Shown here: one piece after another, positions 1-64,000 of the stretch | Layout of the letters: every line of letters starts with the position of its first letter | Position numbering within the stretch: position 1 is the stretch's first letter | Source of the DNA: Hylemonella sp. | Lineage (GTDB): Bacteria; Pseudomonadota; Gammaproteobacteria; Burkholderiales; Burkholderiaceae_C | DNA length: 64,000 nt | Direction of reading: 5' to 3' | NCBI RefSeq assembly: GCF_027532185.1 | Contig: NZ_JAPZSV010000005.1 | Span: 124,001 to 188,000 of the forward strand | The notes under the pieces: generated by a model | Seen by the model: the letters and a program-made list of their open reading frames with translations, nothing else | The model's database searches: none | What the model was told of the DNA's origin: nothing | Translations under genes and position numbers: made by a program

Positions 1-1493
1 TCACGCTGAGCGCGGGCCAGCCCTGGCATGGCGAGATGATCAACCGCGCCAAGAACGGCCGCGAGTACGTGCAGAGCATGAACGTGGCGCCCGTGCGCGA
101 CGAGCAGGGCCAGATCACCCACTACCTGGCCGTGCAGCTGGACGTGACGGCGCAGAAGGACGCCGAGGACAAGGCCCACCAGCTGGCCTGGTTCAACCCG
201 CTCACCGGCCTGCCCAACCGGCACCGCCTGCTGGTCGATGTGCAGGACGCGCTGCAGGCCCACGGCCGCACGGGCGAGACCTGCGTGCTGCTGCTGCTCA
301 ACCTCGACCGCTTCCAGACCGTGAACGACGCGCTGGGCCACGCCGCCGGCGACCAGCTGCTCAAGCTGGTCGGCGAGCGCCTGGCCAGCCTGCTGCACGC
401 CGACGACCGGCTGGCCCACCTGAGTGCGGACGAGTTCGCCATCCTGCTGCACGCCGGCCAGACCGACCACGCTGGCGCCAGTGCCCAGGGCCTGCGCCTG
501 GCCCAGGCCCTGCACGAGCGGCTTGACGCCCCCTTCCAGCTGGAGCGCAGCGACGCGCTCAAGGTAAGCTGCTGCATCGGCATCACCCTGCTGCCCCTCA
601 GCGAGGACGACGCGCCCGGCGAGGTGCTGCGCCGCGCCGACACCGCCCTGCACCGCGCCAAGGACGGCGGCGCGCGCCAGACGGCCTTCTTCGACGCCTC
701 GATGGAGCAGCTCATCAGCCGCCGCTTCATGATCGAGCGCGACCTGCGCCGTGGCCTCGCGGCCGAGGAGCTGCGCGTCTACCTGCAACCCCAGGTCAAC
801 GCCCAGGGCCATGTCGTGGGCGCCGAAGCCCTGGTACGCTGGCAACACCCCGAGCACGGCCTCATGGCGCCCGGCACCTTCATCCCGATTGCCGAGGAAA
901 GCGAGCTCATCACCGAAGTGGGCCGCTGGGTGCTCAAGGCGGTGTGCGGCCATCTGGGGCAGTTGCGCCAGCAGGGCTTGCGCCTGCCGATTGCCGTCAA
1001 CATCAGTCCGCGCCAGTTCCACCAGCCCGGCTTCGTGCACATGGTGCAGGACATCGTGCAGGCCCAGGGCGCCTCGGCCGATGACCTGGTGATCGAGATC
1101 ACCGAAGGCACGGTGATGGACCAGGTGGAGAACGTGGTGCAGACGATGTCGCACCTGACCAGCCTGGGCGTGAAGTTCTCGCTCGACGACTTCGGCACGG
1201 GCTACTCCTCGCTGGCCTACCTCAAGCGCCTGCCCATCCACGAGCTCAAGATCGACCGCAGCTTCGTGCAGGATGCGCCCAGCGACCCGAGCGACGCCGC
1301 GCTCGTGGAAGCCATCCTGTCCGTAGCGCGCCACCTGCGCCTCAAGGTCGTGGCCGAGGGCGTGGAGACCACCGAACAGGCCGAGTTCCTCAACGCACGC
1401 GGCCAGGTCATCCAGCAGGGTTATCTGCACGGCAGGCCGGCCCCGGCGCAGGAGGTGCTGGACCGCTGGTGCAAGCAGCAGGGCAACTGCTGA
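1..1493 (+). CDS. GGDEF-EAL domain protein with PAS/PAC end (5' truncated)
   Basis: The reading frame is open to the left edge, so the N terminus is missing. It starts inside a PAS/PAC segment (W-HGE then NR-KNG and a V-D-T stretch typical of a PAC motif). A GGDEF domain follows at about residues 60-225 of the visible part and an EAL domain at about 240-490. The cyclase signature reads SADEF near residue 141 instead of GGDEF, with no RxxD inhibitory site upstream. The EAL side is intact: EALVRW near 274, EITE, DDFGTG near 395 and EGVET. Inference: the protein hydrolyses c-di-GMP, and the degenerate GGDEF domain is probably regulatory. The sensory input lies outside the window. Confidence 0.93.
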   Translation, partial: TLSAGQPWHGEMINRAKNGREYVQSMNVAPVRDEQGQITHYLAVQLDVTAQKDAEDKAHQLAWFNPLTGLPNRHRLLVDVQDALQAHGRTGETCVLLLLNLDRFQTVNDALGHAAGDQLLKLVGERLASLLHADDRLAHLSADEFAILLHAGQTDHAGASAQGLRLAQALHERLDAPFQLERSDALKVSCCIGITLLPLSEDDAPGEVLRRADTALHRAKDGGARQTAFFDASMEQLISRRFMIERDLRRGLAAEELRVYLQPQVNAQGHVVGAEALVRWQHPEHGLMAPGTFIPIAEESELITEVGRWVLKAVCGHLGQLRQQGLRLPIAVNISPRQFHQPGFVHMVQDIVQAQGASADDLVIEITEGTVMDQVENVVQTMSHLTSLGVKFSLDDFGTGYSSLAYLKRLPIHELKIDRSFVQDAPSDPSDAALVEAILSVARHLRLKVVAEGVETTEQAEFLNARGQVIQQGYLHGRPAPAQEVLDRWCKQQGNC

Positions 1494-1500
1494 GCCCATG

Positions 1501-1524
1501 AAAAACGGGGCCTGAAGGCCCCGT
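1501..1524 (-). terminator. Rho-independent terminator of the OmpA-like gene
   Basis: An 8-bp perfect stem (ACGGGGCC / GGCCCCGT) with a TGAA loop is followed on the minus strand by five T residues. It lies 20 bp beyond the minus-strand stop codon at 1544 and would stop transcription before the convergent GGDEF-EAL gene. Confidence 0.8.
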
Positions 1525-1543
1525 CGCGTCGACGCAGTCGCGT

Positions 1544-2263
1544 CTATTGCTGGACGCGTACGCGCGTCTCTTCCTTCAGCACGTAGCGGATCTCCACGCG
1601 CCGGTTCTGCGCCCGGCCCGCGGCCGTGCCGTTGTCGGCCACGGGGTCGGCCGCGCCCTTGCCATCCGTGGTGATGCGACTGGCCGCCACGCCACGCTCC
1701 ACCAGATAGGCCTTGACCGCGTCGGCGCGCGCCTGCGACAGACGCACATTGGACTGCGCGTTGCCCGTGCTGTCGGTGTAGCCCGTGACCGTCATGGTCA
1801 GGTCTGGCACCTCGCGGGCCGCGCTCACCACCTCGTCGAGCTTGGCGCCGGCCCCGGGCAAGAGGCGGCTGGAGCCGGTGGCGAAGTTCGCGCCCTCCAG
1901 TCGGATGGCTTTCTCGGTGACGGTGGTGCGGAAAACAGGCTGGGGCGCAGGTGCCGGCACGGGGGCCGCGGCCGGGGCGGGTGCGGCAACCGGGGCAGGC
2001 ATGGGGGCCGGGGCTGCAGGGGCAGCCACCGGGGTTGGCGCAGGCGGTGCCGCCGCGGGCTTGGCGCCACCCTCGCATTCGGGAATGGCCAGCGCCGGCG
2101 TCCACGAGCCCGTGCGCCAGCACTCGCCCCAGGTGTTGCGCACGATGCGGCCACTTGAATCGAGCCAGTAGCCGATGATGGGCTGGGTTTGCGCCTGTGC
2201 CGGCAAGGCCAGCACACAGGCCAGGGCGGCTGCGGCACACAGAACAGACGGGCGATGCAACAT
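1544..2263 (-). CDS. OmpA family outer membrane/peptidoglycan-binding protein
   Basis: 239 residues. A signal peptide covers about residues 1-25, ending in PAQAQ. A short N-terminal module contains GYW, WGECW and W-PALAIPEC, and a Pro/Ala-rich linker spans about 67-112. The C-terminal OmpA domain (about 120-235) has the GYTDSTG, N-LSQ-RA and QNRRVEI motifs that bind diaminopimelate in peptidoglycan. The start at 2263 is preceded by AGAAGGA at good spacing and is followed at once by the signal peptide. A longer frame upstream has no such support. It likely anchors the outer membrane to the cell wall. It is transcribed alone and has its own terminator. Confidence 0.9.
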   Translation of the reverse strand: MLHRPSVLCAAAALACVLALPAQAQTQPIIGYWLDSSGRIVRNTWGECWRTGSWTPALAIPECEGGAKPAAAPPAPTPVAAPAAPAPMPAPVAAPAPAAAPVPAPAPQPVFRTTVTEKAIRLEGANFATGSSRLLPGAGAKLDEVVSAAREVPDLTMTVTGYTDSTGNAQSNVRLSQARADAVKAYLVERGVAASRITTDGKGAADPVADNGTAAGRAQNRRVEIRYVLKEETRVRVQQ

Positions 2264-2368
2264 GGCAGATTCCTTCTTCGGTGGCGGCCACACGGGACCG
2301 GGCGGTTTTATTCTAGGCAGCGACGGCCGCGCGTGCAGCCCTGTGGGCAACCCTCGGTACAGATATTC

Positions 2369-2779
2369 TCAGCCTGCGACAGTCGTCGTGCGCGCGGCGC
2401 GCAGCGGTGCCATCTGCACCAGCGATTCCAGAATGTGGCGCACCTTCACCGGCTTGTGCACAAAGCGCTGCACGCCCAGCACCTGGATGATTTCGGCGCG
2501 GCGGCGGTCCGGGTCATAGCCCATGAGCACCACGGGGCAGTCGTGCGCGGGCAGCAGCGCCCCGGCGCGCAGCTGCTGCACCAGGGTCAGCGCCTGGTCG
2601 CCATCGTCCAGCGCCAGGAGCAGGCCGTCGTAGCGGTGGCTCTTGACCAGCGACTGCGCGTTTTCGTAGCGGCTGGTCTCGGCGATCTCCACGTCGAACA
2701 GCGAGCGGGCGGCCGCCACCACGGTGCGGCGCAGGAGATAGTCCGGCTCCGCGAGCAGGATGCGGCGTGTCTCAAGCAC
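2369..2779 (-). CDS. Stand-alone receiver-like response regulator
   Basis: 136 residues from a GTG start, preceded by a GGGGAG-like ribosome site and overlapping the upstream GAF gene stop by 8 bp, so the two are translationally coupled. The fold resembles a CheY receiver. It has RILLAEPD at strand 1 (EPD instead of the usual acidic DD pair), a YDGLLLALDDGD stretch where the phospho-acceptor Asp is expected, and FVHKPV with the conserved Lys-Pro. No output domain is present. It probably acts with the GAF protein in a small signalling pair. Whether it is phosphorylated is uncertain because the acidic pocket is atypical. Confidence 0.75.
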   Translation of the reverse strand: MLETRRILLAEPDYLLRRTVVAAARSLFDVEIAETSRYENAQSLVKSHRYDGLLLALDDGDQALTLVQQLRAGALLPAHDCPVVLMGYDPDRRRAEIIQVLGVQRFVHKPVKVRHILESLVQMAPLRAARTTTVAG

Positions 2780-3281
2780 GGGCAGGCTCCCCGCGCTGAC
2801 GCGCCAGCAGTTCCTCCACGCAGAGGTCACGCAGCGTGCCCAGGATGGCGCGATCTATGGCGTCGAACCCGCGCGGCTGCGGGCCGTAGATGCAGAGCGT
2901 GCCGGCCACATGGCCCGAGGGCAGCACCAGCGGCGCGCCGGCGTAGAAGACGATGGGGTCCTCGGCCAGCACCCAGGGGTTGTCATGGAAACGTTGGTCT
3001 TTGCGCGCATCCTCCACCACGAGGAAATCATGGCTCGTCACCGCGTGGCCGCAGAAGGACGTGGCCCGGTCCGCCTCGCAAGGCTCCACCCCCACGCGCG
3101 CCTTGAACCACAGGCGATCGGTGTCGACCAGGGTGATCGTGCCCCTGGGCTGATCGAACTCGCGCGTGGCGAACTCGGCGATGCGGTCGAAACGCTGCTC
3201 GGGCGGCGTGTCCAGGATCAGCAGCTGGCGCAGCGCGGCCAGGCGCTCGGCATCATCGACGGGGATGGGGGCGGGAATCAT
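2772..3281 (-). CDS. GAF domain protein
   Basis: 169 residues made almost entirely of one GAF domain. The pattern matches the family of free-standing GAF proteins often fused to cyclases or kinases: LLILDTPPE at the start, ITLVD-D-LWFKA, the FCGHAV motif, VVEDA-KD-RF-NPWV and AGAPL--P-GHVAGTLCI. GAF domains bind small ligands or chromophores; none can be assigned here. The gene is the first of a two-gene minus-strand unit and overlaps the receiver-like gene downstream. Confidence 0.82.
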   Translation of the reverse strand: MIPAPIPVDDAERLAALRQLLILDTPPEQRFDRIAEFATREFDQPRGTITLVDTDRLWFKARVGVEPCEADRATSFCGHAVTSHDFLVVEDARKDQRFHDNPWVLAEDPIVFYAGAPLVLPSGHVAGTLCIYGPQPRGFDAIDRAILGTLRDLCVEELLARQRGEPARA

Positions 3282-3335
3282 GGGGCAGCGATCCGATGCG
3301 TCAGGGGCGGCACGAGGGCCGCGACCGGGCCGAAT

Positions 3336-4034
3336 TTACCGCGCGGGGCCCATGATGTCGAGTGCGGGCTCCTCGGCATGCGCCAGCAGATGCCCCGTCT
3401 TGACGAGGATGGTGCAGCCCTCGACGCTGAAGGGCCGGTGTGCGCTCAGGTGCGGGCTGCGCAACCAGCTGCCTGCGGGGTAGCGGCCATGCTCGTCCTC
3501 GAACACGCCATCAACGACAAAGATCTCCTCGCCGCCGTAGTGCCGATGCGCATTGAACTGCGTGCCAGGCGCCCAGCGCACCAGCGCCGTGTGCGTGGTG
3601 CCGTACTCGTGCAGCGGCAGCACCGTGAGGCCCGGCACCAGGCCGGGGAACCAGGCCGCGTGCTTCGTGTCCACCACCACACGCGTCTGGTCCTGCGGAT
3701 GCTGGTAGCGCAGCTTGACGAACAGCGTGCAGCCCGGGGCCGATGCCGGCGCATGGGCCGAGCCCGGCGGGTTCTTGAGATAGGTGCCCGGGCCATAGTC
3801 CCCGGCTTCGTCGCTGAACACACCGTCAAGCACGAAGATCTCTTCCCCCAGACCATGCGTGTGGCGCGGGAACTGCGAGCCCGGTGCATAGCGCACGATG
3901 GAGGTGGCACGCGCCACTTCCTCACCCTGGCGCTCGAGCAGCTTGCGCTGCACGCCCGCCGCCGGCGCGTCGGCCCAGGGCAGCTCGGCACTGTGCAGCA
4001 CCACGCGTTGGCTGTAATCCGTGTTCAGTTGCAT
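3336..4034 (-). CDS. Double-cupin protein, ChrR-like
   Basis: 232 residues with two consecutive cupin units, about 20-110 and 130-215. Each has a metal-binding motif: PRHTHGLGEE (His58, His60, Glu64/65) and NAHRHYGGEE (His163, His165, Glu169/170), followed by IFVLDG or IFVVDG and then G-YP-G-W. This resembles the C-terminal cupin of ChrR anti-sigma factors. No zinc-binding anti-sigma N terminus and no sigma factor gene is visible nearby, so a direct anti-sigma role is doubtful. A metal-dependent small-molecule enzyme or sensor is equally possible. Confidence 0.8.
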   Translation of the reverse strand: MQLNTDYSQRVVLHSAELPWADAPAAGVQRKLLERQGEEVARATSIVRYAPGSQFPRHTHGLGEEIFVLDGVFSDEAGDYGPGTYLKNPPGSAHAPASAPGCTLFVKLRYQHPQDQTRVVVDTKHAAWFPGLVPGLTVLPLHEYGTTHTALVRWAPGTQFNAHRHYGGEEIFVVDGVFEDEHGRYPAGSWLRSPHLSAHRPFSVEGCTILVKTGHLLAHAEEPALDIMGPAR

Positions 4035-4148
4035 GGCCTGGATGTTAGTGAGCTTGCGCGCATCTGTCCTGGCGCACGCCGCATGTCCTCATGCGTCGCT
4101 TCGGCACTGGCACCCGATCGCTGGCAAGCACGGGGATCGCGTAAGTCT

Positions 4149-4538
4149 TCAGCGTAGTTGCGCTTGCAGGCAGTTCCACAAAGGCATGGGCCCATGGATG
4201 CGCCAGGAGCCGGCTGTGCCGTCGCTGACGTAGAGGTAGCCGATGCGCCCCTGCTGCTTCACATGCAGCTGGTAGGCTAGGCCATCACGCACGGCTGTGT
4301 TGGGCGCAAACTCCACGGCATAAAGTGTTTGGCCGCCCTGCTGCGCGGCACCGGGCTTGAGCTCGGGCGCGGCCTGGCGCAGCTTGGCCATGCAGGGGTC
4401 GGTGAAAAAAGTGTGCTGGAGATGCGTCATCTCCAGGTCGATCTGCGCCGACGTAGCTGGACGCGGTGAACTGATCGGTTCGCGACTTGCGCAGCCGGCC
4501 AGCAGCAACAGGACTGCGAGAACATAACGTATCCGCAT
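4149..4538 (-). CDS. Putative small lipoprotein
   Basis: 129 residues. The N terminus is MRIRYV followed by a leucine-rich stretch and the lipobox LLAGC, which predicts lipidation by Lgt and a membrane-anchored periplasmic protein. The start at 4538 is chosen because AGGAG lies just upstream and the signal peptide begins there. A further upstream in-frame ATG adds six residues without benefit. The remainder has no domain I recognise. Function unknown. Confidence 0.72.
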   Translation of the reverse strand: MRIRYVLAVLLLLAGCASREPISSPRPATSAQIDLEMTHLQHTFFTDPCMAKLRQAAPELKPGAAQQGGQTLYAVEFAPNTAVRDGLAYQLHVKQQGRIGYLYVSDGTAGSWRIHGPMPLWNCLQAQLR

Positions 4539-4583
4539 GGTGGCTCCTGCATTCAATTCGGGGCCATCTTGCCAGCACTGGTC

Positions 4584-5312
4584 TCAGATCCGATATACCC
4601 ATACCGGCTTGCCCTGAGCCCCCTCCAGCGTCGCCAGGGGCGTCGCACCGACCACCTCGAACTCCAGACTCACGAGATACGCCCCGGCCTTGAGCTCCGC
4701 CCTCGACTTATCGATCGCGCGCGGCATGCTCTCGGGCCGCTGGAAGAGATAGACCAGGTCATAGCCCGACCAGTCGGCCTGCCAGATATCGCCGCGCTCC
4801 ACCTGCGCCCAGGGACAGCGCCGCGCGCAGAGCCAGGCCAGCGGGCGGCTCCATTCGATGCCGTGCAGCTCGGCCAGCGGGTAGGCTTGCCGCAGCGCCT
4901 CGAGCCCGTGGCCCAGGCCGCAACCCGCATCGAGCACGCGCGCGGCGGGCTCCAGCGGTGCGACGCTGGGCAGTTCATGCAGCGCATCCGGCGGCGTGGG
5001 GAACAGCGGCGCATCGCGCCAGGCGTTGAGCGGATAGATCAGCGCCAGCAGGGCCAGCGGCAGCAGCCAGCCCCAAGGCGGGATGCTGAGGCCGCCCATG
5101 AGGAGCAGCGAGAGGGGGTAGCCGAGGCCGATGAAGAGCCGCCGCCACCAGCTCTGGCCCAGCAGGCTGAGGAAGACGCCGAGCAGGGTGGACACGGCCA
5201 GCGCGTCGGTGACGGTGAGCCCGGCGCGCAGCAGCAGCGAGAGCGCGAGCCAGCAGAGGCCCCAGCTCAGCAGGGCCGGCAGCGGCCAGGGCAGACGCTG
5301 GAGATGACTCAT
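4584..5312 (-). CDS. Membrane-anchored class I SAM-dependent methyltransferase
   Basis: 242 residues. The first ~95 residues are strongly hydrophobic, with about three membrane segments (around 10-30, 38-52 and 62-95). A class I methyltransferase domain follows with motif I LDAGCGLGHG at 127-136 and an acidic residue at the next strand (HGIEWS). It lies directly downstream of parB on the same strand with an 18-bp gap and may be cotranscribed with it. The substrate is unknown. The combination of a membrane anchor and a short methyltransferase domain recurs in Burkholderiales, but I cannot name the reaction. Confidence 0.78.
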   Translation of the reverse strand: MSHLQRLPWPLPALLSWGLCWLALSLLLRAGLTVTDALAVSTLLGVFLSLLGQSWWRRLFIGLGYPLSLLLMGGLSIPPWGWLLPLALLALIYPLNAWRDAPLFPTPPDALHELPSVAPLEPAARVLDAGCGLGHGLEALRQAYPLAELHGIEWSRPLAWLCARRCPWAQVERGDIWQADWSGYDLVYLFQRPESMPRAIDKSRAELKAGAYLVSLEFEVVGATPLATLEGAQGKPVWVYRI

Positions 5313-5329
5313 GGCGCCCGGTTGTGGCC

Positions 5330-6271
5330 TCAGTTGCCGCCTGTGCGGCGCAGCCGGTCGATCAGGCCATTGAGTTCGTCGAGCGAGCCGAACTGGATGC
5401 TGAGTTCGCCCATCTCCTCGACCCGGCCGTGGCGCTTGACGCGTTTCTTCACGCGTACCTCGACCTCGGCGGTCAGCAGGTCCGACAGCTCTTCTTCCAC
5501 GCGCTTGAGGTCGCGCGACTTTTCCTTGCCGGGCTTCTGCGGCGCGAGATTGAATTCGGCACCGAGCTTCTTGACCAGGCTCTCGGCTTCGCGCACCGAC
5601 ATCTTCTTGGCGGTGATCTGGTTGGCCGCGGTGATCTGCGTCGCGCGGTCGAGTGCGAGCAGCGCGCGTGCGTGGCCCATGTCGATGTCGCCGGCCATGA
5701 GCAGGGCCTGCACCGGATCGGCCAGGTTCAAAAGGCGCAGCAGGTTGGAGGCGGCGCTGCGCGAGCGGCCCACGGCCTGGGCGGCCTGTTCGTGCGTGAG
5801 GCCGAATTCGCGGATCAGGCGTTGCAGGCCCTGGGCTTCTTCGAGCGGGTTGAGGTCTTCGCGCTGGATGTTCTCGATCAGCGCCATGGCGGCGGCGGCC
5901 TCGTTGGGCACATCGCGCACCAGCACGGGCACGCTGTCCAGGCCGGCCAGTCTGGCGGCGCGGAAACGCCGCTCGCCCGCGATGATCTCGTGCTTGCCGG
6001 CGTTGGGGCCATCGCTGAGCTTGCGCACCAGGATCGGCGACATGATGCCCTGGGCCTTGATGGACTCGGCGAGTTCGTAGAGCGCGCCCTCGTCCATGCG
6101 CGTGCGCGGCTGGTACATGCCGGGCACGAGCTCGTCGAGCTTGAGGCTGCCCGTGGCCTGGCCTTCACGGGCCTCGTTCATCGCGGCCACTTCGGCGCGG
6201 GTGTCATCGACCTTGGGGCCCAGCAGGGCTTCGAGTCCGCGGCCGAGGCCCTTGGGTTTCTTGGTGACCAT
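5330..6271 (-). CDS. parB: Chromosome partitioning protein ParB
   Basis: 313 residues. It starts with the basic MVTKKPKGLGRGLEALLG typical of chromosomal ParB (Spo0J), where ParA interaction occurs. The N-terminal CTP-binding domain contains QPR and GERRFRA (99-105). The central helix-turn-helix region (about 140-200) has HEQAA--VGRSR and NLLRLL, followed by a C-terminal dimerisation region. It binds parS, spreads by CTP-dependent clamping and loads SMC. Candidate parS sites are 2-4 kb away at 8369-10122. A hydrolase gene separates it from parA on the same strand. Confidence 0.96.
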   Translation of the reverse strand: MVTKKPKGLGRGLEALLGPKVDDTRAEVAAMNEAREGQATGSLKLDELVPGMYQPRTRMDEGALYELAESIKAQGIMSPILVRKLSDGPNAGKHEIIAGERRFRAARLAGLDSVPVLVRDVPNEAAAAMALIENIQREDLNPLEEAQGLQRLIREFGLTHEQAAQAVGRSRSAASNLLRLLNLADPVQALLMAGDIDMGHARALLALDRATQITAANQITAKKMSVREAESLVKKLGAEFNLAPQKPGKEKSRDLKRVEEELSDLLTAEVEVRVKKRVKRHGRVEEMGELSIQFGSLDELNGLIDRLRRTGGN

Positions 6272-6300
6272 GGTTCTTACTTTCTCAATTCAGTTGTCGT

Positions 6301-6840
6301 TCACAGCGCCATGAGGCGCTGCAACAGCGCATGGCCTGCAGGCCAGTCGCCCAGTTTCGATTCGGCGTTGATGTGGCCGGCCTTGCCAGCGTCGACGAGT
6401 TCGGCGCCCCAATCGCTTGCGAGACCCGAGGCCATCTCATAGCTGCAGCGCGGATCGTTGCGGCTGGCCACGAGGATGCTGGGAAACGGCAGACGCTGGC
6501 GTTCGATGGGCCACCAGCTCGGCAGGATGGAGCGCACCTCGTCGCGCGCCACGTCGCCCGGCGCCACCAGCAGCGCACCCTTGACGCGGTGAACGTTGCG
6601 CGTGTGCGCGGCCCAGGCCGCCACCAGGATGACGCCCAGGCTGTGGGCCACGAGCACCGCGGGTTCGGTGCAGCCGAGCACGGCTTCTTCGAGCTGGATC
6701 TGCCAGTCGCCGCGCAGGGGGCGCTCCCAGTCGTGCTGCTGTACGCGTGTGTAGCCGTGCGCGGCTTCCCAGCGGCTCTGCCAGTGGCCGGCGCCAGAGT
6801 CGTGCCAACCCGGCAGGATCAGGACATTGCTCGCTTGCAT
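6301..6840 (-). CDS. RBBP9/YdeN family serine hydrolase
   Basis: 179 residues with the compact alpha/beta hydrolase fold of the RBBP9/YdeN family: LPGWHDSGAGHWQSRW near the start, the nucleophile motif AHSLG (Ser67), RNDP with acid Asp129 and GHINAESKLGDW with His156. The catalytic triad is complete; the natural substrate is unknown. The gene lies between parA and parB on the same strand. No ribosome-binding site is evident. A 17-bp palindrome-like sequence abuts the ATG (see separate entry). Confidence 0.9.
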   Translation of the reverse strand: MQASNVLILPGWHDSGAGHWQSRWEAAHGYTRVQQHDWERPLRGDWQIQLEEAVLGCTEPAVLVAHSLGVILVAAWAAHTRNVHRVKGALLVAPGDVARDEVRSILPSWWPIERQRLPFPSILVASRNDPRCSYEMASGLASDWGAELVDAGKAGHINAESKLGDWPAGHALLQRLMAL

Positions 6841-6857
6841 GCTATCGTTTTGCTAGC
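6841..6857. repeat. 17-bp GCTA...TAGC palindrome abutting a start codon (copy 1)
   Basis: Read on the minus strand the sequence is GCTAGCAAAACGATAGC followed immediately by the ATG of the serine hydrolase. A second 17-bp sequence of the same form is at 12282-12298, one base before another start codon. Both adjacent genes lack a Shine-Dalgarno sequence. Confidence 0.5.
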
Positions 6858-6862
6858 GCCGC

Positions 6863-7657
6863 TCAGGCCCGCTTCATCTTCTGGATGCGCGCCACCATCT
6901 CTTCGGCAAAGGAGATGAAGGCCTGCGCACCCTTGGAGGCGGGGTCGAAGACCACGCCGGGCAGGCCGTAGCTCGGCGCTTCGGCCAGGCGCACATTACG
7001 CGGGATGACGGCGTCGAACACCTTGTCGCCGAAGTGGGCCTTGAGCTGGTCGCTGACCTGGGCCTGCAGCGTGACACGCGGGTCGAACATCACGCGCAGC
7101 AGGCCGATGATTTCCAGATCGGGATTCAGGTTGGCGTGCACCTGCTTGATGGTGTTGACCAGATCCGTTAGGCCTTCGAGCGCGAAGTACTCGCACTGCA
7201 TGGGCACGATGACGCCGTGCGCGCTGCACAGGCCGTTGAGCGTGAGCATGGACAGGCTGGGCGGGCAGTCGATGAGCACGAAGTCGTACTCGGCATCGAC
7301 CTGGGCCAGCGCTTCCTTGAGCCGCTTCTCGCGCCGCTCCACATCAACCAGCTCCACCTCGGCACCCGCGAGTTCTCGGTTGGCACCGAGGATGTCGTAG
7401 CTGCAGCCGCCTTCGATGAGCTTCTCACTCTTCACGCGCGCTTCGGCGATGGTGGCCGATTCAAGCAGCACGTCGTAGAGCGTGTACTGGAGCTGGCGCT
7501 TGTCCACACCCGAGCCCATGGTGGCATTGCCCTGGGGATCGAGGTCCACCATCAACACGCGCTGCCCCACCTTGGCCAGACCTGCCGCGAGATTGACGGT
7601 GGTTGTCGTCTTGCCCACGCCACCCTTCTGGTTGGCCACGCAAAAAATCTTCGCCAT
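6863..7657 (-). CDS. parA: Chromosome partitioning ATPase ParA (Soj)
   Basis: 264 residues with the deviant Walker A box KGGVGKTTTT at 11-20, the A' motif DLDPQGN and Walker B VLIDCPPSL. It is the short chromosomal type without an N-terminal DNA-binding extension. It binds DNA non-specifically in the ATP state and drives movement of ParB-parS complexes. The neighbours parB, rsmG and mnmG and nearby parS sites confirm chromosomal rather than plasmid origin. Confidence 0.97.
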   Translation of the reverse strand: MAKIFCVANQKGGVGKTTTTVNLAAGLAKVGQRVLMVDLDPQGNATMGSGVDKRQLQYTLYDVLLESATIAEARVKSEKLIEGGCSYDILGANRELAGAEVELVDVERREKRLKEALAQVDAEYDFVLIDCPPSLSMLTLNGLCSAHGVIVPMQCEYFALEGLTDLVNTIKQVHANLNPDLEIIGLLRVMFDPRVTLQAQVSDQLKAHFGDKVFDAVIPRNVRLAEAPSYGLPGVVFDPASKGAQAFISFAEEMVARIQKMKRA

Positions 7658-7687
7658 CAGGTCGTCCCTTTTTTTCGAGTATCGAGA

Positions 7688-8302
7688 TCAGCGGGTGAAA
7701 GCAAGACGCAAGCCGAAGCCGATCAGGCAGAGGCCGGCGAGTTTCTCGAGCACGCGGCCGACCAGGGGGTTGGCGCGCAGGTGCCCGGCCAGGTGGTGCG
7801 TGAGCAGGGTCATGCCCAGGCCGTAGAGAAACGTCAGGAAAGCGATGGTCACGGCCATGAAACCGAAGGTCCACAGACCCTGGTGCGTGGCCGGGTCGAC
7901 GAAGAGCGGGAAGAAGGCCAGGTAGAACATGATGGCCTTGGGGTTGAGCAGGGTGATGACCATGGCCTGCTTTAGGTAGTGGCCGGCCTTGATGTTGAGC
8001 ACGGGCGCCGCGCCCGGCTTGGCCAGCAGCATCTGCACCCCCAGCCAGGCCAGGTAGGCCGCCCCTCCCCACTGCAACAGGTTGAAGGCCGTCGGGTAGG
8101 CGATCAGCAGCGCAGCCACACCGGCCACGGCCGCCCACATCAGCACCTGGTCCCCGAGGATCACCCCTAGGGTGGCGGCCAGTCCGCCGCGCACCCCGCC
8201 CTTGCTGGTGGAGGTGATCAGCGCCAGATTGCCGGGGCCCGGGATCAGCAAAAAGATGATGATGGTGACGACGAAGGCACCGTAATCGGCAACGCCAAAC
8301 AT
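7688..8302 (-). CDS. LysE/RhtB family exporter
   Basis: 204 residues with about six hydrophobic segments. The family signature IPGPGNLALI lies near residues 20-29 and LLNPKAIMFYLAFFP in the middle. LysE/RhtB proteins export amino acids and related metabolites with proton antiport; the substrate cannot be read from sequence. It sits between rsmG and parA, separated from parA by 30 bp and from rsmG by a 567-bp non-coding region holding the palindromic element. Confidence 0.9.
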   Translation of the reverse strand: MFGVADYGAFVVTIIIFLLIPGPGNLALITSTSKGGVRGGLAATLGVILGDQVLMWAAVAGVAALLIAYPTAFNLLQWGGAAYLAWLGVQMLLAKPGAAPVLNIKAGHYLKQAMVITLLNPKAIMFYLAFFPLFVDPATHQGLWTFGFMAVTIAFLTFLYGLGMTLLTHHLAGHLRANPLVGRVLEKLAGLCLIGFGLRLAFTR

Positions 8303-8368
8303 GGGGATTTCTTCGGAAACGGAAGGGTGCAGTGTACGGCAGGAATTCTGGCGTTCCGGCTTCGGTTT

Positions 8369-8384
8369 TGTTTCACGTGGAACG
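8369..8384. other. parS: parS-like centromere site 1
   Basis: TGTTTCACGTGGAACG matches the ParB site consensus TGTTNCACGTGNAACA, with one deviation at the last base. It lies about 65 bp upstream of the lysE start in non-coding DNA, just outside the left arm of the palindromic element. Confidence 0.85.
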
Positions 8385-8405
8385 TTTCTGGGTCGCTGCG
8401 TTTTT

Positions 8406-8862
8406 GCCTGCGGCGCTTTTGTAATCCCCCCCTATCCCCCCCGCCCCTTTCCACCACCGCCGGGGTGGAAAGGGGAGCCTGGATTTGGTTGCTGGTTTTC
8501 TGGCTACGCTTCTACGAAACGGGGCGGCGCCACCGGCACTTTGTGCCGAGATTTCTCTGAGCCGGTCGTAGTAAACAGCTGCAAATCCGTGCGCCACGGG
8601 CGGCGGTCGTTTCGACCTGCCGCGATCGAGTCTGAAGTTTTTCTCGATGCTGGCGCGTAGCTGCCAGCCGGGGGAGCTCCCGCCCGGAGCCGTTAACTAC
8701 GACCAGCTCCTGGGAATGCAGGCACCCCAGTCCGGTCCGCAACCTCCCGTAACGTAGAAGCGTAGCCGGCGCGACGAGGTCAAATCCAGGCTCCCTTCTC
8801 TACCCCGGCGGGGGTAGAGAAGGGCGGGGGGATGAGTGGGGGGTTACAAAAGCGCCGCAGGC
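8406..8862. repeat. 457-bp nested inverted-repeat element, possible structured RNA or MITE-like element
   Basis: The 19-bp outer termini at 8406-8424 and 8844-8862 are perfect inverted repeats (GCCTGCGGCGC... / ...GCGCCGCAGGC). Similarity between arms continues inward with gaps: GGAGCCTGGATTT and GGCTACGCTTCTACG recur in inverted form near 8473-8515 and 8753-8795. Each arm carries a long hairpin, 12-bp stem at 8444-8475 and 14-bp stem at 8793-8824. The centre is closed by a 22-bp stem (8559-8580 with 8688-8709, 19 of 22 identical) around five small hairpins. No open reading frame or transposase is plausible inside. The element fills most of the rsmG-lysE gap (8303-8869). Confidence 0.8.
8559..8709. 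ncRNA. Candidate multi-branched structured RNA core
   Basis: Paired segments read on the plus strand: closing stem 8559-8580/8688-8709; CCGTG/CACGG 8587-8599; GCGGCGGTCG/CGACC-GCCGC 8600-8623 with one bulge; ATCGAG/CTCGAT 8625-8648; GCTGGC/GCCAGC 8649-8668; CCGGG/CCCGG 8668-8687. Almost every base falls into a helix. Which strand is transcribed, if any, is unknown. A DNA cruciform or the remnant of a mobile element would look the same, so ncRNA is an inference. Confidence 0.35.
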
Positions 8863-8869
8863 AAGGCAC

Positions 8870-9538
8870 TTAGACTGAAGAAGAAAGCCGGAGCCAAACA
8901 AGACACCGCTCGGCAGCGAGCCCAGGAACCGACAACTGTTCCACGTGAAACACCTCCACATCCGCCGGCAAAACCGCCAACTCGTCGGCGGGATGCTTCC
9001 CCTTCATCGCCATCCAGACCCCCGCCGGCGCCAGGGCCGAGCGCGACCAGGACACAAAGTCGAACAGGGAGGCAAAGGCCCGGGCGCTGACCACGTCGTA
9101 GTGGTCGTCGAGGTTTTCCACCCGGGCGTGCAGGCCCTTGAGATTGGGTAGCTTCAGCATGAGGGCCGCCTGCTGGATGAAGGTGGCTTTCTTGGCCACC
9201 GTGTCCACGCAGCTCACGGCGATGTCCGGGCAGCAGATGGCGATGACCACGCCGGGCAGTCCGGCGCCGGAACCGACGTCGAGCAAGCGCAAGCCCTGCC
9301 CGTCCACCGGCTGGCGGCCGGACAGTTGCTGCCGCAGCGGGCGGATGACGGCCAAGCTGTCGAGCAGGTGATGGGTCAGCATCTCTTCGGGCAAGCGCAC
9401 GGCCGTGAGGTTGTAGACCTTGTTCCACTTCTGGATCAGGGCCAGATAGTCCAGCAGCTTCGTGATCTGGGCATCGGACAGGTCCAGGCCGAGGTCGGCC
9501 GCCCCGGAAGTCAGGGCGGTTTGGAGATCTGCGGTCAT
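8870..9538 (-). CDS. rsmG: 16S rRNA (guanine-527-N7)-methyltransferase RsmG
   Basis: 222 residues. It carries the RsmG hallmarks WNKVYNLTAVR (38-48), HHLLDSL, and the SAM motif LLDVGSGAGLPG (85-96), followed by SVDTVAKKATF-like and ARAF segments. It methylates G527 of 16S rRNA. The start at 9538 gives the usual RsmG N terminus; upstream in-frame codons would add an Arg/Ser-rich stretch not typical of the family. The 3' end of the gene contains parS site 2, which encodes FHVEQ. It is downstream of mnmG with a 58-bp gap. Confidence 0.94.
   Translation of the reverse strand: MTADLQTALTSGAADLGLDLSDAQITKLLDYLALIQKWNKVYNLTAVRLPEEMLTHHLLDSLAVIRPLRQQLSGRQPVDGQGLRLLDVGSGAGLPGVVIAICCPDIAVSCVDTVAKKATFIQQAALMLKLPNLKGLHARVENLDDHYDVVSARAFASLFDFVSWSRSALAPAGVWMAMKGKHPADELAVLPADVEVFHVEQLSVPGLAAERCLVWLRLSSSV
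8937..8952. other. parS: parS-like centromere site 2 (inside rsmG)
   Basis: TGTTCCACGTGAAACA is a full match to the ParB recognition consensus. It lies within the last codons of rsmG, just outside the right arm of the palindromic element. Confidence 0.93.
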
Positions 9539-9596
9539 AGGCAGGCTGCGCTCTGACGAGCTGCGTTGCGAGCGACTTGGGGCGACCGGGCGTCGC

Positions 9597-11561
9597 TCAT
9601 GCCGCCTCGGTCTCTGCGACCTTGGCGAAACCGCGGAAGCCACCTTTTTTCAGATGGATCAGCAGCAGGGAGATGCTGGCCGGGGTGATGCCAGAGATGC
9701 GGCTGGCCTGGCCCAGGGTTTCCGGGCGGTGCTTCTGCAGCTTCTGCCGGGCCTCGATGGACAGGGCCGTGACGGCCATGTAGTCCAGGTCGGCCGGCAA
9801 TTTGAGGTTTTCGTAATGGGCGGCACGCTCCACTTCGTCCTTCTGGCGATCGATGTAGCCCGAATACTTGGCCCCGATCTCGATCTGCTCGACCACGGTT
9901 TCGGTCAGCTCGCCCAGCGTTTCACGTGAAACATCGGGGTTGGCGTACTTGCCGCCGTCCAGGGACATGAGCCCGGCATAGCTCACATCGGGCCGGCGCA
10001 ACAGATCAAAAAGGTGGTACTCGTGGTCGATGGCCTTGCCCAGCACCCGCTCGGCCTCGGCCGCGGAGAGGATGCGCGGGTTGACCCAGGTGGCCTTGAG
10101 GCGTTCGGTTTCACGTGAAACAGCGTCGCGCTTGCGGCAGAAAGCATCCCAGCGGGCGTCGTCCACCAGGCCCAGCTGGCGGCCGGTTTCGGTCAGGCGC
10201 AGGTCGGCATTGTCTTCGCGCAGCTGCAGGCGAAACTCGGCCCGGCTGGTGAACATGCGGTAGGGCTCGGTCACGCCCTGGGTGGTCAGATCGTCGACCA
10301 GCACGCCCAGATAGGCTTCGTCGCGGCGCGGCTGCCATGGGCCGTCGCCCCGGCACTGGAGCGCGGCGTTGATGCCGGCAAACAGGCCCTGGGCCGCAGC
10401 CTCTTCATAACCCGTGGTGCCGTTGATCTGGCCGGCAAAGAACAGGCCATTGATCTGTTTGGTCTCGAAGCTGCCCTTGAGGGAGCGCGGGTCGAAGTAG
10501 TCGTACTCGATGGCGTAGCCGGGCCGCAGGATGTGGGCGTTCTCCAGCCCCTTCATGGAGCGGACCAGTTCGTACTGAATGTCAAAGGGCAGGCTGGTCG
10601 AGATGCCGTTGGGGTAGTACTCGTTCGTCGTCAGGCCCTCGGGCTCCAGGAAGATCTGATGGCTGTCCTTGTCGGCGAAGCGGTTGATCTTGTCTTCCAC
10701 GCTAGGACAGTAGCGTGGCCCCACGCCCTCGATCTTGCCCGTGAACATGGGGCTGCGGTCAAAGCCGGAGCGGATGATCTCGTGCGTGCGCTCGTTGGTG
10801 TGCGTGATCCAGCAGGGCATCTGCTGCGGGTGCATGGCTGCGCTGCCCATGAAGCTGAACACTGGGACCGCCCCCTCGTTCACGCCGCCGGGCATGCCGT
10901 CGCCCGGCTGCTCGATGCACTGCGAAAAGTCGATGCTGCGGCCGTCGATGCGCGGCGGGGTGCCGGTCTTCAAGCGCCCTTGCGGCAGCTTGAGCTCCTT
11001 GAGCCGGGCCGAAAGGCTGACCGCCGGCGGGTCGCCTGCACGGCCGGCCGCGTAGTTGTTCAGGCCCACGTGGATCTTGCCGTCCAGGAAGGTGCCCGCC
11101 GTCAGCACCACAGTGCGGCTGCGGAAACGGATGCCCACCTGGGTGACGGCGCCGACCACGCGGTCGCCCTCCACCATCAGGTCGTCCACGGCCTGCTGGA
11201 ACAGCCAGAGATGGGGCTGGTTTTCCAGGCGGCGGCGGATGGCCGCCTTGTAAAGAACGCGATCGGCCTGGGCGCGGGTGGCGCGCACGGCCGGACCCTT
11301 GGAGCTGTTGAGGATGCGGAACTGGATGCCGCCCTCGTCGGTGGCGATGGCCATGGCCCCACCGAGCGCGTCCACCTCTTTGACCAGGTGGCCCTTGCCG
11401 ATGCCGCCGATCGAGGGGTTGCAGCTCATCTGACCCAGGGTCTCGATGTTGTGCGTCAGCAGCAGGGTCTTGGCGCCCATGCGCGCAGCGGCCAACGCGG
11501 CTTCCGTGCCGGCATGACCGCCGCCAACGACGATGACATCGAATTCTTGTGGGTAGAGCAT
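9597..11561 (-). CDS. mnmG: tRNA uridine-5-carboxymethylaminomethyl modification enzyme MnmG (GidA)
   Basis: 654 residues. The FAD-binding motif [19 protein letters not shown] is at the N terminus, followed by [26 protein letters not shown] and the C-terminal GidA-associated domain ending with [16 protein letters not shown]. With MnmE (encoded at 53818-55218) it modifies U34 of certain tRNAs. The start at 11561 gives the standard [16 protein letters not shown] terminus; the longer upstream frame has no homology-like content. Two parS sites lie in its 3' third. Confidence 0.97.
9918..9933. other. parS: parS-like centromere site 3 (inside mnmG)
   Basis: CGTTTCACGTGAAACA differs from TGTTTCACGTGAAACA only at the first base. 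On the coding strand of mnmG it encodes VSRET. Confidence 0.92.
10107..10122. other. parS: parS-like centromere site 4 (inside mnmG)
   Basis: GGTTTCACGTGAAACA differs from the consensus only at the first base. It encodes a second VSRET in mnmG, 189 bp from site 3, which is an exact multiple of three. Confidence 0.9.
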
Positions 11562-11702
11562 GGAGATCGGGGCGCCTGCGGGCGCACACTTCGGGGCCGA
11601 GAGGCCGGGAGAGCGTGATTTTACTTGTCTGCCTCTTTTTTCGCCAGTCTTGCTGCATGGCAGCAAGAACGGAAGGTCTATGTCTATGGTTCAATGCAGC
11701 GC

Positions 11703-12281
11703 ATGAAAGTCCTCATCTTCGCGGGCAGCACCCGCCAGCAGTCCTACAACCGCAAGCTCGCCCGCGTCACCGCGGAGATGGCGCGCGCCAGCGGCGCCGA
11801 GGTCACCCTCCTGGAACTCGGTGACTTCGATGTCCCCATGTACAACGCTGACCTCGAAGCCCGGGGCACGCCGGCCGACGTGATGCGGCTCAAGCAGATC
11901 TTCTTTGAGCACCCGGCCTGGATCGTCTGTACACCCGAATACAACGCCAGCTACCCGGCCCTGGTGAAGAACACTTTCGACTGGATCTCCAGCCCGGTGA
12001 AATCCGACCCGGCCTGGACCGAAGGCTTCAAGTCCACGCGCGGCAAGGTGGTGGGCGTGCTCAGCGCCTCGCCCGGTGCGCTCGGCGGCCTGCGCTCCCA
12101 AAGCCATCTGGTCCCCCTGCTGCTCAACCTGCATTGCTGGGTCGCGCCACAGAACTACGCGCTGGGCCGTGCGGCCGAGGCCTTTGACGCCGAAGGCCGA
12201 CTGGTCAACGAAGCCGCACGCAAACCCATCCAGGCCGTGATCGACCAGGTCTTGTTCGCGGCCCAGCGTCTGAACGCCTAA
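11703..12281 (+). CDS. NADPH-dependent FMN reductase family protein
   Basis: 192 residues with a flavodoxin-like fold: MKVLIFAGSTRQQSYNRKLA for phosphate/FMN binding, then TPEYNASYPALVKNTFDW, the signature of NAD(P)H-dependent FMN or quinone reductases, and GVLSASPGALGG. It likely reduces flavin, quinone or an azo/chromate-type acceptor in the cytoplasm. The start at 11703 gives the family N terminus; an in-frame ATG at 11694 would add MQR. The gene is divergent from mnmG. Confidence 0.88.
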   Translation: MKVLIFAGSTRQQSYNRKLARVTAEMARASGAEVTLLELGDFDVPMYNADLEARGTPADVMRLKQIFFEHPAWIVCTPEYNASYPALVKNTFDWISSPVKSDPAWTEGFKSTRGKVVGVLSASPGALGGLRSQSHLVPLLLNLHCWVAPQNYALGRAAEAFDAEGRLVNEAARKPIQAVIDQVLFAAQRLNA

Positions 12282-12298
12282 GCTATTAATTTCATAGC
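12282..12298. repeat. 17-bp GCTAT...ATAGC palindrome next to a start codon (copy 2)
   Basis: GCTATTAATTTCATAGC has 5-bp arms and lies one base before the ATG at 12300. It has the same length, ends and position as the sequence at 6841-6857. Confidence 0.5.
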
Positions 12299-12299
12299 A

Positions 12300-12563
12300 A
12301 TGGATTGCCGCCCGGGCTGCGCCGCCTGCTGCATCGCGCCCTCCATCTCCAGCCCCATCCCCGGCATGCCTGAGGGCAAGCCGGCGGGGGTGCGCTGCGT
12401 GCAACTCGACGAAGGCGGCCGCTGCCGCCTCTTCGGCCAGCCCGAACGGCCCGCCGTCTGCGCCAGTCTGCGGCCTTCGGTCGAGATGTGTGGTGGTTCA
12501 GCCGACGCAGCCTTGATGTATCTCAAGAATCTCGAGCGAATGTCACAACCGGGCCGTCCATAG
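12300..12563 (+). CDS. YkgJ family cysteine-cluster protein
   Basis: 87 residues. The N-terminal CRPGCAACC pattern, then [24 protein letters not shown] and MCG form the Cys cluster of the YkgJ/YcgN (CxxCxxCC) family, thought to bind zinc or an iron-sulfur cluster. Function in this family is poorly defined. It follows the FMN reductase by 18 bp on the same strand. There is no Shine-Dalgarno sequence, and the palindrome at 12282-12298 abuts the start. Confidence 0.85.
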
Positions 12564-12624
12564 GCTTGGTCTCCCGGTCCAAACGTCCGAGAATGAGCTT
12601 GGAGACCTGGATCGAGAGAAAAGA

Positions 12625-14646
12625 ATGGATACGGCCCGCGAGGCCCCCGTCGTTGGTGAACCCATCCTCTGGGAAAAGCTGCCACTGCAACGTCTGCCCC
12701 ACGTCGTGGTGCTGCTCGGCCTGGGGCTGAGCCTGCTCGTCTATTTCGCGACCCTGCGCTCGCTCGAACAGAAGCAACGCGCCTACTTCGAATTCCGGGC
12801 ACGCGAGGCAGCGGCCCTGGTCGAGAACCGCATGCGCAGCTACCAGCAAGTGCTGCGCAGCGTCAGCGGTCTGTTTGAGACCCAACGGGCGGTCAGCCGG
12901 GCCGAATTCCGCACCTTCATCGAGCACCAGAACCTGAGCGAGCACTTCCCCGGCATCCAGGGTGTGGGCTACGCGCGGGTCGTGCCGCCCGAGCGCCTGT
13001 CCGAGCACACCGCTGAGCTACGACGTGAGGGCTTTCCCTTCTACGAGCTCAAGCCCGCCGGGCCCCGCCCGCTTTACACCTCCATCGTCTACATCGAACC
13101 GTTCTACGGGCGCAATCTGCGCGCCTTCGGCTACGACATGTACTCCGAGCCGGTACGCCGCCTTGCGATGGACCGGGCCGTGGACACGGGGCGCATGGCC
13201 CTGTCCGGCAAGGTCCGGCTGCAGCAGGAAACCGGCACGGACGAGCAGGCCGGCTTCCTGATCTACAAAGCCCTGTTCCGGCAAGACCGGGCGCACGACA
13301 CCCCGGCGCAGCGTCGCGAACAGCTCCTGGGCTGGGTGTACGCGCCGTTTCGCATGAGCGACTTCATGCACGGCCTGCTCGGCGAACAGGCCCAGGATCT
13401 GCAGATCGACATCTACGACGGCACCACCAACACGGCGCACGATCTGATGTATGGCGAAGACGTGGAGACCGGCCACGAGGTGCCGGCCGGCTACGAGTCC
13501 GTGCAAAGGCTCTCGCTCATGGGCCACGGCTGGACCCTGCGCATCCGCGCCAACGCCAGCCTGCTGACCCGCATCGAAAGCCGCCTGCCGGCCACGCTGG
13601 GCATGGGCCTGGGCGCGCTCAGCCTGATCCTCGGGGCCCTGGTCTGGGCGCTGGTCACCGGTCGCGAACGCGCCCTGCGCACCGCCCGCGCCATGAACAC
13701 GGAGCTGCTGCTGGAGCGCACGCGGCTCAGCGCCATCCTGGAAGGTACGAAGGTGGGCACCTGGGAATGGAATGTGCAGACCGGCGCCACCACCTTCAAC
13801 GAAGAGTGGGCCCGCATCGTGGGCTACACCCTGCAGGAACTGGCACCGATCAACATCGACACCTGGATGAGGCTCGCCCATCCCGAGGACCTGCAGCGCT
13901 CGGCGCAGAAGCTCCAAGCCCACTTCAGCGGCAGCACCGCGCACTACGAGGTCGAGGCGCGCATGCGCCACAAGCTGGGCCACTGGGTCTGGGTGCTGGA
14001 CCGCGGCAAGGTCACGAGCTGGACCGAAGACGGCAAGCCCCTGATGATGCACGGCACCCACCAGGACATCACCGAGCGCAAGCAGCAGGAAGAGATGTTC
14101 CGCCATGGCGCACAGCACGACGCGCTGACCGGCCTGCCCAACCGCGTGCTGCTTGCCGACCGCCTGGAACGCACCCTGCTGGCCGCGCGGCGCGACAGCG
14201 GCGAACTCGCCCTGCTCTACCTGGACCTGGACGGCTTCAAGGAAGTCAACGACGCCCATGGCCATGAGGCGGGCGACGTGGTGCTACGTACCTTGGCGCG
14301 GCGCATCCACGCCTGCATCCGCGCATCGGACACGCTGGCGCGCCTGGGCGGCGACGAATTCGTCGTGCTGCTGCCCGACATGAAGGACCATGGGCATGCG
14401 CTGACCCTGGCCGACAAGATCATCGCCGAGGTGCGCCGTCCGGTGACCCTGCAACAGGGTGTGAGCGCACGCCTGTCCGCCAGCATCGGCATTGCGTTCT
14501 ACCCGGACCACGGCACCGATGCCCAGACCCTCCTGACGCACGCCGACCAGGCCATGTACGCCGCAAAAAAAGGCGGCAAGAATGCCGCCCGGGTCTACGA
14601 CGCGCGCCACACCCCGGCACCAACGGAGCCGGGGGGATTGCCTTAG
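12625..14646 (+). CDS. CHASE-PAS-GGDEF diguanylate cyclase, membrane sensor
   Basis: 673 residues. A first membrane segment at about 25-45 precedes a periplasmic CHASE domain (about 75-280, with GIQGVGYARVV, and PLYTSIVYIEPF). A second membrane segment lies near 325-345, a PAS/PAC unit at about 370-480 and a GGDEF domain at 490-660. The active-site motif RLGGDEF lies near 574 and is preceded by an RASD inhibitory site, so the enzyme should make c-di-GMP with product inhibition. The CHASE domain implies a small extracellular ligand. Its stop codon overlaps that of the convergent aldehyde dehydrogenase by 4 bp. Confidence 0.94.
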   Translation: MDTAREAPVVGEPILWEKLPLQRLPHVVVLLGLGLSLLVYFATLRSLEQKQRAYFEFRAREAAALVENRMRSYQQVLRSVSGLFETQRAVSRAEFRTFIEHQNLSEHFPGIQGVGYARVVPPERLSEHTAELRREGFPFYELKPAGPRPLYTSIVYIEPFYGRNLRAFGYDMYSEPVRRLAMDRAVDTGRMALSGKVRLQQETGTDEQAGFLIYKALFRQDRAHDTPAQRREQLLGWVYAPFRMSDFMHGLLGEQAQDLQIDIYDGTTNTAHDLMYGEDVETGHEVPAGYESVQRLSLMGHGWTLRIRANASLLTRIESRLPATLGMGLGALSLILGALVWALVTGRERALRTARAMNTELLLERTRLSAILEGTKVGTWEWNVQTGATTFNEEWARIVGYTLQELAPINIDTWMRLAHPEDLQRSAQKLQAHFSGSTAHYEVEARMRHKLGHWVWVLDRGKVTSWTEDGKPLMMHGTHQDITERKQQEEMFRHGAQHDALTGLPNRVLLADRLERTLLAARRDSGELALLYLDLDGFKEVNDAHGHEAGDVVLRTLARRIHACIRASDTLARLGGDEFVVLLPDMKDHGHALTLADKIIAEVRRPVTLQQGVSARLSASIGIAFYPDHGTDAQTLLTHADQAMYAAKKGGKNAARVYDARHTPAPTEPGGLP

Positions 14647-16097
14647 AAGGGATAGTGGCGCGGCGTGGTCTGCACGGTGATCCAGCGCAGCTCGGTGAAC
14701 TCGGCGATGCCGGCCTTGCCACCGAAACGGCCCAGGCCCGAGCCCTTGACGCCACCAAAAGGCATCTGCGCCTCGTCATGCACCGTGGGGCCGTTGACGT
14801 GGCAGATACCGGAGTCGATGCGGCGCGCCACGTTCATGGCGCGCGCGATGTCACCACCAAACACGGCTGCTGACAGGCCATAGGCGTTGTCGTTCGCGCA
14901 GGCCACGGCCTCTTCCACGCCGTTGACGCGCACGATGCACTTCACCGGGCCGAAGGTCTCCTCGTGGTAGATCTCCATCGCGGGCGTCACGTGGTCCAGG
15001 ATGGTGGCGGGCATCAGCGTGGTGGTGGCCTTTTCGCCGCAGACCAGCTTGGCGCCCTTGGCGAGCGCGTCGTCGATCAGGCGGTTGCAGTGCTCCACCG
15101 TGCTCATGCCGATCACCGAACCCAGCACCACAGGCTCGGGCTTGCGCGGATCGCCCAGGGGCAGGTTCTTGGCCTTGTCGGCGAACTTCTTGACGAAGGC
15201 GTCGGCGATCTTCTGGTCCACGATGATGCGCTCGGTGCTCATGCAGATCTGGCCGCTGTTGGCAAAGGCGCCGAAGGCTGCGCCGTTGACGGCGTCGTCG
15301 ATGTCGGCATCATCCAGCACCACCAGCGGGGCCTTGCCGCCGAGCTCGAGCACCACGGGCTTGAGGTACTTGGCGCAGGTCATGGCGATGATCTTGCCCA
15401 CCTTGGTCGAGCCCGTGAAATTCACGCGGCGCACGGCCGGGTGGGCCACCATGGCCTCCACCACGGCGCCGGCGTCAGCCGGGGCATTGGTGATGTAGTT
15501 CACCACGCCGGGCGGGAAGCCGGCATCCTGCAGCGCCTCGATGATGAGCTGGTGCGTGCGCGGGCAGTTCTCCGAGCCCTTGAGGATCACGGTATTGCCG
15601 CAGGCCAAGGGTGTGGCGATGGCGCGCGTGGCCAGGATGATGGGCGCATTCCAGGGCGCAATGCCCAGCACGACACCGGCGGGCTGACGCACGCCCATGG
15701 CCAGCGAGCCGGGCACATCGGAGGGTATCACCTCGCCCGCAATCTGCGTGGTCAGCGCGGCGGCCTCACGCAGCATGCCGGCGGCCAGCATGCAGTTGAA
15801 GCCGGCCCACATGGCGGTGCCACCGGTCTCGGCGCCCACGGCCTCGATGAACTTGGGCGTCTTGGCTTCCAGCGCGTCGGCGGCCTTGAGCAGCAGCATG
15901 CGGCGCTCGGTCGGGCCGGTCTGGCTCCAGGTCTTGAAGGCTTCGGCGGCGGCCTCCACCGCCATCACGGCGTCGGCCGGCGAGGCGGCCGGGGCGCGCG
16001 TGGCCACGGTGCCGTCAAGCGGGTTGCGGCGTTCGAAGGTCGCGCCCTTTTCGGCGGTGACCTTGAGGCCGTTGATGAGCATGGACATATCGGACAT
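14643..16097 (-). CDS. NAD-dependent aldehyde dehydrogenase, aromatic aldehyde (vanillin/salicylaldehyde) type
   Basis: 484 residues, full length. It has APWNAPIIL, the cofactor-loop region FTGSTKVGK, the general base in LELGGKAP and the catalytic Cys in NSGQICMSTERI, plus EETFGPV and the C-terminal PFGGVKGSGLGRFG. The overall pattern resembles vanillin, benzaldehyde and salicylaldehyde dehydrogenases, but substrate is inferred from resemblance only. AGGAG precedes the start. It is the last gene of the ABC transporter operon, 27 bp after the LivF-like gene, suggesting that the imported compound or its product is an aldehyde. Confidence 0.9.
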   Translation of the reverse strand: MSDMSMLINGLKVTAEKGATFERRNPLDGTVATRAPAASPADAVMAVEAAAEAFKTWSQTGPTERRMLLLKAADALEAKTPKFIEAVGAETGGTAMWAGFNCMLAAGMLREAAALTTQIAGEVIPSDVPGSLAMGVRQPAGVVLGIAPWNAPIILATRAIATPLACGNTVILKGSENCPRTHQLIIEALQDAGFPPGVVNYITNAPADAGAVVEAMVAHPAVRRVNFTGSTKVGKIIAMTCAKYLKPVVLELGGKAPLVVLDDADIDDAVNGAAFGAFANSGQICMSTERIIVDQKIADAFVKKFADKAKNLPLGDPRKPEPVVLGSVIGMSTVEHCNRLIDDALAKGAKLVCGEKATTTLMPATILDHVTPAMEIYHEETFGPVKCIVRVNGVEEAVACANDNAYGLSAAVFGGDIARAMNVARRIDSGICHVNGPTVHDEAQMPFGGVKGSGLGRFGGKAGIAEFTELRWITVQTTPRHYPF

Positions 16098-16124
16098 GGT
16101 TTTCTCCTAAACGGGTTCGGTTCT

Positions 16125-16934
16125 TTAAACGGGGGTGGTCTTCTTGCGGCGGCGCTCGACGGCGTCGGCGGCGCTGGTCTTGTCCGCGGCATCGGCGCCC
16201 AGATAGGCTTCGCGCACCACGTTGGAACGCTCGAGCAGACGCGCCGGGCCGCTGGCCACCAGCGTGCCGCGCTCCAGCACATAGCCGCGGTCGGCCACGG
16301 CCAGCGCCTTCTTCACGTTCTGCTCCACCATGAGCACGGTGGTGCCGCTGTCGGCGATGCGCCGGGCCATGCCCAGCAGCTCGTCCACCATGCGCGGCGC
16401 CAGGCCCAGCGAGGGCTCGTCCAGCATGAGCAGGCGCGGCGCACTCATCATGGCGCGCGCCACGGCCACCATCTGCTGCTCGCCACCGCTCATGGTGCCG
16501 GCGAGCTGGTGGATGCGCTCGCGCAGCTTGGGGAAGTCGCTCAGCACCATCTCCATGCGGCGCGTACGCTCGGCCTTGCTGATGAGCCAGCCGCCGAGTT
16601 CCAGATTCTCCAGCACGCTCATCTGGGGGAAGAGCTGGCGGCCCTCGGCCACCAGCGTCATGCCGCCGCGCACGATCTCGTGGGTCTTCTCGGGCAGGTC
16701 CTCACCGTCGAGCAGCACCAGGCCCTGACGCGGGATCAGACCCATGAGCGACTTGAGCAGCGTGGTCTTGCCCGCGCCGTTGGGGCCGAGGATCACGGTC
16801 AGGCCGGGCTTGACCTCGAAGCGCAGGTCGCGCAGCACGAGGAAGGCGCCGTAGCCGGCATTGAGGCCGCGCACCTGCAGGTGCGCACGTTTCTGGTCCC
16901 CCAGCACAAAGGGGGTGTCGCGGTACCACATCAT
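16125..16934 (-). CDS. LivF-type ABC transporter ATP-binding protein
   Basis: 269 residues. Walker A GPNGAGKTT, Q-loop region, signature MSGGEQQM, Walker B LLMLDEPSLGL and the switch His region VEQN identify an HAAT-family ATPase of the LivF type. The C-terminal ~25 residues are a charged tail (ERRRKK) beyond the usual end. Its start overlaps the LivG-like gene by 4 bp (ATGA), showing translational coupling. It energises the LivH/LivM permease pair. Confidence 0.93.
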   Translation of the reverse strand: MMWYRDTPFVLGDQKRAHLQVRGLNAGYGAFLVLRDLRFEVKPGLTVILGPNGAGKTTLLKSLMGLIPRQGLVLLDGEDLPEKTHEIVRGGMTLVAEGRQLFPQMSVLENLELGGWLISKAERTRRMEMVLSDFPKLRERIHQLAGTMSGGEQQMVAVARAMMSAPRLLMLDEPSLGLAPRMVDELLGMARRIADSGTTVLMVEQNVKKALAVADRGYVLERGTLVASGPARLLERSNVVREAYLGADAADKTSAADAVERRRKKTTPV

Positions 16935-17731
16935 GCGGCCACCTCCTCGGCTTCAGGCTCGGCCATCTCGTCGCCCAGATAGGCTTCGATCACCTCGGGA
17001 TTGCGCACCACGTTCTGCGGTGTGTCGTCGGCGATCTTGCGGCCCTGGTGCAGCACGATGACGCGCTCCACATGGCGCAGCAGCGTGGTCACGGCGTGCT
17101 CGATCCAGATCACGGTCAGGTCCAGCTCGTCGCGCAGACGGCCGATCAGGCGCGCCATCTCCTCGATCTCGGCCTCGGTCAGGCCGGCAGCAACCTCGTC
17201 GAGCAGCAGCAGCTTGGGCCGCGTGGCCAAGGCCATGCCGATCTCCAGCAGGCGCTGTTGCGAGGGCGTGATGGCGGCGGCGGGCAACTCGGCCTGCGCC
17301 GAGAGGCCGATGAGCTGCAGGATGCTGCGCGCATCGCGCAGCGCCCAGGGCACGTCCTTTTCCTCGCCCCAGAAGATGTACTCGCGGCGGCGCTTGCCGG
17401 CGAACTTCAGGCCGAACTCGATGTTGGCGATCACCGGCATGTCGGCAAAGACACGCGGGGTCTGGAAGGTGCGCGCCACGCCGTGGGCGGCGAAGCGATG
17501 CGGGCCGCGGCCCGTGAGGTTGCTGCCCTGGCACACGAGGCGGCCCGAGGTGGGCACCTGCACGCCCGAGATGGCGTTGAAGAAAGTGGTCTTGCCGGCA
17601 CCGTTGGGGCCGATGATGCCCACCAGCTCCCCGGGCGCAAAGTTGGCGCTGACCGCGTCCACCGCGGTCAGGCCGCCGAAGCGCACCGTGACCTCGTGGG
17701 CTTCCAGCAGGTAGTTGTGACGCTCAGACAA
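16931..17731 (-). CDS. LivG-type ABC transporter ATP-binding protein
   Basis: 266 residues from a TTG start at 17731. AAGGAG sits seven bases upstream and the start overlaps the LivM-like stop by 8 bp. A longer frame upstream lies wholly inside the LivM gene. Walker A GPNGAGKTT, the GV-RTFQTPRVF motif of LivG-type proteins, a signature region reading TPSQQRLLEIG and Walker B LLLLDEVAAGL are present. The signature is TPSQQ rather than LSGGQQ, a substitution seen in some members of this subfamily. Confidence 0.92.
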   Translation of the reverse strand: MSERHNYLLEAHEVTVRFGGLTAVDAVSANFAPGELVGIIGPNGAGKTTFFNAISGVQVPTSGRLVCQGSNLTGRGPHRFAAHGVARTFQTPRVFADMPVIANIEFGLKFAGKRRREYIFWGEEKDVPWALRDARSILQLIGLSAQAELPAAAITPSQQRLLEIGMALATRPKLLLLDEVAAGLTEAEIEEMARLIGRLRDELDLTVIWIEHAVTTLLRHVERVIVLHQGRKIADDTPQNVVRNPEVIEAYLGDEMAEPEAEEVAA

Positions 17732-18752
17732 AGTAGCTCTCCTTCTCGCGGCGCTTGGCGCGCTGCTTCTCACGTTCCTTCTCGCCGCTGAGCTCGCGCT
17801 TGAGGTCCTTGGCCCAGTCGCGCGTGTCATACCACCAGCCCTTGAAGGTGGCCCAGCGCAGCGAGGCCAGGCCGCCCGGCAGGTAAAGCACGCAGAGGAT
17901 GAGCAGCAGGCCCAGGGACATCAGGTAGATCTGCGGGAACTGCAGGCGCAGCGATTCGGCCAGCACGCTGAAGATGATCGCCGCGATCAGCGGGCCCCAG
18001 AGCGTGAGCACGCCACCGATCAGCGTGATCAGCACGGTCTGGAAACCGATGAAGGGGTTGAACACCGTGTGCGGGTCGATGTAGGTCCAGCGCACCGCCA
18101 TGGCAGCACCGACGGCACCGGCAAAGGCGGCGGTGAGGGCGAAGCCCGCGATCTTGATCAGACGGGTGTTCACGCCCAGGGTCTGGGCGCGCTGCTCGTC
18201 GGCGCCGATGCCCATGAGGGCCAGGCCGAAGCGCGTGCGCCGCACCCAGATCGAGACCGCCACCGAGAGCACCGCCAGGGCCAGCACCGTGAGGTAGATG
18301 GTGTCGCGCTCGGGCACCACGGTCAGCACCCGCCCCACGGTACCGGTGACCGACTTCTCGAAGTAGGTCACGGCGTGCAGGATGAGCTCGGTCATGCCGA
18401 AGGTCAGCACGGCGAAGTAGGTGCCGCGCAGGTGCAGCACGGCCGCGCCCATGAGCACCGCCACGGCGACGGAAATGCCCGCGCCGATCAGGATGGTCTC
18501 GACCCAGCCGAACTGCCCCAGCAGGATGGCGGTGGTGTAGGCCCCGATGCCGAAGAAAGCCGAAGTGGCCAGCGAGAGGTAGCGCGTGCTGCCACAGAAC
18601 AGGCCCCAGCTGGAAGACAGGGCCACGTACATCAGGCAGGTCAGCGCCATGGAGGTGACGAACTCGCTGGTGTAGAAAGGCAGTGCCAGGGCCCAGCCCG
18701 TGAAGGCCAGCAGCACGAGCACGTCGCGGATGAGGAATTGACGGGAGTTCAT
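17724..18752 (-). CDS. LivM-type ABC transporter permease
   Basis: 342 residues with about ten hydrophobic segments. The family motifs YVALSSSWGLFCGSTRYLSL and the cytoplasmic coupling loop RRTRFGLALMGIGADEQRAQTLGVN are clear. The C-terminal ~35 residues are very basic (KRELSGEKEREKQ). With the LivH-like protein it forms the membrane channel. It begins 4 bp after the LivH-like stop. Confidence 0.93.
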   Translation of the reverse strand: MNSRQFLIRDVLVLLAFTGWALALPFYTSEFVTSMALTCLMYVALSSSWGLFCGSTRYLSLATSAFFGIGAYTTAILLGQFGWVETILIGAGISVAVAVLMGAAVLHLRGTYFAVLTFGMTELILHAVTYFEKSVTGTVGRVLTVVPERDTIYLTVLALAVLSVAVSIWVRRTRFGLALMGIGADEQRAQTLGVNTRLIKIAGFALTAAFAGAVGAAMAVRWTYIDPHTVFNPFIGFQTVLITLIGGVLTLWGPLIAAIIFSVLAESLRLQFPQIYLMSLGLLLILCVLYLPGGLASLRWATFKGWWYDTRDWAKDLKRELSGEKEREKQRAKRREKESYFV

Positions 18753-18756
18753 GCGG

Positions 18757-19647
18757 TCATGCCTTGCGCGATTTGCGGGTGAACAGGCCTTCGGGGCGCA
18801 GCAGCAGCACGGCGATGAACACCGCGTAGGACAGCAGGGCCTTGAGCGAGGGATTGGTGAAATGCATGCCCAGGGCCTCGATCACGCCGAGGAAAAGGCC
18901 GCCGATCAGCGCGCCGCCCATGCTGCCGAAGCCGCCCAGCGTGATGACGATGAGCGCCGTCACGGTGTAGGGCTGGCCCATGTAAGGCGTGATGGTGTAG
19001 GCCATGGACAGCAGCGCGCCGGCGATGCCCGAGAGGCCCAGGCCGATGCCGAACATCAGCGGGTGCAGGCGCTTGGTGTCGATGCCCATGAGCTGCGCGC
19101 CGATGGACGACTGCATGAGCGCGCGCACGCCCTTGCCCAGCAGGGTCTGGCGCATGAGCACGATGAGCGCGCCCGCAAACACCAGGGCCAGGAAGAAGAC
19201 CAGCAGCTTGTTGGCCGCGAACTGCACCTCGCCGAACTTCACGGGCTCGGTCAGGTAGTCGTAGCCGCGCAGGTCACCGCCCCACATCCAGGACACGAAG
19301 TTCTGCACCAAGAACATGAGGCCGAAGGCAACCATGAGGCCGCGCGCCTCGAAGACATCGAGGTTGGGCGAGGTGGCGGTGAGGCGGCGGAAGCACAGGA
19401 AGTGCACGATCACCCCCAGCACCATCAGCGCCAGGAAGGAGACGGGCACCATGAGCAGCGGCGAAAAGCCGAACTGCGTCTGGACCAGCCAGGTCAGGTA
19501 GGCCCCGACCATGAGGAACTCGCCATGGGCGATGTTGAGGATGCGCATCAGGCCGTACTGGAGGTTCAACCCCAGGGCGACCAGCGCATAGATGCCGCCG
19601 GTGATCAGACCGGACGCTATCAGTTCGAGCCAGGCAGTGAGTGACAT
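18757..19647 (-). CDS. LivH-type ABC transporter permease
   Basis: 296 residues with about eight membrane segments. The N terminus SGLITGGIYALVALGLNLQYG and the motif NIAHGEFLMVGAY are diagnostic for LivH proteins, as is GGFGSMGGALIGG towards the end. It is separated from the substrate-binding protein gene by 160 bp that contain a hairpin-forming dispersed repeat. Confidence 0.94.
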   Translation of the reverse strand: MSLTAWLELIASGLITGGIYALVALGLNLQYGLMRILNIAHGEFLMVGAYLTWLVQTQFGFSPLLMVPVSFLALMVLGVIVHFLCFRRLTATSPNLDVFEARGLMVAFGLMFLVQNFVSWMWGGDLRGYDYLTEPVKFGEVQFAANKLLVFFLALVFAGALIVLMRQTLLGKGVRALMQSSIGAQLMGIDTKRLHPLMFGIGLGLSGIAGALLSMAYTITPYMGQPYTVTALIVITLGGFGSMGGALIGGLFLGVIEALGMHFTNPSLKALLSYAVFIAVLLLRPEGLFTRKSRKA

Positions 19648-19718
19648 GAGAACAAAACAGGTCAGGGGTGAAAAGAGACAAAGACCGGACTAGAAAGGTC
19701 CGGGCTCCATCGGGGCCG

Positions 19719-19810
19719 CCGCGGAACCGGCTGGGCCGGGCCGCTGGCGGCGTCCCCCTGGGGGGAGGGCGGCAACTTACTCGGAAGTTGGCCGCCACAG
19801 GGGGCTTTTA
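19719..19810 (-). repeat. Dispersed intergenic repeat, copy A (3' of the livK-like gene)
   Basis: Read on the minus strand it begins at the stop codon (TAAAAGCCCC) of the substrate-binding protein gene. It shares the blocks CAGGGGGACG, CCAGCGGCCCGG and AGCCGGTTCCGCGG, in that order, with 53690-53768. It contains a strong hairpin (GTGGCGGCCAACTTCC / AGTTGCCGCC type pairing). Probable role: 3'-end protection or partial termination, giving more binding protein than permease. Confidence 0.75.
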
Positions 19811-21007
19811 TTTCCAGGCGGGTTTGCTCGCGTTGAGTTTCGCAGTGGCCAGCTTGGGCGGCCACACCACTTCGAACTCACCGTTCTGCCACTGGCCCAC
19901 GGTACCCGGCGTGCCCACGTTCTCGCTGCCGGAGAACTTGATGTCGCCCAGGATGGTCTTGTGGGTCGTGTTGGCCACGTAGTCGCGGATGGCCTTGCGG
20001 TCCAGACCTTGCGCCTTGACGGCGTTGGTCAGGATCTCCAGGCCAGCCCAGCAGGCGCCGCTGGCCCAGCGATCGGGCTCCTTGCCGCCAAACTTCTTGG
20101 TGTGCGCGTCGAAATAGGCCTTGGCTGCGGGGCTGGACTTGCTATTCCAGGAGCCCATGCCCAGCACGCCCTCGGCGCCCGCGGGCGTCATGACGTTGCG
20201 GTAGAGCTGGAAGGCCGTACCGACCGATGCGTAGAAGAACTTCGGGTTGAAGCCGATCTCCTTGGCCTGGCGGCTGGCGAGGATGGTGTCCGGCGGATAG
20301 GTGAAGCCGATGAAGGCGTCCGGGTTCTTGTCCTTGATGGAGCGCAGCACAGGCGAGAGGTCCTTGACGCCGCCGGGGTAGCTCTTGTCTTCCACCATCT
20401 GGATGCCCGTGCCCGACAGGGCCACCTTGAGGGCCGCGTAGTTCTCGAGGCCGAAGAGGTCGTCCACATAGATCACAGCCACGGTCTTGCAACCATTGGC
20501 CTTGAGCATGTCAACCAGGGCCTCGCACATGGGCTTGGGCTGCTGCAGCAGCAGGAAGAAGTAAGGCAGCTTCATCTCGGCCAGGCGGCGCGACAGGGCG
20601 GTGGGCGCCAGGAAAGGATAGCCAAAGCGGTTGGCCAGGGGGGCCACGGCGAAGTTGGCGTTGGAGCCCCAGGGCGGCAGCACCAGGTCCACCTTGTCGC
20701 TGCCCATGAGCTTTTCATAGGAGCGCACGCAGGTCTCGATGTCGCTGCGGTCGTCGGAACTGATCAGCTCGATGGGGCGCTTGACACCCTTGACGTCCAG
20801 GCCACCGGCGGCGTTCTGCTGTTCGGCCCAGAGCAGGTAGTTGGGCTCCTGGCTGACCTGGGCGCCGCCGGTCCAGGGGCCGGTGCGGGCGATGGCATAG
20901 CCGATGCGCACGGGGGCCTGGTTGGCCAGCAGGTGCGGGGCAAAAGTGGCGGCGCCGACAGCGGCGGCCGTGCCTTTGAGCAGGGTACGTTTCGTTTGTT
21001 GAACCAT
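19808..21007 (-). CDS. LivK-type periplasmic substrate-binding protein
   Basis: 399 residues. A signal peptide (residues ~1-29, KRTLLKG then an Ala-rich stretch to LLANQA) precedes a type I periplasmic-binding fold: RIGYAIARTGPWTGGA, ELISSDDRSD and a PPWGSNANFAVAP core. GGAGAC precedes the start. Such proteins bind amino acids, amides, aromatic acids or other small organic acids. With the downstream aldehyde dehydrogenase, an aromatic or other organic acid is more plausible here than branched-chain amino acids (inference). It heads the six-gene minus-strand operon and is divergent from the AraC-type regulator. Confidence 0.92.
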   Translation of the reverse strand: MVQQTKRTLLKGTAAAVGAATFAPHLLANQAPVRIGYAIARTGPWTGGAQVSQEPNYLLWAEQQNAAGGLDVKGVKRPIELISSDDRSDIETCVRSYEKLMGSDKVDLVLPPWGSNANFAVAPLANRFGYPFLAPTALSRRLAEMKLPYFFLLLQQPKPMCEALVDMLKANGCKTVAVIYVDDLFGLENYAALKVALSGTGIQMVEDKSYPGGVKDLSPVLRSIKDKNPDAFIGFTYPPDTILASRQAKEIGFNPKFFYASVGTAFQLYRNVMTPAGAEGVLGMGSWNSKSSPAAKAYFDAHTKKFGGKEPDRWASGACWAGLEILTNAVKAQGLDRKAIRDYVANTTHKTILGDIKFSGSENVGTPGTVGQWQNGEFEVVWPPKLATAKLNASKPAWK

Positions 21008-21120
21008 GGTGTCTCCAATGGATGTTGCTTAGGGAATCAGCCCAGCCATACTAAAAAACCGCACGGAAGGCGGCTTTGCTGAACGTGCACAAAGTAGTTG
21101 ACCGTTCACGCATGGGCACC

Positions 21121-21153
21121 AGGGTTAACCCTAGGCTGCGGGTTTGTACCCGC
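21121..21153. promoter_or_regulatory. Palindromes in the livK/araC divergent intergenic region
   Basis: A perfect 12-bp palindrome AGGGTTAACCCT at 21121-21132 is followed by an inverted repeat GCGGGT-N4-ACCCGC at 21138-21153. The second overlaps a weak -35-like TTGTAC (21144-21149), which is 16 bp from GATAAT (21166-21171), the likely -10 of the AraC-type gene. They are candidate operators for the divergent genes. Confidence 0.4.
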
Positions 21154-21180
21154 CCAGGCATCACCGATAATTCAGCCACC

Positions 21181-22134
21181 ATGACCCAGGCCACCGCCGT
21201 CAGCACCGACGACTACGCCCCGGCCGAGCGCGCGCCGGTCTGGCGCGACTGGGTCTGGAAGCAATTCGGCGGCCTGGACTGCGATCTCTACGGCGACACC
21301 ACCTTCGACGGCCACATGGCCAGCGTGCAGGCCGGCGACATCATCCTCACGCGGCTCACCGCCAACCGCCACCACGTCACGCGCACCCAGGACATGGTGC
21401 GCGCCAGCGAGGAGGGCTACCTCAAGATCGTCGCGCCCAATGTGGGGCGCGCTGCCGTGGAGCAGATGGGCCGGCAGGCCTGGGTGACGCCCGGCGCCTG
21501 GACGCTCTACGACACCACGGGCAGCTACTCGGTGGCCAACCCCGAGCGCGTGGAGCACCTCATCGTCATGCTGCCCAAGGCCCAGATGCTGGAGCGCGGC
21601 CTGCGGCTGGAAAACCTGACGGCCCGCTCCGTGGGCGGCGCCAGCGGCATCGCGCGCGTGGCCCTGTCCACCATGCGCAGCACCTTCCAGGAGCTGCCGC
21701 ACATGAGCGCCGACGCGGCACGCGGCGCGGGCGAGCTGATCGCCCAGCTGGTGCGCCTCTCGCTCATCGAACTCTCGGGCCAGGAAACCCAGCTCACCCA
21801 GCGCGAAGCGCTCAAGGACCGCATCCGTGGCTATGTGGCCCTGCACCTGCGCGACCCCGCGCTCACCGTGGACCGCATCGCCGTGGCTCTCAACTGCAGC
21901 AAGCGCCACCTCTACAACGCCTTCGCCGACGAAGACCAGACCCTGGCCAGCTACATCCAGACCCTGCGTCTCGACGCCTGCATCCGCGAGCTGCAGCACC
22001 CCATGGCGCAGACGCGCCCCATCACCGACATCGCCCTGTCCTGGGGCTTCAACAACCTCTCGCATTTCAGCCGCGTGTTCCGCGAGCACACGGGCATGAG
22101 CCCCAGCGAATTCCGCGCCGCGTCGCCCGCGTGA
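21181..22134 (+). CDS. AraC family transcriptional regulator (FeaR-like)
   Basis: 317 residues. The N-terminal ~200 residues resemble the AraC_binding_2 domain of FeaR/NahR-neighbour regulators, with APVWRDWVWKQFGGLDC near the start. The C-terminal AraC helix-turn-helix pair spans about 215-315, with VDRIAVALNCSKRHLYNAF and ITDIALSWGFNNLSHFSRVFRE. FeaR-type proteins respond to aromatic compounds. The divergent position next to the transporter and aldehyde dehydrogenase operon suggests it controls that operon. The ATG at 21181 has no clear ribosome site, and a GATAAT -10-like box ends 9 bp upstream, so the transcript may be nearly leaderless. Confidence 0.88.
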   Translation: MTQATAVSTDDYAPAERAPVWRDWVWKQFGGLDCDLYGDTTFDGHMASVQAGDIILTRLTANRHHVTRTQDMVRASEEGYLKIVAPNVGRAAVEQMGRQAWVTPGAWTLYDTTGSYSVANPERVEHLIVMLPKAQMLERGLRLENLTARSVGGASGIARVALSTMRSTFQELPHMSADAARGAGELIAQLVRLSLIELSGQETQLTQREALKDRIRGYVALHLRDPALTVDRIAVALNCSKRHLYNAFADEDQTLASYIQTLRLDACIRELQHPMAQTRPITDIALSWGFNNLSHFSRVFREHTGMSPSEFRAASPA

Positions 22135-22198
22135 CCGCCGGGGATTGACCGGGGCATCTGCCCGGTGGACAGTGGGCCTCTTGAGCAGGAGACACGCC

Positions 22199-22954
22199 AT
22201 GCACATCCCTTCCATGAAAGAAGTCGTCAGTGCCGAAGAATGGCAGCTGCGCTGTGACCTCGCCGCCGCCTACCGCCTCGTGGCCCACTACGGCTGGAGC
22301 GACCTGGTCTTCACCCACATCAGCGCGCGCATCCCCGGGCCCGAGCACCACTTCCTGATCAATCCCTACGGACTGATGTTCGACGAGATCACGGCCTCGA
22401 GCCTGGTGAAGGTGGATCAGGACTGCAACAAGCTGGTCGATTCGCCCTTCCCCGTCAACCCCGCGGGCTTCGTGATCCACAGCGCCATCCACGCCGTGCG
22501 CGAAGACGCGGGCTGCGTGCTGCACACGCACTCGCGCGCGGGCGTGGCGGTCAGTGCGCAGAAGTGCGGCGTGCTGCCCATCAGCCAGCAGTCCACCTTT
22601 GTGCTGGGCTCGCTGGCGTACCACGACTACGAGGGCGTGGCCCTGCGCGACGAGGAGAAGCCGCGCCTGCAGGCCGACCTGGGCACGGCCAACTACCTCA
22701 TGCTGCGCAATCACGGCCTGCTGACCGTGGGGCGCACGATTGCCGATGCGTTCCTCAACATGTACATCTTCGAAAACACCTGCCGCATCCAGATCGACGC
22801 CCAGGCCGGCGGCGAACTGGTGATGGTGAACCCGCAGATCCTGCAGGGCATGGCCGGCGTGATGAAGAAGGCCACGGCCGGCCAGGGCGCCAACCTGGCC
22901 TGGCCTGCGCTGCTGCGCAAGCTCGACAAGCTGGACCCGTCCTATCGGACCTAG
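22199..22954 (+). CDS. Class II aldolase/adducin family protein
   Basis: 251 residues, one class II aldolase domain. It has FTHISARIPG, the zinc-binding LHTHSRAG (His109, His111) and LRNHGLLTVG with the third histidine. AGGAGA lies seven bases before the start at 22199. Family members cleave or isomerise sugar phosphates or decarboxylate related acids; some are uncharacterised. It follows the AraC gene by 64 bp on the same strand. The stop codon overlaps that of the convergent AsmA-like gene by 4 bp. Confidence 0.88.
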   Translation: MHIPSMKEVVSAEEWQLRCDLAAAYRLVAHYGWSDLVFTHISARIPGPEHHFLINPYGLMFDEITASSLVKVDQDCNKLVDSPFPVNPAGFVIHSAIHAVREDAGCVLHTHSRAGVAVSAQKCGVLPISQQSTFVLGSLAYHDYEGVALRDEEKPRLQADLGTANYLMLRNHGLLTVGRTIADAFLNMYIFENTCRIQIDAQAGGELVMVNPQILQGMAGVMKKATAGQGANLAWPALLRKLDKLDPSYRT

Positions 22955-24270
22955 GGCGACTGGGGAGCTTCCGGCTTGGCCTCCCGCGCTGGCGGCTTGC
23001 TGAAGAACTCACCGAGCTTGCCGCCCACCGAGGCGCCGGCACCCGTGCCCACGCCGGGCATGAGCAAGGTGCCCAGCGCGGCACCGATGCGCGCACCGGT
23101 GGTGAGGTTGACCTCGGGCTGCTCCAAGGTGCCGCCCACGGCCAGGGGCACACCCACCGCGCCACCGAGCTCCACCGTGACGCGGCCCGCAAGCTCCTGG
23201 GTGGGTGAGATGCTGACCTGCCCCGTGGCACTGAGCGCGCCCGAACTCGCCGCCAGGTTCTGCAGCTCCACGGCCTTGCCGCGCGTGCGCACCTGCCCCG
23301 ACAGCGTGTCCAGCGGCGTCTTGCCGCCACGACTCACGCCCGCCGTCTGCACCGCCTTGATCAGGTCGATGCCATGCAGCATGCCCTGGCGCACGGTGAA
23401 TTTCGACTCGGTCTGCAGCATGTCGACCAGCGCGGAGGGCTGGCGCGTGCGTGCGCTCAGCGTGGTGCTGGCCTCGAGCCGTCCACTCAGCAGCTGAGCC
23501 GCGCGTGCGGTCTCGGTGGGCGCCGGGGCCGTGAGCTGCGAGACCTCGACTTCACGGGTCTGCAGCTGCCCACTCAACACGAACTCGCCGCCAGGCTGCG
23601 CCGCCGGTTGCAGCGCGATACGGCCCTGAACCGTGCCGCCGGCGACCCGCAGCAAAAGAATCCAGCTCAGTCCGGTGTCGCGACGCAAGGCCAGCTGCGT
23701 GCCCTGCAGGCGACCCTGCACGATGCGCAGATCCAGCTGCTCGGGCAGGGCCAGGCTGTCCAGCCGCGCCTCGGCCGTGATCACGATGGCCTGCCCCTTG
23801 CTGTCGATCCAGCTCAGCTCGTCCAGCACGGTGCGACGCGGCAGCAGGAGCAGCCCCTCGTCGTCCGGCTGTGCCTGCTCGCGCTGGCGCACGCGCTGCA
23901 GTGACAGCAGCAAGGCGTCGATGCCCTGCTGAGACAGCATGGCCTGGCGCACCACCAGCGTGGACAGGCCCACCCGCCCCAGCAGCAAGGACCCCCAGGC
24001 TGGCCGCAGCTCGATGCGTTCGGCCTTGAGCGGCTGGCGCGTACGCACCTGCACGCCCTCCAGCACCACCGCGGGCAGCGGCAGCAGCGTCAGTCCCACG
24101 CGTTCCAGGCGCAAGGGCACGCCCAGCGCGGCCGTGGCTTCGCGCTCGACGCGCAGGCGGAACTCATCGGTCGAGATCCAGCGCTGCAAGGCCAAGCCAC
24201 CGCCGGCCACGAGCAGCAGCAACACAAGCCCCGCGATCAACAGCCAGCGCGGCCAGCGCACCTTGCTCAT
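22951..24270 (-). CDS. AsmA family protein
   Basis: 439 residues. A single N-terminal membrane segment (about 9-28) precedes a long beta-rich region with the AsmA-type features TAALGVPLRLERVGLTLLPLP and a C-terminal portion with LQNLAASSGALSATGQV and GTLEQPEVNL. AsmA-like proteins are thought to take part in lipid transport between the membranes. The start overlaps the cytochrome c stop by 4 bp, so it is coupled to that gene. Confidence 0.85.
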   Translation of the reverse strand: MSKVRWPRWLLIAGLVLLLLVAGGGLALQRWISTDEFRLRVEREATAALGVPLRLERVGLTLLPLPAVVLEGVQVRTRQPLKAERIELRPAWGSLLLGRVGLSTLVVRQAMLSQQGIDALLLSLQRVRQREQAQPDDEGLLLLPRRTVLDELSWIDSKGQAIVITAEARLDSLALPEQLDLRIVQGRLQGTQLALRRDTGLSWILLLRVAGGTVQGRIALQPAAQPGGEFVLSGQLQTREVEVSQLTAPAPTETARAAQLLSGRLEASTTLSARTRQPSALVDMLQTESKFTVRQGMLHGIDLIKAVQTAGVSRGGKTPLDTLSGQVRTRGKAVELQNLAASSGALSATGQVSISPTQELAGRVTVELGGAVGVPLAVGGTLEQPEVNLTTGARIGAALGTLLMPGVGTGAGASVGGKLGEFFSKPPAREAKPEAPQSP

Positions 24271-24677
24271 CCCTTGCCTGATTTGCGCAGCTGCTCGAGA
24301 CGTTTACCTTCCTCGGCACGGATGCGCTCCAGCAGACGCGCGTCGGGATCCTGCCAGTTGCCGCCGGATTCGCGCGCCATCCAGGCCACGGCGCGCGCGA
24401 ACTCCTCCAGGCTCAGGTCGTTGCGCCCGCCCTTGGGCGGCATGGCGCGCACACCCACCCAGCCGTGCGCCGTGAGCACTGCCTGGCCTTCGGCCATCAG
24501 CTTGCCCCACACCTGTCTGTCGCCGGGCCGCGGCGCATTGGCCAGCCCCGGCCCATGGCAGACCACGCAGGTCTCGCGGTAGACCTGCTCACCGGACTTG
24601 AGCGCCGGCGCCCCCTGCGCCAGCAGCAAGGCGGGACTCAGCAACAAGGCGCACAGGAGCTTGGCCTTCCGTGTCAT
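24267..24677 (-). CDS. Class I (c5-like) cytochrome c
   Basis: 136 residues with a cleavable signal peptide (MTRKAKLLCALLLSPALLLAQG). One haem-binding site CVVCH lies near residues 37-41 and a Met ligand is likely in AMPPKGG. GAGGAG precedes the start at 24677. It is a periplasmic electron carrier of the c5 type. The partner oxidoreductase is not visible. It is located between an outer-membrane-type protein and the AsmA-like gene on the same strand. Confidence 0.9.
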   Translation of the reverse strand: MTRKAKLLCALLLSPALLLAQGAPALKSGEQVYRETCVVCHGPGLANAPRPGDRQVWGKLMAEGQAVLTAHGWVGVRAMPPKGGRNDLSLEEFARAVAWMARESGGNWQDPDARLLERIRAEEGKRLEQLRKSGKG

Positions 24678-24693
24678 GTCGGACTCCTCGGTA

Positions 24694-25392
24694 TCAGGGC
24701 TGGGAAAAGAGACGTGCCGGGGTCCAGCGCAGGCCGACGGACAACCAGCGGCCACCCCGCCCCCCATCATGCTGTGCGCCGACGGTCGTGTCCACCTGCA
24801 GCAGGTCGGGAACGATGCTGTAGCGCAGGCCGGTCTGCCAATAGGGCTTGGCCTCATCATCGCCGTAGGATTCGGCGATCAGCGCCAGGCGCGGCTGCAC
24901 GTAGTACTCGGCCCCCAGGCCCCAGGTGGCGCGGTTCTGGCGGCTGGCCCGGTCACGCAGCCCGCCGACGTTGAGATGCAGGAACGCTCGGTCGCGCGCC
25001 AAGGCCACCGTGACGGGGACATAGACATACTGGTTGCCAATCTGGTTGGGGCCGGGTTCGATCTCCGGGTGGAGCACCCGCCCCAAGGCCAGACCCCAGG
25101 CCCAGCCCTTGTCCCCCAGGGGCTGGAACAGGGTCTTGAGCTGCAACACATAGTCGCTGGTGGACGGGCCGGCGTCCTGAGTGGCGCGGCCACCACCCAC
25201 GGTGAACTCCAGGTTCCCACCCGGGTTGCAGGCCGGCAGGGCCCAGGCCTCGCGGCTGTGCTCGTAGCTGCGCATCCAGCTCTCGACCTGGCAGCTGCCG
25301 GCCGTCGTGAGGCGCGCGTCATCGGTCACAAAAGGCCGCGCGGCCCAGGCCGGCGCGACGCAGAACAGACCCAGGACCAGAACGAACTTCAT
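24694..25392 (-). CDS. Putative outer-membrane/periplasmic protein
   Basis: 232 residues with a signal peptide (MKFVLVLGLFCVAPAWA). The mature part begins RPFVTDDARLTTAG and is rich in alternating hydrophobic-polar strands ending in aromatic residues (WGLGAEYYV, YWQTGLRYSI, WLSVGLRWTP), which suggests a small beta-barrel. I recognise no specific family with certainty. It precedes the cytochrome c gene by 16 bp and probably shares its transcript. Confidence 0.7.
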   Translation of the reverse strand: MKFVLVLGLFCVAPAWAARPFVTDDARLTTAGSCQVESWMRSYEHSREAWALPACNPGGNLEFTVGGGRATQDAGPSTSDYVLQLKTLFQPLGDKGWAWGLALGRVLHPEIEPGPNQIGNQYVYVPVTVALARDRAFLHLNVGGLRDRASRQNRATWGLGAEYYVQPRLALIAESYGDDEAKPYWQTGLRYSIVPDLLQVDTTVGAQHDGGRGGRWLSVGLRWTPARLFSQP

Positions 25393-25480
25393 GCGAAGAT
25401 TCTAGAAGCCGCGTCTTTCAACCCCATGAAGGGGCACGGCCATCTCGCCACCCCCGGCACAGCCCACCCGGACGAGGCGT

Positions 25481-26878
25481 CTAGGGCGCGGCGCGCAGCA
25501 GCACGCTCGCGTGCAGGCCATGACCGTCAGGCGCGTCACCGAGCTCGAAGCTCGCGCCCATGACCTCGGCGAACTTGCCCACGATGGCCAGGCCCAGGCC
25601 CGCGCCCTCACCCAGGCGCTGCGCATGCAAACCACGCACCCCGCGCTGCAGCAGGTGGCGGCGCTCCTGCACATCCAGACCTGGGCCGTTGTCGATGACG
25701 GACAGGCGCACGCCACCGGGCTCGCGGACCAGCTCCACGGTCACCGTGCCGACTTGGCCCGCCGGCGGACGGGCATGGCGTAGCGCGTTGTCGAGCAGGT
25801 TGCCGAGCAGGCCTTCGATCAGCGCCGCGTTGCCGATCACATGCACGGGCTGGTCCAGCCCCTGCACCCCCAGATCGACACCTGCGGCGTCGGCACGCGG
25901 CAGATAACGCAACACGGTCTCGCGCACCAACGCGTCCAGCGCCACGGGCTCGTTGCGCACGCCGGTGTCCGCCTCGTCGGCCAGGGCCAGGGCCAGCAGC
26001 TGTTCCACCAGGCGGCTGGCCCGGGCCTCGCTGGCACCGATGCGCTGCAGCTGCTCGCGCCAGACCGCCGGCTCGCCCTGGGCCAGGCCGTACTCGGCCA
26101 GCGCACGGATACCGGCCAGGGGCGTGCGCAACTCATGCGCCACATTGCCCGAGAACTCACGCTGGGCCTGCAGGCTGTGGTCCAGCCGGGCCAGCAGCGC
26201 ATTGATCGCGGCGCCCAGCTGCGCGATGTCGCGCGAATTGGCCGAGACCGACAAGGGCCGCAGGTCGCGCGCATCGCGCTGCTCGACCGAGTGCCGCAGG
26301 TCACTCAGAGGCTGCAGCTCCTGCCCGATGATGCGACGCAGCCAGAGCGCAAGCAGGCCCAGCAGCAGCAGCTGGGGCACCACGGAATAGACCAGCACAT
26401 CGCGCAACAGGGCCTTGCGGCTGCGCGTGGTCTGGCCCACGGTGACGACAAAATCATCCGGCTCGTCCTGGACCACCACCACGGAGCGCAAGGGGCGGCC
26501 TTCATAGACCGTCTCCGAGAAGCGGATGTAGGCGGGGCTGCGCGGCAGCGGGGCCTGCAGACCCGGGTGGCCGGCCAGGACGGTGCCGTCGCCGCGGCGC
26601 ACGACGAAGTAGATGCTCTCGCTCTGGTCGAACAGAACCGTGCTCATCTCCCGACTGGAGAGCTCCAGCGCCAGGCCCTGGGGCTGGGCCCGCACCCGCG
26701 AGGCCAGGGCGTAGGCATCGTCGAGCAAGGCCCGATCGAAGGCCTTCTGCGCAAAGTAATAGGCCACGGCCACCGTGAGCGCGGTGCCCAGCAGCCAGGT
26801 CAGCGCCAGCGGCAGCAGCACATGGCGCACCAGGCGCGCGCGCAGCGAAGGCCGGTCCGGCGCCTGCAGGTCCGTCAA
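25481..26878 (-). CDS. Sensor histidine kinase of the divergent two-component system
   Basis: 465 residues from a TTG start at 26878 that overlaps the response regulator stop (TTGA). Membrane segments lie near 19-41 and 155-178, flanking a periplasmic domain of the two-component-sensor N-terminal type. HAMP is followed by the H-box NVAHELRTP (His near 248) and the ATP-binding domain with NLLDNALRHA, DNGPGL and GEGAGLGLAIV. It resembles TctE/QseC-like kinases. It likely senses a metal or periplasmic stress, given the RND operon on the other side. Confidence 0.92.
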   Translation of the reverse strand: MTDLQAPDRPSLRARLVRHVLLPLALTWLLGTALTVAVAYYFAQKAFDRALLDDAYALASRVRAQPQGLALELSSREMSTVLFDQSESIYFVVRRGDGTVLAGHPGLQAPLPRSPAYIRFSETVYEGRPLRSVVVVQDEPDDFVVTVGQTTRSRKALLRDVLVYSVVPQLLLLGLLALWLRRIIGQELQPLSDLRHSVEQRDARDLRPLSVSANSRDIAQLGAAINALLARLDHSLQAQREFSGNVAHELRTPLAGIRALAEYGLAQGEPAVWREQLQRIGASEARASRLVEQLLALALADEADTGVRNEPVALDALVRETVLRYLPRADAAGVDLGVQGLDQPVHVIGNAALIEGLLGNLLDNALRHARPPAGQVGTVTVELVREPGGVRLSVIDNGPGLDVQERRHLLQRGVRGLHAQRLGEGAGLGLAIVGKFAEVMGASFELGDAPDGHGLHASVLLRAAP

Positions 26879-27573
26879 GACGCGTCCCCGGCCGGCTCGA
26901 GCGCATAGCCCAGCCCGCGCAGCGTGCGGATCTGGGCGCCGCTGCCGGCCAGCTTCTTGCGCAGGCGCGAGATGAAGGCCTCCAGGGCGTTGTCGCCCAG
27001 CGCCTCGTCGAAATCCGACAGCTTGTCCGACAGCGCCCGCTTGCTGACCACGCGCCCAGGGGGGGTCATGAGCTCCCACAGCACCTCGAACTCGCGTGCC
27101 GGCAATTCAAGCAGTTCGCCGTCCAGCGTCAGCCGGCGCGTCTTGCGGTCCAGCCGCAGCGCACCGACTTCGCAGACGTCATCCGTTCCCGCGCTGCGCC
27201 GCACCAGGGCGCGCAAACGCGCCTCGACCTCTGCCAGATCGAAAGGCTTGCCCAGGTAGTCGTCGGCGCCGGCGTCCAGGCCGGCCACACGCTCCTCGGT
27301 GCGGTTGCGTGCGGTGAGCACCAGCACCGGCGTGCGGTCGCCGCGGGCACGCGCCTCACGCAGCAGGCTCAGGCCATTGGCGAGCGGGCTGTCCGCGGCG
27401 GCGCTGTGCGGCAGATTCAGATCGAGCAGCACGGCGTCAAAGGGCTGCACCTGCCAGTAGTGGGCGGCCTGTTCCAGATCGCCGGCTTCGTCGACGCGGT
27501 GTCCGGCATCGTGCAGGCTCAGGCGCATGACCTCGCGCAGCACGGGATCGTCTTCGATGAGCAGGATTCTCAT
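26875..27573 (-). CDS. OmpR family response regulator
   Basis: 232 residues. The receiver domain has the acidic EDD pair at 7-9 and phospho-acceptor Asp51 in LLDLNLP. The loop after it is longer than usual (HSAAADSPLANG in place of the short GMDG). The C-terminal winged helix (about 130-225) ends with LRKKLAGSGAQIRTLRGLGY. It is the first gene of the minus-strand pair with the kinase and is divergent from the TolC-type gene. A direct repeat in the intergenic region is a candidate binding site. Confidence 0.93.
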   Translation of the reverse strand: MRILLIEDDPVLREVMRLSLHDAGHRVDEAGDLEQAAHYWQVQPFDAVLLDLNLPHSAAADSPLANGLSLLREARARGDRTPVLVLTARNRTEERVAGLDAGADDYLGKPFDLAEVEARLRALVRRSAGTDDVCEVGALRLDRKTRRLTLDGELLELPAREFEVLWELMTPPGRVVSKRALSDKLSDFDEALGDNALEAFISRLRKKLAGSGAQIRTLRGLGYALEPAGDAS

Positions 27574-27621
27574 GGTCGTGAACTTTCGGCGGGGTGGCCG
27601 TAAGCATTTTCCCTCAGTCCC

Positions 27622-27640
27622 CTGGTCAGCGGCTGGTCAG
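27622..27640 (+). promoter_or_regulatory. Tandem CTGGTCAG repeat, candidate response-regulator site
   Basis: CTGGTCAG occurs twice with an 11-bp period (27622-27629 and 27633-27640), one helical turn apart, which is the usual spacing for OmpR-type dimers. It lies about 45 bp upstream of the outer-membrane factor start at 27681. Confidence 0.55.
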
Positions 27641-27680
27641 GCCGCGGCACGGACACTGTGGCACCTCTGTGCCTCATCGT

Positions 27681-28955
27681 ATGAATCACCGCCTGATCAC
27701 GCTCTGGGCCGGCCTCCTGCTGCCACTCGCGCTGCACGCCCAGCCCGCTGGCACACCGCCCCAGCCCCTGAGCCTGCAGCAGGTGCTGCAGGCCGCCCAG
27801 GACAATCTGGACGTGGCCCTCTCCAGGCGCAATCTGGCCGGCGCCCAGGCCGACGTGACGAGCGCTGATCGTGCGCCCCTGCCGGTGCTCTCGGCGGGCG
27901 TGAGCCAGATCGATCTGAAGAACGGCAACGGCAGCGGCCGCGTGCTGCAGGACCGGACTTACGACAAGTCGGTCGGCCTGGACTGGACCTGGGAGCGCGG
28001 CAACAAGCGCGAGCTACGCACCCTCACAGCCCAGCGCTCGGCCGACGCTGCACGCGCGGAACTCGATGACACCATGCTGCGGCAGCGCGTCGCGGCCCTG
28101 ACCGCCTTCTACGAGCTGCTGGCCGCGCAGGAGCGCCTGGAAGCCAGCGCGCAGCTCGACGGCAACGCTGCCGAACTGGCCCGCACGGCGGTGCGTCGGC
28201 TGCAGGCCGGCGATCTCTCGGCCCAGGAGACGGCCCGCACCGAGATCGAGGCACAACGCGCCCGTGCCGAGCGGCGCCAGGCCGAGCTGGAGCGTCAGCG
28301 CAGCGCCCTGGTGCTGTGGCAGCTCACCGCCCTGGCGTCGCCGCCGCAACTCCAGGCCCGAGCCGACTGGCCGGTCGCGACGCCGGGGATGGCCCACGTC
28401 GATCTCGACGCCCTGGTGGAGGAGCGCGCCGACGTGCGCGCGGCACGCTCGCGCGTCGAGGCCGCCCAGGCCGCGCTGGACGCCAGCGCGGCGCTGAAGA
28501 AATCGGACGTCACCTGGGGCGTCTCCTACAACCACTACCCCGGCACGTCGACCGCACTCATGGAGCTGCGTATGCAGATGCCGCTGCAATGGGGCTATGC
28601 CTACCAGGGCGAGATCGGTCGTGCCAGTGCACAACTCGGCCAGGCGCAGGACGCCCTCGAAAAAACCCGACGCCAGGCACGGCAGGAGTTCGAGCGCCTG
28701 CAGCACGAGGTGCTCAGCGCGGCCGAACGCGCCGCGGTGTTCGATGGCGAGATCCTGCCGCGCGCACGCCGTGTGGCCGAGGGCGCGGAGCTGGCCTACC
28801 GCAAGGGAGCCCTCTCGCTGACCGATCTGCTCGATGCCCGCCGCACCTTGCGCGTGACCGCCCTGGACGCCGTCGCTGCGCGCAAGGAGCACGCCCAGGC
28901 CCTGGGCACCTGGCAGCTGCGCACAGGCCAGACCGTTACCGCCGCCACCCCCTGA
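27681..28955 (+). CDS. TolC family outer membrane efflux protein
   Basis: 424 residues with a signal peptide (MNHRLITLWAGLLLPLALHAQ). Long amphipathic helices carry the repeated TolC pattern (LSLQQVLQAAQDNLDVALSRR..., and YRKGALSLTDLLDARRTL near the end). It forms the outer-membrane channel of the tripartite efflux complex encoded with the next two genes, resembling CzcC/CusC but without a lipobox. The start at 27681 is chosen for the signal peptide. It is the first gene of the efflux operon. Confidence 0.91.
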   Translation: MNHRLITLWAGLLLPLALHAQPAGTPPQPLSLQQVLQAAQDNLDVALSRRNLAGAQADVTSADRAPLPVLSAGVSQIDLKNGNGSGRVLQDRTYDKSVGLDWTWERGNKRELRTLTAQRSADAARAELDDTMLRQRVAALTAFYELLAAQERLEASAQLDGNAAELARTAVRRLQAGDLSAQETARTEIEAQRARAERRQAELERQRSALVLWQLTALASPPQLQARADWPVATPGMAHVDLDALVEERADVRAARSRVEAAQAALDASAALKKSDVTWGVSYNHYPGTSTALMELRMQMPLQWGYAYQGEIGRASAQLGQAQDALEKTRRQARQEFERLQHEVLSAAERAAVFDGEILPRARRVAEGAELAYRKGALSLTDLLDARRTLRVTALDAVAARKEHAQALGTWQLRTGQTVTAATP

Positions 28956-28981
28956 GTCCCCGTCTTTCCTCCTCATCGACC

Positions 28982-30148
28982 ATGCCGACCCGTCCCCTCG
29001 CCCTGCTGTTTTGCAGCCTGTTGCTGAGCGCCTGCAGCGAGGCGCCCGCGCCCGTTGCCGAAGCGCCGGCACCCATCATGCAGGGCCAGCAGTTGCGCTA
29101 CCCCGCAGGTCATCCTCAGCTGCGGCTCTTGACCCTGGCGAGCGCCGAAGCCGCGCGCCCGCTGCGCATCGAGCTGCCCGCGCGCCTGGTCTGGAACGAA
29201 GAGCGCACCCAGCGCATCTACCCTTCGTTTGCCGGGCGCGTCACGGCGCTGCGTGCCGATGTGGGCCAGCAGGTGGGCGCCGGCAGCACGCTGGCCGTGC
29301 TCGCCTCGCCCGACTTCGGCCAGGCCCAGAGCGAGACCGCGCGCGCCGAAGCCGACGAGCGCCTCACCGCACGCAATCTGCAGCGCCAGCGCGAGCTGTT
29401 CGAGGCCGGCATCGTGGCCCGCAAGGAGCTGGAACAGGCCGAGGCCGAACAAGAGCGCGCCCACGCGGAAGCCGAGCGCGCCCGTGCCCGCACCCGTCTC
29501 TACGGTGGCAGCGGCGGCGTGGACCAGCAGCTGGTGCTGCGCGCCAGCCTGGCCGGTACCGTGGTCGAGCGCAACCTCAACCCGGGCCAGGAGCTGCGGC
29601 CCGAACAGACCGGGCCCGGCGTGCCGCCACTGTTCGTGATCAGCGATCCCTCCACGCTTTGGGTCCAGATCGACGTGCGCGACCACGAGATCGGCTTGGT
29701 GCGCCCGGGCCAGACCTTCACACTGCGCGTGCCTGTGCTGGCCGGCCAGAGCTTCGAGGGCCAGGTGGTGGCCAGCTCGGATTTCATCGACCCGCAGACC
29801 CGCACGGTCAAGGTACGGGCCAAGGTCGCCAATCCGCAGCGCTTGCTCAAGGCGGAGATGCTGGGTCACGCCGTGTTCGAGCGACGCTTCGAGCGCGGCC
29901 TGGTCATCCCGGCCGCCGCCGCCCTGCTGCAGGGCGCACAGCACTGGGTCTTCGTGCAGACGCGACCGGGCGAGTTCGAGCCGCGCCGCATCGAACTCAG
30001 CTACGAGGGCAGCCAGGAGGTCGTGGTCTCTGAAGGGCTGAAGCCGGGCGAGCAGGTGGTGACCGAGAACGCCCTGCTGCTGGCACGCCAGTTCCGTCTG
30101 GCGCGTGCGGGATCGGCGCCGCCACCCCGGGGAACGCAGCAGCCATGA
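28982..30148 (+). CDS. RND efflux periplasmic adaptor (CzcB/CusB-like) lipoprotein
   Basis: 388 residues. The N terminus is a lipoprotein signal with lipobox LLSAC (Cys18). The membrane-fusion domains follow: the lipoyl half GRVTALRADVGQQVGAGS, a helical hairpin at about 105-175, the second lipoyl half TVVERNLNPGQEL and beta-barrel segments. It bridges the inner-membrane pump and the TolC channel. It lies 26 bp after the outer membrane factor, and its stop overlaps the pump gene start. Confidence 0.91.
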   Translation: MPTRPLALLFCSLLLSACSEAPAPVAEAPAPIMQGQQLRYPAGHPQLRLLTLASAEAARPLRIELPARLVWNEERTQRIYPSFAGRVTALRADVGQQVGAGSTLAVLASPDFGQAQSETARAEADERLTARNLQRQRELFEAGIVARKELEQAEAEQERAHAEAERARARTRLYGGSGGVDQQLVLRASLAGTVVERNLNPGQELRPEQTGPGVPPLFVISDPSTLWVQIDVRDHEIGLVRPGQTFTLRVPVLAGQSFEGQVVASSDFIDPQTRTVKVRAKVANPQRLLKAEMLGHAVFERRFERGLVIPAAAALLQGAQHWVFVQTRPGEFEPRRIELSYEGSQEVVVSEGLKPGEQVVTENALLLARQFRLARAGSAPPPRGTQQP

Positions 30149-33100
30149 GACGACTGATCCATTACGCGGTGCACCAGCCGCTGTTCATCGTCCTGGGCAC
30201 CCTGTTGTTTGCGCTGGCTGGCGTCATCGCCTTCAAAAGCCTGTCGGTCGAGGCCTTCCCCGACGTCACCGACACCCAGGTCACGGTGATCGCCCTCTAC
30301 CCCGGCCGCGCCGCCGAGGAAGTGGAAAAGCAGGTCACGCTACCGATCGAGACCGCACTGTCGGGTCTGCCCAATGCCATCCGTCTGTTCTCGCACACGC
30401 AGTTCGGCCTGTCCTTCACCGTCATCACCTACGACGACGCGGCCAGGGTGCTGGAAGTCCGCCAGCAGGTCAACGAACGCCTGCGCAGCGTCGCCTTGCC
30501 CCCGGGCGTGGAGGCCAACATCGCGCCCAACGCCACGCCCGTCGGCGAAGTGCTGCGCTATCGGCTGCGCGGCGATGGCCTGACCACCACCGAGCTGCGC
30601 ACCCTGCAGGACTGGGTGGTGGAACGCGCGCTGCGCCAGGTGCCGGGCATCGCCGACGTGGTCACCATGGGCGGTTACATCAAGCAATACGAGGTGCAGC
30701 CCGACCTCGACCGCCTGCGCGCCTATGGCCTGAGCTTCCAGCAGCTGCTCGACGCCCTGGGGCGCGGCAACTCGAACGCCGGCGGCAGCTATGTGGCCCA
30801 GGGGGTGCAGCAGTACGCGATCCGGGGCATCGGCCTGCTGCGTTCGGCCGAGGACATCAGCCGCATCGTGGTGGCCACACGCAACGGCACCCCGGTGCTG
30901 ATCCGCGACGTGGCGCAGGTCCGGATCGGCGCCGTGCCGCGCCTGGGACGCGTGGGTCAGGATGCGGACGACGACATCGTGACCGGCATGGTGGTGATGC
31001 GCAAGGGCGAGAACGCGAGCGAGGTGCTCAAGGGCGTCAAGGCCAAGGTGGCCGAGCTCAACGAGCGCGGGCTGCCGCCGGGCGTGCAGATCGAACCCTA
31101 CTACGACCGCTCCTGGCTCATGGGCAAGACCCTGTCCACGGTGTTCCGCAACCTCGTCGAAGGCGCGTTGCTGGTCTCGCTGGTGCTCTACGTCTTCCTG
31201 TCCAACCTGCGCGCCAGCCTGGCCGTGGTGGTGATCATCCCGCTCTCCCTGCTGGCCACCTTCATGGGGCTGAAGATCATGGGCGTGCCGGCCAACCTGC
31301 TGTCGCTGGGCGCGATGGACTTCGGCATCATCGTCGACGGCGCGGTGATCGTGATCGAGAACATCATGCACCGGCTGGAGCAGAACCGCGAGAACCTCTC
31401 GGAAAGCGAGCGCCGCCAGGTGATCATCGACGCCGCCACCGAGGTCGGACGGCCCACGCTGTTCTCCATGCTCATCATCATCGCGGCACATATCCCCATC
31501 TTCGCGTTGCAACGCCATGAGGGCCGCATCTTCCAGCCCATGGCCCTGTCGGTGACCACGGCGCTGATCGGCTCACTGATCTTCTCGCTCACCCTGGTCC
31601 CGCTGCTGGCCTATTGGATGCTGCGGCGCAAGCTGCCGCACGGCGACAACCGCGTGCTGCGCACAGCCAAAGGGCTCTATGCACCGGTGCTCGATTGGGC
31701 GCTGACGCACCAACGCAAGGTGGTGATGATTGCGCTGGTCGCCTTCGCCATCGGGCTGGGCGCCGCCTCGCGTCTGGGTTCGGAATTTCTGCCGGAACTC
31801 AACGAGGGCACGATCTGGGTCAACCTGCGCCTGCCCGCCAGTGTCTCCAACGACGAGGCCGCGCGCATGCTGCGCACGGCACGCGAGGCCCTGCTGACCG
31901 TCCCCGAAGTGCGCACCACGGTCTCCAAGGCCGGCCAGCCCGAGGACGGCACCGACCCCAAGACGATCAGCATGGCCGAGGTCTTCGTCGACGTGAAGCC
32001 GCCCGAGCAGTGGCGCAAGGGGCTGACCCGCGACGCCCTGATCCTGGACATGGAACGCGCCGTCACCGCCATCCCGGGTCTGGTGCCCGTGTTCTCGCAA
32101 CCCATCCGCGACAACGTGCTGGAATCGATCTCGCAGATCGACGGCCAGATCGTGATCAAGGTCGCGGGTGACGATCTCGTCGAACTGCGTCGCACCACCG
32201 AAGCCATCGAGGCCGAGGTGCGCCAGGTGGCGGGCGTGTACCGCGCCGAGATCGACCGCCTGGGCGACCTGCCCCAGCTGGTGATCGACATCGACCGCGA
32301 CCGCGCCGCGCGCCAGGGCCTCAACGTGGGCGATGTGCAGGACGTGATCGAGGCCGCGCTGGCCGGCAAGGCCGCCACCCAGCTCTGGGAGGGCGAGCGC
32401 CGCTTCTCGGTGGCCGTGCGTCTGCCGCCGGAACGACGGGCCATCGCCCAGCTGGCCTCCACGCCGATCCCGGTGCCTGGCGGGGGCTACACCACGCTGG
32501 GCGCCGTGGCCGAGATCCGTGAAACGAGCGGCGCCATGAACATCGCCCGCGAAGCCGGACGCCGCACCATGGCCATCGGCATCTTCATCCGCGACCGCGA
32601 CATGGGCTCGGTGGTCAAGGACATGAAGGCGCGCGTGGAAAAGAACGTCCGCGTCCCCGCCAACTACGCGGTCAGCTGGTCGGGCGAGTTCGAAAACCAG
32701 GAGCGGGCCATGCAGCGCCTGTCCGTCGTCGTCCCGATCTCGTTGCTGCTGATCTTCGTGCTGCTGTTCGACGCCTTCGGCTCCTTCCAGAAGGCGGTGC
32801 TGATCCTGGTCAACGTACCGCTGGCCCTGATCGGCGGTTTCATCGCGCTGTGGCTCTTCGACATCCCGCTGTCGGTCTCGGCAGCCATCGGCTTCATCGC
32901 GCTCTCGGGCCAGGCCGTGCTCAACGGCGTGGTCATGCTCTCGGTCTTCCAGCAACTGCGCAATGCCGGGCACAGCGTGCTGGAAGCCGCACGCCAGGGC
33001 TCCATGCAAAGGCTGCGCACCGTGCTCATGACGGCCCTGCTGGCCGCGCTGGGCCTGCTACCCATGGCGCTATCGCAGGACATCGGCGCCGAGACCCAGC

Positions 33101-33219
33101 GCCCGCTGGCCATCGTGGTCATCGGCGGCCTGGTCACGGCCACCCTGCTCACGCTGGTCGTGCTGCCCGTGCTCTACGTGCTCTGGTTCTCGGGCCGACG
33201 CATCAAGGAGACGGTCTAG
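30145..33219 (+). CDS. Heavy-metal efflux RND permease (CzcA/CusA family)
   Basis: 1024 residues, the full RND length, with twelve membrane segments and two large periplasmic loops. The fourth-segment motif DFGIIVDGAVIVIEN (392-405) is the heavy-metal-efflux hallmark and carries the charged residues of the proton relay. SEFLPELNEG marks the start of the second half. It exports metal ions from the periplasm or cytoplasm using the proton gradient. The metal (Zn/Co/Cd versus Cu/Ag) cannot be fixed from sequence by eye. ATGA overlap with the adaptor gene shows coupling. Confidence 0.94.
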   Translation: MRRLIHYAVHQPLFIVLGTLLFALAGVIAFKSLSVEAFPDVTDTQVTVIALYPGRAAEEVEKQVTLPIETALSGLPNAIRLFSHTQFGLSFTVITYDDAARVLEVRQQVNERLRSVALPPGVEANIAPNATPVGEVLRYRLRGDGLTTTELRTLQDWVVERALRQVPGIADVVTMGGYIKQYEVQPDLDRLRAYGLSFQQLLDALGRGNSNAGGSYVAQGVQQYAIRGIGLLRSAEDISRIVVATRNGTPVLIRDVAQVRIGAVPRLGRVGQDADDDIVTGMVVMRKGENASEVLKGVKAKVAELNERGLPPGVQIEPYYDRSWLMGKTLSTVFRNLVEGALLVSLVLYVFLSNLRASLAVVVIIPLSLLATFMGLKIMGVPANLLSLGAMDFGIIVDGAVIVIENIMHRLEQNRENLSESERRQVIIDAATEVGRPTLFSMLIIIAAHIPIFALQRHEGRIFQPMALSVTTALIGSLIFSLTLVPLLAYWMLRRKLPHGDNRVLRTAKGLYAPVLDWALTHQRKVVMIALVAFAIGLGAASRLGSEFLPELNEGTIWVNLRLPASVSNDEAARMLRTAREALLTVPEVRTTVSKAGQPEDGTDPKTISMAEVFVDVKPPEQWRKGLTRDALILDMERAVTAIPGLVPVFSQPIRDNVLESISQIDGQIVIKVAGDDLVELRRTTEAIEAEVRQVAGVYRAEIDRLGDLPQLVIDIDRDRAARQGLNVGDVQDVIEAALAGKAATQLWEGERRFSVAVRLPPERRAIAQLASTPIPVPGGGYTTLGAVAEIRETSGAMNIAREAGRRTMAIGIFIRDRDMGSVVKDMKARVEKNVRVPANYAVSWSGEFENQERAMQRLSVVVPISLLLIFVLLFDAFGSFQKAVLILVNVPLALIGGFIALWLFDIPLSVSAAIGFIALSGQAVLNGVVMLSVFQQLRNAGHSVLEAARQGSMQRLRTVLMTALLAALGLLPMALSQDIGAETQRPLAIVVIGGLVTATLLTLVVLPVLYVLWFSGRRIKETV

Positions 33220-33227
33220 CCGCCGGC

Positions 33228-33812
33228 TCAGGCTGCGCCGACCCCGATCGGCGCCGGCGTGCGCATGACGATGCGTGTGAACAGGCGGTCGTAGAGCGGA
33301 TCGCGCGGGTGCTTGCCAGTCAGCGGGTCCTGGTTGGTGGTGAAAGCGACGTCGAGCGCGGCCCAGTCCTGCGGGCTCAGGTGCCGGATGGCTTCGGGCA
33401 GGACCTCGCGCTCCTCGATGCGCATGTGCTCCAGGTAGAAGTCCAGGTGGCGCAGCATGGCCACCTCGAAGGCGCTACGGCGCGACTCGCCCAGCAGCTC
33501 CCAGGCCAGCAGCAGGTGCTGCAGCTCGCGCACCGCGGCCTCGCCGTGTGCGTGGTCACGCTCCAGCCGCTCCAACGTGCCCTGCAGATGAGGCGCCCGC
33601 GCGCGCAGCGGCGGGAACAGCAGGCTGCTTTCCTTGGGGTGGTGCAGGCGCTCGGGGAACTCGTCGATGTAGAAGAGCATGGCGCGCAGCACGTCGAAGA
33701 AGGGCTCCGGTGCATCGGCCGGGCCGCGCTGGATCATCATGCGCAGCGACTGCAGCATGGCCGACAGCGCGGCATGCTCCTCGAGAATGATGCGTACGCT
33801 GTCGTGGGCCAT
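33228..33812 (-). CDS. Hemerythrin-domain protein
   Basis: 194 residues. A four-helix bundle is expected with iron ligands spread over it: H13 in LEEHAAL, HHPKE in the second helix, DHAHGE in the third and HMRIEEREVLP in the fourth. Such proteins bind a di-iron centre and sense or store oxygen or nitric oxide, or repair iron-sulfur clusters. AGGAGG precedes the start. It is convergent with the RND pump gene with an 8-bp gap and probably not part of that operon. Confidence 0.87.
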   Translation of the reverse strand: MAHDSVRIILEEHAALSAMLQSLRMMIQRGPADAPEPFFDVLRAMLFYIDEFPERLHHPKESSLLFPPLRARAPHLQGTLERLERDHAHGEAAVRELQHLLLAWELLGESRRSAFEVAMLRHLDFYLEHMRIEEREVLPEAIRHLSPQDWAALDVAFTTNQDPLTGKHPRDPLYDRLFTRIVMRTPAPIGVGAA

Positions 33813-33937
33813 GGCTAACCTCCTGATCGGACCCGATGAGGTCTGCAGGATGGCACGGCCTCGCAGGACAGGGCTTGACGCTCGTCAAGCTCCGGCCGGG
33901 TTCCGGCCGATGTCCCGGCGAGGAACGGGCCGCAAGG

Positions 33938-35542
33938 TCAGCTCAGCAGCAGAGGCGCGCCGCCGCGGCCCTGGCTTTCCAGGCGGAACTGGCGCACGAT
34001 CTGGGCCAGGCGGTCGGCCTGCTCGCGCATGGACTCGGCCGCGGCGGCCGACTCCTCCACCAGCGCGGCGTTCTGCTGCGTCATGCGGTCGATTTCCTGC
34101 ACCGAGGCGTTGACCTGGCCGATGCCACTGGACTGGCTGTCGGCGGCGATGGAAATCTCGCCAATGATGTCGCGCACGCGCTGCACACCGGCCACGATCT
34201 CCTGCATGACGCCGCCGGCCTCCTCGACCTGGCGCACGCCGCCGTCCACGGCCGTCACGCTGGCGCCGATCAGCGCCTTGATTTCCTTGGCGGCCTCGGC
34301 GCTGCGCCCGGCCAGGCTGCGCACCTCGCTGGCCACCACCGCAAAGCCGCGGCCCTGCTCGCCCGCGCGCGCCGCTTCCACTGCGGCGTTGAGCGCGAGG
34401 ATGTTGGTCTGGAAGGCGATGCCGTCGATCACGCCGATGATGTCGTTGATCTTGCGGCTGGACGCAGAGATGCTGTGCATGCTCTGTACCGCCTGCGTCA
34501 CCACCGAGCCGCCGCGCTGGGCGGCCTGCGAGGCCGTGGCCACGAGCTGGTTGGCCGTCTGCGCCGAGCTGGCGGTCTGCTGCACGTTGCCACTGAGTGC
34601 GCCGATGGAACTCACGGTGTGCTGCACATTGCCGGCCGTCTGCTCGGTGCGGCTGGACAGGTCCTGGTTGCCGGTGGCGATCTCGCGGCTGGCCGTGGCG
34701 ATGCTCTCGCCGGCCTCGCGCAGCTGGCTGACGATGCCCGAGAGGCTGTCGCGCATCTGCTCCAGCGCGCGCTGCAGGTCGGCCACCTCGTCGCGGCCGT
34801 CGACCTGCATGCGCTGCGAGAGATCGCCGCTGGCGATGGCCTGGGCCAGCTGACGCGCCTGCTCCAGCGGGCGGCAGATGGCCTGCATGTTCAGCAGGGT
34901 CAGCGGCACGACGATGGCCAGGGCCAGCACCACCAGAGCGGCGAAGATGAAGAGCATGCGGTCCAGCATGGCGTTGCGGCTGGCGTTGGACGCCTCGGCT
35001 TCGGCGCGCACAGCCTCGTCAATCTGGGTCAGCAGCTTGTCGGCCTCCTCGAACTCACCGGCGGCACGCGCGCTCATGCGGTTGGCGATGGTGGCCGTCT
35101 CGTAGGCGCTGTCCTCCAGCTGACGGGTGATGCCCGTGAACATGGTGCGGTAGCTCTTGAGGAAGGCGATCGCCTTGTCCAGCTGAGGACGGCGCTCTTC
35201 GGACAGCGCCGAGGAGAGATCGGCCGCCTTCTGCTCGACCTTCTGCATGTCGGCGTCCCAGCGCGTGCGGATCTGGCGGATCAGCTCCGGCTTCTCGTAC
35301 TGGATGATCATTTCCTTCTCGTAGCGCCGCACCTGGGCCATCTCGAAACGCAGGCTGGCCACACGGTCGACCACGGCCATGGACTCGTCGATGACCTCGG
35401 CGCTGAGCTGGTGGATGCGGAACATGCCGAACATGCCCGCACCACCGACGAGCAGCAGCAAAGCCAGCACGACGCCGATAGCGCCGATCATGCGGAAACG
35501 GACGGTGAACTGACGCATGAGGGCGAACAGCTTGGTGCTCAT
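33938..35542 (-). CDS. Methyl-accepting chemotaxis protein
   Basis: 534 residues. Membrane segments near 16-38 and 185-208 flank a periplasmic helical bundle of the Tar type with an EKEMI--YEKPELI stretch. A HAMP domain follows. The cytoplasmic signalling hairpin has the invariant [20 protein letters not shown] region near 370-405. No CheR-binding pentapeptide is present at the C terminus (it ends GGAPLLLS). The start at 35542 has AGGAGG just upstream. The ligand is unknown. No other che gene is in the window. Confidence 0.93.
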
Positions 35543-35665
35543 GGGAACCTCCTCCTGAAGCCCGACTGTTGCGGGCACAACCTTGAAATTCTAGGGGGGC
35601 GCTCTCCTATGCTGCGGCGGTAATATCACGTAGAGACCGGGCTATTCCGGGCTTCTGCCCCGAAT

Positions 35666-37882
35666 TCAGGCCCCGGGCCGCCAGCGGCGCAGCAGCAAGG
35701 CGTTGCTCATCACGCTGACCGAGCTCAGAGCCATGGCCGCGCCGGCGATCACGGGGCTCAGGTAGCCCAGGGCCGCCAGCGGGATGCCGGCCACGTTGTA
35801 GATGAAGGCCCAGAACAGGTTCTGGCGGATCTTGGCCACCGTGCGGTCCGAGACCGAAAGCGCCCCCGCCACCAGCAGCGGGTCGCCACGCATCAGCGTG
35901 ATGCCGGCCGCGTGCATGGCCACATCCGTGCCATTGCCCATGGCCAGCCCCACATCGGCCGCGGCGAGGGCCGGTGCGTCGTTCACGCCATCGCCGACCA
36001 TGGCGACAACATGGCCGCCCTGTTTCAATTCCATGACACGAGCTGCCTTGTCACCGGGCAACACCTCGGCCAGCACCTCGCCGTCCTCTGGCCGCAGGCC
36101 CAGGCGTCGCGCCATGGCCTCGGCCGCGCCGCGGTTGTCGCCCGAGATCATCACGGTGCGGATGCCGCGCGCACGCAACGCCGCCAGCGCCTCCTTGGCC
36201 CCGGGCTTGGGCTCGTCGCCGAAAGCCAGCAGGGCGCGCAGGGTCAGGCCGTCGGTGGTGCGTTCCACCAGGGCAGAGACGGTGGCGCCCTGCTGCTGCA
36301 ACTCAGCCGCACGCGCTGCCAGCGGGCCCAGGCCCACCCGCAACTCGTCCATCCAGCGCAGGCTACCGACCAGATAGCTCTGCACGCCCACCTCGCCCTC
36401 GCTGCCGCGCCCGGGCACGGCGCGCACGTTGTCCGGCGCCTCGATCACGATGCCGCGGACCTGGGCGGCTTGTACGACCGCACGGGCCAGCGGATGCTCG
36501 CTGCCGCTCTGAAGGCTGGCGGCGGCGGCCAGCAGGCGGGCCTCGTCCACGCCGGGCACCACCTCGAAGGCGGTCAGGCGCGGCTGGCCCACGGTCAGCG
36601 TGCCGGTCTTGTCGAAGGCCACGGTATCGACGCGGTGCGCGATCTCCAGCGCCTGCGCGTCCTTGATCAGGATGCCGTGCTTCGCGGCCACGCCTGTGCC
36701 GGCCATGATCGCCGCGGGCGTGGCCAGGCCCAGGGCACAGGGGCAGGCGATGACCAGCACGGCCACGGCGTGGATCACGGCATGCTCCATGGGATGGCCG
36801 GCCAGCAACCAGCCCACCAGGGTGGCCAGCGCGATCAGCAGCACCACAGGCACGAAGATCGCCGAGACCTGGTCCACCAGGCGCTGGATCGGCGCCTTGG
36901 CCGCCTGGGCGTCCTCGACCAGGCGGATGATGCGCGCAAGCACGGTCTCGCTGCCCACGGCCGCGACCTGCATCACCACCCGACCCTCGCCGTTGATCGA
37001 GCCCCCGGTCAGGCGCTCGCCGGCATCCTTGGCCACGGGGAGGGGCTCGCCCGTCAGCATGGATTCGTCGACTTGCGTGTGGCCTTCGAGCAGGATGCCG
37101 TCCACCGGGAAGCGTTCGCCCGGCCTTACCACCAGCCGGTCGCCCACCAGCACCTCGGCCACGGGCACATCCACCTCGCCCTCCGGGCCCATCAGGTGAG
37201 CGATATCGGGCCGCAAGGCATGCAGGGCGCGGATGGCCGCGGTGGTCTGACGCTTGGCCCGTGCTTCCAGCCACTTTCCCAGCAGCACCAGGGTCACGAC
37301 CACGGCCGAGGCCTCGAAATAGAGGTGCGGCATGCCGTCGTGGCCCGCAAACAGCCAGAGCCAGACCGAGAGCGCCCAGCCCGCCGTGGTCCCGATGGCC
37401 ACCAGCAGGTCCATATTGCCCGTGCGGGCCTTGAGGGCGTGCCAGCCTGCCACGTAGAAGCGCGCGCCCAGGATGAACTGCACCGGCGTGGCCAGCAGGA
37501 ACTGGGCCCAGGCCGGCAGCATCCAGTGCTGGCCGAAGAGATCACCCACCATCGGTACGACCAGAGGCAGGGACAGGGCCAGGCCGATGGCCACGGGCGC
37601 AAACCCCGCCCAGGGGGAGGCGTCCTGCTCCTTGTCCAGCGCATCGGCCGCGCGTGGCTCGTAGCCGGCATCGCGCACCGCGCGGCGCAGGCGGGCTTCG
37701 ATCTGTTCCGAGGGCTGATAGCTCACGCGCGCCGACTCGGTGGCCAGGTTGACCGTGGCGTCCGACACGCCGGGCACCTTCTTCAGCGCCTTTTCGACGC
37801 GGCTCACGCAGGACGCACAGGTCATGCCGCCGATGCCAAGATCCAGGGTGGCGGAGGAAATGGGGGTGGAGGTGGTGTTCAT
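35666..37882 (-). CDS. copA: Copper-exporting P1B-type ATPase CopA
   Basis: 738 residues with one N-terminal HMA domain (GMTCASC, Cys22 and Cys25). The membrane CPC motif in [14 protein letters not shown] lies near 380, the phosphorylation site DKTGTLT near 424, and [10 protein letters not shown] and the TGE motif of the actuator domain are present. The CPC motif and HMA pattern indicate Cu(I) export. It is divergent from copZ-cueR, with a CueR-type operator between its start and the intergenic midpoint. Confidence 0.96.
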
Positions 37883-37888
37883 GCCGTG

Positions 37889-37919
37889 ATCGTGAACCTT
37901 GCCATCATGGCAGGGTCAA
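37889..37919 (-). promoter_or_regulatory. CueR-type operator-promoter of copA
   Basis: Read on the minus strand, TTGACC (-35) is followed by a 19-bp spacer and CACGAT (-10). The spacer holds the dyad ACCTTGCCAT / ATGGCAGGGT (one mismatch). The elongated spacer with an internal dyad is the MerR-family activation design. It ends 7 bp before the copA start. Confidence 0.8.
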
Positions 37920-37969
37920 GCCTTGCGCCAGATCAACCTTGCTGCAGAAAAGGTTGTTGTTCCTGGCGA

Positions 37970-38000
37970 TTGACCTTCCCATGGGGGCAAGGTCCAGCAT
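37970..38000 (+). promoter_or_regulatory. CueR-type operator-promoter of copZ-cueR
   Basis: TTGACC (-35) at 37970, a 19-bp spacer and CAGCAT (-10) ending at 38000. The perfect dyad arms GACCTT and AAGGTC (37972-37994) match the known CueR/CopA operator form. The -10 hexamer is weak, as expected for an activator-dependent promoter. Confidence 0.8.
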
Positions 38001-38036
38001 ATGCTCATGTCCAACCCTGCTCACGGAGCACCCACC

Positions 38037-38234
38037 ATGAACCAGACCTTCACCGTCACCGGCATGACCTGCGGCCACTGCGAGAAATCCGTCACCCGCG
38101 CGCTCAAACAACTCGACCCCCAGGCCGAAGTGAAGATCGACCGCAGCAAGAACCTCGTCGAGGTGCAGTCGCAGCAGCCGCGCGCAGCCCTGGCCCAGGC
38201 CATCGCCGACGAGGGCTACGCCGTCGCCGCCTGA
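38037..38234 (+). CDS. copZ: Copper chaperone CopZ (HMA domain)
   Basis: 65 residues made of one HMA domain with MTCGHC (Cys12, Cys15) and the usual K-LVEV---QP pattern. It shuttles Cu(I) to CopA or to regulators. GGAG lies eight bases before the start; an in-frame upstream ATG at 38001 would overlap the promoter and is rejected. The cueR gene starts 7 bp downstream. Confidence 0.93.
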   Translation: MNQTFTVTGMTCGHCEKSVTRALKQLDPQAEVKIDRSKNLVEVQSQQPRAALAQAIADEGYAVAA

Positions 38235-38241
38235 AGCCGCC

Positions 38242-38664
38242 ATGAACCGGATCGCCTGGCCCGTCAACATCGGCACCGCCGCCGAGCTCTCGGGCATCTC
38301 GGCGAAGATGGTGCGGCACTACGAGGCGCTGGGGCTGTTGCCGCGCGTCACGCGCACCGACAGCGGCTACCGCCAGTACAGCGAGGCCGAGGTCCACACC
38401 CTGCGCTTCATCAAGCGTGCGCGCGACCTCGGCTTTTCCATGGCCGAGATCGGCGAGCTCGTGGCGCTGTGGCAGAACCGGCGCCGCACCAGCGCCAGCG
38501 TCAAGCGCGTGGCACAGAAGCACGTGGACGAGCTGGCCGCGCGCATCGCCGCCATGCAGGCCATGCAGCGCACTCTGGGCCATCTGCTGCACCACTGCCA
38601 TGGCGACGAGCGGCCTGACTGCCCCATCCTCGACGACCTGTCAGGCCGTTCCATGAGCGCTTGA
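38242..38664 (+). CDS. cueR: Copper-responsive MerR family regulator CueR
   Basis: 140 residues. The N-terminal MerR helix-turn-helix has IGTAAELSGISAKMVRHYEALGLLP and RT-SGYR-Y. After a dimerisation helix come two cysteines eight residues apart in CHGDERPDCPIL (Cys119 and Cys127), the spacing that binds Cu(I) in CueR (Cys112/Cys120 in E. coli). It likely activates both copA and copZ-cueR from the two operators at 37889-38000. Confidence 0.95.
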   Translation: MNRIAWPVNIGTAAELSGISAKMVRHYEALGLLPRVTRTDSGYRQYSEAEVHTLRFIKRARDLGFSMAEIGELVALWQNRRRTSASVKRVAQKHVDELAARIAAMQAMQRTLGHLLHHCHGDERPDCPILDDLSGRSMSA

Positions 38665-38719
38665 CGAGCGAAGCCGGAACGCCCATCATGATTTTTTCAC
38701 CCCTCCCAGGAGTTGCACC

Positions 38720-38920
38720 ATGAAGACCAATATCGGCAATATCGAGCGTGGCATCCGCGTCGTGGGCGGCCTCGTGCTGGTGGCCCTCGCCGCCACAGGC
38801 ACCGTCGGCTGGTGGGGCTGGCTGGGCCTGCTGCCCATGGCCACGGGCCTCATGGGCTGGTGCCCGCCCTATGCCCTGCTGGGCATCAACACCTGCAAGG
38901 TCAAGGGACCCCAGACCTGA
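38720..38920 (+). CDS. DUF2892 small membrane protein
   Basis: 66 residues. MKTNIGNIERGIRVVGGLVLVAL, then WWGWLGLLPMATGLMGWCPPYALLGINTC, gives two hydrophobic helices with the GWCP-Y-LLGI--C ending characteristic of DUF2892 (YgaP membrane-domain-like) proteins. The family is often near sulfur-transfer or metal genes. An AGGAGTTGCACC ribosome site precedes it. It follows cueR by 55 bp and may belong to the copper unit. Confidence 0.85.
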   Translation: MKTNIGNIERGIRVVGGLVLVALAATGTVGWWGWLGLLPMATGLMGWCPPYALLGINTCKVKGPQT

Positions 38921-38981
38921 AGCGGGCAAAAACGGGCGGGCTGTGGTTCAATGAAGACCACGTTCCTTCCGCAACGCCCGC

Positions 38982-39908
38982 TTGAATCCAGACCTGCCAA
39001 CCCAGCTGCTGGGCTGTCTCGATGAGGCCGCCACCGGGATCGGCTTGTTCGATCCCGAGGATCGTTTGCGCTACGCCAACCGCTACTTCCGCGAGGCCTA
39101 TGCACTGGATGCGGACAGCACGCCCTCGTGGGAGGAAATGATGCGGCGCTGCCACCGCGAACGCGTGGGGCTGCTGATCGAAACCGATGACATCGAGGCC
39201 TGGCTGACCCGTGTACGCCAGACGCGCCGGCAACTGCCCAGGCGCTGCTTCGAGTCCGACCTGGCCGATGGCCGCTGGATGCGCGTGACCGAGACCTTGC
39301 ACCCCGGCGGCTGGGTCCTGGCCGTGACCACCGACGTCACGGCCCTCAAGGTCAACGAGTCCACCTTGCGTCAGGCCCGCGACGAAGCCCTGCGCCTGTC
39401 TGTCACGGACGCGCTCACCGGCCTGCACAACCGCCGCCACGTCTTCGAACGCCTGGGCGAACTCTTTGTTGCGGCCCGCCAAATGCGCTATCCGCTGGCC
39501 GTGGCCGTGATCGACCTGGATCACTTCAAGAACGTCAACGACGCCCATGGCCACGGGGTCGGTGACCAGGTCCTGCAGCACTTCGCGCGTGTGCTGCGGC
39601 AGGCCCTGCGGCCGCAGGATCTGGTGGGCCGCATCGGCGGCGAAGAGTTCTTGCTGGCCCTGCCCAACACCGAACCCCAGGGGGTCCGCCAAGTGCTGCA
39701 CCGGCTGCGTACCAGCCTGGCGGCGGACCCGCCGGTCGCGGCGCTGCCCCAGCTGCGCACCACCTTCTCCAGCGGCGTGGCCCATGCCCTGCCCGACGAC
39801 AGCGTGCACACGCTGTGGACCCGGGCCGACCGCGCGCTTTACCGGGCCAAGGCCGCAGGCCGCGGCGTCGACCTTGATGACGATACGGTCACCGGCTTTG
39901 CGGTGTAA
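38982..39908 (+). CDS. PAS-GGDEF diguanylate cyclase
   Basis: 308 residues from a TTG start; an in-frame stop 30 bp upstream rules out a longer frame, and no ATG gives the full PAS domain. A PAS-like unit (about 10-115: GIGLFDPEDRLRYANRYFREAY) precedes a GGDEF domain (about 135-300). The active-site motif RIGGEEF lies near 219 with an RPQD inhibitory site just upstream, so cyclase activity with product inhibition is expected. It is probably cytoplasmic; no membrane segment is visible. Confidence 0.9.
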   Translation: MNPDLPTQLLGCLDEAATGIGLFDPEDRLRYANRYFREAYALDADSTPSWEEMMRRCHRERVGLLIETDDIEAWLTRVRQTRRQLPRRCFESDLADGRWMRVTETLHPGGWVLAVTTDVTALKVNESTLRQARDEALRLSVTDALTGLHNRRHVFERLGELFVAARQMRYPLAVAVIDLDHFKNVNDAHGHGVGDQVLQHFARVLRQALRPQDLVGRIGGEEFLLALPNTEPQGVRQVLHRLRTSLAADPPVAALPQLRTTFSSGVAHALPDDSVHTLWTRADRALYRAKAAGRGVDLDDDTVTGFAV

Positions 39909-39915
39909 TTTGCGC

Positions 39916-40791
39916 ATGGACTCCACCCCCGTCACCACCTCGCGTCGCGTCGAACGCCTGGTCACCGGCCAGCCCACCACCGACGGCGCCGGCGTCAAGC
40001 TGCTGCGCGTGCTCACCCAGGACCTGCAGCGCCGCCTGGACCCTTTCCTGATGCTGGACAACTTCGCCAGCGACAACCCCGACGACTACATCGCCGGCTT
40101 TCCCAACCACCCGCACCGCGGCTTCGAGACCGTGACCTACATGATCGCCGGCCGCATGCGGCATCGCGACAGCGCAGGGCATGAAGGTCTGCTGCAAAAC
40201 GGCGGCGTGCAGTGGATGACGGCCGGCCGCGGCCTGATCCACAGCGAGCTGCCCGAGCAGGAAGAGGGCGTGATGGAGGGCTTTCAGCTCTGGCTCAACC
40301 TGCCCGGGCGCGACAAGATGGGCCCGCCGGGCTACCGCGACATCCAAAGCGCCGAGATTCCCGAGTTCACGGCGCCCGAGGGCGTGCAGGTGCGCCTGAT
40401 CGCCGGCCGCAGCCATGGCCACACGGGCGCGATGGACCGGCCCGTCGACGCCTGGCCCACGGATCCGCACTACCTTGATCTGCACTTCCCCGCGGGTGGC
40501 GCCGTGTTCGCCCAGCCCCTGCCGTCCGAGTACAACGCCTTCGTCTACACCTACCGAGGCAGTGTGCGCATCGGCGAGACCGTGGTACCTCGCGGCCAGA
40601 TGGCCATCCTGGGCAATGAGGGGAACGGCGTTCAGCTCCAGGGCCTGCCCGGTGACACACCGGCACGCGCGCTGCTGATCGCCGGGCGGCCGCTGCGCGA
40701 ACCCATCGCCCAGTACGGCCCCTTCGTGATGAACACGCGCGAACAGCTCATCGAGGCGGTGGAGGATTTCCAGAACGGCCGCCTGGCCTGA
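39916..40791 (+). CDS. Pirin family protein
   Basis: 291 residues. The pirin N-terminal cupin has the metal-binding NHPHRGFETVTYMI, GGVQWMTAGRGLIHSE with further ligands, and a C-terminal cupin half. Pirins bind iron and some oxidise quercetin; the true role in bacteria varies. The start at 39916 lies 7 bp after the cyclase stop. It is the last gene before a 119-bp gap with a hairpin. Confidence 0.92.
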   Translation: MDSTPVTTSRRVERLVTGQPTTDGAGVKLLRVLTQDLQRRLDPFLMLDNFASDNPDDYIAGFPNHPHRGFETVTYMIAGRMRHRDSAGHEGLLQNGGVQWMTAGRGLIHSELPEQEEGVMEGFQLWLNLPGRDKMGPPGYRDIQSAEIPEFTAPEGVQVRLIAGRSHGHTGAMDRPVDAWPTDPHYLDLHFPAGGAVFAQPLPSEYNAFVYTYRGSVRIGETVVPRGQMAILGNEGNGVQLQGLPGDTPARALLIAGRPLREPIAQYGPFVMNTREQLIEAVEDFQNGRLA

Positions 40792-40862
40792 CACCCGGGG
40801 TCGGCATTCTTTACACAGGCGACGCACAGCCTCATGCCCGCGATACACAGCGGGCCCAGACT

Positions 40863-40884
40863 GCAGACATCCCGTGATGTCTGC
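40863..40884. repeat. Perfect 9-bp inverted repeat upstream of the Spy-like gene
   Basis: GCAGACATC-CCGT-GATGTCTGC lies 26 bp before the start at 40911. There is no T-tract after it, so it is unlikely to be a terminator. It may be an operator or a 5' UTR hairpin. Confidence 0.5.
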
Positions 40885-40910
40885 ACGGGTCTTCTGTGAA
40901 AGGATCACAC

Positions 40911-41399
40911 ATGAGCAAGCATTTCAAACCCGCCGTCCTGGCCGCCATCCTGACCACTTCCGCCTTGGCCGTGCTGGCCCAGCCCGCCGGCAGCCCGCCA
41001 CCGGAAGGCGGCCCCGGCATGCAGCAGAGCGAGTCCGAGCACCGCGCGCACCGGCAGGAGCGCATGAAGGCCCACATGGCCCAACGCGCCGCCGAACTCA
41101 AGGCCGACCTCAAGCTCACGCCCGAGCAGGAAAGCGGCTGGAACGCCTATCTCGCCGCCATGAAGCCCCCGGCCCCTGCGGCCCGGCCTCAGCGCGACGA
41201 CATCGCCAAGCTCAGCACACCCGAGCGTCTGGACAAGATGCGTGAAATGCGCCAGCAGCGCGAAGCCGAGTTCGACAAGCGCGACGCCGCCACGCGCAGC
41301 TTCTACGCCAGTCTGAGCGCCGAGCAGAAGAAAACCTTCGACGCGCGTACCGCCCGTCCCATGCACGAGGAAGGCCGGCGCCACCACGGCCCGCGTTAA
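40911..41399 (+). CDS. Spy/CpxP-like periplasmic protein (LTXXQ)
   Basis: 162 residues with a signal peptide (about 1-24, ending ALAVLAQ). The mature part is helical and highly charged, with LKLTPEQESGW and a second SAEQKKTFD segment that match the LTXXQ motif of Spy/CpxP proteins. These are periplasmic chaperones or stress sensors, in some species metal-responsive. AAGGAT precedes the start. The C-terminal end EEGRRHHGPR is His/Arg-rich and could bind metal, which is speculative. Confidence 0.85.
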   Translation: MSKHFKPAVLAAILTTSALAVLAQPAGSPPPEGGPGMQQSESEHRAHRQERMKAHMAQRAAELKADLKLTPEQESGWNAYLAAMKPPAPAARPQRDDIAKLSTPERLDKMREMRQQREAEFDKRDAATRSFYASLSAEQKKTFDARTARPMHEEGRRHHGPR

Positions 41400-41408
41400 A
41401 GTCGGGGC

Positions 41409-42236
41409 ATGAACCCAGCCAGCGCAGCCCCCGGCACCATCCGCACCGTCGGTCTGGAGCGCCCGCTGCGCTGGCTGGTGCAAGGCTGGCATGACAGCCG
41501 GCGCTGCGGGGGTGTGAGCTTTGCGCACGGTCTGGCACTGACGCTGTTCGGCCAGCTGCTGCTGCTTGTGGCGCACCACCAGTTCTGGCTGCTGGCCGGT
41601 GCCTTCTCGGGTCTGCTGGTCGTGGGGCCGGTCCTGGCGACCGGTCTCTACGCCCTGAGCCGCGCCGTCGAGCGCGGCGAAACGGTTTCCTGGCGCCTGG
41701 TGCTGCAGACCTGGCTGAGCTGGCGTCGCCACGGCAGCAGCCCGGACGGCAAGGACTGGCGCCTGGTGCGCTTTGGCCTGCTGCTGGGCCTGGCCGGCAC
41801 CGGCTGGGTGCTCACATCCGCCGCACTCATCACCCTGCTGTCACCGGTGCCCATCGAGCAGCCGATGGATTTCCTGCGCCACGTGGTGCTGGCGCGTGAC
41901 CACTGGCTGTTCGAACTCTGGCTGGCCCTGGGCGGTTTGATGGTGGCGCCCATCTTTGCCTCCAGCGCCGTGGCCCTGCCGCTGTTGCTGGACCGGCGCG
42001 TGAGCGTGCTGCAGGCCGTGATCACGAGCTGGGAGGCGGTGCTGCGCAACCCTGGGCCCCTGGCCCTGTGGGCCGCGCTCATCATGGGTCTGACCCTGCT
42101 GGGCCTACTGACGGCGCTGCTCGGGCTCATCGTCGTCATGCCCGTGCTGGGTCATGCCAGCTGGCACGCCTACCGCGAGCTGGTCGACGCCTCGGCTTGG
42201 CCCGAGCGCTCCGCGGCCGAGCCAGGACGCCCCTGA
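41409..42236 (+). CDS. DUF2189 membrane protein
   Basis: 275 residues with about six membrane segments and the DUF2189 features (LRWLVQGWHDSRRCGGVSFAHG, GPVLATGLYALSRAVERGE, and LPLLLDRRVSVLQAVITSWEAV). The family is found in proteobacteria and has been linked loosely with cytochrome oxidase annotation; its function is unknown. It starts 9 bp after the Spy-like stop, and its stop overlaps the next ATG. Confidence 0.85.
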   Translation: MNPASAAPGTIRTVGLERPLRWLVQGWHDSRRCGGVSFAHGLALTLFGQLLLLVAHHQFWLLAGAFSGLLVVGPVLATGLYALSRAVERGETVSWRLVLQTWLSWRRHGSSPDGKDWRLVRFGLLLGLAGTGWVLTSAALITLLSPVPIEQPMDFLRHVVLARDHWLFELWLALGGLMVAPIFASSAVALPLLLDRRVSVLQAVITSWEAVLRNPGPLALWAALIMGLTLLGLLTALLGLIVVMPVLGHASWHAYRELVDASAWPERSAAEPGRP

Positions 42237-42445
42237 TGTTCGGCTACACCGAGGAGCAGATCGCCGCCTTCGGCCTGAGCTTCGGCGTGGGCGCCTTCAT
42301 GCTCTACATGCTGTTCATCATCGCCCAGCTGGCGTGGGAATCGAAGGCCGGACGCTTCGGGACCTTTGTGCTCTTCCTGGGCCTGGCTTTCGGCATGGTG
42401 GGCTTTGCCGCCAAGTTCGTGATCCAGTGGGTCCTCGAAAAGTAG
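42236..42445 (+). CDS. DUF2788 small membrane protein
   Basis: 69 residues. MFGYTEEQIAAFGLSFGVGAFMLYMLFIIAQLAW and a second hydrophobic helix match DUF2788, a family of small two-segment membrane proteins in beta- and gammaproteobacteria with unknown function. The ATG overlaps the preceding gene's TGA by one base, so translation is coupled. It is convergent with the NnrU-like gene, with a 3-bp gap. Confidence 0.88.
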   Translation: MFGYTEEQIAAFGLSFGVGAFMLYMLFIIAQLAWESKAGRFGTFVLFLGLAFGMVGFAAKFVIQWVLEK

Positions 42446-42448
42446 CCT

Positions 42449-43027
42449 TCAACCGAAGGGCTTGATACCGATCAACAGGCCGTGCAGGCCGAAGGCAAAC
42501 GCTGCCCAGCCCGCCACGCCCAGCAGCAGCGTGATGACCGTCGCGAGGGCCTTGCCGGGCGGGTACACCACGCCCTCTCGACGGTCGCGCCGGCGCGAGA
42601 TCGCGTAGTTGGCAACTGCCCAGAGCAGAAAGGCGCCGAACAGCAGCAGATGCGCCAGCATGCCCGTGGCCAACAGATGAGCCAGGGCCCAGGCCTTGAC
42701 GCCCAGCACCATCGGGTGACCCAGCCGCGCCTTGAGGTGGTTACCCGGCACATAGGCCGCCGCCACCAGGATGAAGGCCAGCAGGGTCAGCATGGATGCC
42801 GCGTGCCGCATGCCCGTCGGCGGGCTCCAGAGCAGCATGGGCTGCTCACGCGCCAGGTCGAAGCCCCAGGCCACCATTGCCAGCCCGATCAGCGACAGTA
42901 GCGAGTACAGGCCTTTCCAGGTGCCCTCGCCCAGCTGCCCGCGCATGCGCTCGCGCCACGCAGGCGCCAGCATGCGCAGCGAATGCACGCCCAGAAAAAT
43001 CACGAGCCCGGCGATCAACAGCATCAT
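42449..43027 (-). CDS. NnrU family membrane protein
   Basis: 192 residues with about six membrane segments. FLGVHSLRMLAPAWRERMRGQLGEGTWKGLYSLLSLIGL and HPMVLGVKAWALAHLLATG are typical of NnrU proteins. These relate to nitric-oxide/nitrite metabolism and to a carotenoid cis-trans isomerase (Z-ISO) family. No denitrification gene is nearby. AGGAG-like bases (AAAGGAGCAG) precede the start. Confidence 0.88.
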   Translation of the reverse strand: MMLLIAGLVIFLGVHSLRMLAPAWRERMRGQLGEGTWKGLYSLLSLIGLAMVAWGFDLAREQPMLLWSPPTGMRHAASMLTLLAFILVAAAYVPGNHLKARLGHPMVLGVKAWALAHLLATGMLAHLLLFGAFLLWAVANYAISRRRDRREGVVYPPGKALATVITLLLGVAGWAAFAFGLHGLLIGIKPFG

Positions 43028-43052
43028 GGTCTGCTCCTTTGTCTGAGTGTCT

Positions 43053-44588
43053 TCAAGCCGCGATCACGCGGTTCTTGCCGGCGCGCTTGGCCAGGTACAT
43101 GGCCTGGTCGGCGCGCCGGATGGCATCGGCCCCGGACTCACCCGCGGCCAGCTGGGCCACGCCGGCGCTGAAGGTGATCAGTACCTTGTCTGCCCCGGCG
43201 AGGAAGATGCGTTTGCTGAGCTCGCGCTGCAGGCGGGTCATGGCCTCCACACCCTTGTCCAGCGGCGTGTCGGGCAGCAGGATGACGAATTCCTCGCCGC
43301 CGTAACGTGCCAGGGTGTCCTGCGGTCGCATGCACTCGCGCGCCACGGCCGCCAGATGGGCCAGGGCTGCATCGCCCGTCTCGTGGCCCTTGGCGTCGTT
43401 GAGCTTCTTGAAGTTGTCGATGTCGAGCAAGGCCACGGACAAGGGCGTGTCCTTGCGCCGCACCGTCGAGATCTCGCGGTTCAGGGCTTCGTCCAGGCCC
43501 TGGCGGTTGAGCGCGCCGGTCAGGCTGTCGTGGCGCGCCTGACTGCTCACGCGGTCTAGCTCGCGATGCAGCTTGACGAGCTCGGCCTCGGTGGCCTGGG
43601 TCTTCTCGCGCATGGCGCGCAGCTCGTCGCGTACGCCAGCCGACTCGGTGCTCATGTGCCGGGTCGCGCTGATGACTTCCTTGAGCACGGGCGCGATGTC
43701 CTCGATCTTCTTGGCCTGCTCGATCTGCTTGACGCTCTCTTCCATCTTGCCTTGGTAGACGCTGCTCGATTCGGCCATCTGCGACAGGCGCGCAATGAAG
43801 GTCGCCAGCATCTGGCGCAGCTCTTCCTGGGCTTCCAGGGCCCGGCCCTTGGCGTCCTTCTGCTTGAAGATCACGTCCTTGAGGCGGCGCTCCACATCGT
43901 CCAGGCGGCGCAGGGTGAGTGGCGGCTGGGCAGCCTCGCGCAGCGCGTCGGTCTGGCCCTTGAGCCAGGCCTCGTCCATGCTGAGCTCGCCGATGTTCTC
44001 GATGATGAGCTGCAGCAGCTTGAGCAAGGTCAGGCGGATCTCGGCCTGATCTTCGGCAGCGAAGGAGAGACGATGGCTGAAATCGGCCAGCAGGGCCTTG
44101 ACCTTGTAGGACTCGGCCGCCGGGTCGCGCAGCGCACGCACGACCAGCTGGAGCTGTTCCTGGAAGCGCGCATCGTCGCCACCCAGTGCAGGCTTGGTGT
44201 ACTCGATCAGGCGGGCCACCTGCTCGAAGAATTCCGGCGTGAGCGCCGCAGTGGCTGTGGGTGCGGGTGCCAGGGGCGCGGGGCCAGTATCTCCGCTGCC
44301 GGGCGTGATGAAGCCGGCGTAGGCCACCAGCGCGTTCTGTACCCCCTGCCAGCTGCGCTGGCTGATGGCGTAGTCCAGCAGCCCCAGCTGCTTCTCCTGG
44401 CCAGGGTTGCGCGCCGGCATGGACTGGGCGATGCGCCGCAAGGGCTCTTCAGGGAAGGGCTGTACATGCGGCAGGCCGGCGATCTCGTTGTAGATCGCCT
44501 GGTAGTTGACCGGTGTGGGTACCAGCTTGCGCGCCGTGATCTGCTTGAGGGTCTCGCGCGCGATCTCGAAAGGTTTTTTGTCGCTCAT
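43053..44588 (-). CDS. GGDEF diguanylate cyclase with long helical N terminus
   Basis: 511 residues. The first ~330 residues are hydrophilic and mostly helical, with coiled-coil-like stretches and no membrane segment; I recognise no named sensor domain. The C-terminal GGDEF domain has RYGGEEF near 427 with an RPQD inhibitory site upstream, so it should be active. It is on the minus strand between the NnrU and chalcone-isomerase-like genes, and transcribed towards NnrU with a 25-bp gap. Confidence 0.9.
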   Translation of the reverse strand: MSDKKPFEIARETLKQITARKLVPTPVNYQAIYNEIAGLPHVQPFPEEPLRRIAQSMPARNPGQEKQLGLLDYAISQRSWQGVQNALVAYAGFITPGSGDTGPAPLAPAPTATAALTPEFFEQVARLIEYTKPALGGDDARFQEQLQLVVRALRDPAAESYKVKALLADFSHRLSFAAEDQAEIRLTLLKLLQLIIENIGELSMDEAWLKGQTDALREAAQPPLTLRRLDDVERRLKDVIFKQKDAKGRALEAQEELRQMLATFIARLSQMAESSSVYQGKMEESVKQIEQAKKIEDIAPVLKEVISATRHMSTESAGVRDELRAMREKTQATEAELVKLHRELDRVSSQARHDSLTGALNRQGLDEALNREISTVRRKDTPLSVALLDIDNFKKLNDAKGHETGDAALAHLAAVARECMRPQDTLARYGGEEFVILLPDTPLDKGVEAMTRLQRELSKRIFLAGADKVLITFSAGVAQLAAGESGADAIRRADQAMYLAKRAGKNRVIAA

Positions 44589-44673
44589 GCAGACGGTCCG
44601 GTAGCGGGTGAGGTCTGGGAAGGATTATGCGGGCAAGCCCGCGGGCGCTCCCCGGCCCGGTCCGTCCCTGTGG

Positions 44674-45255
44674 CTACTGCGCCACCGGCGTGGCACTGCC
44701 CTGCCCCAACAGGCGCGCGCGCAACTCCGGTCGCTTGGTCGCGGGATCAAGCCAGATCTTGAAAAAGGCCTCGCTGAAGGCGATGTCCGACGACTCACCC
44801 CGCAACTGCCCGTTGAGGAAGAAGCGCACGCCACGGCCGGGCAGATGCACGCCGACCAGCCGGTCGCCTGCCTTGACATCGGTGAAGATCGTACCCATCA
44901 GGGCACTCCAGGCATTGAGCTGCTCGGTCGGTGTGGGTGTGATGCGTGAAAGCTCGATCAGCGAGGTGTTGACGATGTCGCTGCCCTTGATGCTCATGTC
45001 GTAACGGATGTCCAGGGCAAAGGGGCGGGTATAGGAAAACTCGGCAGGCCCGGGCAAGAGCCAAAGGTGCGCGTCGTAGGCTTTGAAGCCGAAGAAGCGC
45101 AGCACCCCGCTGCCTCGCAGCTGCCAACCCGCGCCAAAGGCGCCAAGCTCGTTTGGCACGGCCAGCGTCGGCGTGGCCGGCACAGGGGTATTGGCCCAGA
45201 CGGGACCGGTCATGAGGCCCAGCAGGGCCAGGAGGCGCAGGCGTTGGCGGTTCAT
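44674..45255 (-). CDS. Chalcone isomerase-like periplasmic protein
   Basis: 193 residues with a signal peptide (to VWANTP). The body has the chalcone-isomerase-like fold pattern: GSGVLRFFGFKAYDAHLWL, DIRYDMSIKGSDIV and FFLNGQ--GE, seen in bacterial CHI-like proteins of unknown function. These lack evidence for flavonoid chemistry. The start at 45255 gives the signal peptide; a longer frame upstream would overlap the gyrB end. Confidence 0.85.
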   Translation of the reverse strand: MNRQRLRLLALLGLMTGPVWANTPVPATPTLAVPNELGAFGAGWQLRGSGVLRFFGFKAYDAHLWLLPGPAEFSYTRPFALDIRYDMSIKGSDIVNTSLIELSRITPTPTEQLNAWSALMGTIFTDVKAGDRLVGVHLPGRGVRFFLNGQLRGESSDIAFSEAFFKIWLDPATKRPELRARLLGQGSATPVAQ

Positions 45256-45337
45256 GCGTGCAGTGTGAAACAAAGCGCGGCGCGCCACACCCGTGCGCCT
45301 CAATCGCCTGCGCCGCGCAGGGGCATTGGCGGCCGCT

Positions 45338-47980
<2,643 letters not shown>

Positions 47981-48010
47981 TCATCGCGGGTCGTGATTCC
48001 AGACTTCCGT

Positions 48011-49117
48011 TCAGATGCGCATGGGCATCACAACGTACTTGAAGCTGTGATTGTCAGGAATGGTGATCAGGGCGGAGCTGTTGGAATCGGACAGTTCAAC
48101 TTTGACCATGTCCTGTTCCATGTTCGTGAGCACGTCAATCAGATAGGTCACGTTGAACCCGATCTCGATGCTGTCACCGCTGTAGTCGATGTCGAGCTCG
48201 TCCACCGCCTCTTCCTGTTCGGCATTGTTGGACGCCACGCGCAAGGTTCCCGGGTCGATGTTCAGGCGCACGCCCTTGAACTTGTCGCTGGTCAGGATGG
48301 CGGTGCGCTGCAGGCTGGCCAGCAGAGGCTGACGGCCCAGGATGATGGCGTTCTTGTGGTTCTTGGGGATCACGCGGTTGTAGTCCGGGAACTTGCCTTC
48401 GACCAGCTTGGTCACGAACTCCATGCCACCGAAGCTGAACTTGGCCTGGTTGCTGGCGAACTGCATCTCGATGGCACCCTCGGCATCGCTGAGCAGACGC
48501 TGCATCTCGAGCACGGTCTTACGCGGCAGGATCACCTCCTGCTTGGGCACTTCCACATCCAGCGTTGCCGAGGAAAAAGCCAGGCGGTGACCGTCGGTCG
48601 CCACCAGGCTCAGTTGCTTGCCTTCTGCCACGAAGAGGATGCCGTTGAGGTAGTAACGGATGTCGTGCACGGCCATCGAAAACGATACCTGACCCAGCAG
48701 GTCCTTGAGCGTCTTTTGCGGCACGCTGAACTTGGGGCCGAAGTTGGCCGCTTCCTGCACCAGGGGAAAGTCCTCGGCCGGCAGGGTCTGCAGCGTGAAC
48801 TTGCTCTTGCCGCCCTTGAGGATGAGTTTGTTCTGGCTGGACTCCAGCGACACCGTCTGGTCCGCTGGCATGGTGCGCAGGATATCGATGAGCTTACGTG
48901 CACCGACCGTGGTGGTGAAGTTACCGGTGTCACCATCGAGTTCGGCCGTGGTGCGGATCTGGATCTCCAGATCACTGGTCGTGAACTGCAAGGCACTGCC
49001 TGTCTTGCGGATCATCACGTTGGCCAGGATGGGCAAGGTGTGGCGACGTTCCACGATGCCGGAAACCGACTGGAATACGGAAAGGACTTTGTCTTGTGTT
49101 GCCTTCAGGACGATCAT
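48011..49117 (-). CDS. dnaN: DNA polymerase III beta sliding clamp
   Basis: 368 residues, full length. MIVLKATQDKVL at the start, three repeated clamp domains with VERRHTLPILANVMI, and the C terminus SFKYVVMPMRI are typical of DnaN. GGAAGAGG precedes the start. It lies between dnaA and gyrB in the usual order, all on the minus strand. Confidence 0.98.
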   Translation of the reverse strand: MIVLKATQDKVLSVFQSVSGIVERRHTLPILANVMIRKTGSALQFTTSDLEIQIRTTAELDGDTGNFTTTVGARKLIDILRTMPADQTVSLESSQNKLILKGGKSKFTLQTLPAEDFPLVQEAANFGPKFSVPQKTLKDLLGQVSFSMAVHDIRYYLNGILFVAEGKQLSLVATDGHRLAFSSATLDVEVPKQEVILPRKTVLEMQRLLSDAEGAIEMQFASNQAKFSFGGMEFVTKLVEGKFPDYNRVIPKNHKNAIILGRQPLLASLQRTAILTSDKFKGVRLNIDPGTLRVASNNAEQEEAVDELDIDYSGDSIEIGFNVTYLIDVLTNMEQDMVKVELSDSNSSALITIPDNHSFKYVVMPMRI

Positions 49118-49380
49118 GTTGCCAACCTCTTCCTTATTTTCTCTATTTCAAATTAGTAGTAGTAGTTAAAGCACGCGACTTTCTGTGGACAGCCCCATTT
49201 TCCCTTTTTTTATCAAGCACTTGAGCACGGTAGAACCCTGTGTGCGCCGGCACTGGAAACAGTCTGCTGACCATGCATAACTTGTCTTTGGCTTGCCAGC
49301 TTGTGGATAAGTGTTGACTTGTGCCAGAACTATCCCCAGGGTTGTACGTCAGTTTTCAAGGATCGGGAAACTGCTCCTTC
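49118..49380. other. oriC: dnaN-dnaA intergenic region: candidate oriC unwinding unit
   Basis: This 263-bp gap contains an AT-rich tract (49128-49170), four consecutive TAG triplets (49154-49165), a GC-rich GCACGCG, a weak DnaA-box-like TGTGGACAG (49184-49192) and a strong DnaA box TTGTGGATA (49301-49309). A weaker CTATCCCCA occurs near 49330. The order resembles the basal unwinding system (DnaA boxes, GC cluster, DnaA-trio). Confidence 0.6.
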
Positions 49381-50793
49381 CTAGCCTTTGAGGGTCTGCT
49401 CCAGCACATGCAGCTGCTGGTTCAGTTCGGTCAATTGCTGGCGTTCCGCTGAAATCTTGCGGACCGCGTGCAGTACGGTGGTGTGATCGCGCCCACCAAA
49501 GAGCTCGCCGATCTCGGGCAGGCTCTTCTGGGTCAGCTCCTTGGCCAAGTACATGGCGATCTGCCGGGGTCGGGCGATGCTGGCGGGCCGCTTCTTGGAA
49601 TACATGTCGGCGACCTTGATCTTGTAATAGTCGGCCACCGTCTTCTGGATGTTTTCCACCGAGATCTGCCGGTTCTGGATGGACAGGAGATCGCGCAGGG
49701 CCTCGCGCGCCAGCTGGATGGAGATGTCCTTCTGGTTGAAGCGTGAATAGGCCAGGATCTTGCGCAGCGCGCCTTCAAGCTCGCGCACGTTGGAGCGCAC
49801 GTTCTTGGCCACGAAGAAGGCCACTTCCTCGGGCATCTCCGCGCCTTCACTCAGGGCCTTGTTGATCAGGATGGCCACGCGCATTTCCAGCTCGGGAGGC
49901 TCGATGGCCACCGTCAGGCCGGAGTCGAAGCGCGAGACCAGGCGTTCATGGATGTCCAGCAGGCCCTTGGGGTAGGTGTCGCTGGTCATCACGATGTGCG
50001 ACTTCTTGGCCAACAGGGCCTCGAAGGCATTGAAGAATTCCTCCTGGGTGCGGTCCTTGTTGGCAAAGAACTGCACATCATCGATCAGCAGCAGGTCCAG
50101 GGAGTGGTACTTGTCCTTGAACTCGTCGAAAGTCTTGCGTTGGTAGGCCTTGACCACATCCGAGACAAACTGCTCCGCGTGGATGTAGAGAACTTTGGCG
50201 CTTGGACGCTCGGCCAGCAGGCGGTTGCCCACGGCATGGATGAGGTGGGTTTTGCCCAGGCCCACACCACCGTAGATGAACAGGGGGTTGTAAAGCTGTC
50301 CGGGTGAACCTGCGACATGCATGGCCGCGGCGCGGGCCATCCGGTTCGCGGTGCCCTCGACCAGGGTCTCGAAGGTCAAAGCCGTGTTGAGGCGATGCCG
50401 GCTGGCTGGCAGCACGCGTTCCGGGCTGCCCACAAAAGGCTCTTCGACCGGCATGGAATCGGTATCGCCCGACGTATCGCGAGGCCTGACATGATTTTCC
50501 CGAGGGGTAAGCGCCAACTCAATAGGTATGGGTTGGCCATAGATCTTTTCCAACAGGTCGGCGATCCGGTGGCTGTACTGGGCCCGGATCCAGTCCAGCT
50601 TGAAGCGGTTGACCACATACAGCGTCAGACGTGAGTAATCGTCAGCCAGCTGTGCCGTCAGGGGTTTGATCCAGGTATTGAACTGCTGCTCGGGCAGTTC
50701 CTGTGCCAGCTGGTCGACGCAAGCCTGCCAGAGGCTGGGGCCGGCATTCTGCTGGGAGCTGGCCGGCTGGGTGTGGAGGGGATCCTCGCTCAT
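49381..50793 (-). CDS. dnaA: Chromosomal replication initiator DnaA
   Basis: 470 residues. Domain I is at the N terminus ([25 protein letters not shown]) and a variable linker covers about 95-135. The AAA+ domain has GGVGLGKT at 175-182, LLIDDVQF and [12 protein letters not shown]. Domain IV has the DNA-binding signature [15 protein letters not shown]. It binds DnaA boxes to open oriC. Boxes are found on both sides of the gene, and those upstream also suggest autoregulation. Confidence 0.98.
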
Positions 50794-51107
50794 GGAGAAG
50801 GATTATTGTGGATATTTGCTGCCGCCGGGAGCCGGAATTGTAATTTATCAAGAATTTATCCACACCGGCCGGGCGGGTGCCCGAGCTTCAGGTTCTGCAT
50901 GCATGGCGCGCGCCAAGGCATTGCCGGGATTGGAAAATTTTGCGATAATTCGCGGTTTTCCCGAGGCCTGTGGCGTGCCCGGATCGCACCGCGAGGTGCG
51001 GATCGCGGGACGGACTAGCGGGCGGGACATGACCTGGGCTCTGTCGCCGCTACGGTGGGCGCAGCCGCATGCAGAAAAAACCACCGCCTTATCACTAGGA
51101 TTTCGAG
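50794..51107. other. dnaA-rpmH intergenic region with DnaA boxes
   Basis: The 314-bp divergent gap holds two perfect DnaA boxes near the dnaA start: TTGTGGATA (50806-50814) and TTATCCACA (50856-50864), with AT-rich DNA between them (taatttatcaagaa). The rest carries the rpmH promoter (50921-50949) and a GC-rich leader. No open reading frame of note. Confidence 0.75.
50921..50949 (+). promoter_or_regulatory. Sigma-70 promoter of rpmH
   Basis: TTGCCG (-35, 50921-50926), a 17-bp spacer and GATAAT (-10, 50944-50949), near consensus. The transcript would have a leader of about 150 bases before the rpmH start at 51108. Confidence 0.7.
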
Positions 51108-51242
51108 ATGAAACGTACTTACCAGCCTTCCAAGATCCGCCGCGCCCGTACCCACGGTTTTCTGGTTCGCATGAAGACCCGTGGCGGCCGTGCCGTGATC
51201 AACGCACGTCGCGCCAAGGGCCGCAAGCGTCTGGCCGTCTGA
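51108..51242 (+). CDS. rpmH: 50S ribosomal protein L34
   Basis: 44 residues. It begins [18 protein letters not shown] and ends in the basic [10 protein letters not shown], the usual L34. AGGA precedes the start. It is the first gene of rpmH-rnpA-yidD-yidC-mnmE, the standard rightward block next to dnaA. Confidence 0.97.
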
Positions 51243-51300
51243 GCCGGTTCATCCGGCACGCGGTCCTGAAACGGTGCGTCAGCCCGCTGGAAAGCGCACC

Positions 51301-51723
51301 GTGCAGGCGCGACGGCTGAAAACACAGTCTCAGTTTCAGGCTTTGCTGGCATCGACTCCCCTGGCCCGCACGGAGCATTTCGTCATGCACCGCCTGGACT
51401 TGCCGATGGGTTCCGAGATGTCTACGCCCGCCGCAGCGACGGCCGGGCCATTTCCCGCGGGCGGCCTCTGGCTCGGCGCCATGGTGCCCAAGCGCTGGGC
51501 CCGCCGGGCCGTGACCCGCAATCTCATCAAACGGCAGATCTACAGCATCGGCGAGCAGCGCCTGGCCGCGCCCGCCGATGCGGCCTACCTCGTGCGGCTG
51601 CGGTCTGCTTATGGGCGGCAGCAGTTCCGGAGTGCGGCGTCCGATCTGCTGCGCGCGGCGGTTCGCAGCGAAATTGAACAGCTGTTCGAACGCTCCCGTG
51701 GTCCAAGGCGGGAGGCAGCATGA
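51301..51723 (+). CDS. rnpA: Ribonuclease P protein component
   Basis: 140 residues from a GTG start. The N terminus (VQARRLKTQSQFQALLAS) matches RnpA, and the RNR signature RRAVTRNLIKRQIY is intact. GGAAAG lies upstream of this GTG. An alternative GTG at 51274 would add nine residues without a ribosome site. It binds the 5' leader of pre-tRNA in RNase P. It overlaps yidD by 4 bp. Confidence 0.93.
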   Translation: MQARRLKTQSQFQALLASTPLARTEHFVMHRLDLPMGSEMSTPAAATAGPFPAGGLWLGAMVPKRWARRAVTRNLIKRQIYSIGEQRLAAPADAAYLVRLRSAYGRQQFRSAASDLLRAAVRSEIEQLFERSRGPRREAA

Positions 51724-51992
51724 TCGCGCGCCTGCTCATGGGCCTGGTGCGTGCCTATCGCTACTTTCTCAGCCCCTGGCTGGGCTCGGCCTGCCGTTTC
51801 GAGCCCACCTGTTCCCTTTACGCGCTGGACGCCTTGCGTCGGCACGGTGCCCTGACGGGCAGCGCGCTGACGCTGGGCCGCTTGCTGCGTTGCCATCCCT
51901 GGTGCGCGGGTGGCCATGACCCGGTACCCGAGCAGCCCCGGCGCCTGTTCTCCGGTTTGCTTCCTTCCTCTTCTGAAAAAGAAACGACATGA
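51720..51992 (+). CDS. yidD: Membrane protein insertion efficiency factor YidD
   Basis: 90 residues. YRYFLSPWLGSACRFEPTCSLYA and RLLRCHPWCAGGHDPVP are the YidD signature. It is a peripheral membrane protein assisting YidC. It overlaps rnpA (4 bp) and yidC (4 bp), giving a tightly coupled operon. The C-terminal ~15 residues form a polar tail. Confidence 0.95.
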   Translation: MIARLLMGLVRAYRYFLSPWLGSACRFEPTCSLYALDALRRHGALTGSALTLGRLLRCHPWCAGGHDPVPEQPRRLFSGLLPSSSEKETT

Positions 51993-53692
51993 ACGACATC
52001 CGTCGCACCATCCTGTGGGTGATCTTCGGCTTCTCCCTGGTTCTGCTCTGGGACCAGTGGCAGATCCACAATGGTCGCCCTGCCACGTTCTTCCCGGCCC
52101 CGCCGGCCAAGACGGTGCAGGCGTCGCCTGAATCGAGCGTCGCTCCCGTACCGGCGGCGACGACCCTGCAGCAGGCCCAGACGCTGGCGCCCGGCAGCGA
52201 GCGCATCGCCAAGGCCGAGTCCCAGCCCGCCGTCGCGCGGGAGCGGGTCCGCGTGAGCACGGATGTACTCCAGCTCGATTTCGACACCGAGGGCGGCTCG
52301 CTGGTGCGCTCCGAGTTCCTGCGCCACCGGGACCAGCAAAGCCCGGACAACAATGTCGTGCTGTTCGATGAAAGCCGCGACCGGGTCTACCTGTCCCAGA
52401 CCGGCCTGATCGCCGGCGCCAGCGGTGGCAGCTTTCCCACACACAAGACAGTGATGAAGCTGGTGAGCGGCGACCGTGAGCTGAAAGCCGACAGCGACAC
52501 CCTGGTCGTGAAGTTCGAGTCGCCCGAGATCGGCGGCGTGCGCCTGCTCAAGACCTACACCCTGCACCGTGGCAGCTATGCGTTGGATGTGAAGCACGAG
52601 GTGCAGAACGTCGGCAGTGCCGCCGTGGCACCGCAGCTCTACCTGCAGCTGGTGCGCGACGGCAACAAGCTCGCTGGCGAGTCCGCGTTCTACTCGACCT
52701 TCACGGGACCGGCCATTTATACCGACGCCAAGAAGTACCAGAAGGTGGAGTTCAGCGACATCGAAAAGGGCAAGGCCGAATTCGAAAAGACCTCGCCCAA
52801 TGGCTACATCGCCATGGTGCAGCACTACTTCGCCAGTGCCTGGTTGCTGGCCGAAGGCATCCAGCGCGAAATCTTCGCGCGCAAGGTGGACACCAACCTG
52901 TACTCTGTGGGCATGATCACCCCGCTGGAGGCTATCGCCCCGGGCAGCAGCCGCGCCGTCGACGCACGCCTCTTCGTCGGCCCGCAGGAGGAAAACAAGC
53001 TCGAAGCGCTGGCCCCGGGCCTGGAGCTGGTCAAGGACTACGGCTGGCTGACCATCCTGGCCAAGCCGCTGTACTGGCTGCTCGACAAGCTCAACAGCCT
53101 GTTGAACAACTGGGGCTGGTCCATCGTGGCCCTGGTGGTGCTGCTCAAGATCGCCTTCTACTGGCTCAACGCCAAGGCCTATGCCAGCATGGCCAAGATG
53201 AAGGCCATCACGCCGCGCATCACCGAGATGCGCGAGCGCCTCAAGGACAAGCCGCAGCAGATGCAGCAGGAGATGATGCGCATCTACCGCGAGGAAAAGG
53301 TCAACCCCATGGGTGGCTGTCTGCCCATCATGGTCCAGATCCCGGTCTTCATCGCGCTGTACTGGGTGCTGCTGTCGAGTGTGGAGATGCGCAACGCGCC
53401 CTGGATCCTCTGGATCAAGGACCTGTCGGCCGAGGACCCCTACTACATCCTGCCGCTGCTGATGACGGCGACCACCATGCTTCAGACGGCGCTCAATCCC
53501 CAGCCGCCGGATCCGGTGCAGGCCAAGATGATGTGGTTCATGCCGCTGATCTTCAGCGTGATGTTCTTCTTCTTCCCCTCGGGCCTGGTGCTGTACTGGT
53601 TGACGAACAACATCCTGTCGATTGCCCAGCAGTGGATTATCAACACCCGCATGGGCGTGCCACCGCAGTTCAATCTGCCGAAGTTCAAGTAA
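51989..53692 (+). CDS. yidC: Membrane protein insertase YidC
   Basis: 567 residues. The N-terminal membrane segment (5-22) is followed by a large periplasmic domain (about 60-340) and the conserved C-terminal insertase core: GNWGWSI-like [20 protein letters not shown], and [13 protein letters not shown]. It inserts and folds inner-membrane proteins. The stop codon is the first three bases of a dispersed hairpin repeat. Confidence 0.97.
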
Positions 53693-53768
53693 AAGCCCCG
53701 CTGAGCCGCCTTCGGCGTCTTCCCCTCAGGGGGACGACACCAGCGGCCCGGCGGAGCCGGTTCCGCGG
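53690..53768 (+). repeat. Dispersed intergenic repeat, copy B (3' of yidC)
   Basis: It begins at the yidC stop codon (TAAAAGCCCC) and shares, in order, the blocks CAGGGGGACG, CCAGCGGCCCGG and AGCCGGTTCCGCGG with 19719-19810. The GCCGCC-TTCG-GGCG hairpin and a CCCCTCAGGGG-type stem occur within it. Probably a 3'-end structural element. Confidence 0.75.
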
Positions 53769-53817
53769 TGTCCCCCGCCGGATACTTCTAGTGGGTGAGC
53801 CTGATAATTCTTACGCC

Positions 53818-55218
53818 ATGCTCGCCCGTCACCAGGAACCTATTGTTGCCATCGCCACGGCGCCGGGCCGCGGGGCGGTGGGCATCGTGCGCGTGAGCGG
53901 GCGCAAGCTGGGCCCTCTGGTGCACGTCTTGTGCGGACGCGAGCTGCCGCCACGCCACGCCAGCTATCTCCCCCTCCGAGACGCTTCCGGCGAGCCGCTG
54001 GATCATGGTCTGGCGCTGCATTTCCCGGCGCCGCATTCCTACACGGGCGAGGACGTGCTCGAGCTGCAGGTGCATGGTGGACAAGTGGTGTTGCAGCTGC
54101 TGCTGGCACGCTGCCTCGAAGCCGCGGCCCAGATCGATCCGGCCACAGGCCAAGCCGTGCTGCCCGGCTTGCGCCTGGCCCAGCCCGGCGAGTTCACCGA
54201 GCGCGCCTTCCTGAACGACAAGCTCGACCTGGCCCAGGCCGAGGCCGTGGCCGACCTGATCGATGCCAGCACCGAGGCCGCCGCGCGCAGCGCCAGCCGC
54301 TCGCTGGCCGGCGCTTTCTCGAAGGAGATCGGCGTGTTGCGCGAGGCGCTAATCCAGCTGCGCATGCTGGTCGAGGCCACGTTGGACTTCCCCGAGGAAG
54401 AGATCGACTTTCTGCAGAAGGCCGATGCCCAGGGCCAGCTCACCCGCCTGCAGGCGCAGGTCGCTGCCGTGCTGCAGCACGCACGCCAGGGCAGTCTGCT
54501 GCGTGAAGGCATCAAGGTGGTGATCGCCGGCCAACCCAATGCCGGCAAGAGTTCGCTGCTCAATGCCCTGGCGGGTGCCGAGCTGGCCATCGTCACGCCC
54601 ATCCCTGGCACCACGCGCGACAAGGTGCAGCAGACCATCCAGATCGAAGGTGTGCCGCTGCACGTGGTCGATACCGCGGGGCTGCGCGAGAGTGGCGATG
54701 AAGTCGAGCGCATCGGCATCGCCCGGGCCTGGACCGAGATCGAAGGCGCCGACGTGGTGCTCTTCCTGCACGACCTCACCCGCGCCACCCGGGTCGACTA
54801 CCAACAGGCCGATGCACAGATCGCGCAGGAACTGGCGCAACGCGTGCCCGCACGTGTGCCGGTGCTGGACATCTGGAACAAGGCCGATGCCGCCGCGCCG
54901 CAGTCCGAGGGCCTGAGCCTTTCGGCCAAGACCGGTGCCGGTCTCCAGACGCTTCGTCAGCAACTGCTGCAGACGGTGGGCTGGCAGGCGGCCCCGGAAG
55001 GCGTCTACATTGCGCGCGAACGCCATGTGCAGGCCTTGCATCGTGTGCAGTCGCAACTGGTACTGGCCGAGGCGCATCTGATGGCACGTGCGCAATCGCT
55101 GGACCTGTTGGCCGAGGAGTTGCGCTTGGCGCAGAACGCGCTCAACGAGATCACAGGGGCCTTCTCTTCGGACGATCTGCTTGGTGTCATCTTTTCCCGC
55201 TTCTGCATCGGTAAATAG
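53818..55218 (+). CDS. mnmE: tRNA modification GTPase MnmE (TrmE)
   Basis: 466 residues. The N-terminal formyl-THF-binding domain has [14 protein letters not shown] and SYTGED. The G domain has GQPNAGKS (238-245), TPIPGTTRD and DTAGLRES, and the C terminus ends with FCIGK, with the Cys needed for tRNA modification. It works with MnmG. The start at 53818 gives the usual N terminus; a GATAAT box (53803-53808) lies ten bases before the ATG with no ribosome site, suggesting an almost leaderless transcript. Confidence 0.96.
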
Positions 55219-55400
55219 CGCCACGCGGTTGCCAAGGGTGGTGAATCAGCGTACTGTCGTATCCAAATTCGCAGCAGCGGGCCCGAGCGAAACATTTGCT
55301 TACGCCGGCACAGACACAAGCAGCCGTTTGCAGGGACAATTCGGCATGCAGTCTCCCTCTGCACATCCTTGGTGCAGATAGCACGACAGGAACCAGGAAC

Positions 55401-56117
55401 ATGGTACGACTGGACAATCTCTTCGCGAAGAAACCCGCGGCCAAGACGGCGCCGCCGCAGGACGCCGGGCCGACGCCGATCACCACGGACGATGAACAGG
55501 CCCTGGACCGCAAATCGCAGCGCCTGGAGCGCCGTGAACTGCTGTACGCCGTGGTGCGTGAGTCGATGGCGCGCGTGGGCATGCTGTCGTCCAGCTACAA
55601 GTACAAGGTGCTCTCGCTCGATTCGCGCGGCAAGCAGTACCTGATCATGATGGACCTGCCGCGCGAGATGGCAGAGCACATCGGTCAGCTGGCGGAGATC
55701 GAAGAGGTCATCACCCAGAACGCGCGCCAGCGGCATCACATCGAGGTCACCGCGGTCTACTGGCGCATCAACCAGCTGGCCAAGGTGGTCACCTCGGTGC
55801 TGCGCAAGCCGCGCCCCGAGGCCGAGCTCGGCGCCGCGCCGCCCGTGCTCAACCGCGTGCACAGCGAAGCCGAAGTGATGGCCCAGCCGGCGGTCTTGTC
55901 GGGCGAGCGCAAGCCGCGCTTTGAGCCGATCCGCCCCGACGAAGTCCACGCCTTCAAGCAGGGGCTGGGCACCGTCAAGAAGCCCACCCCAGCCGCAAAG
56001 CCCACGCCAGATTTTGCGCCGACCGAGTTCCCGTCCACCGAGTTCGAGGAAACCCGGCTGGAGGAAGAGAACGACCGCCTGCCGCTGAGCCGCACGCAGT
56101 ACGGCGATCTGATCTGA
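55401..56117 (+). CDS. Uncharacterised protein downstream of mnmE
   Basis: 238 residues, no recognisable family. The N terminus is basic (MVRLDNLFAKKPAAK). Residues ~30-140 look like a folded domain rich in helix and strand (RRELLYAVVRESMARVGMLSSSYKYKVLSLDSRGKQYLIMMDL, then IEVTAVYWRINQ). A Pro/Thr/Glu-rich C-terminal tail ends DLI. No signal peptide or membrane segment is seen, so it is probably cytoplasmic. AGGA precedes the start, and a 182-bp gap separates it from mnmE. It may be a lineage-specific protein. Confidence 0.72.
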   Translation: MVRLDNLFAKKPAAKTAPPQDAGPTPITTDDEQALDRKSQRLERRELLYAVVRESMARVGMLSSSYKYKVLSLDSRGKQYLIMMDLPREMAEHIGQLAEIEEVITQNARQRHHIEVTAVYWRINQLAKVVTSVLRKPRPEAELGAAPPVLNRVHSEAEVMAQPAVLSGERKPRFEPIRPDEVHAFKQGLGTVKKPTPAAKPTPDFAPTEFPSTEFEETRLEEENDRLPLSRTQYGDLI

Positions 56118-56138
56118 GCCATTGAAGTCTGGCCGGCT

Positions 56139-56693
56139 TCAATGGCCAGCGAAGTCGATCAGGGTGAACAGCGGCAGACCGGCCGCACGCAGCCGGGCCG
56201 AGCCGCCGAGCTCGGGCAGATCCACGATGGCCGCACCCTCGATCACTTGTGCCCCCAGCTTTTCCAGCAGCTTCTTGCCGGCCATCATGGTGCCGCCGGT
56301 GGCGATCAGGTCGTCGACCAGCAGCACGCGGTCACCGGGCTGGACTGCATCGGTATGCAGTTCCACCGTGGCACTGCCGTACTCCAGCTCATAGGTTTCT
56401 TCCACGGTGGTGTAGGGCAGCTTGCCTTTCTTGCGGATGGGCACAAAGCCCACCGCCAGCTCGTGGGCGATCACCGAGCCCAGGATGAAACCGCGCGCGT
56501 CCAGCCCCGCAACCACATCGGGCCGCAGGCCTGGCTCCATATAGCGGTGCACGAAGGCATCGATCAGCACGCGAAAAACGCGCGGGTTCTGCAGTAGCGG
56601 CGTGATGTCACGGAACTGCACGCCCGGCGAAGGCCAGTCGGGCACGGTGCGGATATGGCTGCGCAGGTAGTCGGTGATGGAGCGGTCTTGCAT
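56139..56693 (-). CDS. apt: Adenine phosphoribosyltransferase
   Basis: 184 residues. It has [23 protein letters not shown] and the PRPP-binding motif [13 protein letters not shown] (123-135). It converts adenine and PRPP to AMP in purine salvage. It is convergent with the unknown gene with a 21-bp gap. The kef-type gene lies 30 bp upstream on the same strand. Confidence 0.96.
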
Positions 56694-56723
56694 GATGGCG
56701 TGGCACTTTCAAAAGAGCGCGGC

Positions 56724-58709
56724 TCAGCCGCGCAGCAGCATTTCTTCCGCCCGGGCCAGCGCTTCGGCCGGGCCGGACAGGACGAGCGTGTCACCGTCTT
56801 CGAGCCGAAGCTGCGCCTCGGGCATCAGGGCTTTGCCGTCGCGGCGGCGCAAGCTGAGGATACGGATGGTGTCGAGGGCGGGCAGCACCGCGCCGAGCGG
56901 CCGGCCCAGGGCGTGGGCCCCAGCGGGGAGCGTGAGGCTGTGCAGGCGTTCCTGCCCGTCCTCGTCGGTGCCGCTGTCATCGGCGCCGTGGAAGTAGCCG
57001 CGCAGCAGCTGGTAGCGCGCATCGCGTTGGTCCTGCACCAGGCGGATCACGCGGCGCATGGGCACACCCACGAGCGCCAGCGCATGGCTGGCCAGCATGA
57101 GCGAGCCCTCGATCGCTTCGGGCACGACCTCGGTGGCGCCGGCGGCGCGCAGCCGCTCCAGGGCATGGTCGTCCTGGGTGCGTACGATGACCGGTACCTG
57201 CGGCGCATGGCTGCGCACATGATCCAGCACCTTGAGGGCGCCGGGCACATCCAGATAGGTGATGACCACCGCGCTGGCGCGCGCCAGCCCGGCGGCCATC
57301 AGCGCCTGCAGGCGTGCTGCATCACCGTAAACCACGCTGTTGCCCGCGGCAACGGCCTGGCGCACCCGGTCCGGGTCCAGATCCAGTGCCAGATAGGGAA
57401 TCTTCTCGCCCTCGAGCATGCGCGCCAGGTTCTGACCGCAGCGCCCGTAGCCGCAGATGATGACGTGCCCGCTGGTGCCGATGGACTGGCGCGCGATGGT
57501 GGTCATCTGCAGCGACTGCAGCAACCACTCGCTGGCGACCAGGCGCAGCACGATGCGGTTGCTGTACATGATGATGAAGGGCGTGGCCAGCATGGACAGC
57601 ACCATGGAGGCCAGCACGGGATTGAGCATGTCGGCCTCGATCAGCCCATGCTGGTAGCTCTGTGTGAGCAGGACGAAGCCGAACTCCCCCGCCTGCGTCA
57701 GGTACAGACCCGTACGCAGCGACACCCCCATGCTTGCACCCATCGCCCGCGTGAGCACGGTGATGAGGATCAGCTTGAGCAGCAGCGAACAGACCAGCAG
57801 CATCAGCACGAACGGCCAGCGCTGCCAGACGATGCTCCAGTCCAGCAGCATGCCGATGGTGATGAAGAACAGGCCCAGCAGCACGTCGTGGAAGGGGCGG
57901 ATGTCGCTTTCCACCTGATGCTTGTACTCCGTCTCGGCAATCAGCATGCCGGCGATGAAGGCACCCAGCGCCAGGCTCAAGCCGGCCTGCTCGGTCAGCC
58001 AGGCCAGGCCCAGCGTGATCAGCAGCAGGTTGAGCATGAACAGCTCGTTGTTCTTGTGACGCGCCACCAGCGTGAGCCAGCGCCGCATGATGCGCTGGCC
58101 CCCCATGAGCAGCAGGGCCAGCAGGGCCACGGCCTTCAGGAGGGCCAGACCCAGGGCCTGGAACATCTCCTGCGCGGGGCTGCCCAGGGCGGGTATCAGC
58201 ACCAGCAGCGGCACCACGGCCAGATCCTGGAACAGCAGGATGCCCATGACGCGCTTGCCATGCTCGGACTCCAGCTCCAGCCGGTCGGCCATGAGCTTGA
58301 CCACGATGGCTGTGCTGCTCATGGCCATGACCCCCGCGAGCGCCAGTCCGGCCTGCCAGTTGATGGCCCAGAGCGTGGGAAACAGCAGCTGCAGCACATA
58401 GGCGCCAACCATGGTCAGCAGCATGGTCAGCAGCACCTGCAACAGGCCCAGGCCGAAGACATGGCGCCGCATGGCGCGCAGGCGAGGCAGGTTGAATTCC
58501 AGCCCGATGGCGAACATCAGGAAGACGACGCCGAACTCGGCCAGATGGCTGATGTCTTCCGAGTTCTGTGCCAGCGCCAGGGCGTTGGGCCCGATGAACA
58601 CGCCCACCGCCAGATAACCAAGCATGGGTGGCAGCTTGAGGCTGCGGAAAACGACCACCCCCAGCACCGCGGCCAGCAGATAGATCAAGGTGAGTTCGAG
58701 CCCGCTCAT
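56724..58709 (-). CDS. Kef-type monovalent cation:proton antiporter (CPA2)
   Basis: 661 residues. About twelve membrane segments cover residues 1-385 (LPPMLGYLAVGVFIGPNAL, AEFGVVFLMFAIGLEFN, LALAGVMAMSSTAIVVKLMAD). A cytoplasmic RCK NAD-binding domain (HVIICGYGRCGQNLARML, about 405-530) and a TrkA-C domain (about 570-655) follow. It resembles KefB/KefC potassium efflux systems controlled by glutathione or nucleotide. No KefG/F partner gene is adjacent. Confidence 0.92.
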   Translation of the reverse strand: MSGLELTLIYLLAAVLGVVVFRSLKLPPMLGYLAVGVFIGPNALALAQNSEDISHLAEFGVVFLMFAIGLEFNLPRLRAMRRHVFGLGLLQVLLTMLLTMVGAYVLQLLFPTLWAINWQAGLALAGVMAMSSTAIVVKLMADRLELESEHGKRVMGILLFQDLAVVPLLVLIPALGSPAQEMFQALGLALLKAVALLALLLMGGQRIMRRWLTLVARHKNNELFMLNLLLITLGLAWLTEQAGLSLALGAFIAGMLIAETEYKHQVESDIRPFHDVLLGLFFITIGMLLDWSIVWQRWPFVLMLLVCSLLLKLILITVLTRAMGASMGVSLRTGLYLTQAGEFGFVLLTQSYQHGLIEADMLNPVLASMVLSMLATPFIIMYSNRIVLRLVASEWLLQSLQMTTIARQSIGTSGHVIICGYGRCGQNLARMLEGEKIPYLALDLDPDRVRQAVAAGNSVVYGDAARLQALMAAGLARASAVVITYLDVPGALKVLDHVRSHAPQVPVIVRTQDDHALERLRAAGATEVVPEAIEGSLMLASHALALVGVPMRRVIRLVQDQRDARYQLLRGYFHGADDSGTDEDGQERLHSLTLPAGAHALGRPLGAVLPALDTIRILSLRRRDGKALMPEAQLRLEDGDTLVLSGPAEALARAEEMLLRG

Positions 58710-58753
58710 CCCCCCATCCTAGCAAGAGCCTACCCACTCGATAGAATCCGGGC

Positions 58754-59755
58754 ATGAACGACAGCAAGCAGGTGCGCCACAGCCTGGACGCCGGACGTGC
58801 CATCCGGCTCGCCCACGAAACCCTGGAGATCGAGGCCGCCGCCGTGCTGGGCCTGCGCAGCCGGCTCGATGCCGACTTCACCCGGGCTGTCGAGCTCATG
58901 CTGAACGTGGCCGGCCGCGTGGTCGTGATGGGCATGGGCAAGAGCGGGCACATCGGCCGCAAGATGGCGGCCACCCTGGCCTCCACCGGCACGCCCGCCA
59001 TGTTCGTGCATCCTGCCGAGGCCAGCCACGGTGACCTGGGCATGATCACGTCCGTCGATCTGCTGCTGGCCATCTCCAACAGCGGTGAGTCGGAAGAACT
59101 CACCGCCATCCTGCCCGTGCTCAAGCGTCAGGGCGTACCCTTGGTCGCCATGACGGGCAACCCCGCCTCCACCCTGGGCCGCCACGCCGATCTGGTGCTG
59201 AACACTGCGGTCGAGAAAGAGGCCTGTCCCCTCAACCTCGCGCCCACAGCCAGCACCACCGCACAGCTTGCGCTGGGCGACGCGCTCGCCGTCGCCCTGC
59301 TCGATGCACGCGGGTTCAAGGCCGAGGACTTCGCGCGCTCCCATCCGGGCGGCGCTCTCGGGCGCAAGCTGCTGACGCATGTGAGCGACGTCATGCGCAG
59401 CGGCGATGCCGTGCCCAGCGTCGCCCCCGATGCCGGCTTCAGCGCCATCATGCGCGAGATGAGTGCCAAGGGTCTGGGTGCGACCGCCATCGTCGACCCC
59501 GAACGCCGCGTGCTGGGCATCTTCACCGACGGCGACCTGCGTCGCTTGCTGGAAAAGGGCGTGGATGTACGTCAGGGTTATGCCCGCGACTTCATGCATC
59601 CCAACCCGATCACCGTGCGGCAGGATGCGCTGGCCGTCGAGGCGGCCGATCTGATGGAGGCGCGTCGCATCACCAGCGTGCTCGTGGTCGACGGCGAAGG
59701 CCGCCTGTGCGGCGCACTCAACAGCAACGACCTGATGCGCGCCAAGGTGATCTGA
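58754..59755 (+). CDS. kdsD: Arabinose-5-phosphate isomerase KdsD (KpsF/GutQ family)
   Basis: 333 residues. A SIS sugar-isomerase domain (about 45-180: MGMGKSGHIGRKMAATLASTGTPA, HGDLGMI and ISNSGESEE) is followed by two CBS domains (about 213-333). It converts ribulose-5-phosphate to arabinose-5-phosphate, the first step of KDO synthesis for lipopolysaccharide. It is the first gene of kdsD-kdsC-lptC and is divergent from the Kef-type gene. Confidence 0.95.
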   Translation: MNDSKQVRHSLDAGRAIRLAHETLEIEAAAVLGLRSRLDADFTRAVELMLNVAGRVVVMGMGKSGHIGRKMAATLASTGTPAMFVHPAEASHGDLGMITSVDLLLAISNSGESEELTAILPVLKRQGVPLVAMTGNPASTLGRHADLVLNTAVEKEACPLNLAPTASTTAQLALGDALAVALLDARGFKAEDFARSHPGGALGRKLLTHVSDVMRSGDAVPSVAPDAGFSAIMREMSAKGLGATAIVDPERRVLGIFTDGDLRRLLEKGVDVRQGYARDFMHPNPITVRQDALAVEAADLMEARRITSVLVVDGEGRLCGALNSNDLMRAKVI

Positions 59756-59757
59756 GC

Positions 59758-60306
59758 ATGACCGCCCCTGCCCTGACTTTTCCGCCCGAGTTGCTGCTGC
59801 GCGCCCAGGGCGTGCGCGTGGCCTTCTTCGACGTCGACGGCGTGCTCACCGATGGCGGCCTGTACATCAGCGAGGCCGGCGAGACACTCAAGCGCTTCCA
59901 TACCCTGGATGGCCATGGGCTCAAGCTCTTGCCGCGCGCCGGCATCACCCCCGCGGTGATCACCGGACGTGACAGCCCCGCGCTGCGCACGCGGCTCAAG
60001 GCCCTGGGGATCGGCCATGTGCATTACGGCACCGAAGACAAGCGACCCGCCGCGGAACAGACCCTCCAGGCCCTGGGCCTGGACTGGTCGCAGGCGGCCG
60101 TGATCGGCGATGACTGGCCCGACCTGCCGGTGATGCAGCGCTGCGCTCTGGCCTGTGCGCCGGCCCATGCCCATGCCGAAGCGCTGGCCAGGGCTCACCA
60201 TGTGACCCGCGCGCCGGGCGGCGGCGGTGCCGCACGCGAGTTCTGTGACCTGTTGCTCGTGGCCAGCGGCCGCTATGCCCAACTGCTGCAGGAGGCGTTG
60301 CAGTGA
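59758..60306 (+). CDS. kdsC: 3-deoxy-D-manno-octulosonate 8-phosphate phosphatase KdsC
   Basis: 182 residues, HAD superfamily. FFDVDGVLTDGGLY carries Asp25 and Asp27; TGRDS and GDDWPDLPV complete the site. It dephosphorylates KDO-8-phosphate. It begins 2 bp after kdsD and overlaps lptC by 4 bp. Confidence 0.95.
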   Translation: MTAPALTFPPELLLRAQGVRVAFFDVDGVLTDGGLYISEAGETLKRFHTLDGHGLKLLPRAGITPAVITGRDSPALRTRLKALGIGHVHYGTEDKRPAAEQTLQALGLDWSQAAVIGDDWPDLPVMQRCALACAPAHAHAEALARAHHVTRAPGGGGAAREFCDLLLVASGRYAQLLQEALQ

Positions 60307-60917
60307 AGCGCTTGGCGCGCCTGGCCTGGGACCGGCTCTCGATCTACCTGCCCCTGCTGCTGATGGGCGTGCTGGCTTTGGGCACCTACTGGTTGGTGCG
60401 CAGCACGCCGCTGTTCGAGCCCGATGCGCCCGAGCAGGCGCAGCGACGCGACCCGGACTACCAGATGGAGCGCTTCTCCATCAAGACCTTCGATGGCACA
60501 GGCCGCCTCAAGAGCGAGGTCTATGGCGAGCAGGCGCGCCACTACCCGCACACCGACACGCTGGAGATCGACCAGGTCCGCATCCGCAGTTACAACCCTC
60601 GCGGCTTCACGACCGTGGCCACGGCCAAGCGGGCACTGGCCAACAACGATGCGACCGAGGTGCAGCTCATGGGCAACGCCCGCGTCGTGCGCGAGGCCAC
60701 GGTCGACCGCAACGGCACGGCCCTGCCGCGCGTGAGCTTCAGCGGCGAGTTCCTGCACGCCTTCCTGAACGACGAGCGCATCAAGTCCCACAAACCGGTC
60801 GAGCTCGAGCGTGGCGGTGACCGCATCACCGCCGACAGCCTGGACTACAGCAACTTCGACCAGGTCATGGAAATGCGCGGACGGGTGCGCGGCACGCTGT
60901 TGCCGCCGGCACGCTGA
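60303..60917 (+). CDS. lptC: LPS export ABC transporter periplasmic protein LptC
   Basis: 204 residues. An N-terminal membrane anchor (about 15-35) is followed by a periplasmic beta-jellyroll with MERFSIKTFDGTGRLKSEVYGEQARHYP, the LptC pattern. It carries lipopolysaccharide from LptBFG to LptA. lptA and lptB would be expected next, but an SDR gene follows. Confidence 0.92.
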   Translation: MKRLARLAWDRLSIYLPLLLMGVLALGTYWLVRSTPLFEPDAPEQAQRRDPDYQMERFSIKTFDGTGRLKSEVYGEQARHYPHTDTLEIDQVRIRSYNPRGFTTVATAKRALANNDATEVQLMGNARVVREATVDRNGTALPRVSFSGEFLHAFLNDERIKSHKPVELERGGDRITADSLDYSNFDQVMEMRGRVRGTLLPPAR

Positions 60918-61705
60918 TGGAGTCGCTGCGCATGGACCCCTTGCTCTTCATCACCGGGGCGTCCAGTGGCATCGGCCAGGCCCTGGCGCGTCATGCCTAC
61001 GACCAGGGCTGGCGCCTGGCCCTGGTGGCCCGGCGCCACGACGAGATCCTGCGCTGGGCCGAGGCCCAGCAGCTCGACCCCGCGCGCTATCGCATCTACC
61101 GCGCTGATGTGGCCGAGATCAACAGCATCGTGGCGGCGGGCCAGGCCTGCGTGATCGAGCAGGGCCTGCCAGATGTGGTGGTGGCCAATGCGGGCATCAG
61201 CGTCGGCATGGACACGGCCGAGCGCCCGGATCTGGATGTGCTGGCACGCACGCTGGCGATCAACAACGTGGGCCTGGCGGCCACGTTTCACCCCTTTGTG
61301 GCCGCCATGCGCGCGCGCGGCAGCGGTCGCCTGGTGGGCATCGCCAGCGTTGCGGCCATCCGTGGCCTGCCGGGCCACGGGGCCTACTGTGCCAGCAAGG
61401 CGGGCGTGGTCAGTTACTGCGAAAGTCTCCGGGGCGAGCTGCGCGGCAGCGGCGTGCGCGTGGTGACGTTGGCGCCGGGCTATGTGGACACGCCGCTCAC
61501 GCGCAAGAACCGCTACCGCATGCCCTTTCTCATGACGCCCGAGGCGTTTGCCCGGCAGGCCTGGCCGCTGATCGTGCGCGGGGTGAGCTACCGCGTCATC
61601 CCCTGGCCCATGGGCGTGGTGGCCAAGCTGCTGCGCCTGCTGCCGGACGCCCTGTTCGACCGCCTGCTCTCGGGCCGGCCGCGCAAGCATCGCGCGGCCG
61701 ATTGA
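60917..61705 (+). CDS. Short-chain dehydrogenase/reductase
   Basis: 262 residues. The NAD(P)-binding motif TGASSGIG is at 13-20, NAG at 91-93 and the catalytic set Ser144, Tyr157 and Lys161 (YCASK). The substrate is unknown. Its ATG overlaps the lptC stop (TGATG), so it is cotranscribed with the KDO/LPS genes. The C terminus (about 205-262) has a hydrophobic amphipathic part (PWPMGVVAKLLRLLPDALF) that may bind membrane, as in some lipid-modifying SDRs. Confidence 0.9.
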   Translation: MESLRMDPLLFITGASSGIGQALARHAYDQGWRLALVARRHDEILRWAEAQQLDPARYRIYRADVAEINSIVAAGQACVIEQGLPDVVVANAGISVGMDTAERPDLDVLARTLAINNVGLAATFHPFVAAMRARGSGRLVGIASVAAIRGLPGHGAYCASKAGVVSYCESLRGELRGSGVRVVTLAPGYVDTPLTRKNRYRMPFLMTPEAFARQAWPLIVRGVSYRVIPWPMGVVAKLLRLLPDALFDRLLSGRPRKHRAAD

Positions 61706-61710
61706 GCAAG

Positions 61711-61733
61711 GAAAAGGCCCCATCCGGGGCCTT
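61711..61733 (-). terminator. Rho-independent terminator 3' of the first RRM gene
   Basis: An AAGGCCCC / GGGGCCTT stem (61714-61733) with ATCC loop is followed on the minus strand by TTTTCC. It lies about 25 bp past the stop at 61757 and 8 bp past the convergent SDR gene, so it may serve both. Confidence 0.65.
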
Positions 61734-61756
61734 GCTCTGCGGGGTGTGATTAGCGC

Positions 61757-62191
61757 TCAGTAGCCGCGTCGGCCACCGCCCCCACCGCCGCGCGGATTGC
61801 CATAAGGGCTGCGGAAGCCCCCTTCACCACCGCCGCCATCACCGCCCCCGCCGTAGCCGCCGCCTTCACGACGGCCACCGCCATAGCCACCCCCTCCACC
61901 ACCGCCGCCGCCGCCATAACCACCGGTCCGGGGCGGGCGCGGCTCCATGGGACGCGCCTCGTTGACCACGACGCTGCGACCGCTCAGGGGCTGGCCGTTC
62001 ATGCCGTTGATGGCCGCCTGGGCCTCGGCATCGCTGCCCATCTCGACAAAGCCGAAGCCTTTCGAGCGACCGGTGTCGCGCTCCATCATGACCTTGGCGC
62101 TCGTGACCGTGCCGAACTGGCTGAAAGCCTGTTCAAGGTCGTCGTCACGGATCGAATAGGCAAGATTGCCCACATAAAGTTTGTTGCCCAT
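61757..62191 (-). CDS. Glycine-rich RNA-binding protein, RRM type (paralog 1)
   Basis: 144 residues. One RRM (about 1-80) with RNP2 LYVGNL and RNP1 KGFGFVEM, then a Gly/Arg/Tyr-rich tail of GGYGG units. Such proteins bind single-stranded RNA and are often cold-induced. AGGAG precedes the start at 62191. The RRM is nearly identical over several stretches to the neighbour at 62414-62776, so the two are tandem duplicates. Confidence 0.93.
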   Translation of the reverse strand: MGNKLYVGNLAYSIRDDDLEQAFSQFGTVTSAKVMMERDTGRSKGFGFVEMGSDAEAQAAINGMNGQPLSGRSVVVNEARPMEPRPPRTGGYGGGGGGGGGGYGGGRREGGGYGGGGDGGGGEGGFRSPYGNPRGGGGGGRRGY

Positions 62192-62369
62192 GCAGGGACT
62201 CCTGAAAAACCTATGACAAGCGATGGGGCCCCTGAAACGCAAACAAAATTTGTCGATGCGAATTCGGCAGATCACCGCGATCCTGTGGTCGGCCTCCCAG
62301 CCGCCACTTTTTCATTATTGGCACATAAAACGCCTGCCGACAAGGTAGCCCGGCCTAGTAAAAACCATG

Positions 62370-62393
62370 AAAAAAGGGCCTCGAGGGCCCTTT
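62370..62393 (-). terminator. Rho-independent terminator 3' of the second RRM gene
   Basis: Stem AAAGGGCC / GGCCCTTT with a TCGAG loop, followed on the minus strand by a T run. It lies 20 bp beyond the stop at 62414. Confidence 0.75.
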
Positions 62394-62413
62394 CGTACAT
62401 CAGCGTCCGCTGA

Positions 62414-62776
62414 TCAGTAGCTGCTGCGGCCACCGCCGTAACCGCCGCCGCCTTCGCGACGACCGCCACCATAGCCACCACCACCGCCGCCACCGCCGTA
62501 GCCACCGCCACTGCGCGGGGGGCGGGCTTCCATCGGACGGGCTTCGTTGACCACCAGGGCACGACCGCCCTGCTGCTGGCCGTGCAGGGCCTGGATGGCG
62601 GCTTGCGCCTCGGCATCGCTGCCCATTTCGACAAAGCCGAAGCCCTTGGAGCGACCGGTGTCGCGCTCCATCATGACCTTGGCACTGTTGACGTTGCCGT
62701 GGGCGGAGAACGCGCGCTGCAGATCTTCGTCACGGAAGGAATAGGGCAGGTTGCCCACGTAAAGTTTGTTGCCCAT
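62414..62776 (-). CDS. Glycine-rich RNA-binding protein, RRM type (paralog 2)
   Basis: 120 residues. RRM with LYVGNL and KGFGFVEM, then a shorter GGYGGG-rich tail ending GGRSSY. GAGGAG precedes the start. It is transcribed with its own terminator, so the two RRM genes are separate units. The 246-bp gap upstream (62777-63023) holds its leader and the 3' region of amtB; no gene was seen there. Confidence 0.93.
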   Translation of the reverse strand: MGNKLYVGNLPYSFRDEDLQRAFSAHGNVNSAKVMMERDTGRSKGFGFVEMGSDAEAQAAIQALHGQQQGGRALVVNEARPMEARPPRSGGGYGGGGGGGGYGGGRREGGGGYGGGRSSY

Positions 62777-63023
62777 GAAGGGGCTCCTCAAAAAGACTCA
62801 GGGAAGGCGATGGAGTCCGATAGCCGCGAGCAACAAACCAAGCAAGACTTGAAGAAGACGCACAACCGACGAATCACCGCAATTTCACATCACCTTGCGG
62901 CAATGTGTCAGAACATTATGGGGCCGGGTCCACAGTTTGCGCGGTTTGTCCAGTGCCGGCCGTCCAGATTGAGCCAAATTTATGGCCTGGACGCCACAGT
63001 AGGTGTGGCGCCCAGTACCCGGC

Positions 63024-64000
63024 TTACCAGTTGGCCTCGCGGTCCGGGGTGGCGCCGATCTTGTGGATCGACAGGTCCGCCCCGTCGAACTCCTCTTCCT
63101 GGCTCAAACGCAGGCCCATGGCCAGCTTGAGCACACCGTAGACCACGAAACCGCCGAACAAAGCCCAGAGCACCCCGAGGGTGGTCCCGATCAACTGGCC
63201 TGCGAAACTCACCCCGCCCAGCCCGCCCAGGGCCTGGCTGCCGAAAATCCCGGCCGCGATCCCGCCCCAAGCCCCGCACAGGCCGTGCAGGGGCCAGACC
63301 CCGAGCACGTCGTCGATCTTCCAGCGGTTCTGCGTCAGCGTGAACATGAAGACAAAGATGGCGCCAGCCACACCGCCGACCAGCAGCGCGCCCAAGGGGT
63401 GCATCAGGTCGGACCCGGCGCACACCGCCACCAGGCCAGCCAGCGGGCCGTTGTGCACAAAGCCCGGGTCGTTGCGGCCCAGGGCCAGCGCGGCCAGCGT
63501 GCCGCCGGCCATGGCCATGAGCGAGTTTACGGCCACCAGGCCGGAGATCTTGTCCAGGGTCTGGGCGCTCATGACGTTGAAGCCGAACCAGCCCACGGTC
63601 AGGATCCAGGCGCCCAGCGCCAGGAAGGGAATGCTGGAGGGGGGGTGGGCCGAGACGCCGCCGTCCTTGCGGTAGCGGTTGTAGCGCGCGCCCAGCAGCA
63701 GCACGGCGGGCAAGGCGATCCAGCCGCCGACCGCATGGACCACGATGCTGCCCGCGAAGTCATGGAACTCCTCGCCCGTCGTGGCCTTGATCCAGGCCTG
63801 CACACCCAGGCCCTGGTTCCAGACGATGCCTTCGAAAAAGGGATAGACAAAGCCGACGATCACCGCGGTGGCGATCAGCTGGGGCCAGAACTTGGCGCGT
63901 TCGGCAATGCCCCCCGAGATGATGGCCGGGATCGCGGCCGCGAAGGTCAGCAGGAAGAAGAACTTCACCAGCTCGTAGCCGTTCTTGGCCACCAGCTCTT
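63024..64000 (-). CDS. amtB: Ammonium transporter AmtB (5' truncated at window end)
   Basis: 325 visible residues; the frame is open to the right edge, so the N-terminal part is missing. The visible part has SGGIAERAKF, the twin-His pore residues in FAGSIVVHAVGG and GVWPLHGLCGAWGG, and a C-terminal tail (SQEEEFDGADLSIHKIG) where GlnK/GlnB binds. It conducts ammonium/ammonia across the inner membrane. Any GlnK gene would lie beyond the window. Confidence 0.94.
   Translation of the reverse strand, partial: ELVAKNGYELVKFFFLLTFAAAIPAIISGGIAERAKFWPQLIATAVIVGFVYPFFEGIVWNQGLGVQAWIKATTGEEFHDFAGSIVVHAVGGWIALPAVLLLGARYNRYRKDGGVSAHPPSSIPFLALGAWILTVGWFGFNVMSAQTLDKISGLVAVNSLMAMAGGTLAALALGRNDPGFVHNGPLAGLVAVCAGSDLMHPLGALLVGGVAGAIFVFMFTLTQNRWKIDDVLGVWPLHGLCGAWGGIAAGIFGSQALGGLGGVSFAGQLIGTTLGVLWALFGGFVVYGVLKLAMGLRLSQEEEFDGADLSIHKIGATPDREANW

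Follow-up and report, generated by a model that had tools for sequence, protein, structure and literature searches.

The gap between rsmG and lysE in a Hylemonella sp. chromosome contains a long palindrome, and the question is what kind of element this is. An earlier note, made from the DNA letters alone, described it as a 457-bp palindrome and suggested that it could be a MITE-like relic, a structured RNA or a chromosomal organising element. The window in which it lies, i.e., the whole stretch of DNA that was analysed, is 64 kb long (64,000 nucleotides). The palindrome is real, and its extent differs slightly from that description: it is imperfect, runs from 8404 to 8864 and measures 461 bp, and it lies between two genes that are both on the minus strand. 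Its tips form an inverted repeat which is perfect, as claimed, and which is 21 bp long, two more than the 19 given, with no outward extension of the pairing. That the arms match inward with changes is borne out as well: going inward from the ends, 84 nt match at 86% (tips counted in), after which come one block of 22 nt (91%) and one of 38 nt (74%). The features are the following, with the evidence in brackets.

7688 to 8302, minus strand: LysE-type translocator gene, downstream of the element (Pfam PF01810)
8404 to 8864, no strand: whole palindromic element, the family copy at locus C, rsmG-lysE (inverted repeats, fold z of −15.6, homologous copies)
8404 to 8424, plus strand: left tip, 21-bp perfect inverted repeat with 8844-8864 (repeat search; nearly locus-specific)
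8425 to 8489, plus strand: left end module with C-run, 12-bp hairpin (8444-8475) and GATTT box, common to other genera (model R1 match, hairpin)
8508 to 8571, plus strand: left conserved motif pair GCTTCTA...GGTCGTAG (motif matches; conservation in 118 arms)
8572 to 8696, no strand: core, flanked by the inner motifs and containing small hairpins (A/C/I subfamily, consensus alignment)
8697 to 8761, minus strand: right pair of GCTTCTA/GGTCGTAG motifs, inverted (motif matches; conservation in 118 arms)
8779 to 8843, minus strand: right end module, same content inverted, hairpin within 8784-8833 (model R1 match, hairpin)
8844 to 8864, minus strand: right tip, partner of 8404-8424 (repeat search; nearly locus-specific)
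8870 to 9643, minus strand: rsmG/gidB open reading frame as delimited mechanically, upstream of the element, its start taken as near 9538 (Pfam PF02527)

Among inverted repeats confined to 900 bp, this is the longest in the window, the runner-up being 40 nt at 73%. When the element is folded as single-stranded DNA, the predicted free energy is −172.7 kcal/mol, compared with −99.4 ± 4.7 kcal/mol for 100 dinucleotide shuffles (z = −15.6). In a coarse fold scan with 277 segments of 460 bp and 10 simple shuffles each, out of register with the element, the two segments over it rank second and third, and the first is a coding gene. The 21-bp tips are nearly specific for this locus, since 13 of their 15 near matches in the genus are at rsmG-lysE copies; a near match of the tip in genome G010 has no arm attached. 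The part that is common to other copies begins inward of these tips, at the C-run near 8425. Palindromy reaching into the outer 50 bp was considered and rejected, the score within the same element (8.2) being close to those for different loci (8.1) and for shuffles (7.9). No transposase is found inside the element, in line with the earlier note, and coding by the mechanically listed reading frames that overlap it is rejected because motif spacing and length differ by single bases between copies. Plasmid and phage collections have no match to it, and the listings returned by word and sequence-string searches of the open-licence literature contain no description of it.

The element is not alone. 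Its own genome has matches at six places, and a DNA search finds matches in 15 of the 26 genomes of the genus, its own included, and none in the other 11. Judged by the named neighbours of its RsmG protein, the genus lies near Curvibacter. In all, 72 distinct copies were examined, of which 71 occupy ten orthologous gaps; they are not a census, the regions having been picked among the matches listed. The number arises as follows. A two-arm profile, run over 60 fetched regions and the window, gave 60 entries in which both arms were present, and three were added by hand; the regions from G003 and G004 have a single arm only, both at the fmdB-amidase locus H, and therefore look like remnants there. 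These 63 entries correspond to 62 copies, as the serS-ispH copy of G019 is split over two contig ends and was counted twice. To them are added a G021 copy at locus C, eight copies found with a loose motif pattern (reversed control, 0-4 matches per genome) and confirmed with the arm profile, and a short two-arm copy, G023:C29 (L440, 2247-2492), whose site is common to no other copy examined. Comparison of the flanks of the 63 entries gives nine orthologous gaps with 11, 10, 8, 7, 6, 6, 6, 5 and 4 members, and the eight motif-pattern copies contribute two to D, two to G, one to H and three to a new common locus, J. Most copies are roughly 390-490 bp long. The multiple copies and the conserved position between rsmG and lysE, both of which the earlier note had proposed to look for, are thus found, locus C being one of the ten gaps.

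The neighbours, as assigned by Pfam, are seryl-tRNA synthetase and LytB/IspH at locus A (serS-ispH), a Rieske oxygenase and an EamA transporter at B, RsmG and LysE at C, a TPP enzyme and a POR/DUF6537 protein at D, a spermidine-synthase-like protein and uracil-DNA glycosylase at E, a LysR regulator and an Mrp-like NTPase at F, two helicase/nuclease proteins at G, a formamidase and zinc-ribbon protein next to an amidase at H, and a MacB/FtsX permease next to a reading frame without assignment at I. The pair at G fits AddA and AddB, and we take it as addB-addA; fmdB is likewise our own name for the zinc-ribbon gene at H. In the representatives of the nine loci the gene pairs are co-directional in eight, and at locus I they are divergent. 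At locus E, the copy of G007 possesses a third arm, which lies beside an N run.

Each half of the element has a C-run and a hairpin with about 12-14 pairs, together with a GATTT box, the two motifs (GCTTCTA and GGTCGTAG) and a part of the core, in which there are small hairpins. When a local fold is computed as a consensus over the whole arm, only the end hairpin appears. The inner arm is otherwise variable: only 29 of 155 columns reach 95% identity in 118 arms, the median being 69%, whereas 14 of the 15 positions of GCTTCTA plus GGTCGTAG are at least 95% conserved, and the pair spans 63-66 nt among the matches listed. This conservation would suggest that the inner motifs are bound by a protein.

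In a tree of the inner arm parts the halves fall into two kinds, X and Y, and the loci into three subfamilies, {A,C,I}, {B,D,E,F} and {G,H}. Copies from different loci intermix inside a subfamily, which indicates exchange between loci. At six loci (A, C, E, G, H and I) both orientations occur, with X first or X second depending on the species; two locus-A entries have no orientation call, and orientation at B, D and F was assigned by us from the inner-arm tree, with which the N-containing F_G012 disagreed. In the locus-G copies of G008 and G023 both halves group with Y. In six copies from different loci (L109, L150, L144, L149, L111 and L135) the hairpin of one arm is split by a similar insert with two small hairpins, as if arm variants had been exchanged between loci. 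If the two arms co-evolved over the whole stem, X and Y should resemble each other more within an element than between species. The identity of X and Y within an element is 0.57 in the mid part and 0.55 in the inner part, and between species it is 0.58 and 0.56. Co-evolution over the whole stem is therefore rejected: homogenisation does not extend over the entire arms, and the hairpins alone look templated.

The distribution over genomes can be followed at four loci, where the element is present in 10 of 25 genomes examined (A), 10 of 24 (B), 9 of 23 (C) and 8 of 24 (G). On a four-gene tree this requires at least 3, 3, 4 and 6 changes, respectively; the pattern at A and B fits few gains and several losses, and G is less clear. 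Complete filled serS-ispH gaps without N padding measure 552-638 bp, and the empty gaps of ten relatives measure 33-71 bp including short anchors. When filled and empty gaps are compared at A, B, G and C, the flanks are too diverged to align well and no target duplication is visible. The rsmG gap of G019 keeps an apparent piece of the left tip, which suggests deletion. In G022 the DNA search finds no element, and its gaps at A, B and G (L359, L414 and L388) are empty, while copies abound in its sisters G007 and G014; it may have lost all of them, or the tree or the assembly may be at fault.

Beyond the genus, the DNA search matches 20 of 299 genomes in a sample of the family. The end module, as recognised by the covariance model R1, occurs in 27 of 399 family genomes and in 18 of the 141 Comamonadaceae genera sampled, in a scan that scored 13 candidates per genome and may therefore miss a partner elsewhere. 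Profile comparison relates the interiors in G027, G051 and G175 to the copies of the genus; in others the match is confined to the ends. Thirteen outside elements were checked: self-complementarity extends over 369-544 nt at 68-81% in 11 of them and is limited to the ends in the remaining two. Two genomes contain near-identical copies, 98.5% over 476 bp with different left flanks in G051 and 93.8% over 401 bp in G158, and recent duplication is therefore suggested. A long version in G027 (L330, 1538-4122) measures 2.57 kb and has two reading frames of 221 and 374 amino acids, neither of which has a Pfam or PADLOC match. The centres of some outside elements (L055, L060, L072 and L349; L348) contain further palindromes, nested in palindromes, and one of these resembles hairpins beside RAYT genes in L284 and L285.

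The strangest result is that gaps are re-used. Six of the 49 outside loci compared share their gap with the genus. The addB-addA gap is re-used in G244, G313 and G154, which belong to one genus, and in G064, with mostly different interiors and, for G313, on the addA side only among the matches listed. The serS-ispH gap is re-used in G027 with a partly related interior, and the fmdB-amidase gap in G236 by about 100 bp that consist of two fused end modules only. A few other outside pairs have a nearby gene in common with the genus and not the gap. Within the genus, the serS-ispH gaps of G002 (L365), G003 (L362) and G004 (L361) are filled by another, strongly palindromic sequence, 471-482 bp long, whose fold z values range from −12.3 to −13.8.

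Consider now how far these results could be explained by a structured regulatory RNA transcribed from the element. The predicted structure is strong, the end hairpin covaries, and the region 8280-8980 has five terminator-like sites where 1.0 is expected. The hairpin is 95.4% paired in 48 end modules, and 7 of its 14 pairs change on both sides; cells with double changes number 67, compared with 22.5 in shuffles, a count that kinship of the modules can also raise. One hairpin position is unpaired in 15 of the 48 modules. Against an RNA stands the complete absence, in the same 48 modules, of changes on one side of a pair, i.e., of G-U steps, through which compensatory changes are commonly held to pass (PMC8794818). 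A cruder count over 109 hairpins gives, out of 1526 pairs, 1446 Watson-Crick, 45 A-C, 10 G-T and 25 other. At co-directional loci, arm mismatches on the sense strand number 507 G-U versus 645 A-C, a count from which 8 of the 64 entries were dropped because they have N runs or are truncated. Folding was compared for 55 copies, 51 of them at co-directional loci, and only 15 of these 51 form a better fold on the sense strand than on the antisense strand. Rfam, searched with E up to 10, has no family above threshold, the best score inside the element being 20.6 bits compared with a gathering score of 88, and no promoter-like site is found around the element. Sense-strand RNA is thus unlikely, because the hairpin changes on two sides without G-U steps and the transcribed strand folds worse, and we regard a regulatory RNA as highly improbable, an antisense transcript being a residual possibility. 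Template switching is reported to produce double changes and to turn round the segment between the arms (PMC8604942), and the near absence of G-U steps therefore fits this process.

A role at the level of DNA is another matter. The element could be bound through its four inner motifs by a host protein (nucleoid-associated, or of replication or recombination) and take part in chromosome organisation, for which the conservation of GCTTCTA and GGTCGTAG against the low inner-column median, and the narrow span of the pair, speak. As the earlier note remarked, parS-like sites lie just beyond both ends, at 8370-8383 and 8938-8951. Among the fetched regions of the nine loci first found, such sites occur at rsmG-lysE only, the other eight having none, and G017, G018 and G019, which lack the element there, keep the parS on the lysE side. 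The flanking by parS looks incidental, a matter of neighbourhood, and the proposal of an organising element tied to parS is not upheld. Since 11 of the 26 genomes lack a match in the DNA search, any role is dispensable, and four of the loci are crowded into about 75 kb in G007 and G013 instead of being dispersed; a host-protein element is, all in all, a decidedly unlikely explanation. The re-use of gaps is the basis for yet another reading, in which certain operon gaps need a long hairpin of DNA or RNA, for example to separate the expression of two genes, so that position and structure are selected, sequence is not, and palindromes replace each other. The different palindromes in serS-ispH of G002, G003 and G004, the six outside loci in the gaps of the genus and the co-directional gene pairs in eight of nine representatives argue for such a need. 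The plain serS-ispH gaps of ten relatives, the empty gaps of G022 with filled ones in its sisters, and the small share of copies in which the sense strand is the better folder argue against it, and we hold it to be doubtful, though worth keeping in mind. The version confined to DNA, with place, size and foldability selected at serS-ispH within the genus and at addB-addA across genera, and with either unlike palindromes or unchanged ends around new interiors taking each other's place, is unlikely too.

The reading we favour, as somewhat more probable than its negation, is that the element belongs to an ancient, non-coding, two-ended palindromic repeat family which acts at the DNA level, once spread as a non-autonomous mobile element and is now inherited mostly vertically in fixed gaps. 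The copies have common ends, X and Y halves, conserved motifs and orthologous sites; they have flipped and mixed between loci, and they lack signatures of the RNA type. A trans-acting enzyme would have recognised the hairpin ends and moved the element. Replication template switching in the hairpins, together with recombination between the near-identical ends, may keep the ends matched and invert copies, and the palindrome would survive because the genus is without a recognised SbcCD nuclease. Several results fit the mobile-repeat reading less well. No transposase or relaxase partner is found, and the reading frames of the 2.57-kb version match nothing in Pfam or PADLOC; filled and empty sites align too poorly to display a target duplication; X and Y are no more alike within an element than across species, and 10 G-T stand beside 45 A-C among the 1526 pairs; near-complete fixation and re-use of gaps agree no less with a functional or targeted element than with a relic; and SbcD is missing also in members of the genus without the element.

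With respect to known systems, the element appears as a non-autonomous mobile repeat whose palindrome is deeper and more modular than is usual. Bacterial MITEs are miniature inverted-repeat transposable elements, short and non-coding. The present element is likewise short and non-coding, with inverted-repeat ends and several dispersed intergenic copies, but no parent insertion sequence with the same ends is found, the copies are almost all at orthologous sites, and the palindrome is unusually deep; in its own genome all end modules are within the six elements and none is on an autonomous insertion sequence. The element is not filed as a MITE because neither a transposase partner nor a target duplication is found. 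Of the three suggestions in the earlier note, the MITE-like relic nevertheless fits best: dispersed non-coding copies, conserved ends and near-identical copies in another genus agree with it, and the autonomous partner that would complete it is missing, so that MITE identity is not proved. The ERIC or IRU sequences of enterobacteria, about 127 bp long, palindromic and intergenic, resemble the element by description, also in that their mobiliser is not known; they differ in that the element measures roughly 390-490 bp and has two distinct halves, three subfamilies and changeable interiors. REP elements are 20-40 bp long, numerous and tied to the RAYT transposase (PMC3733652). REPs and REPINs share with the element the paired, inverted hairpin modules, and differ from its 65-position end module and its occurrence at about ten loci. 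RAYT as mobiliser is rejected, since Y1_Tnp genes are present in 25 of 26 genomes of the genus regardless of elements; the end module is absent from the ten RAYT surroundings that were fetched. Template-switch hairpins, finally, have the double compensatory changes and the inversion between arms in common with the element, but the reports concern yeast genes and RNA genes (PMC8604942, PMC8794818), and here the hairpins belong to a dispersed bacterial repeat.

Long palindromes are normally unstable in bacteria, and a perfect one of 460 bp is cut by SbcCD and kills E. coli (PMC4245961). Here, imperfect palindromes of about 460 bp survive at fixed sites from one species to the next, in a genus that has no recognised SbcD. 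In its 26 genomes no SbcD match passes the cut-off and one weak match is seen, while the control search matches 13 of 14 control genomes, 8 of 14 over the cut-off. A tie between the tolerance of palindromes and the missing SbcCD is our inference, since members of the genus without the element are equally without SbcD. The absence of SbcD from the 26 genomes is useful for studies of palindrome stability, and the family is natural material on how palindromes are made, kept matched and inverted. It could also show whether compensatory changes like those of RNA arise without RNA.
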